This document shows positions 1-60,958 of a DNA stretch of 60,958 nucleotides, piece by piece. A model generated the notes under the pieces. The model made no database searches. It saw only the letters and a program-made list of their open reading frames with translations, and was not told the origin of the DNA. Made by a program: the position numbers and the translations under genes. How positions within the stretch are numbered: position 1 is the first letter of the stretch; the number at the start of each line of letters is the position of its first letter. The DNA is from Myxococcota bacterium (GTDB lineage: Bacteria > Myxococcota_A > UBA9042 > DTJE01), in assembly GCA_017994695.1 (NCBI GenBank), contig JAGOKF010000015.1, forward strand, positions 1 to 60,958, in the 5' to 3' direction.

Positions 1-1326
1 TCGCCCCCGCCCGCCCCGGTGGTTCCCCCCGAACCCCCGGCAGGTCCGCCTCCACCCCCCTCCCGAACTCCCGGGCCACCCCCGTTGCCCCCGGCTGCGG
101 CCCGGAAGGGCCCCGTCGCCGAGTCCCGGGAGGAGACGCCCCCTCCCCTGCCCCCGCCCCCGCGGGAAACCGGCCGTCCCTTCCCGGGTGTCCCGGAGGT
201 GCCGACCGGTGGCCGACTTGCCGACGATCTGTTCCTGGACCTCTCCCGTCCGACCATCGATCTCCGACGGGCGGCCGAGATCCAGCCCGAGGAACCGGAA
301 CAACTGCCCAGGCAGCGCCTTCGCCCCGTGTCGTCCCAGGCCCCCCGGCCCGCGATGCCGCCGCCGCTGCCTCCCGTCCCGCCTTCCCCGCCGCTGGCCG
401 CCGATTCCGTGTCCTCCGGCGAGATGCCGCTCTTCCCCGACGAATGGATGGGATCCGACGGCTCTGGCGAGCCGGGCATGGTGGTCCAGGTGGCGCCCAG
501 GGTCCAGGTACCCGCGGCCCCTGATCCGCACATGGGCGTCCGGGACTTCAGCGTGATGATCCGTCACCTGGGGCGGAAGGACCGGCGCCGCAACCTCACC
601 TTTGCCATCGCCGCCGGCGGCGTCCTGCTGGCCGCGGGCGGCGGGCTCTTCGCATGGATCTGGTTCTCCCCTCCGAAGGGGGGAGCCCTCCCCATCGAGG
701 AGTCGGCCTCCCATGCCCCCCGATTCGAGACTCCCTCGGCCCCCGAGTCCCGCCGTCCCCGGGAACTGCCCAGGATCTCGCTGCTGGAGTCCCCCGGGGA
801 ACCGTTGCCGGCGAACGAAGCCGCCCGCTCGCGGTCGCCGAATCCCGAAGCCGCCCCCTCCGGGGCGGGCGTCCGGGTCGAACCGCCATCGAAACCTCCC
901 GCCCCTCCGCCCCTCCCGGCTTCGGTGGACGAGGAGGTCCGGAAGGACACGGCCCGCTACGGATCCCTGATCGCGCGGGCCGAGGGGGGACGCCGGGAGG
1001 AGGCCCCGATGGCCGATGCCCCGAAGACCCTCGAGACGATCCCCCGAACCCGGATGAACCAGGAACTGATGAACCAGTTCCTGGAGAAGAAGCACCGGAA
1101 ATTCGAGGCCTGCAAGTCCCAGATGAAGAAGCCCCACGAGGGGCAGATCCTGGTCGGGATCGCCTTTGAGGTCACGGCGACCGGACAGGTGCAGAACGTC
1201 CAGGTGGTCCCGAAGAACGGGGTCTGGGATGGCAACCTCACCCGGTGCATCCGGGACGTGATCCTGGAATGGGCCTTCCCGCCCCAGCCGGAAACCCTGT
1301 TCTACCAGACCAGCCTGATGCTCTGA
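1..1326 (+). CDS. AgmX/PglI C-terminal tail protein, 5'-partial
   Basis: The reading frame is already open at base 1, so the N-terminus lies outside the window; the GTG at 19 is only the first possible start inside it. Numbered from that GTG, residues 1-190 are a Pro-rich, low-complexity linker. One membrane segment follows at about 193-216, then a second Pro-rich linker. From about 345 there is a compact C-terminal domain with two Cys (EACKS and TRCIR) and the pattern of a TonB-like AgmX/PglI tail (GQVQNVQVV, WAFPP). Relatives in Myxococcota are tied to gliding or envelope-spanning machines and often start with a zinc ribbon or GYF domain, which cannot be checked here. The AgmX-tail call is good; the role in motility is inference from the family. 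Confidence 0.75.
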   Translation, partial: SPPPAPVVPPEPPAGPPPPPSRTPGPPPLPPAAARKGPVAESREETPPPLPPPPRETGRPFPGVPEVPTGGRLADDLFLDLSRPTIDLRRAAEIQPEEPEQLPRQRLRPVSSQAPRPAMPPPLPPVPPSPPLAADSVSSGEMPLFPDEWMGSDGSGEPGMVVQVAPRVQVPAAPDPHMGVRDFSVMIRHLGRKDRRRNLTFAIAAGGVLLAAGGGLFAWIWFSPPKGGALPIEESASHAPRFETPSAPESRRPRELPRISLLESPGEPLPANEAARSRSPNPEAAPSGAGVRVEPPSKPPAPPPLPASVDEEVRKDTARYGSLIARAEGGRREEAPMADAPKTLETIPRTRMNQELMNQFLEKKHRKFEACKSQMKKPHEGQILVGIAFEVTATGQVQNVQVVPKNGVWDGNLTRCIRDVILEWAFPPQPETLFYQTSLML

Positions 1327-1340
1327 TCTTGGAGGAGGCC

Positions 1341-1925
1341 ATGAGGCACCCCGTCTTCGCGTTCCTCGGCATCGCGTTCCTCCTCGGAATGCCGGGATCG
1401 GTCCGGGCCGAAGGGACCATCCGGAAGGAACTGACCTTCCTGGGCTTCACGGAGGACGGATCGCGCTTCCTTCTGCAGGTGCGCGACGCCAACACCGGGG
1501 ATTCCCTATCGTTCCGCTCCGTGGAAACCGGCAAGGCCGAAAAGACGATCCCGGTCGATTCCCCCGGGGACCTGGAACCCGCCGTCGCAAGGGCCCGGAA
1601 GTCTCTTCGGGTCCAGGACGCGGGAGTCGAGGGCCCCACGTCCCCGGACGGCCGCTACACGCTGATCCTGGTTCCCAAGGGACCCCGGACCCAGATCCGG
1701 GTTCTCCGCGGGGAACGGCAGGCCGTGTTGCAGACCCTCGATGCCCGGGGAACCGGCGAGACTCCGATCCAGTGGATGATGAAGAGCATCCACTGGTCCC
1801 GGGACGGGAGGAGCCTCGTGCTGCTGCTGCACCGGAAGGAATCGGGCATCGTTTCCCAGGACACGGACCAGGCGGTCTCCCTGCGGTTCATGCCCTCGGA
1901 ACTCCAGTTCGGAGCGACCCCATGA
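1341..1925 (+). CDS. exported protein of unknown function
   Basis: A 194-residue product. The ATG at 1341 is chosen because GGAGGAGG lies 3-10 bases upstream and the first 23 residues form a clear signal peptide (basic MRH, hydrophobic FAFLGIAFLLGM, then VRA before the mature EGT). The mature part has the rhythm of a beta-propeller or WD-like lipoprotein remnant (FTEDGSRFLLQV near the start, SRDGRSLVLLL near the end), but I cannot assign a family. It starts 14 bases after the AgmX-tail gene and overlaps the next small gene by ATGA, so it belongs to the same operon and probably the same envelope function. Confidence 0.65.
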   Translation: MRHPVFAFLGIAFLLGMPGSVRAEGTIRKELTFLGFTEDGSRFLLQVRDANTGDSLSFRSVETGKAEKTIPVDSPGDLEPAVARARKSLRVQDAGVEGPTSPDGRYTLILVPKGPRTQIRVLRGERQAVLQTLDARGTGETPIQWMMKSIHWSRDGRSLVLLLHRKESGIVSQDTDQAVSLRFMPSELQFGATP

Positions 1926-2077
1926 TCCCGCGCCGTCGTCCCGGTGGCCCGCCCCCCTCCCCTTTTTCCATGTGGATTCGGGCCTTCCTTCTCCTGCTGG
2001 TGCTGGCCGCCGTGGTCTGGTTCCAGCGGGAGGTCGGATCCGGTGCCGCCGGCTGCCTCGCCCTCTTCGGGCGTTGA
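1922..2077 (+). CDS. 51-residue single-pass membrane protein
   Basis: The ATG at 1922 overlaps the stop of the upstream gene (ATGA), a layout typical of translational coupling. The product has a basic, Pro-rich head (IPRRRPGGPPP), one hydrophobic helix (about residues 17-32, IRAFLLLLVLAAVVWF) and a short tail. The N-in, C-out topology is inferred from the Arg residues before the helix. No family is recognised. The coupling, not the sequence, is the main argument that it is a real gene. Confidence 0.5.
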   Translation: MIPRRRPGGPPPSPFSMWIRAFLLLLVLAAVVWFQREVGSGAAGCLALFGR

Positions 2078-2103
2078 GTTTCCCTCCCGGAAAGGGGTAT
2101 CAT
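2074..2103 (+). promoter_or_regulatory. sigma-70-type promoter for the 2133 lipoprotein
   Basis: TTGAGT (2074-2079), an 18-base spacer and TATCAT (2098-2103). The -35 overlaps the stop of the small membrane protein. The predicted start near 2110 leaves a leader of about 23 bases carrying GAGG. Confidence 0.5.
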
Positions 2104-2132
2104 TCCTGCGCCTTGGTTGCGAGGATGGCTGC

Positions 2133-4235
2133 ATGGTGACTTTCCGTCGAGGCATCGCGATTCTGCTGCTGGCCGCAGCGTCCTGCGGAGGTGGCCAGAC
2201 GGCGCGCTTCCCCCGGATCGAACTGGACCCGCCGGAACTGGACGCCCAGATCGACACCGAGTACTCCCTGGTCATCCGGAACACCGGGGACGCGCCCCTG
2301 ACACTGACCGAGGCCCCGTCGCTGACCTTCCAGGGATGCGAGGGAGACCCCGACGACCTCTTCACCCTGGACTACGACACCACGCGGTCCTTCCCTCTGC
2401 AGATCGCCCCCCGGGGATCGGAAGCGGACTGGCCCGATCTGCCGACCTCCCTGCCCCTGGCCGTGGTCTATCACCCGGCACCCGGGGACTGCCCCCGGTC
2501 CGCCGTGATCCGCATTCCCAGCGATGATCCCGACCGCCCGGTCCTGGAGGTCCGGCTGCAACTGATCCGCGGCGAGCCCCACCTGGAGGCGGAGCCCTCG
2601 CCCCTGGACCTGGGATACGTCCCCGAAGGGGATCGGCAGGAGGGGATCCTGACCCTGAGGAACACGGGACTGGGCGACCTGCGCATTTCCCGGGTGGGCT
2701 TCCTGGGCAAGGAGGGGTTCTTCGTCCAGTGGAAGTGCCCCCGGATGGACGGGACCAGCGCCGATGCCTGGCTCCCCGTCGGCCCGAAGACCACGACGAT
2801 GGACGGCACCGTCTGCGCCGAGGAGATCGTCATTCCGAGGAACACCGCGTTCACGGTCCCGGTGAAGTACCAGGCCATCGACGATCAGCCCGCCAGGGCC
2901 ACCATGTCGTTCTTCTCCAACGACCCCGAGTTCGACGCCGCCAAGGGCGAGGCCCTGGAGGTCGAGTTGCGGGCGAACGTCGGCGGGCCCTGCCTGCGGC
3001 TGGTCCCCTCCCCGGTGGACTTCGGGGGCGTGGTCGCCCCCGGCGCCAAGCAGATGAGCGCCCGGATGACCTCCTGCGGCGACCAGGACGTGGCCGTGAC
3101 CTCCATCACGCTGGACCCCGCCGGGAGTTCGGACTTCCAGCTGGACCTGTCGAACCTGGGAGCCTTCAACGCGGCGAGCCCCCTGGTGCTTCGTCCCGGA
3201 GAGACCTCCCGGGACTTCGTGATCCGCTTCCTCCCGCAGACGGTGGACAAGGACCCGACGGGCGCGGTGCTTCCCGATACGTCGACGCTGCTCATCGCGA
3301 ACAACTCCCCGGCCCAGGTCCTCAAGGTGCCCGTCAAGGGGCTCGGAGTCGAGGCCCAGTGCGCGAAGTGCCAGTTCACGATCCGGTCCGGCGCCAAGGT
3401 CCTGGGGGACGGCGCATCGGTCGAGCCCCTGACGGTCCTGAACCTGACCGACGAATCCTTCGACCCCACGGATCCCCTGGCGGGCGGCGGCATCACGAAG
3501 CGGCTGTGGACCGTGGCCCAGCCCCCGGGATCGGTGGAGAATTTTCAACCCTCTCCCTACCTGCCGGAAACGAACTTCGCCTGCAACATCGTCGGGGAAT
3601 ACGTCTTCACCCTGACCGTGGAGAACGCCCAGGGGTGCAGCGACACGTGCAGCCGGACCATCCTGGTCAATCCTCCCCAGGGGATCCACATCGAACTGAC
3701 CTGGAACACCCCTTCGGATCCGGATCAGTCGGACCGCTGCAGCCCCGGCATCCAGTGCGGGTCGGACATGGACCTCCACGTCGTCCATCCCTACGCCCGG
3801 GGTGACGTGCTGGACCCCCAGGGCCAGGTCTACGGGTACTTCGACGACGACTGGGACTGCTACTGGGCCAATGCGCATCCGGTGTGGGACCTCCAGCATG
3901 CCTCCGACCCCCTCTACCAGCCCAACCTGGACCGGGACGACACCGACGGCGCCGGGCCCGAGAACTTCACCTACCCGATCCCTCCCAAGGACAAGTGCTT
4001 CCGGGTCGGCGTCCACTACTTCGACGACCACACCTTCGGGCGGTCCTATCCGACGATCCGGGTGTACCTGGACAGCGCCACGCCCATTTACGAGAAGACC
4101 GTGTCGAAGGGCATGAACATGCTGGACATGTGGGATGTGGGACGGGTCTGCTACTGGGACCAGTCCCACCCCTTCCAGGAGTTCACCAAGAGCAACGGGG
4201 ACCCCGTGATCATCTCGAATTACCGTTCGCCCTGA
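2133..4235 (+). CDS. multidomain surface lipoprotein (ASPM/HYDIN-like Ig repeats)
   Basis: A 700-residue product. The ATG at 2133 gives a lipoprotein signal peptide with lipobox LAAASC (Cys about 18) and has GAGG at 2121. After it come two or three Ig-like domains of the ASPM-SPD2-HYDIN / 'choice-of-anchor D' type: repeated phrases such as LDLGYVPEGD and VDFGGVVAPGA, each followed by 'RNTG' or equivalent strands, at about residues 30-400. A Cys-containing PKD-like segment follows (about 405-510). The C-terminal 190 residues (SDMDLHVVHP, GPENFTYPIPP, FRVGVHYFDD) resemble the DUF2135/YfaP-type domain of secreted proteins. It probably sits on the outer membrane and binds protein or matrix. The next gene, also a lipoprotein, follows within 20 bases. 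Confidence 0.75.
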   Translation: MVTFRRGIAILLLAAASCGGGQTARFPRIELDPPELDAQIDTEYSLVIRNTGDAPLTLTEAPSLTFQGCEGDPDDLFTLDYDTTRSFPLQIAPRGSEADWPDLPTSLPLAVVYHPAPGDCPRSAVIRIPSDDPDRPVLEVRLQLIRGEPHLEAEPSPLDLGYVPEGDRQEGILTLRNTGLGDLRISRVGFLGKEGFFVQWKCPRMDGTSADAWLPVGPKTTTMDGTVCAEEIVIPRNTAFTVPVKYQAIDDQPARATMSFFSNDPEFDAAKGEALEVELRANVGGPCLRLVPSPVDFGGVVAPGAKQMSARMTSCGDQDVAVTSITLDPAGSSDFQLDLSNLGAFNAASPLVLRPGETSRDFVIRFLPQTVDKDPTGAVLPDTSTLLIANNSPAQVLKVPVKGLGVEAQCAKCQFTIRSGAKVLGDGASVEPLTVLNLTDESFDPTDPLAGGGITKRLWTVAQPPGSVENFQPSPYLPETNFACNIVGEYVFTLTVENAQGCSDTCSRTILVNPPQGIHIELTWNTPSDPDQSDRCSPGIQCGSDMDLHVVHPYARGDVLDPQGQVYGYFDDDWDCYWANAHPVWDLQHASDPLYQPNLDRDDTDGAGPENFTYPIPPKDKCFRVGVHYFDDHTFGRSYPTIRVYLDSATPIYEKTVSKGMNMLDMWDVGRVCYWDQSHPFQEFTKSNGDPVIISNYRSP

Positions 4236-4254
4236 CAATGGCCCGGCGGGAGGC

Positions 4255-5211
4255 ATGATGCGTCTTGTCCGATTCGCCCTGGGATGCGGGTGCGTCGCGT
4301 GGTCGATGTCCTGCGGCGGATCCTCGGGGGATCCGGGGGACGCATGGGCCGAGGTTCCGGTCGTGATCTTTCCCGATTCCGGCCCTCGGGACCCCGGGTC
4401 GCCCACCGATCCCGGCCTCCTCGATCCGGGAGCGCGGGATCCCGGGCAGGGCGATGCCCCGGGAACTGATCCGGGCAGGGATCCGGGAACTCCCGACCCC
4501 GGCGCCCCGGACCCGGGAACGGAGGACCCGGGCTCCTGGGATCCGGGAGCCTTCGACAGCGGCCCCCGGGACCCGGGCTGCGTCCGCAACTGCACGAACC
4601 GCCAGTGCGGATCCGACGGTTGCGGGGGTTCCTGCGGACAGTGCACCGCTCCCGCCCAGTGCCTGTCCTTCCAGTGCGTCTGCACCCCGAACTGCACGAA
4701 CAAGACCTGCGGGGACGACGGCTGCGGCGCCACCTGTCCGCCCGGCTGCCCCGAGGACCGTCCCTGCGCCCCCGAGGGGAAGTGCATGGGCTACGGAGTC
4801 ACCGGTTCCTGCCCCAGGTTCACCACGGCCGAGTGCGACGGCACCTACGAGCCTCTCGGCGGCACGGGATCGTCCAACAGCGACATCCTGGACCTGTATC
4901 CCTCCTCCTGCGGCGGAATCGTGGCCCACGGTCCCGAGCGGGTGTACCGGCTGGTTCCGGACACGACCGGTACGATCACCGTGAAGTTTTCCCAGAGCAC
5001 CCCGCCGGGCCAGTCGTTCCTGCAGGTCTTCGTGCTGAAGGGGAAGGACTGCCTGACAACCTCCTGCATCCAGGCCGGGAAGGGGACCTTCAGCGTCTCC
5101 GTGGAAGCGGGCCAGACCTACTGGTTCGTGGTGGACGCGGACGTCAACAACACGGGCATGTTCAGCCTCTTCCTCGACTGCGACTGGTACACGCCGCCCC
5201 GGGACTACTGA
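4255..5211 (+). CDS. lipoprotein with DPG linker, Cys-rich repeats and a beta-sandwich end
   Basis: A 318-residue product. ATG codons at 4255 and 4258 are both possible; GGAGG ends at 4253, so 4258 is slightly better spaced. The lipobox is WSMSC (Cys about 20). Residues 40-110 are a flexible linker with 11 DPG tripeptides. Two Cys-rich modules follow (about 108-165) with the spacing C-x3-C-x4-CG-x2-GC, the same module as in the leftward gene at 9483-10604. The last 150 residues look like a PPC-type beta-sandwich (RVYRLVP, GTITVKFSQ, YWFVVDAD). It is most likely an outer-surface protein. Its stop overlaps the end of tkt tail to tail by 7 bases. Confidence 0.75.
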   Translation: MMRLVRFALGCGCVAWSMSCGGSSGDPGDAWAEVPVVIFPDSGPRDPGSPTDPGLLDPGARDPGQGDAPGTDPGRDPGTPDPGAPDPGTEDPGSWDPGAFDSGPRDPGCVRNCTNRQCGSDGCGGSCGQCTAPAQCLSFQCVCTPNCTNKTCGDDGCGATCPPGCPEDRPCAPEGKCMGYGVTGSCPRFTTAECDGTYEPLGGTGSSNSDILDLYPSSCGGIVAHGPERVYRLVPDTTGTITVKFSQSTPPGQSFLQVFVLKGKDCLTTSCIQAGKGTFSVSVEAGQTYWFVVDADVNNTGMFSLFLDCDWYTPPRDY

Positions 5212-7253
5212 TTCGGCTTCGGCCCGGAAGCCCCGTTGCGGGACTTCCACCAGCGGGCGATCCTCCCGGCGACGGCCTCGGGGGTGAAGCCGTATTCCCG
5301 GGCCAGCACCTCCGCGGGGGCGCTTTCCCCGAAGCGATCCATCCCGATGGGCAGGCCGTCGAGGCCGACCCACTTCCACCAGCCCAGCGTGGAACCGGCC
5401 TCCAGGGAGACCCGGGGCACGCCCCGGGGGCATACGGCGTCCCTCCAGTCCTCCCCTTCGGCCTCGAACCGTTCCAGGCAGGGAATCGACACGACCCGGA
5501 CCCCAATGCCCTCCGAGGCCTCCAGGCGTTCCGCCGCCGCGACGGCCAGGGGGACTTCCGACCCGGTGGCCAGGACGACCAGGTCCGGCGTGCCCCCCCG
5601 GGCTTCCCGGAGGACGTATCCTCCCCTCCGGACGGCATCGATCCCCGCCCCGGCGGGACGAGGCAGCGCCGGGACGTCCTGGCGCGTGGTGACGATGCAC
5701 GATGGCCCATCCTCCAGGGCCTGCTCCCAGGCGACGGCCACCTCCAGCGGATCCGCCGGCCGATAGACCTTCATTCCCGGGATTCCACGGAGGGCCCAGA
5801 GATGCTCGACGGGCTGGTGGGTCGGTCCGTCTTCCCCGACCTGGTAGCTGTCATGGCTGAAGACGAAGATCACCCGGAGCCGCATCAGCGCCGCCAGTCT
5901 CAGCGACGGGGTCAGGTAGTTCGAGAAGGCCAGGAACGTGGATCCGAAGGGACGGAAGGGACCCGCCAGGGCCATCCCGTTCACCATCGCCCCCATCGCG
6001 TGCTCCCGGATGCCGAAATGGATGTTCCGGCCGGAGGCGTCCGTCCCCGAGACGTCCCCGCAACCCTCCAGCCGGGTCTTGTTGGACGGGGCCAGGTCGG
6101 CCGAACCGCCCACCAGGGCCGGGATCTCCCGGGCGGCCACCTGGAGAGCCCGGTGGCACTGTTCCCGGGTGGCCTTCCCCGCAAGGGCCTCCGCCTCGAC
6201 GGACATCCGGCGGGCCAGGCCTTCGGGGAGTTCCTTCCGGTGCAGTTCGTCCCAGACCCCTGCCGCATCAGGGTGTTCCCGTCGCCAGTCGTGGAACCGG
6301 GCCTCCCAGTCCTCCCGGGCCCGGGTTCCCCGCCGGCCGATGGACCGGAAGAGTTCCTCCACGTCTGGGGGGATCCAGAAGGTGCGGTCCTTGGGCCACC
6401 CCAGTTTCTCCTTCGTCGCCAAGGCCTCCCGGGGTCCGAGGGGCGCCCCGTGGGTCTTCGGGGATCCCTCCAGCGTCGCAGAACCGCGCCCGATGATCGT
6501 CCGCAGCACGATCAGGGAAGGTCTCTCCCGCTGTCCGCAGGCCTTCTCCAGCGCCCGGTCGACCTCGTCGGCCGCGTGTCCGTCCACCTCCTGGACGAAC
6601 CACCCCTGGGACTGGAATCGGCCCCGGACGTCCTCGGAGAAGGCCAGGTCCGTGGCCCCCTCGATGGTCACCCGGTTGCTGTCGTAGAGGCACACGAGGT
6701 GCCCCAGGCGGAGGTGCCCCGCCAGGGACGCCGCCTCGCAGGTGATCCCCTCCATCATGTCCCCGTCACCGGCCATCACGAAGACCCGGTATCCGACGGG
6801 GAAATCGGCGTCCTTCTGTACCCGGGCCGCCAGCATCCTCCCGGCCAGGGCCATTCCGACCCCAGTCGCGAACCCCTGTCCCAGGGGACCCGTGGTCGTT
6901 TCGACCCCGGGGCAGCCCCCCTGTTCCGGGTGACCCGTCGCCCGGCTTCCCAGTTGCCGGAAACGCCGGATGTCGTCCAGGGACAGGTCGTACCCCGTCA
7001 GGTGCAGCAGGGCGTACTGGAGCATCGAGGCATGGCCGGCCGACAGCACGAACCGATCCCGATCGACCCAGTCCGGGCGGGCGGGATCGAACCGGAGATG
7101 CCGGGCGAAGAGCACCAGCGCGGCCTCGGCCATTCCCATCGGCGCGCCGGGATGGCCGGACCGGGCGGCCTCGACGGCGTCCACGGCCAGCATCTGGATC
7201 GTGCGGACCGCCCGATCCCACAGGTCCCTGTTCCCCAGGATGTTCTCGTTCAT
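5205..7253 (-). CDS. tkt: transketolase
   Basis: A 682-residue product, normal for the family. It transfers two-carbon ketol units in the pentose phosphate pathway with thiamine diphosphate and a divalent metal. Visible hallmarks are SGHPGAPMGMA (about 32-42), GPLGQGFATGVGMA, the ThDP-binding motif starting GDGDMMEG, LYDSNRVTIEG for the metal loop, and the pyrimidine-domain signature FGIREHAMGA. The C-terminal domain carries VVLATGSEV. The ATG at 7253 is preceded by CGGAAGG. It is the third gene of a leftward panB-panC-tkt set, 25 bases after panC. Confidence 0.97.
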   Translation of the reverse strand: MNENILGNRDLWDRAVRTIQMLAVDAVEAARSGHPGAPMGMAEAALVLFARHLRFDPARPDWVDRDRFVLSAGHASMLQYALLHLTGYDLSLDDIRRFRQLGSRATGHPEQGGCPGVETTTGPLGQGFATGVGMALAGRMLAARVQKDADFPVGYRVFVMAGDGDMMEGITCEAASLAGHLRLGHLVCLYDSNRVTIEGATDLAFSEDVRGRFQSQGWFVQEVDGHAADEVDRALEKACGQRERPSLIVLRTIIGRGSATLEGSPKTHGAPLGPREALATKEKLGWPKDRTFWIPPDVEELFRSIGRRGTRAREDWEARFHDWRREHPDAAGVWDELHRKELPEGLARRMSVEAEALAGKATREQCHRALQVAAREIPALVGGSADLAPSNKTRLEGCGDVSGTDASGRNIHFGIREHAMGAMVNGMALAGPFRPFGSTFLAFSNYLTPSLRLAALMRLRVIFVFSHDSYQVGEDGPTHQPVEHLWALRGIPGMKVYRPADPLEVAVAWEQALEDGPSCIVTTRQDVPALPRPAGAGIDAVRRGGYVLREARGGTPDLVVLATGSEVPLAVAAAERLEASEGIGVRVVSIPCLERFEAEGEDWRDAVCPRGVPRVSLEAGSTLGWWKWVGLDGLPIGMDRFGESAPAEVLAREYGFTPEAVAGRIARWWKSRNGASGPKPNQ

Positions 7254-7278
7254 CGCTCCGCCTTCCGGAAGTCGGGTT

Positions 7279-8139
7279 CTACGGCACCTGTTCCGCCCCG
7301 CCGGACACTTCCAGGTTGTCGATCAGCCGGGTGTTCCCGAGCCGCGCCGCCGCGGCCACCAGCAGCGGCGCTTTGGCGACGGCCTTCTCCTCGAGGGTCG
7401 CCGGGTCGCAGAGGGACAGGTACTCGACCCGGAATCCTGCCGACTCCAGCGCCCGGATCCCCTCCTCCCGGAGGATTCCGGCCTCTTCCTGGCCCTGCCG
7501 CACCCGGTCCCCGATTTCCCGGAGGACCCGGTAGAGGGCGGGCGCCCGCTCCCGCTCTTCGGCGGTCAGGTAGAGGTTCCGGGACGACATCGCCAGGCCG
7601 TCCTGTTCCCGGACCGTGGGATGCCGGACGATGCGCACCCCCAGGTCCAGGTCCGCCACCAGCTGCTCGATCACCCGCACCTGCTGGTAGTCCTTCAGGC
7701 CGAAGACCGCCAGGTCCGCCCTGGAGGCGGCGAACAGTTTCGTCACGACCAGGGCCACCCCCCCGAAATGGTGGGGACGCGAAAGACCGCAGAGATGCCT
7801 GGGCAGATGTTCGAGATCCACCCGGGTCTGGAAGCCGGGAGGGTACATCTCCTGGACTCCCGGGGCGAAGACCGCGTCCACCTGGAGCGGTTCGAGCATT
7901 TTCAGGTCCCGGGCGAGGTCCCGGGGATACCGGGCGAAGTCCTCGGACGGCCCGAACTGGGTGGGATTGACGAAGATGCTGACGACGACCCGGTCGGCCT
8001 CCCGGCGGGCCGCCCGGACCAGGGCCAGGTGCCCCTCGTGGAGGGCCCCCATCGTCGGCACCAGTCCGACGATCCGCCCCTCCCGGTGCCAGGCGTCCGA
8101 TCGTGCCCGCAGGTTGGCCGGTTCCCGAATGACCTCCAC
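7279..8139 (-). CDS. panC: pantothenate synthetase
   Basis: A 286-residue product that condenses pantoate with beta-alanine, using ATP, to give pantothenate. Visible motifs are PTMGALHEGH (the HxGH nucleotide-binding loop, about 29-38), VSIFVNPTQFGPSEDF, the pantoate loop around HLCGLSRPHHFGG, GLKDYQQ, and the KMSKS-equivalent MSSRNLYL. The start is a GTG with AGGGAGGG immediately upstream. It lies 9 bases behind panB, the usual pairing for consecutive steps of coenzyme A precursor synthesis. Confidence 0.97.
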   Translation of the reverse strand: MEVIREPANLRARSDAWHREGRIVGLVPTMGALHEGHLALVRAARREADRVVVSIFVNPTQFGPSEDFARYPRDLARDLKMLEPLQVDAVFAPGVQEMYPPGFQTRVDLEHLPRHLCGLSRPHHFGGVALVVTKLFAASRADLAVFGLKDYQQVRVIEQLVADLDLGVRIVRHPTVREQDGLAMSSRNLYLTAEERERAPALYRVLREIGDRVRQGQEEAGILREEGIRALESAGFRVEYLSLCDPATLEEKAVAKAPLLVAAAARLGNTRLIDNLEVSGGAEQVP

Positions 8140-8148
8140 GTGCCCTCC

Positions 8149-8949
8149 CTAGAACGAGTGATCGTCGTCCGGAAAGACTCCCTCCCGGACCTCCCGGGCG
8201 TACTCCCGGATGGCCCCAGGGATCGTGTCCGCCAGGCGGAGGTACTTCTTCAGGAACCGCGGCTGGAAGGAATCGTCCATTCCCAGCAGGTCGTAGAGGA
8301 CCAGCACCTGCCCGTCGCAGTCCGCCGAGGCCCCGATGCCGATGGTCGGCACGGGGACCTCCCGGGTGATCCGGGCGGCCAGTTCCTTCGGAACAGACTC
8401 CAGCACCAGGGAATAGATCCCCGCCTCGACGAGGGCCCGGGCCTCCTCCACCAGCAGTTCCGCCGCCTCGGCCCCCCTCCCCTGCACCCGGAACCCCCCG
8501 AACTGGTGCACCGACTGGGGGGTGAGCCCCAAATGCCCCATCACCGGGATCCCCGACTCGACACATCGCCGGATCGCCGGGGCGGTCCGCCGCCCTCCTT
8601 CCATCTTCACCGCGTGGGCCCCGCATTCGGCCACCAGCCGTCCGGCGTTCCGAAGGGCCTCCTCGGGGGAGACCTGGTAGGTCAGGAAGGGCATGTCCGC
8701 CACCAGGTGGGTCGCCTGCAGTCCCGCGGCCACGCATTTCGTGTGGTAGGCCACCTGGTCCAGGGTGACCCCGAGGGTGTTGGGCTGCCCCTGGATCACC
8801 ATCCCCAGGCTGTCCCCCACCAGCACCATGTCCACTCCGGCCGCCTCCACGAGCCGGGCGAAGGTGGCGTCGTAGCAGGTGACCATCACCAGCCTTCTCT
8901 GACCCTTCGAGGCCATGATCTCCGGAACGCCCAGGGCCTTGCGAACCAT
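8149..8949 (-). CDS. panB: 3-methyl-2-oxobutanoate hydroxymethyltransferase (ketopantoate synthase)
   Basis: A 266-residue product when started at the ATG at 8949, which has GGGGAGG upstream and matches the usual length of about 264; a longer in-frame reading into the phaJ side is not supported. It transfers a hydroxymethyl group from methylene-tetrahydrofolate to 2-oxoisovalerate. Motifs: VTCYDATFARLVEAAGVD, the metal-binding GDSLGMV, MPFLTYQ, AVKMEGG, GHLGLTPQS and the end of the barrel at PTIGIGAS. First gene of panB-panC-tkt. A promoter is visible 26-54 bases upstream of the start. Confidence 0.97.
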   Translation of the reverse strand: MVRKALGVPEIMASKGQRRLVMVTCYDATFARLVEAAGVDMVLVGDSLGMVIQGQPNTLGVTLDQVAYHTKCVAAGLQATHLVADMPFLTYQVSPEEALRNAGRLVAECGAHAVKMEGGRRTAPAIRRCVESGIPVMGHLGLTPQSVHQFGGFRVQGRGAEAAELLVEEARALVEAGIYSLVLESVPKELAARITREVPVPTIGIGASADCDGQVLVLYDLLGMDDSFQPRFLKKYLRLADTIPGAIREYAREVREGVFPDDDHSF

Positions 8950-8974
8950 CGGATCCTCCCCGGCGGGCGGCGTG

Positions 8975-9003
8975 AGGGTAGCAAAGGGCCCCGCTCCGGA
9001 CAA
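8975..9003 (-). promoter_or_regulatory. sigma-70-type promoter for panB-panC-tkt
   Basis: Read leftward: TTGTCC (9003-8998), a 17-base spacer and TACCCT (8980-8975). It lies back to back with the weaker promoter of the divergent hydratase gene. Confidence 0.45.
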
Positions 9004-9004
9004 G

Positions 9005-9033
9005 TTCCATTCCCCGGAGGGACATCGTAGGCT
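9005..9033 (+). promoter_or_regulatory. possible promoter for the MaoC-type hydratase
   Basis: TTCCAT, a 17-base spacer and TAGGCT (9028-9033). The -35 is poor; the -10 fits the TAnnnT pattern seen at other promoters in the window. Confidence 0.35.
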
Positions 9034-9061
9034 ACCGGGGTCTCCGGACGGAGGATCGGCG

Positions 9062-9478
9062 ATGACGGTGTTCTTCGAGGACCTCCAGGTCGGCCAGTCT
9101 GCGGAGTTCGCCAAGACCTTCAGCGAAGCGGACATCACGATGTTCGCGGGGGTCAGCGGCGACCACAACCCGGTGCACGTCAACGAGGAGTACGCGAGGA
9201 CGACCCGCTTCGGCGGGCGCATCGTCCACGGGGCCCTGACGGCCTCCCTGATCTCCGCGGTGCTCGGGATGCAGATGCCCGGCACCGGGACGATCTACCT
9301 CTCCCAGACGCTCCGCTTCCTGGCGCCGGTTCGCCTGGGCGACACGGTGACCGCCCGGGCCACGGTGAAGACCCTCGATCCGGCCCGGAAACGGGTGACC
9401 TTCGAGACGACCTGCCGGGTCGGAGAGCGGGTCGTGCTGGAGGGGGAGGCGGTGGTGCTGGCCCCGAGCCGGGGCTGA
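9062..9478 (+). CDS. MaoC-like (R)-specific enoyl-CoA hydratase, PhaJ type
   Basis: A 138-residue hot-dog-fold protein. The ATG at 9062 has GGAGG upstream and gives the family's normal single-domain length. The hydratase-2 signature is intact: FAGVSGDHNPVHVN supplies the catalytic Asp and His, followed by RIVHGALTASL. Enzymes of this size hydrate trans-2-enoyl-CoA to (R)-3-hydroxyacyl-CoA, often to supply polyhydroxyalkanoate synthesis. A protein of the PHA system lies 29 kb away in this window, but the two are not linked in an operon. Substrate range cannot be read from sequence. Confidence 0.85.
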   Translation: MTVFFEDLQVGQSAEFAKTFSEADITMFAGVSGDHNPVHVNEEYARTTRFGGRIVHGALTASLISAVLGMQMPGTGTIYLSQTLRFLAPVRLGDTVTARATVKTLDPARKRVTFETTCRVGERVVLEGEAVVLAPSRG

Positions 9479-9482
9479 CCCG

Positions 9483-10604
9483 TCAGCGTCCCGGACGGCG
9501 CCGTCGTGCCCGGTCCACCAGTCCGATGGCCGCCAGCACCCACGGGAGCCAGCCGAACGAGGCCGGGGTCGGCCCGGAACCGCACCCCCCTCCCGTCGAG
9601 GCCTCCCGGGGAGCCGCCACGCAGGTCCCGTAGATCAGTTGTTGCCCCTCGGGACACCGGAGGGTCCCGGTCCCGTCCCCGGGATCCCCGCCCGGGTTTC
9701 CGGGGACCCCCGTGTCGGAGGACGGCGAGGAATTCCCGTCGTCCTCCCCGGCCGGTTCCTCGCACCGGCCGGCCCGACAGACCGCCGGGGCTTCGCAGAC
9801 CCCGCACAGCCCCCCGCAGCCGTCATCGCCGCAGGTCCTTCCCTGGCAGAGCGGCACGCAGGACTGCCCTTCCTCCAGGCAGGTTCCCTGGGCGCCGCAG
9901 ACCATGCCCCTGGGACAGACCCCGCAGACGCCGTCGCACCCGTCGGGGCCGCATTCCTTTCCCTCGCAGGCCGGATGGCAGACCTGGGGCGCCTCGCACC
10001 TCCCTTCCTTGCACAGAAAGCCTTCCTGGCAGGTGCCGCAGACGCCTCCGCACCCGTTCTCCCCGCATTCCCGGCCCGCGCAGTCTGGGGTGCAGTCCGG
10101 AGCCGCACAGACCCCGTCCCGGCAGGTCCTTCCCCCGGAACAGGAACCGCAGGACCCGCCGCAGCCGTCATCCCCGCACTCCCGGCCCGAACAGGAGGGC
10201 TGGCAGGCGGACTGGCATCTTCCCTGGACGCAGGTGCCAAATCCCCCGCAGGTCCCGCAGGACCCGCCGCAGCCGTCATCCCCGCACTCCCGGCCCAGGC
10301 AGTCGGCGATGCATGGCGCCGGGATCGCCGGGCAGGAATCGGCCCCCACTCCCATCAGAGTCCCGCACTGGTATCCCAGGAAAGCGACGTAGCCGCAGTC
10401 CGCGAAGAAGCATTCCTCCATGCACAGGATGCCGCCGTCGCACCAGTAGCGATAGGCCCCGTCCTTGCAGCAGCCCTCGGCCGTGATGGCCCCGCAGTCG
10501 TTCCCGACCTGGATTCCGAAGTCCCATTCGCAGTCCGCCCTTGCCGGCAGCGGAAGGGCCCACAGTCCGACCGCCAGCCACCAACCTGCCCGGATTCTGG
10601 ACAC
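9483..10604 (-). CDS. secreted Cys-rich repeat protein with MYXO-CTERM-like tail
   Basis: A 373-residue product starting at a GTG with AGGAGG upstream. It has a Sec signal peptide (about 1-23, ending ARA), then a 75-residue Cys-rich head, then five tandem 22-residue modules with the consensus C-x3-C-x4-CG-x2-GC-x-G-x-CG-x-C. A Gly/Pro/Asp-rich stalk follows. The C-terminus has GGGCGSGP, a short hydrophobic stretch (FGWLPWVLAAIGLV) and an Arg-rich end, the three-part layout of MYXO-CTERM sorting signals cleaved at the Cys by myxosortase-type proteases. It is probably displayed on the cell surface; function is unknown. The modules match those in the lipoprotein at 4255-5211. Confidence 0.8.
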   Translation of the reverse strand: MSRIRAGWWLAVGLWALPLPARADCEWDFGIQVGNDCGAITAEGCCKDGAYRYWCDGGILCMEECFFADCGYVAFLGYQCGTLMGVGADSCPAIPAPCIADCLGRECGDDGCGGSCGTCGGFGTCVQGRCQSACQPSCSGRECGDDGCGGSCGSCSGGRTCRDGVCAAPDCTPDCAGRECGENGCGGVCGTCQEGFLCKEGRCEAPQVCHPACEGKECGPDGCDGVCGVCPRGMVCGAQGTCLEEGQSCVPLCQGRTCGDDGCGGLCGVCEAPAVCRAGRCEEPAGEDDGNSSPSSDTGVPGNPGGDPGDGTGTLRCPEGQQLIYGTCVAAPREASTGGGCGSGPTPASFGWLPWVLAAIGLVDRARRRRPGR

Positions 10605-10634
10605 GAATCCTCCTGACGTTTCGGAACCTGGCGG

Positions 10635-10663
10635 ATTTTACTCCCATATCGACCGTCCGTCCA
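10635..10663 (-). promoter_or_regulatory. sigma-70-type promoter for the Cys-rich protein
   Basis: Read leftward: TGGACG (10663-10658), a 17-base spacer and TAAAAT (10640-10635), followed by the GGAGG and GTG of the gene about 30 bases on. Confidence 0.45.
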
Positions 10664-10679
10664 TTGCCGGCCAATCTGC

Positions 10680-10709
10680 TGGACCTGCCGGTCGCCTTCC
10701 GGCTAGACT
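10680..10709 (+). promoter_or_regulatory. possible promoter for the carbamoyltransferase
   Basis: TGGACC, an 18-base spacer and TAGACT (10704-10709); the gene starts at 10737. Confidence 0.35.
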
Positions 10710-10736
10710 TCGTTGCACCTTCGGGCGGAGGCAGCG

Positions 10737-12434
10737 ATGAAGGTCCTGGGTCTGAACTTCAGCAATGACGCCGCGGCGGCAATGGTGGTGGACGGCCGGG
10801 TCGTGATGGCGGTCCAGGAGGAGCGCTTCCGCCGCGTGAAGCACTACGCGGGCTTCCCCGAGGCCTCCATCCGGGCCTGCCTGAAGGCGGGAGGCACCCC
10901 GATGGCCGACCTGGACGCGGTGGCCTTCTTCTGGAACCCCGGCATCCACGCCGCCACCCCCTCCTGGCGGCAGAGCAGCGTGCCCAGGCACCACATGGAG
11001 TTCTTCTTCGACGTCCCCAACCACCTCCTCCCCCAGTGGGGTTCCCCGCCGGAGGTCTCGGAACAGGTCTTCCACTTCCCTGGTCGGAAGCCCCTTCGCA
11101 TCTACTACGTCACCCACCACCTGGCCCACGCGGCGGCGGCTCTGTTCACGTCCCCGCACCAGGAGGCGGCCATCCTGACCCTGGACGGCTACGGCGAACG
11201 GGATTCCTCGGTGATCTGGAACGCACGGGGGACCACCTTCCAGCGCCTCTGGACCCAGGAATACCCCCACAGCCTGGGAGCCTACTACGCCGCCATCAGC
11301 CAGTACCTCGGCTTCAAGCCGAACAGCGGCGAGGGCAAGGCGATGGGCCTCGCATCCTACGGCCGGCCCCGGTACGCCGACGAGTTCCGCAGGATGCTCC
11401 GGCTGACCCCCGGTGGCTTCGAACTGGACCTGTCGTACTTCCAGTTCTTCGTCGAACGCCCCGCCCGCTTCTCCCCGAAGATGGTCGATCTCCTCGGCGA
11501 ACCCCGCGTGCCGGAATCGGAGATCACCGAACGTCACCAGGACCTGGCCGCCTCGATGCAGATCGTCTTCGAGGAGGCCGTCATGCACCTCGCCCGGATC
11601 GCCCGGGAACGCACCAACGCCCGGGTCCTCTGCATGTCCGGCGGGGTCACCCTGAACTGCCTGGCCAACGGGCGGCTGGTCCGTTCCGGGCTCTTCGAAG
11701 ACTACTTCTTCCAGCCCGCATGCAGCGATGCCGGGGCCGGCCTGGGAGCGGCGCTCTACGTCAGCCACGTCCTGGGCGGGGTTCCCAGGGCCCCGACCCT
11801 GCTGCTGGATTACCTGGGACCCCGTCACTCGATGGACGAGGTGAGGGACACGCTGGACAAGGGAGGGATTCCCTTCCACGAGGTTTCGGATGCCTGGGAG
11901 ACCGCCGGTCGCCTGCTGGCCCGGGGGTACATCGGCAGCGTCTTCCAGGGAGCGGCGGAGTTCGGTCCCCGGGCCCTGGGCAACCGGAGCACCCTGTCGG
12001 ATCCCCGCCCGGCGGAGATGAAGGACCGCCTGAACGCCCGGGTGAAGTTCCGGGAACCCTTCCGGCCCTTCGCTCCGACGATCCAGGCACACCGGGCACC
12101 GGAGTACTTCGAGGGGTGCACCTTCAGCCCCTTCATGCTCCGGGTGCATCCCACGCGCCCCGAGCGCCTCGCGGAGGCCCGTGCGGTGACCCACGTGGAC
12201 GGAGGAGCCCGGGTCCAGACCCTCGAGAGGGACCAGAATCCCCGCTACTACGATCTCATCGAGTCCTTCCGCCGGGAGACCGGCACGCCCCTGGTCCTGA
12301 ACACCTCGTTCAACATCCGGGGCGAGCCCATCGTCAACAGCCCCGCCGACGCCGTGAAGTGCTACCTGACCACCGGGATGGATTTCCTGTTGCTGGAGGA
12401 CGTCCTGCTGGTCAAGGACCCCTCGATCCTCTGA
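10737..12434 (+). CDS. NodU/CmcH-family carbamoyltransferase
   Basis: A 565-residue product; the ATG at 10737 follows GCGGAGG. The N-terminal ASKHA (Kae1-like) domain begins VLGLNFSNDAAAAMVVDG and carries the metal-binding THHLAH at about residues 125-130, LTLDGYGE, SGGVTLNC and SDAGAGLGA. The C-terminal NodU domain carries AAEFGPRALGNRS and ends with the family's NTSFNIRGEPIV. Such enzymes move the carbamoyl group of carbamoyl phosphate, through an adenylate, to hydroxyl groups of sugars or antibiotics. The usual HDA(S/A) motif near the N-terminus reads NDAA here. No glycan or antibiotic genes flank it, so the acceptor is unknown. Confidence 0.88.
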   Translation: MKVLGLNFSNDAAAAMVVDGRVVMAVQEERFRRVKHYAGFPEASIRACLKAGGTPMADLDAVAFFWNPGIHAATPSWRQSSVPRHHMEFFFDVPNHLLPQWGSPPEVSEQVFHFPGRKPLRIYYVTHHLAHAAAALFTSPHQEAAILTLDGYGERDSSVIWNARGTTFQRLWTQEYPHSLGAYYAAISQYLGFKPNSGEGKAMGLASYGRPRYADEFRRMLRLTPGGFELDLSYFQFFVERPARFSPKMVDLLGEPRVPESEITERHQDLAASMQIVFEEAVMHLARIARERTNARVLCMSGGVTLNCLANGRLVRSGLFEDYFFQPACSDAGAGLGAALYVSHVLGGVPRAPTLLLDYLGPRHSMDEVRDTLDKGGIPFHEVSDAWETAGRLLARGYIGSVFQGAAEFGPRALGNRSTLSDPRPAEMKDRLNARVKFREPFRPFAPTIQAHRAPEYFEGCTFSPFMLRVHPTRPERLAEARAVTHVDGGARVQTLERDQNPRYYDLIESFRRETGTPLVLNTSFNIRGEPIVNSPADAVKCYLTTGMDFLLLEDVLLVKDPSIL

Positions 12435-12450
12435 ACCTGCCGCCGATCCG

Positions 12451-12480
12451 TTTCCGTTCCGCCGCGCTTTCCGATAGCAT
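12451..12480 (+). promoter_or_regulatory. possible promoter giving a leaderless mutS transcript
   Basis: TTTCCG, an 18-base spacer and TAGCAT (12475-12480). The start of transcription would fall about 2-4 bases before the mutS ATG at 12490, and there is no Shine-Dalgarno sequence in front of that ATG. Confidence 0.35.
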
Positions 12481-12489
12481 CGCCGCGCC

Positions 12490-15147
12490 ATGGGTGCCGA
12501 GACCACCCCGTCGATGCAGCAGTACCTGGCCGCCAAGGCCGAGCACCCGGACTGCATCCTGCTGTTCCGGATGGGCGATTTCTACGAAACCTTCTTCGAC
12601 GACGCGGTGGAGGTGGCCCGCCTGCTGGACATCACCCTCACGTCCCGGAACAAGGACGACCCGAACCCCATCCCCATGGCCGGAGTACCCTACCACGCCC
12701 TCCATTCCTACCTGCTCCGGCTGCTGGATGCGGGGCGCAAGGTCGCCATCTGCGAGCAGGTGGAGGACCCCCGCCAGGCGAAGGGGCTGGTCCGGCGGGA
12801 GGTGGTCCGGGTCGTCACCCCGGGGGTCCTGCTGGACACGGAGATCGAGGACCCCGGACGTCCCAACCATCTCCTGGCGATCCTCCCGGAGGGTTCGGGC
12901 TTCGCGCTGGCCGTGCTGGATGCGTCCACCGGGGATTTCCGGGGGGCCATTCTGCCCTCCCGGGAACTGCTGGTGGAGGCCTGGCACCGCCTGTCCCCGA
13001 GGGAACTGCTCGAGGCTCCAGGTGGCCTTTCCCAGGACGCGTTCCCGTCCACGGAATCCCTGGCCCGCAGTTCCCTGGAGGCACGCGACTTGGAGGAGGA
13101 TGCGCTTCCCGACGATCTCCGGGCGATCCTCCCGGACCCGGCGCCTCATCCGGGTCTCCGCCGGGCCGCGGTTGCGCTGCTGTCCTACCTGGGACGCACC
13201 CATCCGGCCCTCCGGACCACCGTCCGCCCCTTCCGTCCCCTCTGGGTGGCCTCCACCGCCCGCCTGCCCCCGACCACCATCCGCAACCTGGAACTGCTGG
13301 AATCGGCCCTGGGGGGCCGCCAGGGTCCGTCCCTGGTCCGGTACCTGGACCGCACCCGGACCGCGATGGGAAGCCGCCTGCTCCGGGCTCGCCTGCTGGC
13401 GCCCCTGACCGACCCCGACGAGATCGACCGCCGCCTGGACGAGGTCGAGGCCCTGGTCCGCCTCCCCCTGGCCCGGGAAGGGATCCAGGAGGCCCTGAAG
13501 GGGGTGTCGGACATCGAGCGCATCCTGACCCGTCTTGCCGCGGGGGCCGCGAACGCCCGGGACCTCAGGGCGATGGCACGTGGCGTCGATGCGATCCAGG
13601 CCGCCGCCCGGGTGATCCAGGACGCGGGGATCACGGCCCTGGCGGAAACGGCCCGGGTTCCGTCGTCGCTCCCCGAACTGGCCGAGGGGATCCAGTCCAC
13701 CTTCGTCGAGGATCCCCCTTCGACCGTGAAGGAGGGGGGACTGGTCCGGCGCGGCATCCGGCAGGACCTGGACGAGGCCCTGGACATGGCCGAGAACGGC
13801 CGCCAGTACATCGCCCGATACGAGGCCGACGAGCGGGTCCGCACGGGAATCCCCACGCTGCGCATCCGCTTTCACCGGGTCTTCGGCTACACCATCGAGG
13901 TCAGCCGTTCTCAGGCCGAACGGGTGCCTCCCGATTACCAGCGACGGCAGACCCTGGCGGGGGCCGAGCGCTACACGACCCCGGAACTCTCCCGGCTGGA
14001 GGACCAGGTCGCCACGGCCGAGGAACGATCCCGGGAAATCCAGCAGGCGATGTTCGAGGAGTGGCGAACGAGGGTCCTTGTTGCCCGCTCGGACTTCCAG
14101 GCCCTCGCGGACTCCCTGGCCCGGCTGGACCTGGCGGCGTCGCTGGCCGAGGTCGCCCAGCGCCATTCCTGGTGCCGCCCCGTGGTCCACCCGGGTCGGG
14201 AGATCCATCTCCGGGACGCCCGGCATCCGCTGGTCGAGGCGGCCCTCCCGCCCGGCACCTTCGTCCCGAACGACTTCGACCTGGACGGGATCCAGACCAC
14301 GATGATCCTCCTGACGGGCCCGAACATGGCCGGCAAGAGCACGGTCATGCGGCAGGTCGCCCTGGCGGTCATCCTGGCCCAGATGGGTTCCTTCGTCCCG
14401 GCCCGGGAGGCCCGCCTGGGGGTGGCGGACGCGATCTTCACCCGGGTGGGCGCGATGGACGACCTGGCGTCGGGCCGCAGCACCTTCATGGTGGAGATGA
14501 GCGAGGCCTCGGAGATCCTGGCCCGGGCAACCGACCGGAGCCTCGTGATCCTGGACGAGATCGGCCGGGGCACCTCGACCTTCGACGGGGTCGCCATTGC
14601 CTGGGCCGTGGCGGAATACCTCCAGGAACGGATCGGCTGCCGGACCCTCTTCGCGACCCACTACCACGAGATGACGGACCTGGTCCGGGTGCTCCCCCGG
14701 GTTCGGAACCAGTCGGTGGCGGTGAAGGAATGGGGCGGCGAGGTCCTGTTCCTCCGGCGGCTGGTGGACGGCCCCGCCAGCAAGTCCTACGGAATCCAGG
14801 TGGCCCGACTGGCGGGCCTTCCGGCCGAGGTGCTGGCCAGGGCCCGGGAGGTCCTCGCGAACCTGGAGTCGGTGGAACTGGACGCCACCGGCCGGCCCGT
14901 CCTCGGAAGAAGCCGGAGGCAGGCGGCCTCCCGCAAGGCGGCGGTGGCCCAGATGGACCTCTTCGGGGCCCCGCTCCCGGACGATCCGGCTCCCCAGGCC
15001 GTCGATCCCCTGATCCAGCGCCTCCAGCGCCTGGATCCGGAACGTCTGACGCCCCTGGAAGCCATCCAGGTGCTCGGCGACCTCGTGGCCGAGGCCCGCA
15101 AGCGCATCCCTCCGGCAGAACCGGAGGCTGATTCAGGGAGGACCTGA
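12490..15147 (+). CDS. mutS: DNA mismatch repair protein MutS
   Basis: An 885-residue product that finds mismatches and recruits MutL. The mismatch-wedge motif GDFYETF is at about residues 29-35. The ATPase has Walker A GPNMAGKST (about 610-618), then FMVEMSE, the Walker B region LVILDEIGRGTSTFDG and FATHYHE. The connector, core and clamp regions are in normal order. Near the C-terminus, QMDLF (about 821-825) fits a sliding-clamp binding motif. No Shine-Dalgarno is visible before the ATG. RibBX begins 1 base after the stop, so mutS, ribBX and the MMPL gene are probably one transcript. Confidence 0.98.
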   Translation: MGAETTPSMQQYLAAKAEHPDCILLFRMGDFYETFFDDAVEVARLLDITLTSRNKDDPNPIPMAGVPYHALHSYLLRLLDAGRKVAICEQVEDPRQAKGLVRREVVRVVTPGVLLDTEIEDPGRPNHLLAILPEGSGFALAVLDASTGDFRGAILPSRELLVEAWHRLSPRELLEAPGGLSQDAFPSTESLARSSLEARDLEEDALPDDLRAILPDPAPHPGLRRAAVALLSYLGRTHPALRTTVRPFRPLWVASTARLPPTTIRNLELLESALGGRQGPSLVRYLDRTRTAMGSRLLRARLLAPLTDPDEIDRRLDEVEALVRLPLAREGIQEALKGVSDIERILTRLAAGAANARDLRAMARGVDAIQAAARVIQDAGITALAETARVPSSLPELAEGIQSTFVEDPPSTVKEGGLVRRGIRQDLDEALDMAENGRQYIARYEADERVRTGIPTLRIRFHRVFGYTIEVSRSQAERVPPDYQRRQTLAGAERYTTPELSRLEDQVATAEERSREIQQAMFEEWRTRVLVARSDFQALADSLARLDLAASLAEVAQRHSWCRPVVHPGREIHLRDARHPLVEAALPPGTFVPNDFDLDGIQTTMILLTGPNMAGKSTVMRQVALAVILAQMGSFVPAREARLGVADAIFTRVGAMDDLASGRSTFMVEMSEASEILARATDRSLVILDEIGRGTSTFDGVAIAWAVAEYLQERIGCRTLFATHYHEMTDLVRVLPRVRNQSVAVKEWGGEVLFLRRLVDGPASKSYGIQVARLAGLPAEVLARAREVLANLESVELDATGRPVLGRSRRQAASRKAAVAQMDLFGAPLPDDPAPQAVDPLIQRLQRLDPERLTPLEAIQVLGDLVAEARKRIPPAEPEADSGRT

Positions 15148-15148
15148 C

Positions 15149-16288
15149 ATGCCCATCTCCATCGAGGACGCCCTCCAACGCCTCCGCCAGGGGAGAATGC
15201 TGATCCTGGTCGACGACGAGGACCGGGAGAACGAAGGGGACGTGGTCGCCGCCGCCTCCTCGATCACCGCCGAGCAGATCGCCTTCATGGCCCGCCAGGC
15301 CCGGGGGCTGATCTGCGCCGCCCTGGCCCCGGAGATCTGCGATCGCCTGGGCTTCGAGCCGATGACCCGTCAGAACACCGCCCCCTACGGCACCGCCTTC
15401 ACGATCAGCGTCGATGCCCGGGAGGGGGTCCGGACGGGAATCTCGGCGTCGGAGCGGGCCCATACCATCCGGCTGATGACCGACCCGGCCGCCGGGCCCC
15501 GGGATTTCGTGTCCCCTGGCAACGTCTTTCCTCTTCGGGCGGTCCCCGGCGGGGTCCTGGTCCGGACCGGCCAGACCGAGGGATCCGTGGACCTTTGCCG
15601 GATGGCGGGCGTCGGAGCCGCGGGGGTCATCTGCGAGATCCTGAAGGACGACGGCACCATGATGCGCATGGCCGAACTGGAGAAGTTCGGCGAGGCCCAT
15701 GACCTCCCCATCGTCACGGTCGCGGACATCGTGTCCTATCGCCTCCGGAACGAGACGCTGATCCGCCCCGTCGCCTCCGCCGATCTGCCGACGGACTTCG
15801 AGGACTTCCGGGTCCATGCCTTCACGACGGACTTCGACGGGCGGGCCCACCTCGCCCTCGCCCTCGGCGACCTTTCCACCCCGGATCCGGTCCTGGTCCG
15901 GGTGCACCGGGCCAACTTCCCCGGGGACCTCTTCACGTTCTCGAAGCCGCCCCGGGGACATCCCGAGGTGGAACGGGGCCTGAAGGCCATCGCCGCCGAG
16001 GGCCGGGGGATCTTCCTGTACCTGAACCGCGAAGAGACCGGCGAGGACCTGCTCCGTTCCCTGTCCCGCCTGGTCCCCTGCCGGGAGCCCGCCCGCCAGG
16101 TGGAGAAGGCGATGGGCCAGGACGTCCAGGTCAACTTCCGGGACTTCGGCGTCGGGGCCCAGATTCTCCGGCATCTGGGGGCCCAGCAGATCCGCGTGGT
16201 GACCGATCACCCGAAGCACTTCGCGGCGATGGCCGGATTCGGGCTCCAGATCGTGGAATTCGTCCCCATGAGCGAGGAGGCCGGATGA
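15149..16288 (+). CDS. ribB: DHBP synthase fused to a degenerate GTP cyclohydrolase II domain (RibBX type)
   Basis: A 379-residue product. The N-terminal 210 residues are an intact 3,4-dihydroxy-2-butanone 4-phosphate synthase, which makes the four-carbon riboflavin precursor from ribulose 5-phosphate: acidic metal loop DDEDRENEGD (about 22-31), HTIRLMTDP and GQTEGSVDL. The C-terminal half aligns with RibA (VLVRVHRANFPGD against VLARVHSECLTGD) but has lost all three zinc-binding Cys: the expected RCDCG reads KPPRG and the catalytic RQEGRGIGL reads REETGEDLL. It should therefore not act as a cyclohydrolase. Such RibBX hybrids are known in Proteobacteria. A working RibA must lie elsewhere. The start follows GGGAGGACCTGAC. 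Confidence 0.92.
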   Translation: MPISIEDALQRLRQGRMLILVDDEDRENEGDVVAAASSITAEQIAFMARQARGLICAALAPEICDRLGFEPMTRQNTAPYGTAFTISVDAREGVRTGISASERAHTIRLMTDPAAGPRDFVSPGNVFPLRAVPGGVLVRTGQTEGSVDLCRMAGVGAAGVICEILKDDGTMMRMAELEKFGEAHDLPIVTVADIVSYRLRNETLIRPVASADLPTDFEDFRVHAFTTDFDGRAHLALALGDLSTPDPVLVRVHRANFPGDLFTFSKPPRGHPEVERGLKAIAAEGRGIFLYLNREETGEDLLRSLSRLVPCREPARQVEKAMGQDVQVNFRDFGVGAQILRHLGAQQIRVVTDHPKHFAAMAGFGLQIVEFVPMSEEAG

Positions 16289-18756
16289 TCCCGGGATCCC
16301 CTGGCAATCGTCTTCTGCACCTCCTGGACTCCTGGGTCGATCTCTGCTCGCGCCGTCCGGGCCGGATCCTCGTGGGCGCCCTGGCGCTGGCGATCCTGGC
16401 GGGATGGGCCGCGTCGGGACTCAACCTGCGGTCCGACTTCATCGAGTTGCTCCCGACGGACTCCCCGTCGGTGCGCAACCTGGAGCGCCTGAAGACCCAG
16501 GTCGCCTCCTACTCCACCCTCGTCGTGGCGATGGAGTGCCCGGACCTCGAGGCGTCCAAGCGCCTGGCCGACGACCTGGCACGGAGGCTGCGGACCTGGC
16601 CCCGGGATCGCATCTGGGCCGTGGACGACAACATCCGGGAAATCCGAGAGTTCTATTCCCGGAACCGCTACCTCTACGCCGACCTGGAGGACCTCGTGGA
16701 CTTCCGGGACCGGCTGAAGAAACGAATCCAGGAGGAGACCGAGGCCCAGGCCTTCGAGTCTTTGGACGACGAACCCGCGCCCCGGACCGACCTGGGCATC
16801 GAGGCCCTGAAGGCCAAGTACGACCGCAAGGTCCGGGAGCAGGACCGGTACCCCGACGGCTACTACGTCACTCCGGACCGATCGCTGCTGGCCATCTTCA
16901 TCCGGCCACCTTCCGGTTCCTCGTCCTTCGAGGCCAACGAGCGGCTGGTCCGGGACGTCCAGCGGGAGATCGACGCCCTGGACCCCGCCTCCTACCACCC
17001 CGAGATGAAGGTCGGCCTGACCGGGGACGTGAAGACCGGCCTCGAGGAACGGGAGGCCCTGGCCTCGGACGCCCGATTCATCTCCGTTCTCTGCCTCCTG
17101 CTGATCTGCGGAGTGATCGTCGCCTACTACCGGAGCCTCCGGTCCCTGCTGCTGATCGGCGCCCCGATGATGCTGGGACTCCTGGGGGCCATGGCCGTCG
17201 CCCGGATCGCCATCGGATACCTGAACACGGCGACGGCCTTCCTGGCCAGCATCATCGCCGGGAACGGCATCAACTTCATGATCATGCTGGCCGCCCGGTT
17301 CTTCGAGGAGAGCCGGAAGGGGCACGACCGCGACATCGGGACCCTGCTCCGGATCTCCGTGCGGGGCACCCTGGAAGGGACTGCGGTGGCAGCGGCGGGA
17401 GCGGCCATCGCCTACGGGTCCCTGGCCCTGGCCGGCTTCCGGGGCTTCCGGCAGTTCGGCATCATCGGCGGGTCGGGGATGGCGCTGTGCTGGCTGGCGA
17501 CCTTCCTGGTGGGCCCTGCCCTGATCGCCCTGCTCCACCGGATGCGCCCCCTGGAAGTCACGCGGGAGAGCCGCCACCCCGTCGCCTCGCGGGTCGGTGA
17601 ACTGGTCTCCCGGCGCCCCCGGCTGATCCTCCTGGTCGCCCTGCTGATCTCCGCGGGATCGGTGCTGGCCATCCTTCCCTGGTCCTTCGATCCCTTCGAG
17701 TACCACTTCCGCAACCTCCGCAACCGGGAAAGCATCGAGCGCGGATCGGCGAAACTCTCCCGGAGGGTGGACAAGATCTTCGACCTGCCCACCTCGCCGA
17801 CGCCCGTCGTGCTGGACCATGCCGAGTCGGCTCCCCTGGTGAAGGCGGCCATCCTGGGAGCCCCGGACTACCGGGCCGTCATCGGCGGCGTGAAGACCCT
17901 CCAGGAGGTCCTCCCCTCCCGCCAGGAGGAGAAACTGGCCATCCTGGCGGAGATTCGGGCCCTCATCGACCGCAGGATCGACTTCCTGTCCCCGGAGGAT
18001 CGGGCGGAGGTGGATAAGCACCGGCCCCCCGAGGACCTCCGTGTCCTGACCCTGGACGACATCCCGGAAATGATCGCCCGTCCCTTCACCGAGGCCGACG
18101 GGACCCGGGGACGCGTCCTCTACGTCTATTCCCACCCCAGCGAAAGCCTCCTCGACGGGCGCTACCTGCTGAAGTTCGCCCGGTTCCTGCGGAGCCTCGA
18201 GGTTCCCGGCGTGGAGTTCTACGCCGTGGGACAGCCGCTGGTCTTCGCGGACATGATCTCCGCGGTGCTCCACGACGGGCTTCGCGTGACCCTGGCGGCC
18301 GCGGTGGCCGTGACCCTGCTGCTGGTCCTCGCCTTCCGATCCGCGTCGGCGGTGGCGACCATCCTGACCACGGTCGTCCTGGGCACCCTCTGGATGGTCG
18401 GGCTTGCCGCCCTGCTGGGGCAGAAACTGAACTTCCTGAACTTCGTCGTCTTCCCCATCACGCTGGGAATCGGGGTGGATTACGGGGTCAACATCTTCTC
18501 CCGGTACCGCCAGGAGGGCCCCGGCCGGATGAAGGAGGTCATCCAGTCCACCGGCGGGGCCATCGTGCTGACCAGCAGCACCACCATCCTGGGATACGCC
18601 ACGCTGATCACGTCCACCAACATGGCGCTCCAGTCCTTCGGAATCATCGCGGACCTGGGGGAGTTCGCCTGCCTGGCCGCATCGGAACTGGTGATGACCG
18701 CGCTGCTGGTCTGGAGGCACCAGGCGCGGAAGGGCGGCGTCCCGCCCGGGGGCTGA
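16285..18756 (+). CDS. MMPL/RND-family exporter
   Basis: An 823-residue product overlapping ribBX by ATGA. It has the RND plan: one membrane helix near the N-terminus (VGALALAILAGWAASG, about 32-47), a large periplasmic loop beginning RSDFIELLP, a five-helix block (about 265-420), a second helix and periplasmic loop, and a final five-helix block. The conserved polar stretch GIGVDYGVNIFSRY is in the last block, with its counterpart AGNGINFMIM in the first. Close families move hopanoids, lipids or siderophores out of the inner membrane. No specific cargo can be assigned; coupling to ribBX may only reflect operon packing. Confidence 0.88.
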   Translation: MIPGSPGNRLLHLLDSWVDLCSRRPGRILVGALALAILAGWAASGLNLRSDFIELLPTDSPSVRNLERLKTQVASYSTLVVAMECPDLEASKRLADDLARRLRTWPRDRIWAVDDNIREIREFYSRNRYLYADLEDLVDFRDRLKKRIQEETEAQAFESLDDEPAPRTDLGIEALKAKYDRKVREQDRYPDGYYVTPDRSLLAIFIRPPSGSSSFEANERLVRDVQREIDALDPASYHPEMKVGLTGDVKTGLEEREALASDARFISVLCLLLICGVIVAYYRSLRSLLLIGAPMMLGLLGAMAVARIAIGYLNTATAFLASIIAGNGINFMIMLAARFFEESRKGHDRDIGTLLRISVRGTLEGTAVAAAGAAIAYGSLALAGFRGFRQFGIIGGSGMALCWLATFLVGPALIALLHRMRPLEVTRESRHPVASRVGELVSRRPRLILLVALLISAGSVLAILPWSFDPFEYHFRNLRNRESIERGSAKLSRRVDKIFDLPTSPTPVVLDHAESAPLVKAAILGAPDYRAVIGGVKTLQEVLPSRQEEKLAILAEIRALIDRRIDFLSPEDRAEVDKHRPPEDLRVLTLDDIPEMIARPFTEADGTRGRVLYVYSHPSESLLDGRYLLKFARFLRSLEVPGVEFYAVGQPLVFADMISAVLHDGLRVTLAAAVAVTLLLVLAFRSASAVATILTTVVLGTLWMVGLAALLGQKLNFLNFVVFPITLGIGVDYGVNIFSRYRQEGPGRMKEVIQSTGGAIVLTSSTTILGYATLITSTNMALQSFGIIADLGEFACLAASELVMTALLVWRHQARKGGVPPGG

Positions 18757-18818
18757 TCCCGTCCATGCATCTGGGCCTTTCGGAACGCATCGGAACGGTC
18801 CCTCCCGCTCCAGCACGG

Positions 18819-18848
18819 TTGCCTTCCGTCCGGTTTTCCGGGTAGCAT
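18819..18848 (+). promoter_or_regulatory. sigma-70-type promoter for the diguanylate cyclase
   Basis: TTGCCT (18819-18824), an 18-base spacer and TAGCAT (18843-18848); the gene starts 30 bases on. Confidence 0.5.
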
Positions 18849-18878
18849 CCTCTCTGGTCGTAGGATCCGGAAGCAGCG

Positions 18879-19757
18879 ATGGACGACCGCACCACCCGCA
18901 TCACCACCATCCGGAAGATGGTCGCCGACGGCCCCCTGGGCACCGAGTGCCTGGTGGTGATCTACGGTTCGGGCATCGGCCGCAAATACGATCTCTTCGA
19001 GGAAGAGGTCACCATCGGGCGAGACCCGGAGAACACCATCGTCCTGAACTCCGACGCGGTCTCCCGGCGTCACGCCCGGGTCGAGAAGGTCGGGGACGCC
19101 CGCTACGTCACGGACATGGACAGCACCAACGGGACCTACATCAACGACATCCCGATCCGCCGCGCCCGCCTTCCCAGCGGGGCATTCCTGAAGATCGGCG
19201 ACACGATCTTCAAGTACCTGACCGGCGATGACCTTGAGGCGGCCTACTACGAGGAGATCCACCGGATGGCCGTCACCGACGGTCTGACCCAGGCCGCCAA
19301 CAAGCGCGCGATGGACGAGTTCCTGGAACGGGAGATGTCCCGGGCCCGGAGGTACAACCGCAACCTCTCGGTCCTGATGATGGACATCGATCACTTCAAG
19401 GACGTCAACGACACCCACGGACACCTCATCGGCGACCAGGTGCTCCGGGAACTGGTGGCCGTGGTCCGACCCCGGATCCGGCGCGAGGAGCTGTTCGCCC
19501 GGTACGGCGGAGAGGAGTTCGTCGTGATCCTCCCGGAGGCCGACATCCAGGCGGCCCGGGAACTTGCGGGGACGCTCCGATCCCTGATCGAGGAGCACCT
19601 GATCGTGCTGGAGGGCCGCACCCTCCGGATCACCGTCAGCATCGGGGTGGGGCAGTTCCAGCCCGAATCCCACCGGTCCCCACAGGATCTCCTGAAGGAG
19701 GCCGATCGCAATCTCTATGCGGCGAAGGCCGCGGGGAGGAATCGCGTGCATGGCTAG
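18879..19757 (+). CDS. FHA-GGDEF diguanylate cyclase
   Basis: A 292-residue soluble protein. An FHA phosphothreonine-binding domain (about 25-115) shows TIGRDPENTIVL and SRRHARVEK, with STNGTYIN; it should place the enzyme under a Ser/Thr kinase. The GGDEF domain (about 128-290) has DGLTQAANKRA, the metal-binding MDIDHFKDVND, and the active site GGEEF (about 210-214), which is compatible with c-di-GMP synthesis. The inhibitory I-site position reads RREE instead of RxxD, so product feedback may be weakened. The gene overlaps the PilZ-like gene by 8 bases, suggesting one signalling unit. Confidence 0.92.
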   Translation: MDDRTTRITTIRKMVADGPLGTECLVVIYGSGIGRKYDLFEEEVTIGRDPENTIVLNSDAVSRRHARVEKVGDARYVTDMDSTNGTYINDIPIRRARLPSGAFLKIGDTIFKYLTGDDLEAAYYEEIHRMAVTDGLTQAANKRAMDEFLEREMSRARRYNRNLSVLMMDIDHFKDVNDTHGHLIGDQVLRELVAVVRPRIRREELFARYGGEEFVVILPEADIQAARELAGTLRSLIEEHLIVLEGRTLRITVSIGVGQFQPESHRSPQDLLKEADRNLYAAKAAGRNRVHG

Positions 19758-20319
19758 TTCCCCCTCTTCCTCCAGCGGCGGAGCGGTCAACGAGACCTAC
19801 ATCGGGAGCCTCTTCGACTGCATCCGGGCCCTCCGGAAGGCCGAGCAGGAGGCCAATACCCCCTACGGCAGGGGCGACCCCATCCTGGCGACCCGGATCA
19901 AGGAACTCCGGACCTACCGGGAGGTCCTGCTGAAGCAGGCCTCCTCGCAGAAGCCGCGGATGACGCTGACCGAGAAGAAGAACGAGGAGGCGTCCCACGA
20001 GATGGCCCTCGTCTTTCCCACGGGACTGCTCTTCTACGAGGCCCTGGACCTGTCCCTGACGAAGGGCGGCCTCTTCGTGAAGACCGATCAGATCCTCCCC
20101 ATCGACACGGTGGTGGACCTGAAATGCACCATCGAGGAGGAGCACGTCGAATTCCGGATCCAGGGAAAGGTCGTCTGGATCAATCCCCGGGAGACGGCCG
20201 GTCGGCCCGCCGGAATGGGGCTGAAGTTCCCCCGCATCACCAACGTGCAGAAGCAACTGCTGCTGGATTTCCTGTCCGGCGAGGTCCCCCTGGCCGCCCT
20301 GGCCCACATGGGGGATTGA
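19750..20319 (+). CDS. PilZ-like protein of the Myxococcus paralogous type
   Basis: A 189-residue product; the ATG at 19750 lies inside the end of the cyclase gene. Residues 1-85 are Ser-rich then helical. The C-terminal 100 residues form a PilZ-like barrel with DLSLTKGGLFVKTD and GKVVWINP, close to the TIGR02266 group that is abundant in Myxococcus. The N-terminal RxxxR pair that holds c-di-GMP in classical PilZ domains is not visible before the DxSxxG motif, so direct c-di-GMP binding is uncertain. It may instead be an adaptor. Coupling to the cyclase supports a role in the same pathway. Confidence 0.8.
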   Translation: MASSPSSSSGGAVNETYIGSLFDCIRALRKAEQEANTPYGRGDPILATRIKELRTYREVLLKQASSQKPRMTLTEKKNEEASHEMALVFPTGLLFYEALDLSLTKGGLFVKTDQILPIDTVVDLKCTIEEEHVEFRIQGKVVWINPRETAGRPAGMGLKFPRITNVQKQLLLDFLSGEVPLAALAHMGD

Positions 20320-20340
20320 CGGCCCCGTCGTTTTCTTCTG

Positions 20341-21903
20341 TCAGAACCGCGCCCGGGCCAGGATCGTGAAGCCGAAGGAGTTCGGGTCCAGGAACTCCCG
20401 CTGGGACTGGCGCTCCCCGGTGGGGTCGATGACCAGCCGGGTCAGGTTCTCGTCCCGGACGTACTGGAGGTTCCCCAGCAGCGCGAAGAACTCCGACAGG
20501 TCCCACTGGACCCCCACGCGCAACTGGTAGATCGGCACCGCTCCGAATCCGGTTGGCAGGCGGTCCCGCCGCGTGGCGTCGCGGATCACCTGGACCGTCC
20601 GGGGGCTGGTGGTTTCGAAGGTGGCCGGGAACTGGATCCCGCCGGTCACGAAGGGCATCACGTGCTGCTTCTCGAAATACCAGTCCACCGTCGCGGCCAC
20701 GAAGTACTCCGGGGAGGCCCTGGTGCCGGTCTCGGGCAGCGCCACGAAGGGGGTCAGGCTGGGCACGTTCTGGAGGATGTACTCGAGGTTGCGGATCAGG
20801 CCGATGGCCTGGGCCCGGAGGTGGTCCCACTTGAACTTCAACTGCACGGCCCCCGCGTAGGCCGGCTGGAGTTTCGTGCTGCCGTAGCGGTCCAGGTTCT
20901 CCAGGCGCTGGACCAGGTAGTTGAACTCGCCGGACACGGACCAGGAGAACTTCCCCTTCTGGTACTTCTCCCGCCACCAGTCCACGACGTTCACGTCGGG
21001 ATCGGACCGGTAGAGCATGTAGTCCACCGAGGTCTGGATCGGCAGGCCCTGGCGGACCGTCAGCCGTCCCGAACCGCCGAGGGTGTAGACCTTGTCCCCG
21101 ATGAGTTCCCGGGTGCGGCTGAAGGTCCCCTGCTGGAACCACCCGAACCCCAGGTCCAGGCGCACCCACTGGTAGAGGTCGATGCCCAGGCCCGCCAGCA
21201 CGCCGTAGTTGGTCTCCTGGACCGTGATCTCCTCGGCATCGGCGGATCCCAGCTGGACCACCTGGCTCACCCGGGCCGTCTTCAGTCCCACATAGCCCGA
21301 CAGGGCCACGTTCTTCCCGGCGTCCCCCCGGACGTCCACCTTGAACCCCGGGGCCGGCCCGGTCTTCCGGCTGCTGAAGATGTTGCCGCCGCCCCAGGAG
21401 ATGTCCCAGAGGTATCCCAGCCGGAAGCGCTCGGTGTCGAAGGGGAAGAACGTCAACCCGATGTAGTTCCGGTCCGGCGCTTCGGCGTTCCAGGTCCAGG
21501 CGGCCCGGAGGTAGGTGCCGTCGTCCCGGAGCACGTCGGTGACCCGGGGATTGGTCCCCTCCATCAGGGATCCCAGGTCCAGTTTCAGCACCAGTCCGGC
21601 CTCTGTGGTCAGGCCGGTCAGGAACCCGGGCATCTTCTTGTAGAGCACGATGTGGGTCAGGTTCTCCCGGCCCTTCGTCTTGGTGTCCAGGTTGTCCATG
21701 AACAGCTCGTAGCCCTTCCGGTCCCCGATCCCCGGCAGGGGACTGTCGGGGACCTTCTCCCCCGACTTCCGGGCGACGTCGTCGTCGCCGAAGGTCCAGG
21801 TGATGCGGGTATCCATGAAGTCCCCGGCGAGGGCCGGGCCCGAAAACAGGACCACCAGGCCCAGGGCGACGAACCGCCAGGTTCCGGACAGGGATGTCGT
21901 CAT
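20341..21903 (-). CDS. outer-membrane beta-barrel protein
   Basis: A 520-residue product. The ATG at 21903 has GGAGG upstream and gives a signal peptide ending GPALA (about 26). The rest is a run of amphipathic strands with aromatic girdles (for example RFRLGYLWDISWGG, FYF-like pairs and alternating polar residues) and ends in ILARARF, the C-terminal Phe recognised by the BAM machine. It resembles long porin-like barrels; no specific family is recognised. Its start overlaps the stop of the OB-fold-like lipoprotein by 4 bases (ATGA), and the 5'-nucleotidase gene comes first in the operon. A channel or anchor for that surface system is an inference. Confidence 0.72.
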   Translation of the reverse strand: MTTSLSGTWRFVALGLVVLFSGPALAGDFMDTRITWTFGDDDVARKSGEKVPDSPLPGIGDRKGYELFMDNLDTKTKGRENLTHIVLYKKMPGFLTGLTTEAGLVLKLDLGSLMEGTNPRVTDVLRDDGTYLRAAWTWNAEAPDRNYIGLTFFPFDTERFRLGYLWDISWGGGNIFSSRKTGPAPGFKVDVRGDAGKNVALSGYVGLKTARVSQVVQLGSADAEEITVQETNYGVLAGLGIDLYQWVRLDLGFGWFQQGTFSRTRELIGDKVYTLGGSGRLTVRQGLPIQTSVDYMLYRSDPDVNVVDWWREKYQKGKFSWSVSGEFNYLVQRLENLDRYGSTKLQPAYAGAVQLKFKWDHLRAQAIGLIRNLEYILQNVPSLTPFVALPETGTRASPEYFVAATVDWYFEKQHVMPFVTGGIQFPATFETTSPRTVQVIRDATRRDRLPTGFGAVPIYQLRVGVQWDLSEFFALLGNLQYVRDENLTRLVIDPTGERQSQREFLDPNSFGFTILARARF

Positions 21904-23402
21904 GGTTCCTCCGTGTCACGCAGGCGAACGCATGCGGTCGCGGCCGATGGCGGCTCGCCTTCGATGGTCAGGTCCTCGATGCACCTGGGCTCCAGGATCC
22001 AGGGCTTCGGACGCAGGAACGACAGGTTCCGCAGCGTCCCGGTCACCGCCGACAGGCGGCGCGGCACCGACGGGTCGAAGGGGTCGAAGGAGGGCACCGA
22101 GTCCCGGCTCGACACCCACAGCTTGGCGCCCCCCGATCCGCCCACCCGCACGGGCCACTGTCCGTACTGCCAGTACTGGGTCAGTTCCAGGCACAGGGGC
22201 GACGCGTCGCAGGACTCCCGGCACTGGCACTCGGCATCGCACTGGTTGGTGCCGTAGTCGCGGAAGTTGACCGCCCCGTCGCCGTTCAGGTCGCAGTTCA
22301 CGAAATCCCGTTCCGGGTCCGGCAGGTCCACGTCGCGCACCCGGACCAGGGCCGCCTCCAGGGCCTCCATCGGGAGGGGCCCCTTGCCGTTCAGGGTCGC
22401 CGCGTCCAGAGTCGCGGGGTCCGGAACGGGGCATTCTTCCTTCTTCGGATCCCAGGGGATCAGTCTCCACGACGGGAAGTTCATTTCGGTGAACCCGTAG
22501 AACTCGCTGATGATCCCCTGGACCATTCCCAGCCGGTCGCAGGGCCGGACGACGATGGCCTCCTGGGACGAGCAGGCCAGTGTCTCCTGCTCGTCCTCCT
22601 GGCAGTCGGGAATGCTGGTGGGCGTGTTGAAGGAGAACACGAACAGGTGGTTGTAGCCCCGGCCGCCCCGGTCGGCGACGTCGGTCACGTACATCCCGTC
22701 GGAGGTGACCCGGGTGACCACCAGGTCGCCCCGCTCCACCGTCACGTTCTCCCCGGCGAAGGGCGACCTGGACGCATACCCCTGCAACTCCGCCAGGGTG
22801 GGGCTCTGGAAGAACATCGGCACCGACACGCCCGCGGCACCGGATCCGGCTTCCTCGCTGTCGTCCGTCCCGTCCAGGCACCCGGGGTCGGCCCCGTCCA
22901 CCAGCCCGTCCCCGTCGTCGTCCCGTCCGTTGGAGCAGGCCGCGACCTGTCCGATGCGGGCCCTCGGGACGAACCCGACGTCCGTCGCCCAGAGGTGGGT
23001 GGTGCCGAAGGCCGCCGTGATCACCAGTTCCACCCCGTCCCGCTTCCCCCCCTCCAGCAGCACGTCGCTCCCGGCGATTCCCTGCCCCGGGACGATCGTC
23101 ACGGTCCCGGGCCGGGCCGAGATCCGGACCCAGCGGTCGTCCAGGATCCGGCCGGAACCGTCGGCCGCCAGCGCCTCCAGGTCCACCACCATTCGGAGGC
23201 CCCGGGTCACGTCCGAGGGATCCGGCATCGGCAAGGGGTCCCCTGGGGTTCCGAGGGACCCGCCGTCGGCTCGCCGCACCGCGACGCCGATCCCGGCGAC
23301 CTCCAACCCCCAGTCCCTCGCGACGTCCTCCTGGCAGGCCACGGCCAGTCCCAGCAGGACGACGCCGCATCTTCCCCACCGCCTCGTCGCCGATGTCGCC
23401 AA
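21900..23402 (-). CDS. lipoprotein with OB-fold-like and calcium-loop segments
   Basis: A 500-residue product from a TTG at 23402, chosen because GGAGG lies 8 bases upstream and it gives a lipobox (LAVAC, Cys about 24); longer readings enter the previous gene. A 150-residue domain comes first, then an Asp-rich calcium-type loop (DDDGDGLVDGADPGC). A segment like the OB-fold repeats of extracellular nucleases (YhcR/ExeM type) follows: ENVTVERGDLVVTRV, GMYVTDV, LFVFSFNT, then GMVQGIISEFYGFTEM. An EF-hand-like CDLNGDGAVNFRDYG and a second VTGTLRNLSF motif follow. No catalytic nuclease core is seen. The OB assignment is a pattern judgement of moderate strength. Confidence 0.65.
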   Translation of the reverse strand: MATSATRRWGRCGVVLLGLAVACQEDVARDWGLEVAGIGVAVRRADGGSLGTPGDPLPMPDPSDVTRGLRMVVDLEALAADGSGRILDDRWVRISARPGTVTIVPGQGIAGSDVLLEGGKRDGVELVITAAFGTTHLWATDVGFVPRARIGQVAACSNGRDDDGDGLVDGADPGCLDGTDDSEEAGSGAAGVSVPMFFQSPTLAELQGYASRSPFAGENVTVERGDLVVTRVTSDGMYVTDVADRGGRGYNHLFVFSFNTPTSIPDCQEDEQETLACSSQEAIVVRPCDRLGMVQGIISEFYGFTEMNFPSWRLIPWDPKKEECPVPDPATLDAATLNGKGPLPMEALEAALVRVRDVDLPDPERDFVNCDLNGDGAVNFRDYGTNQCDAECQCRESCDASPLCLELTQYWQYGQWPVRVGGSGGAKLWVSSRDSVPSFDPFDPSVPRRLSAVTGTLRNLSFLRPKPWILEPRCIEDLTIEGEPPSAATACVRLRDTEEP

Positions 23403-23424
23403 GTCCCCTTCCTCCGTCCCCCGT

Positions 23425-25893
23425 TCAGGGCGGCAGCAACCGCAGGCGCCCGTCCTCGGCGATCCCGTTGGTCCCGTCGATGCAGGCCGTCCGGCCGCAG
23501 GCCAGCCAGGCGGCCTGGCGCTGCCTGCAACGGCACTCCACCCCTTCCGGGGACTCCGCCGACAAGTCCCGGCATCTCTGGGCGAACTGGGCCGAGACCT
23601 CCTCGACGCAGCCCGCAAGCACGCATTGCCCGCCGGAAGGACAGGCCTCCAGGTCGGCACAGACCGAACCTTGCCATTCCATGCGTCCCTCGCAGGAGCA
23701 GCGATACCCCGATGGGCATCCTCCCTCCCCTTCGCCGTCCCGGGTGCAGGCCCGGAGATCCCCGCAGGGACGCCCCCCTCGCAGGAAGTCCATCAGGGCG
23801 TCCCGCTGCGGCACGCCGGTGTTGATCTGGGTGGTGTTCCGCTTCAGGACCATGAATCCCGACCCGCCCTTGGCGATGTAGTCGTTCACGGCGACGGAAT
23901 ACTGGGAATCCAGTTGGAGCGGCTCGCCGTTGATCCGGATCTCCACCGCGCACCCCTCGGCATCGGGTCGCTGGACCGGCCACTCGGCGGGCCTCCGGGA
24001 CAGGTCGCACCGGCCGCACTGGAGCACCGCCCGGACCCCGGCCACCTGGGCCTGGGCCTGGCAGCCCCGGCTGGAGGACCTCCGGGCGACGTAGTCGAAC
24101 AGTTCGACCACCTCCCGCCCCGACAGGTACATCCTGGTGATGCTGTTCTCGAAGGGGAACACGTTGTAGAGGACGTCCACCGTGACCGGCCCGGCGTAGA
24201 TGTCCGACCGGATGCCCAGGCTGTTGGTCAGGGCGAAGTCGGTCTCGACCCCCTTGCGGCGCTGCATCGCGGTGGCCACGGCATTCCCCAGCGCCGAGTC
24301 GCCTCCCACGGTGCCGAAGCGTTTCGCGTCGGTCGGGGCGTATCCCAGCACCTGGTCCAGGGGAACGGCCTCCTCCAGCACGTCCACGTAGGGTTCCAGC
24401 AACTCCTCGGTCAGCCGGTCGCCGGGAACCCGGGCGTCCACCGGGACGACCTGGTACCGGTAGGAGGCGATCTCCCAGTCATTGGCACGCTGCCTTCCGG
24501 GAGTGGCCTCGCTTCCGTCCAGGGCGTCCAGGCACTTGGGGTCCTCGAGGTCCGTCCGGCCGTCCTCGTCGTTGTCCACCCCGTCGGAGCATGGGGAGGC
24601 CTGGGAAAAGACCGCGTCGAAGTCCCCCACGTACTTGGCGAAGGCCCCCGAGTGGGCCAGGGGCACCTTCCGGGAGGGCGGCAGTCTCAGCCCCATCTGG
24701 CGGGCCAGAGGGAAGCAGGCGGCGGCCGCCTGGTCCTCCGCATAGGTTTCGATGGCCGCCTCCCGCTCCTCCGGCCCCAGGGCGAGGATCGCCGGGGGCA
24801 CCGCCGGGACCGCCGACAGGGCGTCCAGGCACGCCGCGCGCCAGGCCGACCGGTCCCTCCGGGGAAGCACGCCGCCGGCCACCTCGGGCACCCGGTCCAC
24901 CAGCCGCTCCATTTCCGGCAGCAGGTCGTCGCAAAGCCCGGCCACGTCGGCCGTCGAGGCCCCCCGGACCATCGCGTTGCGCCACGCTCCCGCGAGTCCC
25001 TTCACGCAGGCCGTGTCGAAGTACCGGGTCACGACCTCGTAATGGCAGCCCTGGCCGTCGAGGATCTGCTTCGGCGGGTTCAGCACGATGTGGTGGTGCC
25101 CCCCGAGGACCAGGTCCGCACCGGAAATGCACGGGATCAGGCGCTCGTCCTCCGAAAGGCCCAGGTGGGAAGCCACGATGATCACGTCCACCTGCGGCCG
25201 CAGCAGGTCGATGTAGAACTGGGCGGTCTCCGCGGCGTCCATCGGGGTGATGCCCAGGGAGTTGGGCGACTCGACCAGCGAGGACATGCTGGAGGTGTTC
25301 CCCAGCCCGATCACCGCCACCCGCAGTCCCTGCAACTGGAAGACGTGGTAGGGCATCACCAGGTCCGCCAGGGGCGGAACGGTCGGGGACAGGGGCGGTG
25401 CGATCAGGTAGTTCGCAGCCAGGACCGGGAAGGACGCGAACCGGGCGATCCGGTCGGCCACGTTCGGCTCGCCGGCATCGAATTCGTGGTTCCCGATGGT
25501 CATCGCGTCCACGCCCATCCGGGAGAGGGCCCGCATCTCCACCTCCCCCTGGAAGACGTTGAAGATCGGGGCTCCCTGGAAGACGTCCCCGGTGTCGATG
25601 TGGAGGCTGCGGTTCGCCCGCTGGCGAATGGTCCGGGACAGGTGGGCGATCCGGGCGATTCCCCCGAAGGGGCCGTTCTCGTCTGCCAGGCCGAGGGTCT
25701 TGTCCGTCTGGGCGACCTTCATCGGGTAGGGAAGGAGCCGCGAGTGGATGTCGGTGGTGTGGACCAGGACGACCCGGACGTTCTGTCCGTCCAGGTCCGG
25801 CTGCGTGGTGGAAACCTGGCAGGCAGTCGCCAGCGCCGCGGCCAGAACCGCCAGGATCCTCGACGACAGGAGCCCCCTCGGCATCGCGTTCAT
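23425..25893 (-). CDS. UshA-family 5'-nucleotidase lipoprotein
   Basis: An 822-residue product from the ATG at 25893 (an ATG at 25884 is also possible), with lipobox LATAC. The N-terminal metallophosphatase has the metal ligands in order: HTTDIHSR, GDVFQGAP, GNHEFD, ASHLGLSED and GGHHHIV. A roughly 150-residue insert contains a calcium-type loop (DGVDNDEDGRTD). The 5'-nucleotidase C-terminal domain has DFALTNSLGIRSDI, NVFPFENSI and SVAVNDYIAKGGSGF. A Cys-rich 110-residue tail ends the protein. It should hydrolyse nucleotides (or UDP-sugars, cyclic nucleotides) outside the inner membrane. It is larger than UshA (about 550) because of the insert and tail, and heads a three-gene surface operon. 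Confidence 0.88.
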   Translation of the reverse strand: MNAMPRGLLSSRILAVLAAALATACQVSTTQPDLDGQNVRVVLVHTTDIHSRLLPYPMKVAQTDKTLGLADENGPFGGIARIAHLSRTIRQRANRSLHIDTGDVFQGAPIFNVFQGEVEMRALSRMGVDAMTIGNHEFDAGEPNVADRIARFASFPVLAANYLIAPPLSPTVPPLADLVMPYHVFQLQGLRVAVIGLGNTSSMSSLVESPNSLGITPMDAAETAQFYIDLLRPQVDVIIVASHLGLSEDERLIPCISGADLVLGGHHHIVLNPPKQILDGQGCHYEVVTRYFDTACVKGLAGAWRNAMVRGASTADVAGLCDDLLPEMERLVDRVPEVAGGVLPRRDRSAWRAACLDALSAVPAVPPAILALGPEEREAAIETYAEDQAAAACFPLARQMGLRLPPSRKVPLAHSGAFAKYVGDFDAVFSQASPCSDGVDNDEDGRTDLEDPKCLDALDGSEATPGRQRANDWEIASYRYQVVPVDARVPGDRLTEELLEPYVDVLEEAVPLDQVLGYAPTDAKRFGTVGGDSALGNAVATAMQRRKGVETDFALTNSLGIRSDIYAGPVTVDVLYNVFPFENSITRMYLSGREVVELFDYVARRSSSRGCQAQAQVAGVRAVLQCGRCDLSRRPAEWPVQRPDAEGCAVEIRINGEPLQLDSQYSVAVNDYIAKGGSGFMVLKRNTTQINTGVPQRDALMDFLRGGRPCGDLRACTRDGEGEGGCPSGYRCSCEGRMEWQGSVCADLEACPSGGQCVLAGCVEEVSAQFAQRCRDLSAESPEGVECRCRQRQAAWLACGRTACIDGTNGIAEDGRLRLLPP

Positions 25894-25910
25894 CCCGCGA
25901 TCGTCGGGGC

Positions 25911-25940
25911 AGCATAGGAGGCCGCCCCCCGCCTTGTCAA
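25911..25940 (-). promoter_or_regulatory. strong sigma-70 promoter for the nucleotidase operon
   Basis: Read leftward: a perfect TTGACA (25940-25935), an 18-base spacer of mostly G and C, then TATGCT (25916-25911). Transcription would begin near 25904, about 11 bases before the ATG at 25893. Confidence 0.65.
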
Positions 25941-26050
25941 TATCGGACGACCCTTCTTCCTGCCGCTTCTGGCGAGGCATTTTCCCGCGAATTTCCGGGA
26001 ATCCGGGCCCGGCCTCGCCCCGGCTCCCCGGATCGGCCGTCGCTTCCGGC

Positions 26051-26079
26051 TTGCACTGTCCTGCATTCTTCTGTACCAT
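26051..26079 (+). promoter_or_regulatory. sigma-70 promoter for the 26196 gene
   Basis: TTGCAC (26051-26056), a 17-base spacer and TACCAT (26074-26079). The leader to the ATG at 26196 is about 110 bases, long for this window. Confidence 0.55.
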
Positions 26080-26195
26080 GGCCTCGTTCAGCGGTCGTTC
26101 TCCGTTGCACCGCCGACACCGCTAGCGCACGGCATCCGGGCATGGCCCCCGGGTTGCCTCCCGAACCGTCGGGAAGAAAGGAAGGGACGCTCCCC

Positions 26196-26525
26196 ATGGC
26201 ACTGAAGACCTTCGAGTTCGCCACGCCCCACGGCCGGATCGGATCCCTGGTGATGGTTCCCGGGACGCCGCCGGAGTACTTCTGGACCGGTCGCAACGAG
26301 GTCCCGAAGGAGATCCGCGACGCGCTGACCCAGGGTCTCCGGGATCCGGAAACCGGCAAGCAGGTGGCCGGCGACAAGGGCGAGGAGTTCCTCGAGGTGC
26401 TCCAGCTCGAATTCGCCCGGGGGCGTCACCTGGCCGGGCGCAAGGGCCTCCCCCTGGCATCGTTGCCTCCCAACGCCCGGAAGATCGCCTATACCCCCGG
26501 TGTCGCCGGCTGGTTCCGCAACTGA
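26196..26525 (+). CDS. 109-residue protein of unknown function
   Basis: The ATG at 26196 gives a soluble, charged protein without signal peptide or membrane helix. Recognisable stretches are TFEFATPHGRIGSLV and GTPPEYFWTG near the start, and LPPNARKIAYTPGVAGWF at the end. I recognise no family. It is followed after 42 bases by the PEGA protein in the same direction and is the first gene behind a good promoter with a long leader. Confidence 0.6.
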   Translation: MALKTFEFATPHGRIGSLVMVPGTPPEYFWTGRNEVPKEIRDALTQGLRDPETGKQVAGDKGEEFLEVLQLEFARGRHLAGRKGLPLASLPPNARKIAYTPGVAGWFRN

Positions 26526-26567
26526 AGTCGTGGCAGACTTGAGCCCGTGAAGGAAGGGATCCCCTGG

Positions 26568-27824
26568 ATGGTCTGCCCCCGACTGGCGGTTCCCGTGCTG
26601 TTCCTGCTGCTGCTCCCGTCGCTTTCCGCGGCCGAGACTCCTTCGTGTCGCCAGCGGTCCATCGCCCTCGTGTTCAACGGGGACGATTCCCCTGCCCTGA
26701 CCGATTTCCGGCACGAGGTCGAAGACCAGGTCTCCCGGAACCCCTGCTACCGGATGATCGACGTCGTCGTGCTGCTGGAGGCGGGGGTCTCTCCGGCCCA
26801 GGGTCTGGTGCAACAGGGCATGACCTCCCTCGACCAAGGGCTTCGGCACGTGGAGGAAATGCGCCTCGAGGAGGCGGTTCCCCTCCTGCGGGAGTCCGTC
26901 GATTCCCTCGGTCGCGCCTTTTCCCATCTGGCCCATCCCCGTCCCCTGGTCCAGGCGCTGCTGGCCCTGGGAGGCGTGCTGGCGGCGACGGGAGACCCGA
27001 AGGGGGCCCGGGAGGCGCTGATCGGGGCCTTCCACCTGGATCCCCAGGCCCGGATCGAGGACGTGCTGGTGCTTCCCGAGGCCCTGGAGGCCCAGGAAAT
27101 CGCCCGCCGGATCCTGGCGGCCGGGCGCACCGGGAGCCTCCTCGTCGACAGCAATCCCCCGGGAGCCGAGGTCTGGATCGACGGCACCTACCGGGGTCCG
27201 GCCCCCTGGGACGAACCGACCATCGGGGCCGGCCTGCACTTCGTCACCCTCCGCCTTCCCGGCTGGGAACGGAAGAGCCTCGTCGTCCGGGTCCCCGACC
27301 AGGGTTCCGCCTCGGTCACGGGAGAGGATGCCCGGCTGTCCCCCGCCCGCCGTCGTCCACTGCTGGAGAGCGCGAAATCCAAGCTGGCCCGTTCCGGCCC
27401 CGATCGGGACCCGAGCGGGGGCATCGAGGACCTCAAGGCTCTTTTCCTGACGGATCTCCTTCTGGTGGTGGACCTCATGGCCGAGGGCACCCATGCCGCC
27501 CTGTGGGACCTCCAGACGATGGATCGGGTCTTCCAGAAATTCGAACCCCAGACCCTCTCGGGCGACGCGATCGGCCGGGGAACGGTGGTTTCCCTGGTGA
27601 TGTCGGCGTTCCGGGCCGACCTGGCCCGCTTCCAGGTCTCCGAAGGTCCCGGAGCCGTTCCCCGGCGCAAGCCGGGCATCGTGAACCGCTGGTGGTTCTG
27701 GACGGCCATCGGCGTCGTGGCCGCGGGGGCGGTCACGGCAGGGGTTCTGCTGGGACGGCCCGGGTCGTCCCATCCCGACGGTCTTTCCCGGGACGGAACC
27801 GGATCCGTCATCATCCGTTTCTAG
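26568..27824 (+). CDS. exported PEGA-domain protein with C-terminal membrane helix
   Basis: A 418-residue product. The ATG at 26568 is preferred over a GTG at 26547 because AGGAAGGGA lies 8 bases upstream and it opens directly into a signal peptide (VPVLFLLLLPSLSAA). The middle has helical, TPR-like repeats (AVPLLRESVDSL, GDPKGAREALIGAF). A PEGA domain lies at about 185-255 (GSLLVDSNPPGAEVWIDG). A final transmembrane helix (WTAIGVVAAGAVTAGVLLG) is near the end. The layout, with tetratricopeptide-like helices then PEGA then a helix, is common in Myxococcota envelope proteins. It is followed by a TPR protein; together they suggest an envelope scaffold. Confidence 0.75.
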   Translation: MVCPRLAVPVLFLLLLPSLSAAETPSCRQRSIALVFNGDDSPALTDFRHEVEDQVSRNPCYRMIDVVVLLEAGVSPAQGLVQQGMTSLDQGLRHVEEMRLEEAVPLLRESVDSLGRAFSHLAHPRPLVQALLALGGVLAATGDPKGAREALIGAFHLDPQARIEDVLVLPEALEAQEIARRILAAGRTGSLLVDSNPPGAEVWIDGTYRGPAPWDEPTIGAGLHFVTLRLPGWERKSLVVRVPDQGSASVTGEDARLSPARRRPLLESAKSKLARSGPDRDPSGGIEDLKALFLTDLLLVVDLMAEGTHAALWDLQTMDRVFQKFEPQTLSGDAIGRGTVVSLVMSAFRADLARFQVSEGPGAVPRRKPGIVNRWWFWTAIGVVAAGAVTAGVLLGRPGSSHPDGLSRDGTGSVIIRF

Positions 27825-27846
27825 CGACTGGGAGAAGCAGGCAACC

Positions 27847-28758
27847 ATGAGGAATCACGCTTACTGGATCCTGGCAGGAACGATGGCGATCCTTGCATCC
27901 CCCCGCCCGTCCCTCGGGCAGGCCCCTTCCAACGAGGACCCGACTCCCGCGACGGACTGGTTCCGCCTGGGTGCCGCGGAACTGGCGTCCGGATCGGTGG
28001 ATCGGGCCATCGAGGCCTACCAGAAGGGAGTCGCGGCCCGGCCGGAGGTCCGGGAAGGATGGTACAACCTGGGTATCGCCTACGGGCGCAAGCGCGCTCT
28101 GGTCAAGGAGGCCGAGGCCTACCAGAAGGCCCTGGAAATCGACCCGGACTACGGGAACGCCCTGTTGAACCTGGGTCTTTGCCACCTGGAGGCCGGGCAG
28201 CCGGACAAGGCCGTCGAACCCCTGGAAAGACTGGTGTCCCTGGAGCCGCAGGCCCAGGACGGCTGGCTGGCCCTGGGAAGCGCACACATGGCCCGGGGGG
28301 ACTTCCAGAAGGCCGGCGACGCCTTCCAGAAGGCCGCCTCGAACGATCCGAAGGCGGCGGATCCGTGGATTCATCTGGGGCTTCTGCGCATGCGGCAGGC
28401 CGAGAAGGCCTCCCGGACCTCGGACAAGGACCCGCTGCTCGAAGAGGCGATCGGCTTCTTCCGGGAGGCCCTGAACCGCGACGGCACCCGGGCGTTGGCC
28501 TGGTACAACCAGGGCGTCGTCTTCCATCGCCTGGGTCGCTGGGACGAGGAGATCCAGGCCTACCAGAAGGCCCTGGACCAGCAGCCCGACCACGCGCCGA
28601 GCCTCTTCAACCTGGCGACGGCCTTTTCCACCCGGAACCGCCGAGAGGAGGCCCTCCAGACCTGGAAGCGCTACCTGGAGGTCGCCCAGAAGGACCCCGG
28701 CGAGAAGACCTTCCTGGAGGCGGCTCGGAAGGAGATCCGGCGACTGGGAGGCGAGTAG
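27847..28758 (+). CDS. exported tetratricopeptide-repeat protein
   Basis: A 303-residue product with a signal peptide ending SLGQA (about 26). It carries about six TPR units; clear ones read AIEAYQKGVAARPEVREGWYNLG, split here as AIEAYQKGV and WYNLGIAY, then EAEAYQKALEIDPDY, AVEPLERLVSLEP, AGDAFQKAASNDP and IQAYQKALDQQPDHA. TPR solenoids bind protein partners; no enzyme domain is present. It lies 22 bases behind the PEGA protein and probably works with it in the periplasm. Confidence 0.85.
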   Translation: MRNHAYWILAGTMAILASPRPSLGQAPSNEDPTPATDWFRLGAAELASGSVDRAIEAYQKGVAARPEVREGWYNLGIAYGRKRALVKEAEAYQKALEIDPDYGNALLNLGLCHLEAGQPDKAVEPLERLVSLEPQAQDGWLALGSAHMARGDFQKAGDAFQKAASNDPKAADPWIHLGLLRMRQAEKASRTSDKDPLLEEAIGFFREALNRDGTRALAWYNQGVVFHRLGRWDEEIQAYQKALDQQPDHAPSLFNLATAFSTRNRREEALQTWKRYLEVAQKDPGEKTFLEAARKEIRRLGGE

Positions 28759-28906
28759 GCCCGGGCGGGAATTCGTTTCTCTGCTTCCTCTTCCGGTCCT
28801 GATTCCCGTTCCGCCCGACGACGAACCTCCCTGGAAGCGGAAGAGATCCCTTGACCCCGGCGGCAACATGCACAAAGTGTGCCTGGTTTGACTCGAGGTG
28901 CTTCCG
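28759..28906 (+). other. intergenic region before clpB
   Basis: A 148-base gap. An imperfect GC-rich inverted repeat (GGGCGGGAAT near 28763 against ATTCCCG at 28802 and CGCCCG at 28812) could end the TPR transcript, but has no T run. A 19-base dyad follows and is listed separately. I do not see a convincing heat-shock sigma or CIRCE element. Confidence 0.35.
28867..28885 (+). promoter_or_regulatory. operator-like dyad upstream of clpB
   Basis: CATGCACA-AAG-TGTGCCTG: arms of 8 bases with one mismatch around a 3-base centre, 21 bases before the clpB ATG. It differs from CIRCE. It may bind a repressor of clpB. Confidence 0.35.
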
Positions 28907-31495
28907 ATGCGGTTGGAACAGTGGACCACCAAGGGACGGCAGGCCCTGGACCATGCGATCCAGGCCGCGAACCGGAACGGCCATCCGGAGGTGACCCCGG
29001 CCCATCTCCTGAAGGGTCTGCTCCAGGACCCCGAGGGTGTGGTTTCGAAGGTGCTCCAGAGGCTCGAGATCGACACCGGGGTGCTCTCCCGGCAGGTGGA
29101 TTCCCTGCTGGACCGTCTTCCCCGGGTGCAGGGCGGGCAGGTCTCGTTGTCCAGGGACCTCCAGCAGGCCATGGCCGAGGCCGAGAAGGAGGCCGGGCGG
29201 TTCAAGGACGACTACGTGGGATCCGAGCACCTGCTGCTGGGCATCCTGTCCTTGAAGCAGGACGACGCCGCCGAACTCCTGCGGCAGTCCGGAGTGCGCA
29301 GGGACGGGCTGCTCGGGGCCCTGAAGGACATCCGGGGCGGCCAGCGGGTCACGGACCCCGACGCCGAGGACCGCTACCGGGTGCTGGAGAAATACGCCGT
29401 GGACCTGACCGCCAGGGCCCGCCAGGGGAAACTGGACCCGGTGATCGGCCGGGACGACGAGATCCGCCGGGTCATCCAGGTCCTCGCCCGCCGGCGGAAG
29501 AACAACCCGGTGCTGGTCGGCGAGGCGGGAGTCGGGAAGACCGCCATCGTCGAGGGTCTGGCCCTTCGCATCGCCAAGGGGGACGTCCCTGAACCCCTGC
29601 GGGAGAAGCGCCTGCTGGCACTGGACATGGGTTCCCTGGTCGCCGGCACCAAGTTCCGGGGGGAGTTCGAGGACCGGCTGAAGGCCATCCTCCGGGAGAT
29701 CGAGCAGTCCGATGGCGAGATCATCCTGTTCATCGACGAGTTGCACACCCTGGTGGGCGCCGGGGCGGCCGAGGGGGCCATCGACGCGTCGAACATGCTG
29801 AAGCCGGCCCTCGCCCGGGGAACGCTCCACTGCGTGGGAGCCACCACGCTGAAGGAGTACCGGAAGCACATCGAGAAGGACGCCGCCCTGGAGCGGCGCT
29901 TCCAGCCGGTGATGGTCGAGGAGCCCTCCGTCGAGGACTCCGTGAGCATCCTCCGGGGCCTCCGCGAACGCTACGAAATCCACCACGGGGTCCGGATCCG
30001 GGACTCGGCCCTGATCGCCGCCGCAACGCTGTCGAAGCGCTACCTGCCGGACCGGCACCTCCCGGACAAGGCCATCGACCTGGTGGACGAGGCGGCCAGC
30101 CGCCTCCGGATGGAGATCGACAGCGTTCCCGGGGACCTGGACCAGTTGGAGCGACGCATCGGCCAGCTGGAGATCGAGCGCCAGGGACTCGTCCGGGAGG
30201 AGGGGAAGGCGGCCCAGGAGCGACGCGAGGCGGTGGAGCGGGAGATGGCCGACCTGAAGGAGAAGGCCGAGTCGCTCCGGGCGCAGTGGAAGACCGAGAA
30301 GGAGGCGGTGATCCGGATCCGGGAGGTGAAGGGGGAACTGGAGACGGCCCGCCACGAACTGGAAATGGCCGAACGCCGCGGCGACTGGGAGGCCGCCGCG
30401 CGGATCAAGTACGGCAGGATTCCCGAACTGGAACGGGCCCTCCAGGAATGGAGCCAGCGCCTGAACTCTGTCCAGGGACGGGGGCGCCTGCTGAAGGAGG
30501 AGGTGGACGAGGAGGACATCGCGCGGGTGGTGTCGGCGTGGACCGGGATCCCGGTGGCGAAGATGCTCGAAGGCGAACAGCGGAAACTGCTGACGATGGA
30601 GGATCGCCTGCGGCAGCGGGTGGTCCACCAGGAGGATGCCATCGAGGCGGTCGCGAACGCCGTCCGACGGGCACGGGCCGGACTCGCCGAGGCCTCCCGG
30701 CCGATGGGGGCCTTCCTGTTCCTGGGTCCGACGGGGGTCGGGAAGACCGAACTGGTGAAGGCCCTGGCGGAGTTCCTGTTCGATGACGAGCAGGCCCTGA
30801 TCCGGCTGGACATGAGCGAGTACATGGAGAAGCACTCCGTGGCCCGCCTGATTGGCGCGCCTCCGGGGTACGTCGGCCACGAGGAGGGCGGACAGCTCAC
30901 CGAGGCGGTCCGGCGGCGTCCCTACTCGGTCATCCTGCTGGACGAGGTGGAAAAGGCGCACCCCGACGTCTTCAACGTGCTGCTCCAGGTGATGGACGAC
31001 GGGCGCCTGACCGACGGCCTGGGCCGGACCGTGGACTTCCGGAACAGCCTCCTGGTGATGACCAGCAACCTCGGTTCCCATCTTCTGGTGGAGGCGGCCG
31101 AGGGACAGACGGACGCCGGGGCCGCGCGCCAGGCGGTGCTGGACGTCGTGAAGCAGTCCTTCCGGCCCGAGTTCCTGAACCGCCTGGACGAGATCGTGAT
31201 CTTCAACCGCCTGACCCGGGAGGACATGGATCGCATCGTGGAAATCCAGTTGCGGCGGGTCCGCGCTCGCCTGGCGGACCGGCGGGTGGAACTCCGGGTG
31301 TCGCCCGCGGCGATCCGCTTCCTGTCCGACGCGGGGTGGGATCCGATCTACGGGGCCCGCCCGCTGAAGCGGGCCATCGAGCGCCTGCTGCTGAACCCCC
31401 TGGCCCGGGAGATGCTCCAGGGGTGGCTCCTGGAGGGCCAGTCCGTCGAGGTGGACGCAGGCCCGGACGGCCTGATCTTCCGGACGGCGTCCTGA
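28907..31495 (+). CDS. clpB: ATP-dependent disaggregase ClpB
   Basis: An 862-residue product; the ATG at 28907 follows GAGG by 8 bases. It rescues aggregated proteins with DnaK. The order is standard: Clp N-domain (about 1-140), NBD1 with Walker [10 protein letters not shown] (about 204-212) and IILFIDELH, a coiled-coil M-domain (about 400-515, rich in Glu, Arg and Leu), NBD2 with Walker [10 protein letters not shown] (about 606), [20 protein letters not shown], and the sensor-2 region GARPLKRAI. The long M-domain separates it from ClpA and ClpC. It is monocistronic as far as seen; the next gene converges. Confidence 0.97.
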
Positions 31496-31508
31496 CCCCG
31501 GGACTCCC

Positions 31509-32714
31509 TCAGGACCGCCGGTTCCTGAAGACCTCGACCGCTTCCACCAGCAGGTCCATCGCCTGGGACAGGTCCTGCTCCCGGAGCACGTAGGCGATGC
31601 GGATCTCCTCGGCCCCCTGGCCCGGGGTGGCGTAGAACCCGTTGCCCGGTGCCACCATCACCGTCCGGCCGTCCCGCTGGAATTCCGTGAGCAGCCACGA
31701 CGCGAAGGCGTCCCCGTTCCCGATGGGGAGGCGGGGCTGGACGTAGAAGGCGCCCTCGGGGACATGGCAGCAGGCGCCGGGGATGCGCGCCAGGCCCTCC
31801 ATCACCACGTCCCGTCGCCGCCGGTACTCGGCGATCATGGGGGGGACCACCTGCCTCGCCAGCCGGTATCCCTCGGCCGCCGCGTACTGTTCCAGCGTCG
31901 GAGGGCACAGGCGCGCCTGACCGAACCGGAGCGCGGCGTCCAGGATCTCCTCGTTCCGGGTCACCAGGAACCCGATGCGGGCCCCGCAGGCCGAGAACCG
32001 CTTGCTGATGCTGTCGATCAGGATCGCCCGGTCCAGGGCTCCCAGGCGATCGGCCGTCTCGAGGACCCCCGTGGGCTCCTTCCCGTCGTAGCAGAACTCC
32101 CGGTAGGCCTCGTCCCCGATCACGAAGAGATCCCGCTCGATCGCCATGGCGACCAGCATTTCGACCTCTTCGGGGCGAAGCACCGCCCCGGTGGGGTTTC
32201 CCGGGGAGGACCAGAGGAACGCCCGGGTCCTCGGGGTCAGCAGGGCCTCGATCTCCTCCCTTGGCGGCAGGTGGAACCCGTCCTCCACCCGGGTCCGGAC
32301 CGGAACCAGCCGCACGCCCAGGATCCGGGCGAACCCGGCATAGTTCGTGTAGAAGGGTTCGAAGACGACCACCTCGTCCCCCGGGTCGCAGATGGCCGCG
32401 AGGGCGAACAGGATCGCCTCGCTGCCCCCGACGGTGACCAGGACATGCCGTTCCTCGACGGGCATCCCGAGGCCCTGGAGGTATCCCGCCATTGCCTGTC
32501 GGGCCACCGGCAGTCCCGCCGAGGGACCGTAGGGAAGCACCGGGTCCGGATAGCGGCGCATCGCCTCCAGCATTTCCGGGGGCGTGGGAATGTCGGGCTG
32601 GCCGATGTTCAGGTGGAAGACCCGGATCCCCCGGGCCTTCGCCTGGTCCGCAAGGGGTGTCAGCCGGCGGATGGGCGAGGCCGGCATCTCCCGGGCACGG
32701 GACGACAGGGTCAT
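31509..32714 (-). CDS. class I/II PLP-dependent aminotransferase
   Basis: A 401-residue product from the ATG at 32714, with GGAAGGAG upstream. It has the fold-type I signature: LNIGQPDIPTPPE at the N-terminus, GGSEAILFALAAI, SSPGNPTGA, GDEAYREFCYD and the PLP lysine in SISKRFSACG (about residue 238), then RIGFLV. The C-terminal small domain ends with the substrate-carboxylate Arg in IRIAYV. It lies in the branch of aspartate or alanine aminotransferases; the amino donor cannot be fixed from sequence. It converges on clpB with 13 bases between the stops and has its own promoter. Confidence 0.9.
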   Translation of the reverse strand: MTLSSRAREMPASPIRRLTPLADQAKARGIRVFHLNIGQPDIPTPPEMLEAMRRYPDPVLPYGPSAGLPVARQAMAGYLQGLGMPVEERHVLVTVGGSEAILFALAAICDPGDEVVVFEPFYTNYAGFARILGVRLVPVRTRVEDGFHLPPREEIEALLTPRTRAFLWSSPGNPTGAVLRPEEVEMLVAMAIERDLFVIGDEAYREFCYDGKEPTGVLETADRLGALDRAILIDSISKRFSACGARIGFLVTRNEEILDAALRFGQARLCPPTLEQYAAAEGYRLARQVVPPMIAEYRRRRDVVMEGLARIPGACCHVPEGAFYVQPRLPIGNGDAFASWLLTEFQRDGRTVMVAPGNGFYATPGQGAEEIRIAYVLREQDLSQAMDLLVEAVEVFRNRRS

Positions 32715-32743
32715 CTGGCACGCTCCTTCCAGAAACCGGGCCG

Positions 32744-32773
32744 ACTCTATTCCCAGGACCGCCGGAAGTGCAA
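32744..32773 (-). promoter_or_regulatory. sigma-70 promoter for the aminotransferase
   Basis: Read leftward: TTGCAC (32773-32768), an 18-base spacer and TAGAGT (32749-32744), in the 133-base gap behind murJ. Confidence 0.5.
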
Positions 32774-32847
32774 GGGAGGATGGGGCCGACAAGCCGCCAT
32801 TCCGGAGGAGATTCGCCTTCCCGTTCGGGGTGCCTTCTCCCTGGCGC

Positions 32848-34473
32848 CTAACCGCCCCGGTCGCCCCGGCGGAAACGTCGCCGCAGGATCCCCAGGAACT
32901 CGTCCAGTTCCGGGCTCCCGAGAGTCCGGGAAGCGACGATATAGACGGCGATCGCGGTCAGGATGACCGGCAGCAGCCGGGCTGCCAGCGCCCAGCCCCG
33001 GACCCCCTCCAGGAACCCCACCCGGTCCACGGCCCAGACGACCAGGCCCATGACCAGCGTCGCGGCCGATGTCCTCCCGAGGCCCGCCAGGATCGCCCGG
33101 ATCCCCATCCGCCCGATCCGGCGCCGCAGGAGCCACCACAGCATCGCCACGTTCAGCGCCGCCGCCACGGAACCCGCCAGGGCGATTCCCCCCTGGCGGA
33201 GGGGCCCCGAAAGACCCAGGCAGAGAACCCCGTGGAACAGCATCACCACGGCTGCAACCCACGTCGGCGTCCGCAGATCGTGCATCGCGTAGAAGACCTG
33301 GACCACGTTCCGCTGGAGGGCCACGAAGAAGATCCCCGCTGCGTGGAACTGCAGCGCGAAGACCGTCATGGCCGTGGAGGTGTCGTCGAACCTCCCGTAC
33401 TGGAACAGGACCCGGACGATCGGGGTCCCGAGCAGGATCAGGCCCACGGTGGCCGGGAAGGTCACGAAGGCGAGCAGATTGACCGAGAAGCCGAAGGTCT
33501 CCTTCACGTCGCTCCACTGCTGCCGGTGCACCTGCTCCGACAGGGTCGGAAGCAGCACCGTGGCCACCGACACGGCGAAGACGCCCAGAACCAGTTCCTG
33601 GAGCCGCAGGGAGTACTGCAGCGACGCGACGGAACCCGGGTCCAGGTGGGCCGCGATGACCTGGGAGATGGTCACGTTGATCTGGTAGATGCCCGCCGAG
33701 AAGACCCCGGGGAGCAGGATCCGGGCCACCTGCCAGACCGCCGGGTCCCGGATCCCCGCCATCGTCGGCCGGAACGTGATCCCCTGCTTCCGAAGGAACG
33801 GGACCTGGAAGGCCAGTTGCAGGACGCCTCCGGCCAGGAATCCCACGGCCAGGGCCCAGGCGGGATTCGGAAACCACGAGTGGAAGAAGACCACGGTGGC
33901 GATGTTCGCCACGGACAGCAGCACCGGCGAGAAGGCCGACGGCCCGAAGACGTGGAAGGAGTTCAGGGTGGCCTGGATGATCGCCGCGATGGACACCAGG
34001 AAGAGGTAGGGAAACATCACCCGGGTCAGGCCGACGGTCAGTTCGACCTTCCCGGGAACCTCGTGAAAGCGCCCGGCGAACAGGAATTCCACCAGGGGAC
34101 CGGACGCCAGGATTCCCAGCATCGTGACGCCGGCCATCAGGAGCACGAAGAGGGTCATGAAGCCCCGGTAGAACTGCTGGACCCTCCCCGGGTCGGCATC
34201 GGCCCGGAGTCCCGTGAAGACCGGGACGAAGGCGGCGGTCATCGCCCCCTCGGCAAAAAGGCGGCGAAGCATGTTGGGAATGGTGGCCGCGATGCCGAAG
34301 GCATCGGATTCCGTTCCGGTCCCCAGGTAGTAGCCCCGGACCTGCTCCCGGACCAGGCCGACGATCCGCGACAGGACGGTCAACCCGCTGGTGACCAGCG
34401 TGGATCGCAAAAGGGCCCGGTGCCTCCCCTTCCGTTCGGCCGATCCGGAAGACCCGCCTGGTTCCGCGGCCAC
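32848..34473 (-). CDS. murJ: lipid II flippase MurJ
   Basis: A 541-residue product. The GTG at 34473 is preferred because GGGGAG lies 6 bases upstream; an ATG at 34506 in frame lacks a ribosome site. It flips the undecaprenyl-linked cell-wall precursor across the inner membrane. About 14 transmembrane helices are visible. MurJ/MOP signatures include TLVTSGLTVLSRIVGLVRE, SDAFGIAATIPNMLRRLFAEGA, AFVPVF and LLPTLSE. It lies 71 bases behind mazG in the same direction and could share its transcript. Confidence 0.95.
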   Translation of the reverse strand: MAAEPGGSSGSAERKGRHRALLRSTLVTSGLTVLSRIVGLVREQVRGYYLGTGTESDAFGIAATIPNMLRRLFAEGAMTAAFVPVFTGLRADADPGRVQQFYRGFMTLFVLLMAGVTMLGILASGPLVEFLFAGRFHEVPGKVELTVGLTRVMFPYLFLVSIAAIIQATLNSFHVFGPSAFSPVLLSVANIATVVFFHSWFPNPAWALAVGFLAGGVLQLAFQVPFLRKQGITFRPTMAGIRDPAVWQVARILLPGVFSAGIYQINVTISQVIAAHLDPGSVASLQYSLRLQELVLGVFAVSVATVLLPTLSEQVHRQQWSDVKETFGFSVNLLAFVTFPATVGLILLGTPIVRVLFQYGRFDDTSTAMTVFALQFHAAGIFFVALQRNVVQVFYAMHDLRTPTWVAAVVMLFHGVLCLGLSGPLRQGGIALAGSVAAALNVAMLWWLLRRRIGRMGIRAILAGLGRTSAATLVMGLVVWAVDRVGFLEGVRGWALAARLLPVILTAIAVYIVASRTLGSPELDEFLGILRRRFRRGDRGG

Positions 34474-34544
34474 CGGACACTCCCCGGATCCGGACGGCGC
34501 AAGCATACAGTGGAAGGACTGCGGAATCCCAGCGGACGCCGGGG

Positions 34545-35372
34545 TCAGTCCCGGGAGGACGAAGGGTCTTCCGGGAACAGGGGGGTCTCCATCCGCTTGG
34601 CCTCCTCCCAGAGCGCATCGAGCGTGGCCAGGGGCGTCCCGGGAAGCGGAAGGCCCTGCTCGGCGGCCCGGGCCTCCAGGTACTCGAACCGCGTCTTGAA
34701 CCGGGCCAGCATCGAACGCAGGGCGTCCTCCGGATCGATGGACCGCATGCGGGCCAGGTTCACCACGGTGAAGAGCAGGTCGCCGATCTCCTGTCGGACG
34801 GCCTCCTGGCGACCCGACGCCAGGGCCGCCTTCAGTTCCGCGACCTCCTCGTCCAGTTTCGCCACCGCCCCGGCCGGATCGGGCCAGTCGAAGCCGACGC
34901 TGCGCACCTTCTCCCCGACCCGCAGGGCCATCAGCAGGGCCGGGAGGTTCCCCGGAACACCGGCCAGCACGCCCTTCCCTTCCCGCCGCTTGCCCTTCTC
35001 CCACCGGTCCAGGGCCTCCTCGGCGTCCTGCGCCCGGGTCTCGCCTCCGAACACGTGGGGGTGGCGGGCCACCAGCTTGCGAACGGCCTCCCGGCAGACC
35101 TCCCCGATGTCGAAGGCCCCCTGTTCCTCCATGATCCGGGCCTGGAACAGGACCTGGAGCAGCAGGTCCCCCAGTTCCTCCCGGAGCGTTTCGGGGTCCC
35201 CCTTGTCGATGGCCTCGACGACCTCGTAGGCCTCCTCGATGACGTAGGTCTTCAAGGTCTGCAGCGTCTGCGTCCTGTCCCAGGGACACCCGTCGGGTGC
35301 CCGCAGCCGTGCCATCAGATCCACGAAGGCCAGAAAGGCCTCGGCCATTTCCTTCCGTTGTTCGGAGTCCAT
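34545..35372 (-). CDS. mazG: nucleoside triphosphate pyrophosphohydrolase MazG
   Basis: A 275-residue product with the two-domain MazG form. ATG 35372 (or the adjoining GTG at 35375) follows GGGAGGAAGG. Each domain has the metal-binding EExxE...ExxD pattern: YVIEEAYEVVEAI with LREELGDLLLQVLF in the first, and KLDEEVAELKAAL with RQEIGDLLFTVVNLAR in the second. CPWDRTQT and HPHVFGG are also diagnostic. It hydrolyses NTPs and dNTPs to monophosphates, a housecleaning role. Confidence 0.95.
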   Translation of the reverse strand: MDSEQRKEMAEAFLAFVDLMARLRAPDGCPWDRTQTLQTLKTYVIEEAYEVVEAIDKGDPETLREELGDLLLQVLFQARIMEEQGAFDIGEVCREAVRKLVARHPHVFGGETRAQDAEEALDRWEKGKRREGKGVLAGVPGNLPALLMALRVGEKVRSVGFDWPDPAGAVAKLDEEVAELKAALASGRQEAVRQEIGDLLFTVVNLARMRSIDPEDALRSMLARFKTRFEYLEARAAEQGLPLPGTPLATLDALWEEAKRMETPLFPEDPSSSRD

Positions 35373-35439
35373 CACGCCTTCCTCCCGGTCCGGAGGGCCC
35401 GGGGCTGATCCCCGGTCGGAACGGCCTCGGAAAACGGCC

Positions 35440-36858
35440 CTACCGCGAGGGAACCGCCCCCTGGATCTGCTGCTGGACGGCCCGGGCGCTTTCCGGGGAC
35501 AGCGGTGCCTTCCGGGGCGCCAGCATCGCCTCCCGGGTTCCGGGAGCCAGGTGCACCTGGACGGGGGCCCCCTCCCCGGTCGCCGCTGCGCCCTGCGCCG
35601 CCTCCGTCTCCTCCCCCGAGACCAGCCTCAACACGCCGGCCTTGGACAGGTCGTGGAAATCGCCCCCGGCGGGGGAGAAGGCCTGGGCGCCCGTCACCTT
35701 CCCGTCGGTCGCCTCGATGCGGAACAGGTTCAACCGCACCTCGTCCCCCACCGCCGGTTCCTTCTGGAACCCGGGCAGGGAGGTCCAGGGAATGGCGATC
35801 TCCACGGTCCAGGGCATCCCCTTGTCCCGGGGCCCCAGGACGGCGGCGGTCTTCATCCCCGGCACGTCGTGGCTGCGCGCCTGGTGCCAGTCCGGCTGGC
35901 GCCTGCCCTGGAACAGGGCATCGAACACCACGTTGTTCGGCGACACCTGGATTTCCAGGTAGTCCTTCCCGTCGGCCTTGGGGTCCAGGTACACCTCCAC
36001 CACGTCCCCGTTCCAGAGTTCGTCGTCCCGTTCCCGGTAGTTGCTGGAAACCTGGTCGTCCTGGCAGTCGAAGGAGAGGTACAGGGCCTCGGCGTCCCAA
36101 AGGGCCTTCACCACCGTGCCCTGTCCCGCCGGTGCCGGCCCTCCAGAGGCGGCCTGCAGTTTCACGGGCTTCGCCCGGGTCCATCCCGGTTCGCCCAACT
36201 GCCCGTCCACGGCCATCGGACCGCCGACCGGAACCGCCTGGAGAACGGCCGGAACGCGCGGGGGCGCGTCCTTGCCCTCGAGCCGGAACTGGACCACCCG
36301 GACCCGATCCTGGCCATCGTTCTGGACCTCCCCCTTGTTGGAAACGGGCATCCGGTCCCCGCCGCCCCGGGACTGGTAGATCTCCTCGCTGAAGAGCCCG
36401 CCCCAGAGCACGGCCTGGCCGGTCTTCGCCTCGGGGTCCAGGGTGACCCTCTGGATGTCCCGGATGATCTCCCCGGGCTTCCACTGGGAGACGGGATACA
36501 GTTCCTGCACCGGGACGTGGTCCAGGACCATTCGCTTGCCCCCGGGCAGTTCCAGGTGCCCGAAGACCTTCCAGTCCCCCGGCGTCGCCTGGAGGCACTC
36601 CCAGTACCAAGTCACGGTCACCTCGGTCCCGACCCGGGGCGTCTGGGGATCCAGGTCCGCCCCGATCAGCCGGATCCTCCCGTCGAAGACCGCGCCCGAG
36701 GGGTACTGCGGCGTCGGCTTCTCTTTCAGGATGTCCGCGGCGATCCGCGCCTGCTGGTCCTTCGTCAGGATCACCCGGACCGGCTTCCGGCAGCCGGGCG
36801 TCCCGAGGAACAGCAGCAGTCCGATGGTCCACGATGCGATGCGTCCCGCCTTCCTCAC
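35440..36858 (-). CDS. lipoprotein with a CBM9-like domain
   Basis: A 472-residue product from a GTG that overlaps the stop of kamA (GTGA), with GGGAGG upstream. A signal peptide with lipobox LGTPGC places Cys at about 23. Residues 25-210 contain an all-beta domain of unknown type (RIRLIGADLD, WYWECLQATPGDWKVFGHLE). Residues about 225-430 resemble carbohydrate-binding module family 9: VDGQLGEPGWTRA, VKALWDAEALYLSFDCQD, NGDVVEVYLDP, YLEIQVSPNNVVFDA and WTVEIAIPWTSL. Such domains occur in membrane-bound lipoproteins of deltaproteobacteria. The tight coupling to kamA is odd and may be only genomic packing. Confidence 0.75.
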   Translation of the reverse strand: MRKAGRIASWTIGLLLFLGTPGCRKPVRVILTKDQQARIAADILKEKPTPQYPSGAVFDGRIRLIGADLDPQTPRVGTEVTVTWYWECLQATPGDWKVFGHLELPGGKRMVLDHVPVQELYPVSQWKPGEIIRDIQRVTLDPEAKTGQAVLWGGLFSEEIYQSRGGGDRMPVSNKGEVQNDGQDRVRVVQFRLEGKDAPPRVPAVLQAVPVGGPMAVDGQLGEPGWTRAKPVKLQAASGGPAPAGQGTVVKALWDAEALYLSFDCQDDQVSSNYRERDDELWNGDVVEVYLDPKADGKDYLEIQVSPNNVVFDALFQGRRQPDWHQARSHDVPGMKTAAVLGPRDKGMPWTVEIAIPWTSLPGFQKEPAVGDEVRLNLFRIEATDGKVTGAQAFSPAGGDFHDLSKAGVLRLVSGEETEAAQGAAATGEGAPVQVHLAPGTREAMLAPRKAPLSPESARAVQQQIQGAVPSR

Positions 36859-38024
36859 GGTTCACCTCCCGACTTGGGGTCGCTGACCGGTTCGTAGTAG
36901 GTGTGGAGGGTCCGGCGGAAATTCCGGATCACCACCTTGCTCCGGTCCCGGTCCACGATGTATTCCGGCAGCAGGGGGACCTTTCCCCCGCCGCCCGGCG
37001 CGTCGATCACGTACTGGGGCACCGCCAGGCCGCTGGTCCACCCCCGGAGCCCCTCCATGATCTCGAGTCCCTTCTCGATCGTGGTCCGGAGGTGGCTGTT
37101 CCCCCGGGTCATGTCGCACTGGAATATGTAGTAGGGCCGCACCCGCATCATCAGGAGGTTCTGGTTGAGCCTCCGAACCGTCTCCACCGAGTCGTTGACC
37201 CCCCTCAGCAGCACCATCTGGTTGCCCAGGGGGATGCCCTGGTCCGCAAGGAGCGCGCAGGCCCGGAACGCCTCCCGGGTGCATTCCTTCGGGTGGTTGA
37301 AGTGGGTGTTCACGAAGATCGGCGCGAAGGAACCCAGCATCCGGGCCGTCTCGGGCGTGATCCGGTGGGGCATCGTCACCGGGGTTCGGGTTCCCACCCG
37401 GAGGATCTCGACGTGGGGAATCCGCCGGATCTCGGCCAGCAGCGACGCGAGGCGCTCGTCGCTCCACGTCAGGGGATCCCCCCCGGAGACGATCACGTCC
37501 CGGACGGTGGGAGTCCTCCGGATGTACTCGATGCCCTGGCGGATCTGGTCCTCGTTGGCCGCCGTGGACGGGTCCGCCACCTTCCGCTTCCGGGTGCAGT
37601 GGCGGCAGAACATCCCGCATTCCTGGGTCACGTAGAACAGCACCCGGTCCGGATAGCGATGGGTGATGCCGGGAACGGGCATGTCCCGCTCCTCGGCCAG
37701 CGGATCCTCCATGTCCCAGGGGTCCATGTGCATCTCCGCCCGCCGGGGCGTCGCCTGGAGTCTCACGGGACAGGCCGGGTCGTCGGGGTCCATCAGGGCC
37801 GCGTAGTAGGGCGTGATCCCGATCTTGAACAGGTCCCGGCCCTCCTGGGCGCCCAGGGCCTCGTCCTCCGAGACCCGGATCACCTTCCGGAGCCCCTCCA
37901 GGTCCACCACCCGGTGACGCATCTGCCACCGCCAATCCGTCCACTGTTCCTCGGGAACGTCCCTCCAGGGCCCCCGAGGCGCCTCGGGAAACCGGGCCAG
38001 GATGGCCTCCGGCATCTCTCGCAT
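36855..38024 (-). CDS. kamA: lysine 2,3-aminomutase family radical SAM enzyme
   Basis: A 389-residue product from the ATG at 38024; GGGGGCGAG lies upstream. The radical-SAM cluster motif is CGMFCRHC (about residue 138), followed by TRKRKVADP. Family signatures include TPYYAALMDP, SGGDPLTWSDERL, RVGTRTPVTMP, HFNHPKECT, GVNDSVETVRRL, RVRPYYIFQCDM and GLAVPQYVIDAPGGGGKVP, with PLP bound in this region. It makes (S)-beta-lysine from lysine. It has the length of a true KamA; EpmB-type enzymes for EF-P are shorter. The acetyltransferase AblB, which would point to osmolyte synthesis, is not next to it. Confidence 0.92.
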   Translation of the reverse strand: MREMPEAILARFPEAPRGPWRDVPEEQWTDWRWQMRHRVVDLEGLRKVIRVSEDEALGAQEGRDLFKIGITPYYAALMDPDDPACPVRLQATPRRAEMHMDPWDMEDPLAEERDMPVPGITHRYPDRVLFYVTQECGMFCRHCTRKRKVADPSTAANEDQIRQGIEYIRRTPTVRDVIVSGGDPLTWSDERLASLLAEIRRIPHVEILRVGTRTPVTMPHRITPETARMLGSFAPIFVNTHFNHPKECTREAFRACALLADQGIPLGNQMVLLRGVNDSVETVRRLNQNLLMMRVRPYYIFQCDMTRGNSHLRTTIEKGLEIMEGLRGWTSGLAVPQYVIDAPGGGGKVPLLPEYIVDRDRSKVVIRNFRRTLHTYYEPVSDPKSGGEP

Positions 38025-38085
38025 GACTCGCCCCCGTTCCGTTTCCGCTTCCCCCGGGATTCCGTCCTCCCGGAAGGCCGGCGGA

Positions 38086-38091
38086 AGTATA
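38086..38091 (-). promoter_or_regulatory. -10 element for the kamA operon
   Basis: Read leftward, TATACT is a near-consensus -10, about 62 bases before the kamA start. No good -35 is seen at 16-18 bases. Confidence 0.35.
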
Positions 38092-38210
38092 GAGCAGATT
38101 CCCGCCTCGACGCCACCCGGAGGCGACGGGTCAGACCCCGAAAGACGGCCGGTCCCGACCCTCCCTCCGGAGCCGATCGCTCGGCGGACGTTTCTTCGCC
38201 GCGACCGCAC

Positions 38211-38239
38211 TTGACCGGAACGGCTCCCGGTGCGATCTT
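38211..38239 (+). promoter_or_regulatory. possible promoter for the PHA-system gene
   Basis: TTGACC (38211-38216), a 17-base spacer and GATCTT (38234-38239), the last being weak. Confidence 0.3.
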
Positions 38240-38264
38240 CGCTTTTCGATATGGGAGGTTCCCG

Positions 38265-38555
38265 ATGGCGGACAAGACCTATCGTTTTGGCCACAGATTG
38301 GGAGGGGAGGAGGCCCGTCGGCGAATCCGGCCCCTCGTGGAGGAACTTTGCCGCACCTACGGCCTCTCCCTCGACTCCCCGACGGGGGAACGCCTCACGT
38401 TGACCCGGTCCGGCGTCACCGCGGACGTGGCCATCGGCGACCAGGAAGTGGCGGTGCGGGTGGACCTGAACTGGTTCCTGGAGAAGTCCATCCGGAAGCA
38501 GGTGGAGGACCGTCTCCACCAGATGTTCCCCGAGGTCCTGAAGAGCCCCGACTGA
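38265..38555 (+). CDS. polyhydroxyalkanoic acid system family protein
   Basis: A 96-residue product; the ATG at 38265 follows GGGAGG by 6 bases. The pattern matches the PHA_gran_rgn family (TIGR02610): an N-terminal helix with DKTYRFGHRLGGEEARRR, then ELCRTYGL, a short beta-hairpin and the ending AVRVDLNWFLEKSIRKQVED. Members are found in PHA-associated loci and may coat or regulate granules, but most occur away from PHA synthase, as here. The gene converges on nadA with a 4-base gap. Confidence 0.75.
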   Translation: MADKTYRFGHRLGGEEARRRIRPLVEELCRTYGLSLDSPTGERLTLTRSGVTADVAIGDQEVAVRVDLNWFLEKSIRKQVEDRLHQMFPEVLKSPD

Positions 38556-38559
38556 CCCT

Positions 38560-39603
38560 TCATTCGCAACGCGAGGCCGCCTCTCCCCTCCCGGAATGGG
38601 GGCGGCCGGCATCGGTCCCGGCGGCGGTGATCTCGAACATCCGGTCGATGGCCCTGCGGGCCCGGGCCGCGACCTCCTCCGGGACCTCCACGACCTGGTC
38701 CGGCCGCGGCGACTCCAGGACCTGCAGGACGTTCCGCAGGTTCACCCGCTTCATGTGGGGGCAGAGCACGCAGGTTCCCAGGAACCGCTTTTCCGGGAAC
38801 TCGGCCCGCAGCCGATCCGCGAGGCCGCACTCGGTCACCAGCATGAACTCCCGGGCGCCGCTCTCCCGCACGTACCGGACCATGTCCCCGGTGCCCCCTG
38901 CCAGGTCCGCCAGCCCGACCACCTCCTCGGGAGACTCGGTATGGACCAGCACCTTCACGTCGGGAAACCGGGCCTTCCAGGCCAGCAGGGTCTCCCGGTC
39001 GAAGGTCTCGTGGACGATGCACCGTCCGTCGTACCCGATGATCCGCTTCCCGGTCATGGCCTGGAGGTTTCGGGCCATGAACCGGTCCGGCAGGAAGACC
39101 ACTTCCTCTTCCCGAACGCCTTCCACCACCGCCAGAGCGTTCGCCGAGGTGCAGACGACGTCGCACTCGGCCTTCACCTCGGCCGAGGTGTTCACGTAGC
39201 AGACGAAGGCCGCCCGGGGATGCTTCTCCCGAAGACGCCGGACGTCCTTGCCGGTGACGGACTCCGACAGGCTGCAGCCGGCGTCCGGCGCCGGAAGCAG
39301 CACCGTCCGGTCCGGCGCGATCACCTTGGCCGTCTCGCCCATGAAGCGGACGCCGCAGAAGACGATCCACCGGGCATCGGTGTCCCGGGCGATGGTCGAG
39401 AGGCCCAGGGAGTCCCCACGGTGGTCGGCGACGCCGAACTGCACCTCGGGGGTCATATAGGAATGTCCCAGGATGACCGCCTGGCGTTCCCGGGCCAGAG
39501 CCCGGATGCGGAGGGTCAGCGGGGCGATCCGCTCGCATTCCCCCCGCGTCCAGCCCACCGCCGACAGGTGGCCGAACAGCCGTTCCGTCTCCTGTTCCCG
39601 CAT
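38560..39603 (-). CDS. nadA: quinolinate synthase
   Basis: A 347-residue product that condenses iminoaspartate and dihydroxyacetone phosphate to quinolinate in NAD synthesis, using a 4Fe-4S cluster. The ATG at 39603 has GAGGCAGG upstream. Visible hallmarks are the active-site region GHSYMTPEVQFGVADHRGDS, FCGVRFMGETAKVI, the first cluster Cys in DAGCSLSE, then CYVNTSAEVKA, CTSAN, LVHTESPEEVV, the second Cys in VTECGLAD, and the third in LGTCVLCPHMKR. All three cluster Cys appear present. No nadB or nadC is adjacent. Confidence 0.95.
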   Translation of the reverse strand: MREQETERLFGHLSAVGWTRGECERIAPLTLRIRALARERQAVILGHSYMTPEVQFGVADHRGDSLGLSTIARDTDARWIVFCGVRFMGETAKVIAPDRTVLLPAPDAGCSLSESVTGKDVRRLREKHPRAAFVCYVNTSAEVKAECDVVCTSANALAVVEGVREEEVVFLPDRFMARNLQAMTGKRIIGYDGRCIVHETFDRETLLAWKARFPDVKVLVHTESPEEVVGLADLAGGTGDMVRYVRESGAREFMLVTECGLADRLRAEFPEKRFLGTCVLCPHMKRVNLRNVLQVLESPRPDQVVEVPEEVAARARRAIDRMFEITAAGTDAGRPHSGRGEAASRCE

Positions 39604-39627
39604 GGTCCTGCCTCGAATCGTCGATGG

Positions 39628-39656
39628 ACGATAGCCCCCCGGGGCAACCCGGTCAA
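39628..39656 (-). promoter_or_regulatory. sigma-70 promoter for nadA
   Basis: Read leftward: TTGACC (39656-39651), a 17-base spacer and TATCGT (39633-39628), 25 bases before the nadA start codon. Confidence 0.55.
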
Positions 39657-39683
39657 CCGGAGGAACCGGGCCGCCTGGCAGGT

Positions 39684-39712
39684 TTGACTTTCCCGGGAGT
39701 TTCAGCCAGCAT
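39684..39712 (+). promoter_or_regulatory. sigma-70 promoter for the skp operon
   Basis: TTGACT (39684-39689), a 17-base spacer and CAGCAT (39707-39712); the gene starts at 39740. Confidence 0.45.
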
Positions 39713-39739
39713 TTGGCGCCTTTCTTCCCTGGAGGATCG

Positions 39740-40252
39740 ATGCGTCGCTTGCCCCTGTTGCTGCTGGTGGCCGTCGTCGGAACGAGCCTTCCCTCGTTCG
39801 CCCAGACGGTGAAGATCGGGTTCGTGGACCTGCAGGCGGCCCTTGCCCAGACCACCGAAGGGAAGGCCATCAAGGCGAAACTGGAGCGCCTGCTGCAGCA
39901 GAAGCAGAAGGACTTCGACAAGATGCAGGAGGAGGTCAAGCGCCTGAAGGACGAACTGGAGTCCCAGGGCGCCATGATGCGGGAGGACCTCCGGAACAAG
40001 AAGCTCCAGGAGTACCAGAAGAAGATGGTCGAACTCCAGGAGTACTACATGAACAACCAGAAGGAGCTCCAGGAGGAGGAGGCCCGGCTGGTGAAGCCCC
40101 TGATGGACCGCTTCGAGAAGGTCCTGGCGCAACTGGGCAAGGACGAGGGATTCACGATCATCCTGCCGGCGGCGACCATCCTCTGGGGCCAGCCCGCCCT
40201 GGACCTGACCCAGCGGCTGGTGCAGATGATCAACGCCGGGGCCGGCAAGTAG
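39740..40252 (+). CDS. OmpH/Skp-family periplasmic chaperone
   Basis: A 170-residue product; GGAGG lies 4-5 bases before the ATG at 39740. A signal peptide ends SFAQ (about 23). The mature start VKIGFVDLQAALAQT is the Skp/OmpH hallmark. A long, highly charged coiled coil (about 45-125, EEVKRLKDELESQG and similar) forms the tentacles, and the protein closes with the beta-core strand FTIILPA. In Gram-negative cells Skp holds unfolded outer-membrane proteins for BAM. It usually sits beside bamA or lpxD; here it heads an operon with a rhomboid protease and a glycosyltransferase. Confidence 0.9.
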   Translation: MRRLPLLLLVAVVGTSLPSFAQTVKIGFVDLQAALAQTTEGKAIKAKLERLLQQKQKDFDKMQEEVKRLKDELESQGAMMREDLRNKKLQEYQKKMVELQEYYMNNQKELQEEEARLVKPLMDRFEKVLAQLGKDEGFTIILPAATILWGQPALDLTQRLVQMINAGAGK

Positions 40253-40280
40253 CACCGCCATCCGCAACCGGGGTTCCCCG

Positions 40281-40976
40281 ATGAGGACGTCTTCGAGGCC
40301 TTCCTGGCAGTCCTTCTGGAGGGAGGGAAGGGAACGGCTTCGAGGGGCATTTGCAGGACTTCCGCCGGTGACCCGGGCTGCCCTGATCTTGCTGGCGGCC
40401 TGCTATGTGGTGTTCCTGCTGCTGGCGATGCTGGTGGACGGCGGATGGCACGCCATCGAGCCCTGGCTCGCCCTGACGCCGAACCGCGTGCACGTCCGGC
40501 CCTGGATCCTGCTGACGATGGCGCTGCTGCACCGCGACCTGATGCACCTGTTGTTCAACGGACTGGCCCTGTGGAGCCTGGGGCCCCACGTGGAGCGTTC
40601 TCTGGGACCCCGTCGATACGGGATGCTGCTCCTCGTGTCCACCCTGGGGGGGTCCGTGCTCTACGCCCTGGCCGGGGTGGCCCTCCATCCCGAAACGCCC
40701 GCCATCGGGGCCAGCGGAGGGATCCTCGGAGTCCTCTGCGCCTTCGCGCTGATCTTCCCCAGGGCGGAACTCCAGTTCTTCTTCGCGGCGCGGATGGCCG
40801 CCCGGCACCTTCCCTGGCTGATCGTGGGGGTGGACCTGGTGCTCCGGCTGGCCGGGATGCCCATCGCCGTGGCGGCCCACCTCGGCGGAATGATCGCCTC
40901 GTGGGCCTTTCTGCGCCGCCCCTGGACCCCCGGGGGCCGGCAGGACATCCGACGCTTCCTGGACCGGATCCGATGA
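40281..40976 (+). CDS. rhomboid-family intramembrane serine protease
   Basis: A 231-residue membrane protein with about six helices. The catalytic pair is visible: Ser in GASGGILGV (about 144) and His in VAAHLGG (about 200). The oxyanion-region pattern HRDLMHLLFNGLALWSLG, with its conserved Asn, precedes them. It cleaves membrane-spanning proteins. It lies 28 bases after skp and overlaps the next gene by ATGA. The substrate is unknown; partner genes are a periplasmic chaperone and a membrane glycosyltransferase. Confidence 0.9.
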   Translation: MRTSSRPSWQSFWREGRERLRGAFAGLPPVTRAALILLAACYVVFLLLAMLVDGGWHAIEPWLALTPNRVHVRPWILLTMALLHRDLMHLLFNGLALWSLGPHVERSLGPRRYGMLLLVSTLGGSVLYALAGVALHPETPAIGASGGILGVLCAFALIFPRAELQFFFAARMAARHLPWLIVGVDLVLRLAGMPIAVAAHLGGMIASWAFLRRPWTPGGRQDIRRFLDRIR

Positions 40977-42535
40977 ACCCGGTTGCGGCCCCGTTTCCTT
41001 CCCGTCGAGGACTGCAGACCCTGCTGCTGGTCCTTGCGGTCGGCGCGGCCTGGGGAATCGCCCTGCGGGACGATTTCGCCTGGGACGACACCTACCTCGT
41101 ACGGGACAACGCGGACATCCGGTCCATCGATTCGGTCCCCGGATTCTTCCTCCGTCCCTGGGCCTCGGGCACCGACTACGACCTCGGCGCCCGTCAGAAC
41201 GCCACCTACTTCCGGCCGCTGGCCCTGGCGACCATGGCGGTGGACCATGCCCTGTTCGGGGGGACCGCCTGGGGATTCCATCTGGGAAACGTCCTGGTTC
41301 ACCTCGCCGCAGCGCTGGTCCTGCTGAGCCTGGGCCAGCGGTGGGGCGTCCTTCTGGGCCTTTCGCCCTGGATCCCCTGGATCGTCTCCCTGGTCTGGGC
41401 CGTTCACCCCGTCCATGCCGAGGCCGTGCACCTGGTCTCCTACCGGACCACGCTGCTGTCCACCCTGGCGGTGCTGGGGATGCTGCGGCTCTCGGTGCCC
41501 CTGGATCGCCGGGAATCCCCGGCTCCCCGCATCCGGCGGACCTTCGCCCTGGTCGCCTGCTGGTCCCTGGGCCTCCTTTCCAAGGAAACCGCTGCCGTCG
41601 GACTGCCGCTCCTGGTCCTCCAGGACCTCTTCCTGGGACGCCTGGACCTTCGGCGGATCGCCGAGGTCCACCTGCCGCTGATGGCGGTCCTGGGCCTCTG
41701 GTGGTGGTACCGGGATCAGGTGACGACCCCGGGAATCTACTCGTGGTTCGAGGGCCTCACCCCTGTCCAGTCGGCCCTGATGGTTCCCCGGGTCCTCTTC
41801 CTCTACGTGCGCCTGGTCCTGATCCCCTGGCCCCTCTGTCCCTTCTACGACTGGAGCGTGCTGGGGGTGCCCCGATCCCCCTGGGAGCCGGACATCCTGG
41901 CGGGCCTCCTGCTCCTGGTCCTCCTGCCGGTGGCCGCGACCTGGACGTTCCGCCGGGCCCGGGAGGTCTCCCTGGGCCTGTCGTTCTTCCTGGTGGCCCT
42001 GGCACCGGTCTCCCACGTGGTGCCCTTCTTCGACGCCGCCGGGGAGCGCTTCCTGCACCTGCCCCTGGCCGGGATCCTCTGGGCCCTGGTGTCGGCGGGG
42101 TTCCGGGTCCGGGGGCCGAGCCCCCGCCGGCTGCTGGCGGCCATCCTGGCGGTCTCCGTCCTGGGCGGCGTGTCCCTCTCGTTCCGCCGGGGCCTGGACT
42201 GGCGGGACAGCGAAACGGTCCTCCGGGCGTCGGTCCGGGATTTCCCCGACTCGGTCTCGGCCTGGCTGGGACTGGGTCGCCTCTATCTTTCCGGCGATCG
42301 TGCCGCCGAGGCGGTCCCGGCGTTTCGACAGGCTCGGACCCTGGCCCCGTCCCTGCCGGTCGTCCACGGCCTGCTGGCGGTCTCGGAGGCCCTGTCGGGG
42401 GACCTCCAGGGCGCCCGGCGCACCCTGATCGTCGCTCCCCCTCCCCCCCAGGGTCTTCCCTCGGCGGCGGAAATCGCCCGCCAGGAGGTCGTCCGGTCAG
42501 GTCGGACGGATCTCCTGGCTCCGATGGGCCTCTGA
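40973..42535 (+). CDS. TMTC-like membrane O-mannosyltransferase with C-terminal TPR
   Basis: A 520-residue product coupled to the rhomboid gene (ATGA). The GT-C pattern is present: after the first helix, the acidic loop DFAWDDTYLVRDN, then NATYFRPLALATMAVDHALFGG, WAVHPVHAEAVHLVSYRTTLLST, GLLSKETAAVGLP and LFLYVRLVLIPWPL. Eight or more further helices follow, then DSETVLRASVRDFPDSVSAWLGLGRLYL and two TPR-like repeats. This is the layout of TMTC proteins, which move mannose from a lipid carrier to Ser/Thr of secreted proteins. Donor and acceptor are not known here. Confidence 0.8.
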   Translation: MNPVAAPFPSRRGLQTLLLVLAVGAAWGIALRDDFAWDDTYLVRDNADIRSIDSVPGFFLRPWASGTDYDLGARQNATYFRPLALATMAVDHALFGGTAWGFHLGNVLVHLAAALVLLSLGQRWGVLLGLSPWIPWIVSLVWAVHPVHAEAVHLVSYRTTLLSTLAVLGMLRLSVPLDRRESPAPRIRRTFALVACWSLGLLSKETAAVGLPLLVLQDLFLGRLDLRRIAEVHLPLMAVLGLWWWYRDQVTTPGIYSWFEGLTPVQSALMVPRVLFLYVRLVLIPWPLCPFYDWSVLGVPRSPWEPDILAGLLLLVLLPVAATWTFRRAREVSLGLSFFLVALAPVSHVVPFFDAAGERFLHLPLAGILWALVSAGFRVRGPSPRRLLAAILAVSVLGGVSLSFRRGLDWRDSETVLRASVRDFPDSVSAWLGLGRLYLSGDRAAEAVPAFRQARTLAPSLPVVHGLLAVSEALSGDLQGARRTLIVAPPPPQGLPSAAEIARQEVVRSGRTDLLAPMGL

Positions 42536-42555
42536 ATTCACGGGCGTTCAAGGCC

Positions 42556-44508
42556 CTACCGGGCCGCGGCCATGCGGACCAGTTCCCGGGGCAGTTCCCC
42601 GAGGAACCGGCTGGGGGTCGCCACCTTCCGCATCCCGTACCGGGTGCGCATCGAGGCGCAGCAGAGGGTCAGCCGGTCCCGGGCCCGGGTCATCGCCACG
42701 TAGAACAGGCGCCGCTCCTCCTCCAGGGCCTCCTGGGCCGATGGGGTGAAGGGATCCCTGGGGTTCCGGTCGGACCGCACGATCGGGAAGAGGTCCTCCT
42801 CCAGACCGCAGACGAACACGCAGTCGAACTCCAGGCCCTTCGCCGTGTGGACGGTCATCAGGCTCACGGCCTCCCCGTCTCCTCCCTCGTCCTGGGGCTG
42901 CACCAGGGAGACCCGGTCCAGCCAGGCCGCGAGGCCCGACTCACCGCTCCCGGCGACGAACTGGTCCACCGATGCGACCAGTTCCATCACGTTCTCCAGG
43001 CGGTTCTGTCCCTCCAGGCTGGAATCCTCCCGAAGGCTCGCCAGCATTCCGCTTCGGTCCAGCACCGCGCGCACCACCTCGGGAGCCGGCCGTTCCCGGG
43101 CCATCGCCGCCAGGTCGGTGATCAGTTCCAGGAACCCCTGAACCCGGCGCCGCACCGCCTCCCCCGACCGATCCGCGAGGATCGCGAGGGCCACCAGGAG
43201 GTCCTCCCCCTCCTGGGCCGCCAGTTCCCGGGCCTTCTGGACGGTGGCGGGCCCGATGCCCCGGACAGGCACGTTGATCACCCGCTCCAGGGCCACCTGG
43301 TCCAGGGGGTTCACCACCAATCTCAGATAGCCCAGGACGTCCTTGATCTCCTTCCGCTGGTAGAACCGCAGCCCTCCGACGACCCGGTAGGGAATGCCCC
43401 GCTGGCGCAGGGCGTCCTCCAGGACCCGGGACTGGGCGTTGGTGCGGTAGAACACCGCGATCCGGCTCGGCGGCACGCCCTCCTCGGTTCGGCGCCGGAT
43501 CTCCGAGGCCACGAAGCGCGCCTCGGCCACCTCGTCCAGTCCCCGGAAGACCTCCACGGGACGCCCCTCCTCGACCCGGACGGACCGAAGGGCCTTGGAA
43601 TGCCGGCTCCGGTTGAAGGCGATCACCCGTGCGGCGACCTGGAGGATGGGGGCCCGGCTCCGGTAGTTGCGCCCCAGGGTGATCACCCGGGCATCGTGGT
43701 AGTCCTTCGGAAAGCCCAGGATGTTGTCCACCTGGGCCCCCCGCCAGGAATAGATCGACTGGTCGTCATCGCCGACCACGCACAGGTTTCGGTGGACCGC
43801 CGCCAGCACCTGGAGGATCCGGTACTGGACCTCGTTGGTGTCCTGGAACTCGTCCACCAGGACGTGGAGGAATCGCTGCTGGACCTCCTCCCGGACGTCG
43901 GCGTGGTCCTCGAGCAGCCGCAGCCAGAGGGCCAGCAGGTCGCCGTAATCCATCGCCCCGTTGGCCTTCAGTTCCCTCTGGTAGGCCTCGAAGACCCGGG
44001 CGAACTCCCTCCCCGCGGGATTCCGCTCGTCGGCCCGGACCTCCAGGATTCCCTCGTTCTTGTAGCGGTCGATTCGGGACGCCAGGGTCCCGACCCGTTC
44101 CTTTGGAACCCCCAGGGACTTGCAGACGTCCCGGATGACCTTCTCCGAGTCGTCGTCGTCGAAGACCACGAAGGTCGGAGGATATCCCAGCCGGTCGGCG
44201 TACTTCCGCAGCATCCGCAGGCCGAGGGAATGGAAGGTCCCCATCCACGAGGGGGCATCCCGGTTCCCGATCATCGACTCGACCCGCTGCCGCATCTCCC
44301 CGGCGGCCTTGTTGGTGAACGTCGCCGCCAGGATCCGCGAGGGGGGAACGCCCCGCTCCCGGATCAGCCAGGCGATGCGCCGGGTGATGGCCCGGGTCTT
44401 GCCGCTCCCGGCCCCGGCCAGGATCAGCAGGGGTCCCTGTTCGTGGGTCACCGCCTGGCGCTGGTCGTCGTCCAGGTCCGCCAGGAGGTCCGGTTCTTCC
44501 GTGATCAT
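42556..44508 (-). CDS. UvrD/Rep-family DNA helicase, short C-terminus
   Basis: A 650-residue superfamily 1 helicase. Motifs in order: Q motif LDDDQRQAVTHEQGPLLILA, Walker A AGAGSGKTRA, motif Ia TFTNKAAGEMR, MGTFHSLGLRML, Walker B VLVDEFQDTN, GDDDQSIYSWRGA, LGRNYRS, VFYRTNAQSR, TVHTAKGLEFD and motif VI FYVAMTRARDRL. It ends about 48 residues after motif VI, so the C-terminal RNA-polymerase-binding extension of PcrA/UvrD is missing; in length it is closer to Rep (about 670). It acts in replication restart or excision repair. Last gene of a leftward five-gene run, 27 bases behind glmS. Confidence 0.93.
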   Translation of the reverse strand: MITEEPDLLADLDDDQRQAVTHEQGPLLILAGAGSGKTRAITRRIAWLIRERGVPPSRILAATFTNKAAGEMRQRVESMIGNRDAPSWMGTFHSLGLRMLRKYADRLGYPPTFVVFDDDDSEKVIRDVCKSLGVPKERVGTLASRIDRYKNEGILEVRADERNPAGREFARVFEAYQRELKANGAMDYGDLLALWLRLLEDHADVREEVQQRFLHVLVDEFQDTNEVQYRILQVLAAVHRNLCVVGDDDQSIYSWRGAQVDNILGFPKDYHDARVITLGRNYRSRAPILQVAARVIAFNRSRHSKALRSVRVEEGRPVEVFRGLDEVAEARFVASEIRRRTEEGVPPSRIAVFYRTNAQSRVLEDALRQRGIPYRVVGGLRFYQRKEIKDVLGYLRLVVNPLDQVALERVINVPVRGIGPATVQKARELAAQEGEDLLVALAILADRSGEAVRRRVQGFLELITDLAAMARERPAPEVVRAVLDRSGMLASLREDSSLEGQNRLENVMELVASVDQFVAGSGESGLAAWLDRVSLVQPQDEGGDGEAVSLMTVHTAKGLEFDCVFVCGLEEDLFPIVRSDRNPRDPFTPSAQEALEEERRLFYVAMTRARDRLTLCCASMRTRYGMRKVATPSRFLGELPRELVRMAAAR

Positions 44509-44535
44509 CGGGGCTTCCTTTCCCGGTCCCGGCGG

Positions 44536-46368
44536 TCATTCCACCGTGACGGACTTGGCCAGGTTCCTCGGCTGGTCCACGTCGGTCCCCTTCAGGTCCG
44601 CGACGTGGTACGCGAACAACTGCAACGGGATCGTGGCCACCAGGGGAGTCGCCAGGGGGGGACATTCGGGGACCCGCAGGATGTCGTCCACCCGGTCGGC
44701 CAGTTCCACGTCGCCGGTCCCGATCAGGGCGCACAGGCGCCCGTTCCGTGCCCGGACCTCTTCCAGGTTGCCCAGCGTCCTGGAGTACCAGGGCCCCGGC
44801 GGTGCCAGCACCAGGGTGGGGAAGTCCTCGTCGATCAGCGCGATGGGTCCGTGCTTCATCTCGCCGGCGGAGTACCCCTCGGCGTGGATATAACTGATCT
44901 CCTTCAGTTTCAGGGCACCTTCGGTGGCGACCGGGTGCAGGATGCCCCGGCCGAGGTACAGCATGTGTTGGAAGTGCTGGTAGCGCCGGGCCAGCATCCG
45001 GACCTCGACGTTTTCCCGCAGCGTCTCCTCCATCCATCCCGGGATCCGGAGCAGGTCGGTGACGTGGGACAGGACCTCCTCGGGGGACAGGACGCCCCGG
45101 GCCCTGCCGAGGGCCAGGGCCAGCAGGTAGAGGGCCCCGATCTGCGTCGTGAAGGCCTTCGTGGAAGCGACGCTGATTTCCGGCCCCGCGTGGGTGTAGA
45201 GCACCCCCTGGGCCTCCCGGGCCAGGGACGAGGCCACCACGTTGCACAGCGCCAGGGTCGCGGCGCCCGCCTCCCGGGCGGCACGCTGGGTCCGAATCGT
45301 GTCCAGCGTCTCTCCCGACTGGCTGATGCTGACGAAGAGCTCGCCGGGATGGATGAGGGAGACGTCGGGATCGTACTCGCTGGCCAGGTGGACCTCCACC
45401 GGGACCCGGGCCAGGCGGGTCAGCAGGAACCGCCCCACCAGCGCCGCGTGGTGGGAGGTCCCGCAGGCCGCCAGGTGCACCCGCCGGACCCCGGCCAGCA
45501 GTTCCGGGGCGAACGCCCCTTCCTCCAGCAGCACCTCCCCCCGTTCCAGCGAGACGCGCCCCCGGAGGGTGTCGATGAAGGCCCGGGGCTGCTCGTGGAT
45601 CTCCTTCAGCAGGAAGTGCTTGAAACCGCCCTTCTCGGCCACCGCGGGGCTCATGTCCAGGACCAGGCGCCGGGGCTCCACCGGGCGGCTCGACCCCACC
45701 TCGACCACCCGGACCTCGGCGGCCGTCACGAGGGCCGCCTGCCCGTCCTCCAGCACCAGCACCTCCCGGGTGAACCCCAGGAGGGCCGGGATGTCCGACG
45801 CGATCAGCCGTTCCCGATCCCCGATCCCGATCACCAGCGGGGACTGGGATCTGGCCACCAGGATGCGATCCGGCTCCCGCAGGTGCATCACCGCGACGGC
45901 ATAGGACCCCTGGACCCGCCTCAGGGCCGCGATCACCGCGTCCATCAGGCCCCGCCCCCGGCGGACCTCCCGGTCCACCAGGTGACTCAACACCTCGGTG
46001 TCCGTCTCGGACTGGAAGACCGCTCCCTCCCCCTTCAGTTCGTTCCGCAGGGCCAGGTGGTTTTCGATGATCCCGTTGTGGACCAGCACCACGTCGCCGG
46101 CCCGGTGGGGATGGGCGTTCTGTTCGCTGGGGCGCCCGTGGGTGGCCCAGCGGGTATGGCCGATTCCCGTTCGGCCCTCCAGGGGCGATTCCCGGACCAG
46201 GGCCTCCAGGTTCCGGAGTTTCCCGGTGGCACGGCGCACCTCCAGGCCGCCGTCCCCGATCACCGCGATTCCCGAGGAGTCGTATCCCCGGTACTCCAGG
46301 CGCTTCAGGCCATCGAGCAGGATCCCGACGCAGGGGCGGAATCCGACGTAGCCGACGATGCCGCACAT
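44536..46368 (-). CDS. glmS: glutamine-fructose-6-phosphate aminotransferase
   Basis: A 610-residue product, normal for the family. It makes glucosamine 6-phosphate for peptidoglycan and lipopolysaccharide. The N-terminal glutaminase begins MCGIVGYVG with the catalytic Cys2, and has LEYRGYDSSGIA, HTRWATHG and HNGIIEN. The synthase half has two SIS domains: ACGTSHHAAL, SISQSGETLDT and ISVASTKAFTTQ in the first, and GRGILHPVATEGALKLKEI, SAGEMKHGPIALI and the ending LAKSVTVE in the second. The gene lies 4 bases behind the small membrane-anchored protein. No glmS ribozyme is expected or seen. Confidence 0.97.
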   Translation of the reverse strand: MCGIVGYVGFRPCVGILLDGLKRLEYRGYDSSGIAVIGDGGLEVRRATGKLRNLEALVRESPLEGRTGIGHTRWATHGRPSEQNAHPHRAGDVVLVHNGIIENHLALRNELKGEGAVFQSETDTEVLSHLVDREVRRGRGLMDAVIAALRRVQGSYAVAVMHLREPDRILVARSQSPLVIGIGDRERLIASDIPALLGFTREVLVLEDGQAALVTAAEVRVVEVGSSRPVEPRRLVLDMSPAVAEKGGFKHFLLKEIHEQPRAFIDTLRGRVSLERGEVLLEEGAFAPELLAGVRRVHLAACGTSHHAALVGRFLLTRLARVPVEVHLASEYDPDVSLIHPGELFVSISQSGETLDTIRTQRAAREAGAATLALCNVVASSLAREAQGVLYTHAGPEISVASTKAFTTQIGALYLLALALGRARGVLSPEEVLSHVTDLLRIPGWMEETLRENVEVRMLARRYQHFQHMLYLGRGILHPVATEGALKLKEISYIHAEGYSAGEMKHGPIALIDEDFPTLVLAPPGPWYSRTLGNLEEVRARNGRLCALIGTGDVELADRVDDILRVPECPPLATPLVATIPLQLFAYHVADLKGTDVDQPRNLAKSVTVE

Positions 46369-46372
46369 GGAT

Positions 46373-46897
46373 TCAGAGCCTTACGAACCAGAGGTCGTCC
46401 CTCCGGGTCAGGTGGAGTCGCATCGTGAAGACCTGTCGCCCCTCGGGGGTCTTCAGGGCCAGGGTCGCCGTCAGGTCCGCCTCGCCGCCCGTCCGCCGGA
46501 CACCGACCCCGATCACCTGCCCCTCCGACAGGACGTCCCGGATCTCCGGGTGCTCCCGGAAGGTCCGGTGCAGCAGCCACTCGAAGAAGCGCTCCTTGGG
46601 GACCGACGTGATCTCCGCGGCCTCCTGCCGCTCCAGGAATTCCGTGCCCTCCTGCCGGAACAGGGGTTCGGAACCCATCCGGTCCAGGGCCGCGGACTTC
46701 AGCACCGCGAGGTCCTCGGGCCAGACCCGACGGGCCGCGGACTGGACGTCCCCCTTGCGCAGGTCGCCCAGGTACCCGAAGAAGGCGGTCTTCACCTCGG
46801 CCTGCACGGGGTCCCGGACCGCGACGGAAAGCACCACCGAGGTGCCCGCCAGCACGGCCAGGGCGGCGATCACGACCGATTTCGGAATCGACAGCAT
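46373..46897 (-). CDS. membrane-anchored protein of unknown function
   Basis: A 174-residue product. The N-terminus is one hydrophobic helix (VVIAALAVLAGTSVVLSVAV, about 7-26), followed by a mixed alpha/beta periplasmic domain resembling NTF2-like folds (VKTAFFGYLGDLRKGDVQSAARRVW at the start, MRLHLTRRDDLWFVRL at the end; I give only the fold-like impression). No family recognised. It sits between the pentapeptide protein and glmS with gaps of 4-6 bases, so it is co-transcribed with glmS. Confidence 0.62.
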   Translation of the reverse strand: MLSIPKSVVIAALAVLAGTSVVLSVAVRDPVQAEVKTAFFGYLGDLRKGDVQSAARRVWPEDLAVLKSAALDRMGSEPLFRQEGTEFLERQEAAEITSVPKERFFEWLLHRTFREHPEIRDVLSEGQVIGVGVRRTGGEADLTATLALKTPEGRQVFTMRLHLTRRDDLWFVRL

Positions 46898-46903
46898 GCG
46901 TTC

Positions 46904-47896
46904 CTAGTCCAGTTCGATCTTCTTGATCCGCTCGTAGGTCTCCCGGGGCTCCGGAACCGAGGTTCGGGGCCGATCGATCCGCTTTTCCGGCACGGCGGGG
47001 ACCGGCTGCGGGGGCGCAGGCGTCACCGGCCGTTCCGCCACGGCCTCGACGGGTCGATCCACCGGATCCGCCTGGGGCGCCGGGTCCCCGGGGGGATCGC
47101 GGCCCAGCACGTATCCCAGCAGCAGCCCGTGGGCAAGCGGCAGCAGCAGTTCCTGGCTCGAGGCCAGGAAGGCCAGCACCTCCCCCTCCCCTTCCCCCCG
47201 GGGCACGGTGGCCTTTGCAATGGCCTCCCGGGTCCGGTCCTGGATGCCCACCCGGGGCGTCGGGCAGTCCACCATCCGCATCCCCTCGAGGTCGGCTCCC
47301 TCGAGGTTCGCGTCCTCCAGGCGGGTCCGGACCAGCAGCGCGTCCCGGAAGGACGCCCCGGCCAGGTCGGCGCCCCGGAGGTCCACCTCCACCAGCACCG
47401 CTCCCCGGAAGTCCGCCCGGGTCAGCACCGCGTTGCCCAGGCGCCGGTGGACGAACCGGGCCTTCACGAGCACCGCTCCGACGAACCGCGCCCCGTAGAG
47501 ATCCGAGGCATCGAACCGGGGGGCGATCAGCGTCGCGCCCTCGAAGTCCCCGTTGGCCAGGGAGGTCTCCTCGAACCGGACCCCCAGGAGGTCCGCCTTG
47601 CGGAAGGACACCTCCGGGGCCTCGCATCCCCGGAACAGGCAGTCCTCCAGCCGGGCCTGGTGCCATCGGGCACCCCGCATCCGGGCCCCGACGATCTCCG
47701 ATCCGCGGCAGAGGACCCCCCGCAGGGAGGCCCCCTGGAGATCCACCTCCTGCCACTCCGCCCCGTCCATGCGCACTCCGTCCAGGGGCCACGCGGAAAG
47801 TTCCATCCGGCGGACCAGGCACCCGGAGACATCCCGAGCGCCCACGGCCCTCTCCAGGTCGGTGACCGTCTCGATGCGCCGCTTCCCCTGGCTCAT
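46904..47896 (-). CDS. pentapeptide-repeat protein
   Basis: A 330-residue product; GGAGG lies 4 bases before the ATG at 47896. Residues about 30-215 are A(D/N)LxX-type pentapeptide repeats (for example ASLRGVLCRG, ADLLGVRFEE, ADLAGASFRDALL, ANLEGADLEG), which form a right-handed square beta-helix. A roughly 40-residue helical part follows, then a Pro-rich, charged tail with no signal peptide. Some such proteins mimic DNA and block gyrase, but the regular repeats and DNA-mimic charge pattern are not assessed here. Function unknown. Confidence 0.8.
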   Translation of the reverse strand: MSQGKRRIETVTDLERAVGARDVSGCLVRRMELSAWPLDGVRMDGAEWQEVDLQGASLRGVLCRGSEIVGARMRGARWHQARLEDCLFRGCEAPEVSFRKADLLGVRFEETSLANGDFEGATLIAPRFDASDLYGARFVGAVLVKARFVHRRLGNAVLTRADFRGAVLVEVDLRGADLAGASFRDALLVRTRLEDANLEGADLEGMRMVDCPTPRVGIQDRTREAIAKATVPRGEGEGEVLAFLASSQELLLPLAHGLLLGYVLGRDPPGDPAPQADPVDRPVEAVAERPVTPAPPQPVPAVPEKRIDRPRTSVPEPRETYERIKKIELD

Positions 47897-47907
47897 CCGG
47901 ACCTCCG

Positions 47908-48477
47908 TCACGGCAGCGGGACCCGCACCTCCGCGGCACTCACCTGGGCGGGCCGACGGGCGACGATATCCGCCTGGGACTCGAATCCCTCCTTGGGGGT
48001 CCAGCCCAGCACCCAGGTCCGCTGGCCCGTCTGGAGCGGCTCGCCCGGCCCCTGGGTGGGCACGACCCCCTGGAGGACCAGCAGCGGCTTCTTCCCCTTT
48101 ACGACCGACCACTTCAACTGGAAGAAGGTCGGCGTGTGGATGCTCGGTTCCACGGCGTCGTCGATCCCGTCGTCCACGAACGAATCGAACTCGATCCATT
48201 CCCCGTCGAGCACCAGCAGGCGGTTCACCGGCCCCAGGCCCTGGGCCTTCTCCTCGGCCTCGGGAAGTTCCATCCCCAGCAGCAGCAACTGGAACCCGTT
48301 CCCGAAACCGGGAAGTTCCTGCCGGGACAGCAGTTTCCATCCCCTTCCCGAAAACTCCCGGACGACGAAGCGGTGACGCGTCTCCCCAGGATCCGGATTC
48401 CCCTGGGCCCCGGCATGCCGCGGCGCCCACGAGGCCAGCAGCATCATCGCACCGACGACCCTGACAGCGGTCTTCAT
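47908..48477 (-). CDS. exported protein of unknown function
   Basis: A 189-residue product starting at the ATG at 48477, with GGAGAGG upstream. It has a signal peptide (about 1-27, ending HAGA). The mature domain is all-beta in appearance: FVVREFSGRGWKLLSRQEL, FQLLLLGMEL, RLLVLDGEWIEFDSF, TPTFFQLKWSVVKGKKPLLVLQGVVP. No family recognised. First gene of the leftward operon that runs through the pentapeptide protein to glmS and the helicase; its promoter is visible. Confidence 0.62.
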   Translation of the reverse strand: MKTAVRVVGAMMLLASWAPRHAGAQGNPDPGETRHRFVVREFSGRGWKLLSRQELPGFGNGFQLLLLGMELPEAEEKAQGLGPVNRLLVLDGEWIEFDSFVDDGIDDAVEPSIHTPTFFQLKWSVVKGKKPLLVLQGVVPTQGPGEPLQTGQRTWVLGWTPKEGFESQADIVARRPAQVSAAEVRVPLP

Positions 48478-48511
48478 CCGTCCTCTCCTGCGGTCCCTGA
48501 CCAGGGGAGCG

Positions 48512-48540
48512 ATTGAAGCACGTTCGCGGATCGGAGGCAA
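48512..48540 (-). promoter_or_regulatory. sigma-70 promoter for the glmS operon
   Basis: Read leftward: TTGCCT (48540-48535), a 17-base spacer and TTCAAT (48517-48512). Confidence 0.5.
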
Positions 48541-48560
48541 CGGGGTCGCCGCTCCCGGCG

Positions 48561-48590
48561 TTGACACGACCCGTCCTTCCTTCCTACCAT
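48561..48590 (+). promoter_or_regulatory. strong sigma-70 promoter for the WYL pair
   Basis: A perfect TTGACA (48561-48566), an 18-base spacer and TACCAT (48585-48590), 37 bases before the GTG start. It faces away from the glmS-operon promoter 20 bases to the left. Confidence 0.6.
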
Positions 48591-48626
48591 CGCAACGCCG
48601 TTCGGCGTCGTCGCAGGGAGGGACCG

Positions 48627-49691
48627 GTGTCGCGATCCGGAGTCGGTTCCGACGTCAGGCGCCTGTCCCTGTTGGCGATCCTGATGGCCACCCGGCGGCC
48701 CCTCTCCATGGCGGGCATCCTCCGGCGTCTTCCGGGATTCTACCTGCCGGAGGGACAGCAGTACGAGGATCAGGACGAGACGACCCAGGAGAGCATCCGC
48801 CGGAAGTTCAACCGGGATCTCGCCTTCCTTCGTTCCCTGGGATACCGAATCACCTATTCCCCCGAGGATGCGACGGACGAGGAAGGCTACCTGCTGGAAA
48901 ATCGCCCGACCCGGAGGACGGCCGCTCTTTCCCGGGACGACCTGCGAACCCTCCGCCTCATCGAGGGCATCGGCCCCCTGATCCGGGAGTCCCCGCTGGA
49001 CGAGGCCCTGCGCATGGCCTTCGCCCGGATCGAGGCCCTGGGCCAGGGCGTCCCCTGCGACCCCCGGAACGACGCCGTGGTCTTTTCCCTGCGGGAACTC
49101 GGCAGGCCGACCCTCGTTCCACGGGTCCCCGAAGCGCTGCTGGGAACCGTGACGACGGCCCTCCGGGATCGCAATCCCCTGAGACTCGCCTACCGGTCCG
49201 TCCGGGAACCGTCCTCCCGAACCAGGAAGGTGGACCCCTGGGGTCTCTTCCTGAAGGCCGGCGTCTGGTATCTGGTCGGCTGGTGCCACCTCCGGAACGC
49301 TCGCCGTCTGTTCGCGATGCACCGGGTGGAACACGCCGAGATCCTTCCGGGGTCCCGGACCGTCCCCCCGCCGGCCGACTTCTCGCTGGGCGACTGGGCC
49401 TCCAGGGAACCCTGGGAACTGCCGTTGCACGACCCGGTCGAGGTGACCCTGGAACTGGACGAGGTGGCCTCGGGCCTGCGCCATTCCCGGCTGCGATCGG
49501 CCCAGGCCTCCCGGGAGGGACCGGACCGTCCCTGGAAGGTCCGAGTGCAGGCCACCAACGTGGATCCCCTGGTGGGCCTGGTGCTGGGCCTCTGGGGCCA
49601 CGCCCGCATCGTCGATCCCCCGGAAGTCCGGGATCGCCTCCTTGCGATCGTGGACCGCCTGGTCCGGGAACACTCGGAGGAGCCCCCCTGA
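48627..49691 (+). CDS. WYL-domain transcriptional regulator, PafB-like
   Basis: A 354-residue product. The GTG at 48627 is chosen because GGGAGG lies 5 bases upstream; an upstream in-frame ATG at 48513 lies inside the promoter. An N-terminal winged helix-turn-helix (about 8-60, RRLSLLAILMATRRPLSMAGIL, then SIRRKFNRDLAFLRSLGY) is followed by the WYL domain (NPLRLAYRS, RKVDPWGLFLKAGVWYLVGWC, LFAMHRVEHAEIL) and the WCX C-terminal domain. WYL domains sense nucleic acid or other ligands. The stop overlaps the start of a second WYL gene (TGATG). Such tandem pairs include PafBC, which controls DNA-damage genes. Confidence 0.87.
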   Translation: MSRSGVGSDVRRLSLLAILMATRRPLSMAGILRRLPGFYLPEGQQYEDQDETTQESIRRKFNRDLAFLRSLGYRITYSPEDATDEEGYLLENRPTRRTAALSRDDLRTLRLIEGIGPLIRESPLDEALRMAFARIEALGQGVPCDPRNDAVVFSLRELGRPTLVPRVPEALLGTVTTALRDRNPLRLAYRSVREPSSRTRKVDPWGLFLKAGVWYLVGWCHLRNARRLFAMHRVEHAEILPGSRTVPPPADFSLGDWASREPWELPLHDPVEVTLELDEVASGLRHSRLRSAQASREGPDRPWKVRVQATNVDPLVGLVLGLWGHARIVDPPEVRDRLLAIVDRLVREHSEEPP

Positions 49692-50629
49692 TGGACGCGT
49701 CCCAGGCATCCTTCATCCAGATCCAGTTGCTGACGCTGCATCTTCGGCAGGCCGGGGGGCCGATGACCGTCCGGGAACTGGCCCGCCGCGCCCGCATGTC
49801 GGAGGATCAGGTCCGCCGCATGCTGGAGGACCTGGCGCTGGTTCGCGGCGACCCGAGCGTCTACGAGTACGTGGAAATCCTCCTGGATGGGGACATGGTC
49901 GAACTGGGACCGAACACCCAGGACGTGGAACTGGGCGCTCTGGTCCTTTCGCCGGGGGAGTTCCTGGCCCTGGTGCACGCGGTCCGGGAGGCGGAACAGG
50001 CGGGGCTGGGAATCACGATGAAGGCATGCATGCCGCTGCTTCGGCGCCTGGCGGGATCGGTCCGTCCGCGGGAGGACCTCCCGGTGGAGTTCCACCTGGA
50101 CGCCCTGGCCGACGAGTGGATCGCGGTTCGGGACGTCGCCATCCCGGGACGCCACGTCCTGGAACTGGATTACTGGACCGCCAGCCGGGACCGGGTCTCC
50201 CGCCGGAGGGAGGTCGTCCCCCTGCGCCTCCGGAACGACGGCGGATCCTGGTACCTGGAGGCCTGGTGCTTCGCCAGGCAGGAGAACCGGACGTTCCGGC
50301 TGGATCGAGTGATCGGGATGAGGGACACGGGGCGGGTTCACGCGGATCCGATCCCCGAGCGGGTCGCCGCTCCGCGGGGAGGGAAACGGGTGGCCCGGGT
50401 CCGGATCGACCCCGAGGTGGCCCCCTGGGCCCTGGAACGCATCCCGGGAGCCCATTCGCTTCCCGACGGTTCCGTCGAGGCGGTCATTCCCTTCTCCTCG
50501 GAGGTGCTTTTCGCGTCCTGGATCCTGTCCCTGTCGGGACATGCCAGGGTCCTGGATCCACCAGGCCTCCGGCGGCAGATCCGCCAGCGCCTCCGAAAAG
50601 CCTTCCTCCGCGACGGTTCCCCCATTTGA
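49691..50629 (+). CDS. WYL-domain transcriptional regulator, PafC-like
   Basis: A 312-residue product sharing one base with the stop of the first WYL gene. The N-terminal helix-turn-helix (about 5-60, IQLLTLHLRQAGGPMTVRELARRARMSEDQ) is of the PafC type. The WYL domain (about 140-230) has HVLELDYWTASRD, REVVPLRLRNDGGSWYLEAWCF and RTFRLDRVIGM, with the WCX domain at the end. It probably forms a heteromeric regulator with its upstream partner. The direct target is unknown; the divergent operon with a UvrD-family helicase is a candidate. Confidence 0.85.
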   Translation: MDASQASFIQIQLLTLHLRQAGGPMTVRELARRARMSEDQVRRMLEDLALVRGDPSVYEYVEILLDGDMVELGPNTQDVELGALVLSPGEFLALVHAVREAEQAGLGITMKACMPLLRRLAGSVRPREDLPVEFHLDALADEWIAVRDVAIPGRHVLELDYWTASRDRVSRRREVVPLRLRNDGGSWYLEAWCFARQENRTFRLDRVIGMRDTGRVHADPIPERVAAPRGGKRVARVRIDPEVAPWALERIPGAHSLPDGSVEAVIPFSSEVLFASWILSLSGHARVLDPPGLRRQIRQRLRKAFLRDGSPI

Positions 50630-50654
50630 CGCATCTCCATTCCTCGGCTAGGCT
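50626..50654 (+). promoter_or_regulatory. sigma-70 promoter for the TIGR04551-type gene
   Basis: TTGACG (50626-50631) overlaps the stop codon of the second WYL gene; a 17-base spacer and TAGGCT (50649-50654) follow. Confidence 0.55.
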
Positions 50655-50683
50655 CCCCTCGGCCATGATGGCGGGGAACAGGG

Positions 50684-52534
50684 ATGAATGGGACCCTCCG
50701 GTGGACCTGGGTCTTTCTCCTCGTCGCCGCGGTTGCCCGCGCCGAGACTCCCCCCCCGGAACCCCCGGACGCGACCTCTCCGGGAGGATCCGCCGAGGAG
50801 GCCCTTCCGGGTGTCGATGACCTCCTGGGCCGCCGGGCCGATGAAGCCGTCCGGGACTGGTCCGCCCTGCCACCCCGGGACCCGTCCCGCACCTTCCCCT
50901 GGTTCGAACACCACGGCTACTTCCGGCTGCGCATCGACGGCTACTGGCGCCCCCACCTGGGAACGGAGGCCATCGCGAACGGGACCACCGTGAACACCTC
51001 CGCCTACCGCCCGCCCCTGAACGCCAATGCGACGAACCAGGACCCGGGCCAGGACTGGATCGGCGGAGCCAACATGCGCCTGCGCTGGGCCCCCGTGCTC
51101 CACGTCTCGCCCCGGATCGAGGTCCAGGCCGAGGTGGACGTCCTGGACAACCTGGTGCTCGGCAGTACGCCGGACGCCGACCCCGACCGCGCCGACGCCC
51201 CCCTGCCCGTCTACTCCCGGAGCCAGGCCCCGGCCTCGGCCACCCGCATGGGGGGGCGCGACCCGGTCACGGTGAAGCAGGCGTTCGTGTCCTGGACGCC
51301 CTTCCTGCCCCCGGACGACCGGGGCTTCCTGCTGCGCCTGTCGGGGGGCCGCATGGCCCGGCAGTGGGGTCTGGGAATCCTGGAGAACGCCGGACGGGAC
51401 CTGGATTCCGACTACGGCACCTACCAGGACCGGGTGAATCTCCTGGCGCGAATCGGCGGGATCTACACGGAACTGGGGTACACCTGGGTGGCCTCGGGGC
51501 CCAACACGATGGACCCCTCGCAGCCCTACGGCGAAACCCACGACCTGTCCAACGCCGACGACGTCTGGGACCTCTCCCTGGCGATCTTCCGCCGCCCGGA
51601 CACCGACGCGGAAAAGCGGAAGCGGTACCGGGACCTCGTGGTGCTGAACCGCCCGGTGGTGGACGGCGGAGGATACCTGGTCTTCCGGCGCCAGAACCTG
51701 GACGTGAAGCCCGCGATGGACGGGTCCGTCACCGCGATGCCTTCGACTCCCTACGACGATGTCGCCCTGGAGAAGCGGAACGGCTGGATGCTGACCCCGG
51801 ACCTTTGGCTCCGCCTGGAATGGAAGCCGTCCCTGAAGGAGCACGTGCGCGTCGAGGTCGAGTTCGCGGGGGTCTTCGGCCACATCCAGAACGTGCCCCG
51901 CTTCCGGTACGATGCGGTGTCCTCATCCTGGCAGGCCGACGGGTCGGCACCGCTCGACATCCGTTCCTTCGGCGGGGCCCTGGAGGGGGAATACGTCCGG
52001 GGCCCGATCTCCACGGGACTCTACGCCGGGTTCGCGACCGGCACCGACGCCCCCTGGTGGGGCTGGCGGGATCGGAACAACGTCACCACCAACCGTGGCC
52101 TCCGATCCCTGCGGTCCTTTTACTTCCATCCCGACTACCGGGTGGACCAGATGCTGTTCCGGAACGTCGTCGGGACCGTCACGAACGCCTGGTACGTGAA
52201 GCCCTTCGTCCAGTACGACCTCTTCGAAGGGGACCAGGACGCCCTGGCGGGACGCCTGGAGGTCCTCTACGGCAGGGCCTTCCAGGCCAGGGCGACCCCC
52301 GGGGGCAAGGATCCGAACCTGGGCGTCGAACTGCTGGTCCGGCTCTTCTACGAAGAGAAGGGGGCCTTCTACGCGGGCCTGGACTGGGCGACCCTCTTCC
52401 CCTTCGACGGCCTGGACCTCCCGGCGACCTACGGCTGCCCCGAGGACGGCAGCGGCAACCCGACCGCCTGCCACGCCGCCCGGAACGCCCGCTGGTCGAT
52501 GGCGGTCCGGGGCCGGTTCGGGGTGATGTTCTGA
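50684..52534 (+). CDS. TIGR04551-type outer-membrane beta-barrel protein
   Basis: A 616-residue product. A signal peptide (about 1-21, ending ARA) is followed by a Pro/Gly/Glu-rich linker. The body is many antiparallel strands: GYFRLRIDGYWRPHLG, GANMRLRWAPVLHVSP, VTVKQAFVSWTPFLPP, RVNLLARIGGIYTELGY and others. The C-terminus is AVRGRFGVMF, with terminal Phe for BAM recognition. Two Cys (GCPEDG and ACHAA) sit in a late loop. It fits the TIGR04551 family, which is restricted to Myxococcota-like bacteria and of unknown transport role. It has its own promoter and is not in the pilin operon. Confidence 0.75.
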   Translation: MNGTLRWTWVFLLVAAVARAETPPPEPPDATSPGGSAEEALPGVDDLLGRRADEAVRDWSALPPRDPSRTFPWFEHHGYFRLRIDGYWRPHLGTEAIANGTTVNTSAYRPPLNANATNQDPGQDWIGGANMRLRWAPVLHVSPRIEVQAEVDVLDNLVLGSTPDADPDRADAPLPVYSRSQAPASATRMGGRDPVTVKQAFVSWTPFLPPDDRGFLLRLSGGRMARQWGLGILENAGRDLDSDYGTYQDRVNLLARIGGIYTELGYTWVASGPNTMDPSQPYGETHDLSNADDVWDLSLAIFRRPDTDAEKRKRYRDLVVLNRPVVDGGGYLVFRRQNLDVKPAMDGSVTAMPSTPYDDVALEKRNGWMLTPDLWLRLEWKPSLKEHVRVEVEFAGVFGHIQNVPRFRYDAVSSSWQADGSAPLDIRSFGGALEGEYVRGPISTGLYAGFATGTDAPWWGWRDRNNVTTNRGLRSLRSFYFHPDYRVDQMLFRNVVGTVTNAWYVKPFVQYDLFEGDQDALAGRLEVLYGRAFQARATPGGKDPNLGVELLVRLFYEEKGAFYAGLDWATLFPFDGLDLPATYGCPEDGSGNPTACHAARNARWSMAVRGRFGVMF

Positions 52535-52710
52535 CCTGTCTCCGTCGCAAGGATTTCCCCTCTGTGAATCGTTTGCACACCCATGGAGCGTCGGTTCGGT
52601 CGAATGTCGCTTTTTGGGCGTTTTTCCAGCACGTTGCAATCGAAGGAAGAATGCACTTTCGGGCACATTTATTGCAGGATGAAGCGCTGGGTTCCGGGAG
52701 GGAGTGGCCG
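52535..52710 (+). other. AT-rich upstream region of the minor-pilin operon
   Basis: This 176-base gap is clearly richer in A and T than its surroundings, with two T5 runs (near 52611 and 52621). TTGCA-like words occur at 52573, 52634 and 52672. It is the expected place for activator sites of a sigma-54 promoter. No gene is seen in it. Confidence 0.5.
52661..52676 (+). promoter_or_regulatory. sigma-54 promoter of the minor-pilin operon
   Basis: GGGCAC-ATTTA-TTGCA: it matches the consensus TGGCAC-N5-TTGCA at every position except the first T. GG (52662-52663) and GC (52674-52675) have the exact 12-base spacing. Transcription would begin near 52687, 24 bases before the first pilin gene. In Myxococcus and Geobacter, pilin genes are sigma-54 dependent through PilR. 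Confidence 0.8.
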
Positions 52711-53313
52711 ATGAACCATCGCGTTCCGGCAACCGGTTTCACGCTGGTGGAACTGATGGTGACGGTGGCGATGATCGGCGTGCTGGCCGTCATCGCGATC
52801 CCCTCGGTGATGGAGGCCATGCAGAAACGGGAGGTGGTCCAGGCGTCCCAGGCGGCCCTGGACCTGGTGGAGTACGCCCGGGTCCAGGCGGCAGCCCGGA
52901 ATCGCGCCTACGCGTTGCGCGTGAGCGTGGCCTCGGGCGGCACGGCGGGGGGCCGCATCCAGTTGTGGGAGAACACGACCTCCTCCTGCTTCGGGTTCAA
53001 CGCCGCCGGCCCCGGTGGCGAAACGTCCCGGATGGTGCGGGAACTGGACCTGTCGGCCTCCTATCCCACCGTCGTGCTGTTCGAGGTCCAACCCCAGGAC
53101 CTGCCCAATTCTCCGCTCTGCATCAAGCCCGACGGCCGGGTCTTCCAGGTGGTGAACGATGCCACCGCGGTGATCATCCCGTCGGGGGACAACTTCGCCG
53201 GCGGGGATGCCCGGATCCGGTTCCAGCGGCTGAACAAGATCGGGCGAAGGGAGGGGCCGGTCCACGCGCTGGCCATCCCCTTCAATGGGCTTGCACGGGT
53301 GGTGGTGGAATGA
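52711..53313 (+). CDS. minor pseudopilin, FimU/GspH type
   Basis: A 200-residue product; GGGAGGGAG lies before the ATG at 52711. The prepilin leader is short (MNHRVPATG), followed by the peptidase site G|FTLVELMVTVAMIGVLAVIAI with Glu at position 5. The globular part has 3 Cys and matches the FimU/GspH pattern (KREVVQASQAALDLVEYARVQAAARN). Minor pilins prime pilus assembly. First gene of the pilV-pilW-pilX-pilY1-like operon behind the sigma-54 promoter. Confidence 0.85.
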   Translation: MNHRVPATGFTLVELMVTVAMIGVLAVIAIPSVMEAMQKREVVQASQAALDLVEYARVQAAARNRAYALRVSVASGGTAGGRIQLWENTTSSCFGFNAAGPGGETSRMVRELDLSASYPTVVLFEVQPQDLPNSPLCIKPDGRVFQVVNDATAVIIPSGDNFAGGDARIRFQRLNKIGRREGPVHALAIPFNGLARVVVE

Positions 53314-53975
53314 CGTCGTTCCGGTGTGATTCCAGGTTGTCCACCGGGGTCCGGGGGACCGGTCCGGCCGGACGCGCCCTCCGGGGATACACCCTCATCG
53401 AGGTGCTGGTCGTGATCGCGGTCACGGTGGTGGGCTTCCTGGCCCTGACCCACCTCCAGACCTCGGTGCTGAAGGCCAACGAGAACGCATGGAACATGAC
53501 GGGAGCAGTCCGCCTGGCCACCCACGTCCAGGAAACGATCCGATCCGAGGCCCTGCGGTGGTACAACGACACCTACAACGGCGCCGGCGGCGTCGCACAG
53601 AACGACTTCCTCTACCTCCGGTGGGTCGGGCCGCCCAACCTCAACGGCACCTCGGGATGGCGTTCCGCGGGCTTCTACCCCGACGGGACCCCCTTTGCCC
53701 TGGTGAACCAGGTGGGGATCCAGCCGGCCTGGGACGCCGGCGTGCTGCGCCACGTTCCCGGGAACCGGAACGCCCGCTACTGCGTGGAGTACCGGCTGAC
53801 CTGGCTTGTCCCGGACTTCCTGATCCGCTCCGAGGTCCGGGTGCTCTGGCCCCGACCGGGTGCCCGTGCGGGGCTCTACGACTCCTGCCCGGCCGACATG
53901 GTGAACCACCCGGAGGACGTGTTTTCCATCACGATCCCTGCAACGGTGATGAAGAATGTCTTCGTGTCTCCATGA
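53310..53975 (+). CDS. pilV: minor pilin, PilV type
   Basis: A 221-residue product overlapping the first pilin gene by ATGA. A 26-residue leader ends at G|YTLIEVLVVIAVTVVGFLALTHLQ, with Glu5 present. The globular domain shows the PilV features of a Cys in CVEYRLTWLVPD and a late Cys in YDSCPADM. It should sit at the pilus tip with PilW and PilX and help present PilY1. Start choice is supported by the overlap. Confidence 0.82.
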   Translation: MTSFRCDSRLSTGVRGTGPAGRALRGYTLIEVLVVIAVTVVGFLALTHLQTSVLKANENAWNMTGAVRLATHVQETIRSEALRWYNDTYNGAGGVAQNDFLYLRWVGPPNLNGTSGWRSAGFYPDGTPFALVNQVGIQPAWDAGVLRHVPGNRNARYCVEYRLTWLVPDFLIRSEVRVLWPRPGARAGLYDSCPADMVNHPEDVFSITIPATVMKNVFVSP

Positions 53976-55122
53976 ACTCGGGACGCCCCGTCGCGGGAAG
54001 TCCCGATCCCGTCTTCCCGGCCAGGCGGGCCTGACCCTGCTGGAGGTCCTGATCGCCGGGGCCGTGTCGATGATCCTGATCGTGTCGGTGTACGCGGTCT
54101 ACTCTGCCAGCAGCCGGGGCTACCAGGTCCATCGCCAGGTCCTGGGCGCCCAGCAGCAGGCCCGCTTCGGGTTGGACCAGTTGATCCGGGACGTGTCCCT
54201 GGCCGGCTTCCTGGGGACTCCCGATTCCCAGGCCGACCCCAACGTCTGTCCCAAGCCCGCGGGAAGGCTCCGGGGCATCGTCATCCAGGAAGGGGGACCC
54301 GCCAACGGAAACCCCAGGCTGTTCCCCCAGTCGGTCACCCTCTTCGGGGCCTTCTGGAGCCAGGTCATCTATTTCTCCGAGAGCGCCGTCGGGAACCAGG
54401 TGGTGCTCCAGGCCGGCGCCACCGGGGCCCCCTTCCCGGCCAACGAGGACGAGTTCAATCGCATCTTCGCCCCGGGGCGCTTCCTCCGGCTCGTCAATGC
54501 CGACCAGTTCGAGATGTACCTGCCGATCCAGTCGAGCAATTTCCAGAACCGCCTGATCACCCTCCAGTCGCCTCTGCCCACGGCGGTGCCCCCGGACTTC
54601 TGCGGAGTCCAGGGCCTCGGGGTCGGCCTGGAGGTCAACGTGGTGGGCTACGTCCGCTATTCCCTGCAACTGGACCCTGGCGAGCGGGGCAAGGTGGACC
54701 TGGTCCGGGAGGAGATCGACGGTTCGGACCCCGCCCTGGCCCGGGTCCTTCCCCGCTCGGCCGTCAGGGTGGCCGAGTACGTCGCCGACCTGGCCTTCCT
54801 GGACTTCACGCTGGACGTGGACCGCACCCGGCGTCAGCCGACGATCCAGGTCCTGGCCACCCTGGAGGACCTCCAGGCCACCGGCAACCAGCTGCTGGAC
54901 CTGAGCGACGCCGCCCGGCCCCAGGACCTCCGGGCCCTGACCGTGATGCTGACCACCCGGACCCAGGAGGAGGACGAGGCCTTCCCCTTCGTGGCCCGGG
55001 CCACCCGGAACGATCCCCTGGACTCCTACGAGGTGGATCCCGCGATGCGGGGATCGGCCCGGACGGTGACGATGGCCCAGAGGGTGACCCTGCCCTCCTT
55101 CGCCGTGAGGAACGTGAAATGA
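53956..55122 (+). CDS. pilW: minor pilin, PilW type
   Basis: A 388-residue product; its ATG at 53956 lies 20 bases inside pilV. The leader ends at AG|LTLLEVLIAGAVSMILIVSVYAVY, with Glu5 present. It has the larger C-terminal domain usual for PilW (RFGLDQLIRDVSLAGFLG after the helix, then repeated beta segments), and the family-typical VADLAFLDFTLDVD near the end. Part of the tip-complex operon. Confidence 0.82.
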   Translation: MSSCLHELGTPRRGKSRSRLPGQAGLTLLEVLIAGAVSMILIVSVYAVYSASSRGYQVHRQVLGAQQQARFGLDQLIRDVSLAGFLGTPDSQADPNVCPKPAGRLRGIVIQEGGPANGNPRLFPQSVTLFGAFWSQVIYFSESAVGNQVVLQAGATGAPFPANEDEFNRIFAPGRFLRLVNADQFEMYLPIQSSNFQNRLITLQSPLPTAVPPDFCGVQGLGVGLEVNVVGYVRYSLQLDPGERGKVDLVREEIDGSDPALARVLPRSAVRVAEYVADLAFLDFTLDVDRTRRQPTIQVLATLEDLQATGNQLLDLSDAARPQDLRALTVMLTTRTQEEDEAFPFVARATRNDPLDSYEVDPAMRGSARTVTMAQRVTLPSFAVRNVK

Positions 55123-55709
55123 GGCAGGACTCCAGGTGCCGACTCTCCACCCGGCCGGCCCCGGCACGACAGGAGGCCGGGTACATCCTGATCGTCGCGA
55201 TGCTGGTGCTGCTGGCCCTGACCAGCCTCGGGATCGCGGCCATCGAGGTGGCGTCGAATCACCTGAATCTCACCGGGAGCGCCCGCATCGCCCACGTCGC
55301 CCGGACCATCGCGGCCTCGGGCGCCGAGGGAACGATGGCCTTCGCGGGCATGAATCCCTCGGGATTCACCCAGTTCGTCGCCGCCCAGAACGGCGTGGTC
55401 CAGATGCGGGACCTCTCGGCGAACTTCTATGACACCTCCACGAACGGCAGCGGGTCCTTCGGGCGGGAGGCGGTCACGATGAACACGGCATTCTGGCAGA
55501 GCCGGATGACCTCTGCGGTGACGACCCACCGGGCCCCGGGGTTCCAGGTCGGCGAGTACTGCTTCCGGCGCTACATCTCGGAGACGCAGTCCGTCTTCCG
55601 GAACGACCTTGCCCCGGGGAGCCAGAACGCGGAAACCCTGACGCTGGACCGGAACGCCCAGGCCCGGGCGATGGCGGCGATCTTCGTCGGGCCCGTGGGC
55701 TGCCCATGA
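55119..55709 (+). CDS. pilX: minor pilin-like protein, PilX type
   Basis: A 196-residue product overlapping pilW by ATGA. The N-terminus EAG|YILIVAMLVLLALTSLGI fits the PilX N-domain, which lacks the Glu5 of the other pilins. Then EVASNHLNLTGSARIAHVARTIAASGAEG is a continuing helix. Two Cys are in the globular part. PilX-like proteins complete the minor-pilin tip complex. It overlaps the pilY1 start by ATGA. Confidence 0.78.
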   Translation: MRQDSRCRLSTRPAPARQEAGYILIVAMLVLLALTSLGIAAIEVASNHLNLTGSARIAHVARTIAASGAEGTMAFAGMNPSGFTQFVAAQNGVVQMRDLSANFYDTSTNGSGSFGREAVTMNTAFWQSRMTSAVTTHRAPGFQVGEYCFRRYISETQSVFRNDLAPGSQNAETLTLDRNAQARAMAAIFVGPVGCP

Positions 55710-58700
55710 GGAGGGCCATGAGTTCACGCCTCCGGACCCCACCCTGTCTCTGGCCGCCTCTCCTGGCGGTCCTCCTGGTTCCCCTGGCCTCCCGGGGCCA
55801 GTCCCTCCCGGCCCACGAGGTGAAGCCCATCGTGCTGATCCTGCTGGACACCTCGGGGTCCATGGAATACGACGCCGACCAGCCCGGGGTCGAGACCGGC
55901 GACAACGACGGATCCCTGACACCGCCCACCTGCGCGGGAGTCGGCAACTCCGGGAAGAGCCGGTACATCGTGGCCACGGAGGTCCTCACGGGCACCTTCG
56001 GCGACTACCAGTGCGTCCTCGAGGACCGTTCCAACAACTCGGTTCCCCCGTGTCCGCGGGAGGACTGTCCCTACCCGGTGCCCCACGTCGTTCCCCTGGG
56101 AACCCAGGCCGCTGACGGCCTGATCGATCGCAATGCCTACGACTTCAAGTTCGGCGTGATGACCTTCGACACGAAGGCCTCCCCGGCCACCAACGAGAAC
56201 GGCGGCTACTCCTACGGTCCCGAGCAGGGCGTCAACTACGGCGCCCGGAACGCCACCGCGCCCACGGGGCCGATGGTGACTCCCAGCGCGTCGGACGACC
56301 CGGCGGACGTCTTCGCACGGAACCAGGAGGTCCAGGCCTCGATCCGGTCGGCCATCCCGGTCGGGGGAACCCCCATCGCCCCGCTGCTCTATGACGCCCG
56401 CTACTTCTTCCAGAGCGATCCCTCCATCCTGAACGACCCCTTCCGGACCTGCCGCCCGAAGAGCGTGGTCCTGATCACCGACGGCCGGGCGAACCTGGGG
56501 GAGGGTTCCAATCCCTACCAGGATTCGGTCCGGGAGGCCCAGATGCTCCGGGACATGGGCGTATCGGTCTACGTCATCGGCTTCAAGCTGGCCGACGGCG
56601 TCAGCAGCCTGGCCGAGGCCATCGCCACCAACAACGGAAGCCTGGACCTGCCCTACTTCCGGGCCGACAACAGCGTGGACCTCGTGAAGGCCTTTTCCCA
56701 GATCCTCGGGAACCTGGCCGTCGCCACCCAGTCCCGGACCCGGGTCGTCGTCACCTCCGAGACGGGCAATCCCCTGGACGTCCAGTACCAGTTCAACGCG
56801 GCCCACGGCAAGGTCCCCTACCCCGGAGGGTCGGGATTCGTCCCGGGCCTGCGCCAGGGGATCATCGAGCGTTCGGTGTACCAGTGCGGCGTCAACGAGG
56901 CCCGGCCCAACGAGGCGGGACTGGCCCTGGTGCAGCGGATTTCGGACCTCCTGAACGCCCGGCAGGACACCGACCGGGACCTGTTCACCTGGATCGGGGG
57001 CGTCCGGGAGCGCTTCGAGGCCCAGAACCCGAACCTGACGGCCGCCGCCCTGGGAGCCCCCGCACCGGGGCAGCCCGTCCCCGATTTCAGCCGGGATCCC
57101 CTCACGGGTCTGTGCCGCAGCGGCTTCCTGTCGGGATCCTACGACCAGAAGATCGCCGCCTGGCGCCAGAACCTGATCGACTACGTCCGGGCCGCCGATG
57201 CCTCCTGCCGGGCCGGCTACAAGACCGGGGCCAGCGACCACGGCTCCCCGGTGATCCAGGGGAGGCTCCAGGACATGGACCTGATGATCCCCTCCTTCCG
57301 GCTCTTCCGGGACCAGATCGCGACCCGGGACGTGGTCCTCTACCTTCCGACCCACGACGGGATCCTGCACGCCTTCCGGGTGGACCGCCCCAACGGGGCC
57401 GTGGAGGACCCGGACTGGGGCCGGGAACTGTGGGGGTTCATCCCCAATCACCTGCTGACCTCCCTCCAGCAACTGCCCGACGGAAAGCGGACGGTCCTCG
57501 ACGGGTCCCCCGTCCTGAAGGACATCATCCTGAGCCGGACCCGTTCCACGCTGGACACCGAGTCGGCATCGGCCTGGCGATCCATCCTGCTCGTCGGCGA
57601 CCGGGAGGGCGGCCGGGGCCTGTCGGCCCTGGACGTCACCGACAACCGGCGGGACTACTGGCAGGTGCTCTGGGAGGTCTCGGCGACAAAAGGCCGATGC
57701 CTAGCCGGCTTCCCCACCTGCAATCCCGGCGGACCGGCGCTGTTCCAGAACGACTTCAGCCTCCTGGGCTGGTCCTTCGGCAGGCCAGAGATGGGCGTGG
57801 TGCAGGTCTGCCCCGGGGGCGCCTCCTCCTGCCTCCAGGGCAACCTCGAGGAGGTGGCCGTCGCGGTGGTTCCCGGGGGCAGCGGCAAGGACCTCGCCGC
57901 CGGATCCGGCCGGGTCCTGTACGTGATCCGCCTGGACACCGGGGAGAAGATGGCGGAGTTCCGCAGCGGGCAGGCCAACGTGGACTCGTCCTGTGCCGGG
58001 ACGAACCAGTCGATCGACTCCGACCTCGTGGGGAACGTCACCTGTTTCAGCACGTTCCCGGGCACCTACCTGTCCCGCTGCTTCGTCGGGGACAAGGCGG
58101 GACGCCTGTGGCGCCTGGAGATCGGGTCCCCGGGGATCCCGAACTGGAACCTGGCCCTCTTCTACGATCCCTACGCCTCGATCTCCCCCCTACCGGCCCT
58201 GGACGATCCCCGCCGCGCGCCGGCCTACGAGGCCCCTTCCGTGGCGATCCAGCCCGGGACGGGCCGCCTGGTCATCGTCTACGGCGCCGGGGACATGGAC
58301 CACCTGGACGACACCACCCAGATCTCCTTCGTGGCGAGCCTCCAGGAGTCCATCGAGCAGTGGCCCTTGACCCCCGTCCCCGACCGGACCTGTTCCCCCT
58401 GGAACGACGACGTCTGCCGGAAGGTCCATGCGGGCCGTGGCATGCAGGTGGGCCCCACGGTGCTCTGGAAGAAGTTCCTCGGCTACGACGCCTCCTGGAA
58501 CCTCGAGCCCGGATCGCTGCCCGGGGAGCGCCTGATGGGCGCCCCGGTCATCTTCGGCAGCGGCGCCTATTTCACGACCTTCACCCCCTCCCTGGACAAC
58601 CCCTGCCTGGCAGGCATCGGCCGGATCTACGGGGCCGTCTTCGACCGGCACGACGCGACCTGCCAGGACCTCGTGGGCCTGCTGCCGGACCCGAACGATC

Positions 58701-59029
58701 CCTTCCACTACCTGGTGTCGTCGCGCCTCGGGGAAACGACCAACGCCGGGGCCATCCCCTTCGGGCTCACGGTCGTGACCCGACCCGCCTGCATCCAGGG
58801 CGCCTCCATCGCCAGCAGCCCCCCTCCCTCGGGGGGATCGGTCGCCCCCTTCGGATCCTTCGCGGCCCCTGCTCCGACCCTCGTGGTCCAGACCGGCGTG
58901 TCCACCGAGCCCCCCTCCGAACAGCCGACCCAGGGCACCACGACCCGGATGATCCACCAGGTGACCCGGGCCCTCCGAAAGGCCATGGAATCCCTCTCGG
59001 TCTCCTCCTGGGGCATCCTGCAGGACTGA
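55706..59029 (+). CDS. pilY1: type IV pilus tip adhesin PilY1
   Basis: A 1107-residue product; an ATG at 55706 overlaps the pilX stop, and one at 55718 with GGAGGG just before it is also possible. After a signal peptide (ending SRGQ), a von Willebrand A domain carries the MIDAS motif DTSGSM (about 47) and VVLITDGRANLG. The C-terminal half is the PilY1 beta-propeller: DVVLYLPTHDGILHAFRV, ELWGFIPNHLL, SILLVGDREGGRGLSALDVT and CFVGDKAGRLWRLEIG. The usual DxDxDGxxD calcium loop before the last motif is not evident; a Cys-containing stretch replaces it. It promotes pilus extension and adhesion. No pilE-like gene follows. Confidence 0.92.
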   Translation: MRRAMSSRLRTPPCLWPPLLAVLLVPLASRGQSLPAHEVKPIVLILLDTSGSMEYDADQPGVETGDNDGSLTPPTCAGVGNSGKSRYIVATEVLTGTFGDYQCVLEDRSNNSVPPCPREDCPYPVPHVVPLGTQAADGLIDRNAYDFKFGVMTFDTKASPATNENGGYSYGPEQGVNYGARNATAPTGPMVTPSASDDPADVFARNQEVQASIRSAIPVGGTPIAPLLYDARYFFQSDPSILNDPFRTCRPKSVVLITDGRANLGEGSNPYQDSVREAQMLRDMGVSVYVIGFKLADGVSSLAEAIATNNGSLDLPYFRADNSVDLVKAFSQILGNLAVATQSRTRVVVTSETGNPLDVQYQFNAAHGKVPYPGGSGFVPGLRQGIIERSVYQCGVNEARPNEAGLALVQRISDLLNARQDTDRDLFTWIGGVRERFEAQNPNLTAAALGAPAPGQPVPDFSRDPLTGLCRSGFLSGSYDQKIAAWRQNLIDYVRAADASCRAGYKTGASDHGSPVIQGRLQDMDLMIPSFRLFRDQIATRDVVLYLPTHDGILHAFRVDRPNGAVEDPDWGRELWGFIPNHLLTSLQQLPDGKRTVLDGSPVLKDIILSRTRSTLDTESASAWRSILLVGDREGGRGLSALDVTDNRRDYWQVLWEVSATKGRCLAGFPTCNPGGPALFQNDFSLLGWSFGRPEMGVVQVCPGGASSCLQGNLEEVAVAVVPGGSGKDLAAGSGRVLYVIRLDTGEKMAEFRSGQANVDSSCAGTNQSIDSDLVGNVTCFSTFPGTYLSRCFVGDKAGRLWRLEIGSPGIPNWNLALFYDPYASISPLPALDDPRRAPAYEAPSVAIQPGTGRLVIVYGAGDMDHLDDTTQISFVASLQESIEQWPLTPVPDRTCSPWNDDVCRKVHAGRGMQVGPTVLWKKFLGYDASWNLEPGSLPGERLMGAPVIFGSGAYFTTFTPSLDNPCLAGIGRIYGAVFDRHDATCQDLVGLLPDPNDPFHYLVSSRLGETTNAGAIPFGLTVVTRPACIQGASIASSPPPSGGSVAPFGSFAAPAPTLVVQTGVSTEPPSEQPTQGTTTRMIHQVTRALRKAMESLSVSSWGILQD

Positions 59030-59047
59030 CCTCGAACGCCCTCTCGC

Positions 59048-59090
59048 GGCAAGCCCGATCCCCCGGTTCCTCCGGTCCAACGGGCTTGCC
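59048..59090 (+). terminator. hairpin at the end of the pilY1 transcript
   Basis: A perfect 10-base inverted repeat, GGCAAGCCCG (59048-59057) and CGGGCTTGCC (59081-59090), with a 23-base loop, 18 bases after the pilY1 stop. There is no T run, so it may act with Rho or only protect the 3' end. Confidence 0.5.
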
Positions 59091-59114
59091 CTGGGGGTCA
59101 TTCGATGGTAAAGA
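59086..59114 (+). promoter_or_regulatory. sigma-70 promoter of tRNA-Gln
   Basis: TTGCCC (59086-59091), a 17-base spacer and TAAAGA (59109-59114), 18 bases before the tRNA. The -35 overlaps the 3' arm of the hairpin just before it. Confidence 0.5.
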
Positions 59115-59132
59115 AGGCGACCGTTTGACGGC

Positions 59133-59203
59133 TCTCCGGTCGTCCAAGGGTAGGACACAGGACTTTGGTTCCTGGAATCGGGGTTCGAATCCCTGCCGGA
59201 GAA
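59133..59203 (+). tRNA. tRNA-Gln (anticodon TTG)
   Basis: A complete cloverleaf is visible: acceptor TCTCCGG (59133) with CCGGAGA (59196) and discriminator A; D-arm GTCC...GGAC; anticodon arm CAGGA-CTTTGGT-TCCTG with TTG at 59165-59167; a 4-base variable loop; T-arm CGGGG-TTCGAAT-CCCTG. The 3' end is followed by CCG, so CCA is not fully encoded and must be added. Confidence 0.92.
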
Positions 59204-59209
59204 CCGGAG

Positions 59210-59229
59210 GCCGGACCGGGGAATCCGGC
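59210..59229 (+). terminator. small hairpin after tRNA-Gln
   Basis: GCCGGA (59210-59215), an 8-base loop and TCCGGC (59224-59229), directly behind the tRNA. No T run; it could be a processing or weak termination signal. Confidence 0.3.
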
Positions 59230-59260
59230 ATCCACGGGCCTTTCGCATGTCGAGGAAGAG

Positions 59261-60049
59261 ATGGCTGGACGGAAGAAGGACCGGGTGACCAAAGAGGAAC
59301 TGAAGGGACCCGACGAGTTCCAGGAGTCGATGGCCAAGGTGGCCGAGTTCTTCCGCCTGTGGGGGGGCTGGATCGGCGCAGGGGTCGCCATGGTGCTGAT
59401 GGGCATCACCGCCGGGATCCTGCTGCACCGGATGGGGGAGAGTCGGGCCGTCGAGCGGGCCCGGGAGTGGAGCCAGGCTCTGGAACCCCTGTCCCAGGCT
59501 GAAAAGCAGGCCGCCGAGGCCCAGGATCCCGAGGCCGAGAAGGCGGCCCGGGAACGCATCCCGGTCCAGGCCCGGGAGACCCTGGCCCGGATCGACGCCT
59601 GGATCGCCAAGGGCCTGCCGGGTTCGATGAAGGCTTCCGCGCAGTTCACCCGCGGAGCCGCCGCGATGCAGGCCGGAGACTGGGCGCTGGCCCGGGAGGC
59701 CTTCCGGTCCTTCCTGGATGCCGAACCGAGGAGCCCCCTGGCCTGGCTGGCCTGGGAGGCCTACGGGATCGCCAGCGATCTCGCCGGTCAGCGGGCGGAT
59801 GCCGAGAGGGCCTTCCTCGAGATGGCGAAGTCGGACAGCGGCCTGGCCCGGGCGAATGCGTGGATGCATCTCGGCGACCTCTACCACCCGGCCATCGGAC
59901 GTTCCCCGAGTGATGCCGTGGATGCCGGAAAGGCCCGGGAGAACTACCAGAAGGCCCTCGAAGCCGTCTCGGGCCCCGAGGACTCCCTGCCCGTCGCCCA
60001 GCTGCTGGTTCGGCGGCTGGTCGAGGAGCGCCTGGTTTCCCTTCGCTGA
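59261..60049 (+). CDS. YfgM-like membrane-anchored TPR protein
   Basis: A 262-residue product; GAGGAAGAG lies at the ATG at 59261. An N-terminal cytoplasmic stretch of 30 charged residues is followed by one membrane helix (GGWIGAGVAMVLMGITAGILL, about 34-54) and then a periplasmic TPR-like solenoid (ETLARIDAWIAKGLPGSMKASAQFTRGAAAMQ and AREAFRSFLDAEP are typical). In E. coli yfgM lies directly before bamB, as here. YfgM contacts the SecYEG translocon and passes proteins to periplasmic chaperones. The call rests on layout and neighbour more than on sequence. Confidence 0.72.
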   Translation: MAGRKKDRVTKEELKGPDEFQESMAKVAEFFRLWGGWIGAGVAMVLMGITAGILLHRMGESRAVERAREWSQALEPLSQAEKQAAEAQDPEAEKAARERIPVQARETLARIDAWIAKGLPGSMKASAQFTRGAAAMQAGDWALAREAFRSFLDAEPRSPLAWLAWEAYGIASDLAGQRADAERAFLEMAKSDSGLARANAWMHLGDLYHPAIGRSPSDAVDAGKARENYQKALEAVSGPEDSLPVAQLLVRRLVEERLVSLR

Positions 60050-60071
60050 CCTCTTGATACGGGAGGCCCCG

Positions 60072-60958
60072 ATGCGCCTCCGGGCCCGGATTGCCGGCTT
60101 GTGGGGAATGGTCCTGCTGGGATCGGTGCCAACTGCAGCCCAGACCACGTCCCTTCCGCCCCCATCGTCCACCGGAATCGAGATGCCCGGGGGCTGGCTC
60201 GTCCCCGCCTGGGGCGTCGATGTCTATGGCGACGAGATCTTCGCCCTGAGCCCCCGGGACCCCGGGGAATGCCTCGCCATCCCCGGACGGGACCTGGTGG
60301 TCTGCGGAACCAAGAAGGGGTTCCTGCTGGCCCTGTCCGCCCAGGACGGATCGGAGAGGTGGATGCGGTCCTTCCCGGGGTCCTTCCGGGGGCGCCCGGT
60401 GGCCGCCGACGGTTCCCTCTTCGTCGCCGGGGGCGACGGCTGCCTCCATCGTCTGGACCCTGCGAGCGGCGTTTCCCTCTGGGAAAAGCCCTACTGCGCG
60501 CAGTCCCCCTTCCTGGGGGAGCCGGTCCTGCTGGGGTCCCTGCTGGTGGCGATGACGATGTCCGAGCAGGTCCACGGCATCGACGCCGAGGCCCGGCTTC
60601 CCGTCTGGAAGTTCGACGAAGGAATGCCGCGCCTCCTGGCCAGCGAGGGGACGGCATCGCCCGTTCCCGTCGGTTCCGACGTGCTGGTCGGTCTCTCCAC
60701 CGGGCTCCTGGTCCGTCTTTCCGGGGAGACGGGCAAGGCGGTCTGGGCCGCGAACCTCGGGGCCGACGTCCAGGGGGCGCCGGACGTGGACGCCACCCCG
60801 GTGGTCCGGGACGACATCGCCTACACCTCTTCCTTCGGACGGGGGCCCGTGGCGGTCCAGGTCCGGGACGGCACCGTCCTCTGGCGCGGATCCGACTACG
60901 GGGCCAGCCGGGCCCTGGTGACCGAGAACCGCGTGATCGTGGGCACGGCCGACGGTAC
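60072..60958 (+). CDS. bamB: BamB-like PQQ beta-propeller lipoprotein or exported protein, 3'-partial
   Basis: The ATG at 60072 has GGGAGG 6 bases upstream; 295 codons are visible before the window ends. A signal peptide (about 1-24, GMVLLGSVPTAAQ) shows no clear lipobox Cys. PQQ-type propeller blades repeat about every 40 residues: GFLLALSAQDGSERW, LHRLDPASGVSLWEK, GIDAEARLPVWKF and RLSGETGKAVWAAN. BamB is the propeller of the outer-membrane assembly machine. Position directly behind yfgM supports this. A different exported PQQ protein cannot be ruled out because the end is missing. Confidence 0.7.
   Translation, partial: MRLRARIAGLWGMVLLGSVPTAAQTTSLPPPSSTGIEMPGGWLVPAWGVDVYGDEIFALSPRDPGECLAIPGRDLVVCGTKKGFLLALSAQDGSERWMRSFPGSFRGRPVAADGSLFVAGGDGCLHRLDPASGVSLWEKPYCAQSPFLGEPVLLGSLLVAMTMSEQVHGIDAEARLPVWKFDEGMPRLLASEGTASPVPVGSDVLVGLSTGLLVRLSGETGKAVWAANLGADVQGAPDVDATPVVRDDIAYTSSFGRGPVAVQVRDGTVLWRGSDYGASRALVTENRVIVGTADG

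Follow-up and report, generated by a model that had tools for sequence, protein, structure and literature searches.

Three adjacent genes in the window, the whole analysed stretch of 60,958 nucleotides from a Myxococcota bacterium (contig JAGOKF010000015.1), seem to encode a hitherto undescribed apparatus with which the cell would scavenge nucleotides or the breakdown products of DNA from its surroundings. They may well constitute a conserved outer-membrane nucleotide-scavenging operon of the Myxococcota that would capture, dephosphorylate and take up extracellular nucleotides or oligonucleotides, a reading to which we attach about an even chance. Myxococcota include predators that lyse their prey and hence face much DNA and many nucleotides. 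A literature search returned no paper on the trio and no description of how nucleic-acid products cross the outer membrane of these bacteria.

The trio consists of three neighbouring minus-strand open reading frames (20341-25893), transcribed in the order 5'-nucleotidase, OB-fold lipoprotein, barrel. Genes 1 and 2 are separated by 22 bases, and genes 2 and 3 overlap by 4 bases (ATGA); this confirms the tight leftward operon reported in the preliminary description. The main features of the locus are as follows.

23425..25893, minus strand: gene 1, predicted 822-residue lipoprotein 5'-nucleotidase with Metallophos and 5_nucleotid_C domains
21900..23402, minus strand: gene 2, predicted 500-residue OB-fold lipoprotein with a TTG start, lipobox AVAC and lipid-bearing Cys23
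20341..21903, minus strand: gene 3, predicted 520-residue outer-membrane beta-barrel with a signal peptide and a C-terminal Phe
25911..25940, minus strand: sigma-70-type promoter of the operon, TTGACA-18-TATGCT, from a motif scan and relatives
20317..20332, plus strand: terminator-like hairpin between the trio and a convergent PilZ gene, a weak candidate

The consensus sigma-70 promoter proposed earlier is present and is the only such site in 7.1 kb, with 0.2 expected from shuffled sequences. Its hexamers recur upstream of the gene 1 orthologues in all ten family genomes examined, where a TTGACA-type box (exact TTGACA in nine, TTGACT in one) is followed by TAnnnT at 17-18 nt. Six terminator-like hairpins were found against 2.6 +/- 2.1 expected, which gives the 20317..20332 site weak support. 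A fourth constant operon gene was sought in the neighbourhoods of relatives and none was found, although an extra double-OB lipoprotein recurs.

The three genes are inherited together in a fixed order. Of 379 Myxococcota genomes, 128 (about a third) encode the barrel. Within the class, it co-occurs perfectly with the middle protein, 21 of 52 genomes having both and 31 neither; one genome of the same family (G005) belongs to the latter. Sampled neighbourhoods from about 28 further families preserve the gene order in 32 of 33 cases, and so does a separate collection, which includes M. xanthus, at 40 of its 52 loci; several of the other 12 loci end at contig edges. The neighbourhood search shows the trio across the Myxococcota, far beyond chance. 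Joint conservation of the genes and an OB fold in the middle protein, the two points on which the preliminary description was to stand or fall, were therefore both found.

Gene 1 was described as encoding a UshA-type lipoprotein 5'-nucleotidase, and this holds at the domain level. PF02872 (E 2.3e-27, 96.5 bits against a curated cut-off of 23.6) and PF00149 (E 4.5e-9, 37.5 bits against 21.5) both match, relatives in the PDB are 2z1a, 3ivd and CD73, and a lipobox (ATAC) places the predicted lipid on Cys25. The UshA equivalog (NF007109) was rejected as an identity, at 156 bits against a cut-off of 600.

25087..25767, minus strand: metallophosphoesterase domain (PF00149), residues 43-269, motifs DIH, DTGD, GNHE, SHLG and GGHHH
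23842..24318, minus strand: 5_nucleotid_C substrate-binding domain (Pfam), residues 526-684, aligned with the CD73 substrate pocket
24208-24225, minus strand: NSLGIR pocket loop within the 5_nucleotid_C domain
23854-23868, minus strand: GGSGF pocket motif within the 5_nucleotid_C domain
24529..24594, minus strand: acidic double-disulfide (calcium-type) loop in the gene 1 insert, residues 434-455 (NF033662, E 4.5e-7, below the curated cut-off)

The metal-binding motifs DxH, GD, NH[ED] and GHxH are all present in the window nucleotidase. They are kept across the trio nucleotidases, except in L189 and in L155, which is truncated; ten carry ANH[ED] in place of GNH[ED] as the third motif, and L189 lacks its His. 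The canonical GGDG[FY] substrate pocket (GGDGF in CD73) was not found to characterise the trio nucleotidases, 71 of 72 of which carry GGSG[FYL], a form absent from the non-trio paralogues examined. The second pocket loop is likewise a variant, N-x-[L/Q/K/T]-G-[I/L]-R. The replacement of the pocket Asp by Ser, together with this loop, hints at a specialised substrate, which might be bound without the usual contacts to the ribose hydroxyls, as a deoxynucleotide or the end of an oligonucleotide would be. UshA-type enzymes also accept UDP-sugars and NAD. The same genome encodes a second 5'-nucleotidase (L108, 8483-10210), an ordinary enzyme with GGDRMDGF and without the trio partners.

A nucleotidase predicted to be secreted and lipid-anchored could also serve to clear or detoxify extracellular nucleotide signals (ATP or AMP) rather than to feed the cell. 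CD73-type enzymes, which clear such signals in animals, provide a precedent. This explanation leaves the linked OB protein and barrel unaccounted for, and we consider it very improbable.

The product of gene 2 combines an Ig-like domain with an ExeM/YhcR-type double OB module, as judged from profiles and the structural model. Like gene 1, it encodes a predicted bacterial lipoprotein; for both, the lipobox is found in the window and in the aligned relatives.

22977..23309, minus strand: N-terminal Ig-like beta domain, approximate limits (AF2 model with pLDDT 86.6, Foldseek)
22875..22949, minus strand: acidic double-disulfide (calcium-type) loop joining the Ig-like and OB parts, residues 152-176 (NF033662, E 5.5e-7, below the curated cut-off)
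22311..22760, minus strand: first OB domain, ExeM/YhcR type (hhalign; NF033681 on orthologues)
21951..22319, minus strand: second OB-like half (hhalign, whole double-OB module)
22239..22295, minus strand: EF-hand/dockerin-like Cys-flanked loop CDLNGDGAVNFRDYGTNQC in the second OB half (sequence and alignment A1)

The top Foldseek matches of the gene 2 model are domains of about 115 residues from GH2 enzymes, with E-values of at least 3.6e-3, and the M. xanthus orthologue matches Invasin_D3 weakly. With the full model, Foldseek gave no OB match and nothing at E <= 0.001. Because this search is dominated by the Ig-like domain, the OB assignment is based on profiles and on how the strands are ordered in the model. 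When the middle protein was searched as a single sequence, Pfam and the PDB likewise gave no OB domain, which only profile methods detect. With hhalign, the gene 2 family aligns to independent OB domains at a probability of 98.5% (E 3.3e-15) and over the double-OB module at 98.4% (E 8.5e-15), against 0.2% for the reversed control and 0.4% for the barrel. The ExeM/NucH model (NF033681) matches four of 18 orthologues. The preliminary description, which had read OB-like segments here, was thus borne out, and the segments make up a double module.

The calcium-type loops noted earlier in both lipoproteins, and the Cys-rich tail of the nucleotidase, are real but are lineage-specific decoration and not part of the core. 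The gene 1 insert is missing from the nucleotidases of about 660 residues in the relatives g4, g7 and g8, and the tails range from 46 residues without Cys to more than 370 residues with about 50 Cys. The calcium-type loop of gene 2 is found in 15 of 18 orthologues, and the EF-hand/dockerin-like loop is missing from the minimal ones.

The OB region has diverged. HMM scores are weak for many Myxococcaceae middle proteins, and the most conserved stretches, FTEMNFPSW and YGQWP, are unlike canonical ExeM-type OB domains. This would suit an operon for phosphate or nucleotide acquisition only, whose OB lipoprotein would bind proteins or serve as a scaffold instead of binding nucleic acids; OB folds have sugars and proteins among their ligands as well. 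However, minimal trio members keep near-canonical OB scores (1e-8 to 1e-17), and several families have accumulated further double-OB lipoproteins within the operon or next to it, which makes the scaffold explanation unlikely in our view. Since Pfam DUF5689 matches these extra proteins (E 3.8e-9 in L150), it belongs to the same OB superfamily.

The gene 3 product is predicted to be a porin-like barrel without detectable TonB-dependent features. It has a signal peptide, a C-terminal Phe and an all-beta antiparallel model, as expected of an outer-membrane beta-barrel. The AF2 model, nearly all-beta, is of moderate confidence (pLDDT 73.1), and the first 55 or so residues, although highly conserved, have no resolved structure in it. 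Foldseek matches the model to porins and maltoporin, with a best E of 3.0e-8; for LamB and general porins, E ranges from 2e-7 to 1e-4, and the TM-score reaches 0.50 by query and 0.56 by target. No curated Pfam family covers the barrel. A SusC-type TonB-dependent receptor was rejected, as neither the barrel nor any of its 18 relatives has a Pfam match to a plug or to the receptor family.

In the scavenging reading, the OB lipoprotein would capture oligonucleotides or nucleotides that separate nucleases or the lysis of prey set free; the nucleotidase would take off the terminal phosphate; and the barrel would let nucleosides, phosphate or both across the outer membrane. Alternatively, with lipoproteins that face the periplasm, the nucleotide itself would cross via the barrel. 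Pfam and NCBIfam searches of the three proteins detected neither a staphylococcal-nuclease domain nor an EEP nuclease domain, so that nothing there is known to cut DNA and other enzymes must supply the substrate. We infer binding, membrane side and transport, including the surface capture of DNA or nucleotides proposed earlier, from the observed parts and their linkage. Gene order, co-occurrence, OB homology, the extra OB lipoproteins, the metal motifs, the shared pocket signature and the porin-like model support scavenging. Outer-membrane proteomics of M. xanthus detected the 5'-nucleotidases MXAN2470 and MXAN5361 (PMC3222651), neither equated with a trio gene.

The same parts could instead mediate adhesion to extracellular DNA or matrix. 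The OB and Ig-like domains would hold DNA at the surface for the cohesion of biofilms or aggregates, the nucleotidase would trim it or clear signals, and the barrel would anchor or export the lipoproteins, possibly flipping or displaying them instead of moving solutes. Typical attributes of surface-displayed proteins, namely Ig-like domains, Cys-rich tails and calcium-type loops, are present, and M. xanthus biofilms are reported to contain exopolysaccharide-bound extracellular DNA (PMC9073016). Many lineages, however, dispense with the loops and tails, and an apparently catalytically complete nucleotidase with a porin-like barrel, in fixed order phylum-wide, fits turnover and transport better; adhesion therefore seems rather improbable.

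A bolder version of the scavenging reading, possible though doubtful, would make the trio a phylum-specific, TonB-independent machine in which OB capture, a nucleotidase adapted to deoxynucleotides or oligonucleotides and a new family of importing barrels form a pathway dedicated to the scavenging of DNA in predatory and environmental Myxococcota. Neither the barrel nor the middle protein belongs to a Pfam family. If scavenging is correct, the OB and nucleotidase combination of single polypeptides can also be built as a complex in the outer membrane that includes a channel of its own. As the trio occurs in cultured Myxococcus, its role is directly testable in a laboratory strain.

Compared with known systems, the trio enzyme shares with UshA/CD73-type 5'-nucleotidases both domains (PF00149 and PF02872), the metal motifs and an alignment of about 500 residues, but differs in its GGSG[FYL] pocket, variant N-x-[L/Q/K/T]-G-[I/L]-R loop, lipid anchor, variable Cys-rich tail and obligate gene partners. 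The barrel model gives Foldseek matches to LamB and general porins, whereas sequence identity is about 10% and the conserved N-terminal segment is particular to the trio. The surface uptake pairs SusCD and XusAB of Bacteroidota likewise have one or more lipoproteins encoded together with an outer-membrane barrel, and XusA is among the Foldseek matches; the trio barrel is smaller, closest to diffusion porins and without a plug or TonB-receptor match. DUF5689 gives no score with the trio's own middle protein. YhcR of Bacillus subtilis combines OB domains with a 5'-nucleotidase. The nuclease activity of Shewanella ExeM requires its two-OB region, for which a contact with the substrate has been proposed (PMC6085458). 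The double OB module is shared by profile with both YhcR and ExeM (NF033681), but these are single polypeptides with a nuclease domain, whereas the trio has two separate lipoproteins, a barrel and no such domain. Assignment of gene 2 to ExeM/NucH was rejected: the best match among middle proteins reaches 28.8 bits, in the OB part only, against a family cut-off of 300 bits, and the EEP domain is missing. YhcR-type membership was likewise rejected, as OB module and 5'-nucleotidase sit on two proteins and the nuclease domain is lacking. Of the earlier comparison with YhcR, the functional architecture of OB module and 5'-nucleotidase on separate lipoproteins stands, while membership does not; by analogy, the trio would be YhcR-like in function only.

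Three adjacent leftward genes form a co-inherited operon encoding two lipoproteins and a channel-like barrel. Their coordinates in the window, read from the sequence, are:

25893..23425, minus strand: gene 1, 5'-nucleotidase lipoprotein
23402..21900, minus strand: gene 2, OB-fold lipoprotein (middle protein)
21903..20341, minus strand: gene 3, outer-membrane barrel

The 22-base gap and 4-base overlap of the preliminary description are both exact, the overlap being ATGA. The sigma-70 promoter that it proposed is likewise borne out. TTGACA-18-TATGCT is the sole sigma-70-like site within 7.1 kb, and all ten family genomes examined have, 5' of gene 1, a TTGACA-type box (exact TTGACA in nine) with TAnnnT 17-18 nt further on. 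Because the box pair recurs in 10/10 genomes, the site is conserved rather than fortuitous. Convergent with the trio are an FHA-GGDEF diguanylate cyclase gene (18879-19757, plus strand) and a PilZ gene overlapping it (19717-20319, plus strand), a pair that also adjoins the trio in a sister species (L073). A PEGA-domain protein gene (26547-27824, plus strand) is divergent from the promoter region.

Among 52 genomes of the class, the barrel and the middle protein both occur in the same 21 and neither occurs in the other 31, a raw count that ignores kinship. Since G005, a genome of the same family as the window, has neither, they were lost or gained jointly. The barrel is present in 128 of 379 Myxococcota genomes, and the trio is conserved among relatives: the order 5'-nucleotidase, OB lipoprotein, barrel is intact in 32 of 33 neighbourhoods from about 28 further families. 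Scanning another set of 84,980 species genomes gave 52 loci with the barrel; almost all bear a Myxococcota or Deltaproteobacteria label. The trio is complete at 40, and seven of the remainder are short of upstream sequence. Represented among the loci are Myxococcus xanthus AM003 (L161), other Myxococcus, Pyxidicoccus, Archangium, Hyalangium and Citreicoccus. Some loci (L125, L146) have the OB lipoprotein and barrel, the nucleotidase being missing. The record at L135, titled Comamonas sp. KCTC 72670, has a trio resembling that of Myxococcus on a contig of 767 kb, and its genome is probably mislabelled.

Single-sequence searches of the window's middle protein found no OB domain, and Foldseek with its AF2 model (pLDDT 86.6) matched no OB structure. 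The OB-fold repeats suspected from the sequence are nevertheless supported by profile methods applied to its relatives. In two genomes of the class, the middle protein belonging to the trio itself matches the ExeM/NucH extracellular nuclease model NF033681 (E 1.4e-6 and 1.3e-4), as do 4 of 18 orthologues scanned singly (best 9.9e-5). Aligned, these 18 match 11 independent OB domains (probability 98.5, E 3.3e-15) and double-OB modules (98.4, E 8.5e-15) across nearly the entire C-terminal two thirds, against 0.2% for the reversed alignment and 0.4% for the barrel. Reciprocally, the middle-protein profile retrieves independent OB proteins. An OB model gives values below 0.01 for many middle proteins, is weak (>0.1) on several from Myxococcaceae, and reaches 1.4 on the best of 3065 reversed ORFs. 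The AF2 model has an OB-type strand order after an N-terminal Ig-like domain, the latter assigned from Foldseek matches to GH2 domains (E 3.6e-3 or worse). Minimal relatives dispense with the calcium loop and EF-like insert and retain the Ig-like and double-OB parts.

In five phylum neighbourhoods (L191-L193, L210, L213), an additional double-OB protein separates the middle gene from the barrel gene; in others one lies upstream of the trio. Large double- or triple-OB proteins directly precede the trio at L139 (375-1964), L141 (423-3737) and L159 (1393-3927), two of the three with lamin tail domains. Elsewhere in the window's genome, L108 (1-2692) matches a double OB module; by eye, it has an amidohydrolase-like start, calcium-type repeats and a lamin-tail-like end.

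The gene 1 product has Metallophos and 5_nucleotid_C domains, aligns with solved 5'-nucleotidases, including CD73, across about 500 residues, and carries the complete metal motif set, which is retained throughout the trio family. It is apparently an intact 5'-nucleotidase. The insert with a calcium-type loop and the Cys-rich tail described earlier are present, but both are lineage-specific. At L189 (3603-5582), the trio nucleotidase reads VGNEFD instead of [GA]NHEFD, lacking a metal-motif His, which could be a sequencing indel. The pocket is GGSG[FYL] in 71 of 72 trio members; the solved relatives shown, CD73 included, have GGDG[FY] there. Where the trio family has N-x-[L/Q/K/T]-G-[I/L]-R, they mostly read NGGGIR or NSGGIR. 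GGSGF is absent from non-trio 5'-nucleotidases of the class. At the sequence level, the two motifs are the signature of a trio nucleotidase subfamily. In CD73, the Asp that is replaced here touches the ribose hydroxyls, so that an altered substrate is plausible.

The barrel has a signal peptide, a C-terminal Phe and a nearly all-beta model (pLDDT 73.1), in which the strongly conserved N-terminal ~55 residues are yet not resolved. It matches porin and maltoporin structures at a best E of 3.0e-8, and LamB gives TM-scores of 0.50 (query) and 0.56 (target). The window barrel matches no curated Pfam family, its relatives give weak generic barrel matches only, and no plug or TonB-dependent-receptor match was found. 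Two same-family barrels in tandem follow the nucleotidase and OB genes at L197 and L198 (family f30), and distant homologues at L142, L145 and L158 stand without adjoining lipoprotein partners.

In the simplest account, extracellular nucleotides or oligonucleotides would be captured, dephosphorylated and taken up. The trio would bind nucleic acid, its lipoproteins would be suitably oriented and physically associated with the barrel, and the barrel would transport the product. ExeM activity depends on its OB module (PMC6085458). Outer-membrane proteomics of M. xanthus detected two 5'-nucleotidases (PMC3222651), with which an outer-membrane site for the nucleotidase is compatible. The trio contains no nuclease; a lipoprotein-like predicted EEP phosphoesterase is encoded elsewhere in the genome (L183).

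A search mostly outside the subscription literature found no publication on the trio. It resembles the lipoprotein-barrel uptake pairs of Bacteroidota, but TonB-dependent features were not found in it. Because a nuclease domain and a single polypeptide are missing, the trio falls outside the YhcR and ExeM families, and the earlier comparison with YhcR stands as a working likeness and not as family membership: the trio may function like a YhcR split across separate lipoproteins.

Follow-up and report, generated by a model that had tools for sequence, protein, structure and literature searches.

PilY1 and the minor pilins have two roles in the pilus, priming its assembly and forming its adhesive tip, and to our knowledge little is known of how much of them is supplied in relation to the shaft. 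This question is raised by a locus in the window (the whole stretch of DNA analysed, 60,958 nucleotides from a Myxococcota bacterium, an uncultured relation of the gliding Myxococcus), where a putative tip operon stands behind a sequence resembling a sigma-54 promoter. Here, we ask whether sigma-54 RNA polymerase is likely to transcribe this operon, which activator it might use, and whether the arrangement would let the cell change pilus tips by a regulator, as the initial annotation had proposed.

The tip operon and its promoter in the window

Five genes of FimU, PilV, PilW, PilX and PilY1 types follow one another on the forward strand with overlaps of 4 bp (fimU/pilV), 20 bp (pilV/pilW), 4 bp (pilW/pilX) and 4 bp (pilX/pilY1), in agreement with the initial annotation; the names given to them rest on gene order, prepilin motifs and weak profile matches. 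The operon's first prepilin, a fimU-type minor pilin (52711..53313), scored 23.5 bits against N_methyl, above the cut-off of 21.2, and the pilV-type minor pilin (53310..53975) scored 22.9 bits against the same model and 39.9 bits against the PilV model TIGR02523, under its cut-off of 52.2. The pilW-type minor pilin (53956..55122) reached 16.9 bits for N_methyl, under the cut-off, while the pilX-type minor pilin (55119..55709) had no family or profile match and is named from its position only, its N-terminal hydrophobic segment being recognised by eye. The N-termini of the small proteins appear to be those of class III prepilins, the N_methyl cut-off being passed by FimU and PilV, with a lower score for PilW and no match for PilX.

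The last gene (55706..59029) encodes a tip adhesin of PilY1 type, its N-terminus carrying a VWA domain (26.1 bits). For this protein alone, T4P_PilY1 scored 16.4 bits, below the Pfam cut-off of 28.1, and the PilY1 structure PDB 3HX6 matched at E = 1.2e-4; against a profile built from the window protein and four relatives, the 3HX6 match strengthened to E = 8.4e-14, and T4P_PilY1 was found in three of these five PilY1 proteins at E <= 0.001. The profile match to 3HX6 identifies the protein as a PilY1 homologue. The operon is flanked on the same strand by a TIGR04551 family protein (50684..52534; NCBIfam 330.7 bits, cut-off 300), which lies outside it and by inference is outer-membrane porin-like, and by a tRNA-Gln (TTG) gene (59133..59205, ARAGORN) directly after pilY1.

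The predicted sigma-54 (-24/-12) promoter, GGGCACATTTATTGCA, occupies 52661..52676 on the forward strand and ends 34 bp 5' of fimU. It is made up of GGGCAC (52661-52666), ATTTA (52667-52671) and TTGCA (52672-52676), and differs from TGGCACN5TTGCW by one mismatch, the first letter. The GG and GC dinucleotides are correctly spaced within the TGGCAC-N5-TTGC core, so both the letters and the exact GG/GC spacing first reported for this element are borne out. From the -12 GC and the usual sigma-54 geometry, the predicted transcription start is near 52687, leaving 24 bp to the ATG, and a ribosome-binding-site-like sequence, GGGAGGGAG, can be read at 52696..52704 on the forward strand. An AT-rich tract had also been described upstream; this holds in relative terms only, since the GC content of 52581-52660 is 51%, compared with 69% for the window.

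A scan of the window for sigma-54-like sites with at most one mismatch returned 16 matches against 12.4 expected, among which 52661-52676 was the only exact GGCAC-N5-TTGC. When the 330 bp before the prepilin motif in the window were compared with 500 dinucleotide shuffles, the promoter stood out at p = 0.004. Over the whole genome to which the window belongs, such sites (at most one mismatch) numbered 49 against 68 for the reversed pattern. Because there is no genome-wide enrichment, a single genome is weak evidence, and it is the comparison across genomes that convinces. A scan for sigma-70-like promoters across 52400-59300 found none against 0.2 expected, and is uninformative because so few were expected. 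The same genome carries one rpoN gene (Sigma54_DBD), the absence of which the initial annotation had named as decisive against sigma-54 control, together with 18 strong and 3 weak matches to sigma-54 activator domains.

As a separate observation, a terminator-like hairpin of 5 pairs followed by TTTTTCC is present at 52608-52620 of the window, between the promoter and the dyad described below. Four terminator-like sites were counted in the surrounding region against 2.6 expected, so this hairpin is possibly due to chance.

Recurrence of the promoter and the upstream dyad at fimU

PilW homologues were found in 41 of 52 relatives, and a PilW profile matched at least 201 of 235 genomes of the phylum, although many of these matches cover the N-terminal prepilin segment only. 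The DNA upstream of fimU was compared across 55 loci including the window (201,741 bp), of which 35 are in the class and 20 outside it, the latter being the upper part of a longer list of PilW matches and not a random draw. Three class loci whose contigs end before the fimU upstream region (L070, L074, L080) and the PilW matches of G029, G043 and G050, which lie at contig edges, were left out. Eight records in the comparison carry the taxon labels Deltaproteobacteria (3), Myxococcales (3), Myxococcota (1) and Oligoflexales (1).

At a sigma-54 score of 14.4 or more (maximum 15.9), the sense strand of the 55 loci contained 46 sites, 45 of which lay just 5' of fimU; the sole site away from fimU was in L241, and the antisense strand of the same 201,741 bp had none. 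Strong promoters were seen at fimU in 9/10 loci of the same family, 9/10 of other class families, 14/15 of family f6 and 13/20 outside the class. The ten loci without one were L068, L073 and L090 together with the outside-class L236, L239, L241-L243, L246 and L250, two of the ten being short contigs. Compared with shuffles, the sigma-54 element was significant at p <= 0.008 in 18 of 19 fimU regions. In f6, where the initial motif had missed fimU, a prepilin-like frame was visible 3' of the promoter in at least 10 of 14 loci, and the distance from the promoter to the pilV motif was 723-893 bp, compared with 724 in the window. When the loci were aligned on the promoter, the GG and TTGC columns reached 2.0 bit and the flanking columns mostly 0.0-0.3 bit; as the elements were chosen by score, the flanking columns alone are informative in this alignment. 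The comparison of 45 among 55 fimU loci with one other site in 202 kb convinces us, on sequence grounds, that the promoter is real and, with rpoN present, upholds the sigma-54 control that had been proposed for the tip operon. One operon, read by sigma-54 RNA polymerase from the promoter at 52661-52676, would then encode the five proteins of the type IVa pilus tip (priming) complex (FimU-PilV-PilW-PilX-PilY1), in an arrangement that is probably old, given that it recurs at fimU in many Myxococcota families.

Sigma-54 polymerase requires an enhancer-binding ATPase, and a candidate docking site for one lies upstream. A dyad of the form GTRYGCAA-N3-TTGCRYAC has its window copy, CTGTGAATCGTTTGCACAC, at 52562..52580 on the forward strand, starting 99 bp 5' of the -24 element; this copy is imperfect, with one mismatch to STNYGMAANNNTTKCRNAS. 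The dyad was first seen about 100 bp upstream in regions of the same family, as GTRYGMAA-N3-TTKCRYAC, and was then loosened to STNYGMAANNNTTKCRNAS on further families. That form was set before any f6 dyad was seen, i.e. without f6, with the reservation that half-sites had appeared in three f6 loci before the full test of that family. Pairs of dyad and promoter were scored with at most 3/14 mismatches, an N3 spacer and 40-125 bp between the two elements. Such pairs occurred in 13/15 f6 loci, with a spacing of 78-83 bp in 12 of them and of 112 bp in the other (L088), which is a poor match. On the sense strand of the other groups, they occurred in 7/10 loci of the same family, 6/10 of other class families and 14/20 outside the class, where the pair in L241 is far from fimU and that in L247 is weak. 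No pair was found on the antisense strand in about 202 kb. Across loci, the spacing from dyad to -24 element ranged over 61-122 bp.

The dyad is not universal. The N3 pair was absent in seven class loci outside f6 (L065, L068, L069, L073, L078, L096 and L098), two of which (L065 and L069) carry an N4 version. Against shuffles, the dyad reached p <= 0.05 in 9 of 19 fimU regions, six from the family in which it was discovered and three among the 10 others, compared with 1 of 30 pilA regions. Nor is it enriched genome-wide: with at most two mismatches, it had 11 sites against 15 for the reversed control in the genome of the window, and 27 against 21 in nine relatives. Among the 11 sites in the genome of the window, that at fimU alone had a sigma-54 score above 14.0 in the downstream range (the next best, in L190, scored 14.0), and a pattern of half-dyad plus promoter occurred a single time in this genome, at fimU. 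Over 188 genomes the same pattern gave 93 matches against 69 reversed; of the 93, 12 were counted by hand 5' of a PilW match, most such loci having shaped the pattern. In 30 of these 93 loci that were examined, two matches were near an activator motif, both without the left arm.

On these data, the activator that the tip promoter would need most likely docks at the dyad of 52562-52580. An alternative reading is that it serves another regulator, such as a repressor or nucleoid protein, with the activator binding elsewhere. Dyads do exist without a sigma-54 promoter: the palindrome CTACGAAAA-N-GATGCGTAG, whose last base varies, has no nearby sigma-54 element at G000:C45:2824-2842 (L187) and recurs in three relatives (G001:C15:72835, G002:C99:23487 and G008:C108:8509), and the fimU dyad itself is found at fimU without a strong promoter in four outside-class loci (L239, L241, L246 and L250). 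However, the dyad resembles an enhancer both in position, 61-122 bp 5' of the -24 element, and in its coupling to the promoter across families, and we consider another role for it unlikely.

pilA and the putative activator of the tip operon

The initial annotation suggested searching for the same promoter at the gene for the shaft subunit. In the genome of the window, pilA (C151:7748-8326) is on another contig than the tip operon and has a perfect TGGCACGCTGGTTGCA at G000:C151:7643, so the same kind of promoter is indeed present. Among the matches listed, 30 pilA loci were counted, leaving out the same-family G007, G009 and G010, and in 26 of the 30 the sigma-54 element was significant against shuffles at p <= 0.010. 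A dyad is found here too, of a different form, GTGACA-N5-TGTCAC. It was present with 1-2/12 mismatches in 10/10 same-family loci read, 100-102 bp 5' of the -24 element (one of these loci having a second copy at 148 bp); the copy in the genome of the window, GTGACAAAAAATGTCC, lies 102 bp upstream with 2 mismatches. At p <= 0.05, this dyad was above chance in 20 of 30 pilA regions and in none of the 19 fimU regions. With at most two mismatches, it had 23 sites in the genome of the window against 13 for the control. Its TGTC half sites resemble PilR sites; the pilA dyad is in this sense PilR-like, and PilR would be the likely activator of pilA.

Control of both pilA and the tip operon by PilR, as the initial annotation would have it, would require PilR to act at fimU through a site too degenerate to see. 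Both promoters are of the sigma-54 type, as this reading expects. By contrast, the dyad that marks pilA in the ten same-family loci is not above chance at fimU, which leaves PilR control of the tip operon unsupported; in its place, fimU has a different dyad in the nine regions mentioned above. Likewise, in the stretch of the window where a search for PilR sites had been suggested (52540-52650), the dyad present (52562-52580) is of another type than that of pilA. PilR as the sole regulator of both therefore seems to us quite unlikely.

As pilA and fimU share sigma-54 but carry different dyads, tip and shaft probably use different activators. The preferred reading, which we hold to be likely, is thus of a sigma-54 tip operon with its own dyad and an activator differing from that of pilA. 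The promoter, the dyad, the recurrence of both and the different dyad at pilA can be read directly from the DNA; that the dyads bind activators, and that these differ between fimU and pilA, we infer. Shaft and tip would then be two sigma-54 genes with two activators, the shaft subunits and the priming/tip complexes being supplied on separate signals. A broader version of this proposal, whose chances we judge to be even, would make it an ancient two-key circuit across Myxococcota, in which sigma-54 acts at both pilA and the tip operon through separate dyads and activators, two signals must agree before a pilus is made, and tip switching in lineages that multiplied their clusters, such as M. xanthus, was built on an older, separate control of the tip.

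Which protein might act at the fimU dyad? In M. xanthus, the NtrC-like HsfA is reported to bind the promoters of pilY1.1 and pilY1.3 directly, shifting their expression in opposite directions (PMC9109919), and it has been called an enhancer-binding protein (PMC7910581). By this parallel, our best guess for the protein acting on the tip operon is a response regulator of the HsfA type. A narrower possibility, that the activator is the orthologue of HsfA itself and the fimU dyad its box, is tentative. The organisms share a phylum and at least six activators in the genome of the window carry a receiver domain, in keeping with an orthologue; on the other hand, a motif scan recognised no HsfB-like kinase beside an activator in this genome, the scan being weak enough to have missed the L139 kinase that Pfam finds. 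HsfA also lowers pilY1.3, and so is not simply an activator.

Further searches bore on the activator genes themselves. A scan for the GAFTGA activator motif beside the operon in the fimU loci, covering about 4 kb upstream at most, found none, and for six activators compared with NCBIfam, all models shown were below cut-off and supplied no names. Sigma-54 elements beside activators of the genome of the window (L131, L133, L136, L139 and L142) had perfect palindromes upstream in three of five cases, and none of the palindromes at these loci resembles the fimU dyad.

Several observations in the same genome concern other activators. The activator at C15:13439, with its adjacent kinase, is a candidate PilR. 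On the same contig, at L137:5990-8882 (G000:C15), a sigma-54 response regulator whose GAFTGA loop reads GAFTDA stands in tandem with a histidine kinase. Strong sigma-54 elements were also seen at L133:7185, L139:7379 and L147:4676 (minus strand), on contigs C20, C90 and C50, two of them adjoining activator genes. Upstream of these three elements are long perfect palindromes (TCTGTCATATCCGACAGA, CCTCGACCAAATGGTCGAGG and CCATGACAGGCCTGTCATGG), each of which is perhaps the site of a different activator.

Tip clusters, known systems and other sites of the dyad

The proposal that a regulator could change pilus tips at this locus presupposes two or more tip clusters. Searches of the genome of the window (G000; draft, 158 contigs, 96.7% complete) by protein and by profile each led to one PilW-type locus, and the prepilin motifs number eight in all, two of them in the tip operon. 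The finding of one PilW locus does not agree with tip switching in this genome. In M. xanthus the clusters number three (PMC7541494), and regulator-driven choice of tip through HsfBA was put forward there (PMC9109919, PMC7541494); HsfA is also cited as acting on the balance between clusters 1 and 3 in a myxobacterial PilY1 survey of 2026 (PMC13190605), the main text of which contains neither 'sigma' nor 'promoter'. For the organism studied here, we regard a tip-switching device as very improbable.

Of the known systems, HsfBA at pilY1.1 and pilY1.3 of M. xanthus is in the same phylum and concerns the same FimU-PilV-PilW-PilX-PilY1 type of operon, with an NtrC-like regulator acting at the promoter (PMC9109919). 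There, the clusters number three, 'sigma' has no match in the main text of that paper, and the text consulted contains no map of the promoter; here, one cluster was found, and promoter and dyad are defined by comparison. In Geobacter sulfurreducens, PilR and sigma-54 act at pilA (PMC2725144), where we find the same kind of promoter; that case concerns the major pilin, whereas here the tip operon has its own promoter and a different dyad. The P. aeruginosa fimU-pilVWXY1E genes form an equivalent set but are called Vfr-dependent (PMC6058289), no sigma-54 promoter at fimU being described in the text consulted; two further papers concern these genes (PMC5979040, PMC4064291), and FimS-AlgR is named in one title. 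Sigma-54 has been linked in general terms to pili and flagella in an account of its control of the bacterial exterior (PMC3162934), the main text of which has no match for pilY, fimU or minor pilin. Control of pilA by sigma-54 (PMC2725144) and a regulator at the M. xanthus pilY1 promoters are thus already known. Within the passages of the open PMC literature that were consulted, we found no description of a sigma-54 promoter at a fimU operon; as far as these searches show, its apparent recurrence at fimU operons across the phylum, with a dyad of its own and in contrast to pilA, is new.

The recurring promoter and dyad provide a defined target for mutation in M. xanthus, and two activators are predicted from the difference between the pilA dyad and that of fimU. 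They also offer a sequence-level frame for the reported effect of HsfA on the choice of PilY1.

Sites resembling the fimU dyad were also seen before other genes. Of 27 dyad sites in G134 and G144, two belong to the fimU operons and the others to secreted lipoproteins or mixed targets, with no activator recognised among them. At L270, L277 and L293 in these two genomes, a fimU-type dyad is followed 80-93 bp on by a sigma-54-like element (13.8-14.2) and then by secreted lipoprotein-like frames, which suggests that the activator may have further targets elsewhere. L271 (G134:C2:1590826) has a fimU-type dyad free of mismatches, a sigma-54 element (15.2) 125 bp further along and no clear gene after it. 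Finally, at L298 (G085:C85:18950), a full dyad, CTACGCAATCTTTGCATAG, and a sigma-54 element precede a secreted protein that is PilY1-like by its N-terminus.
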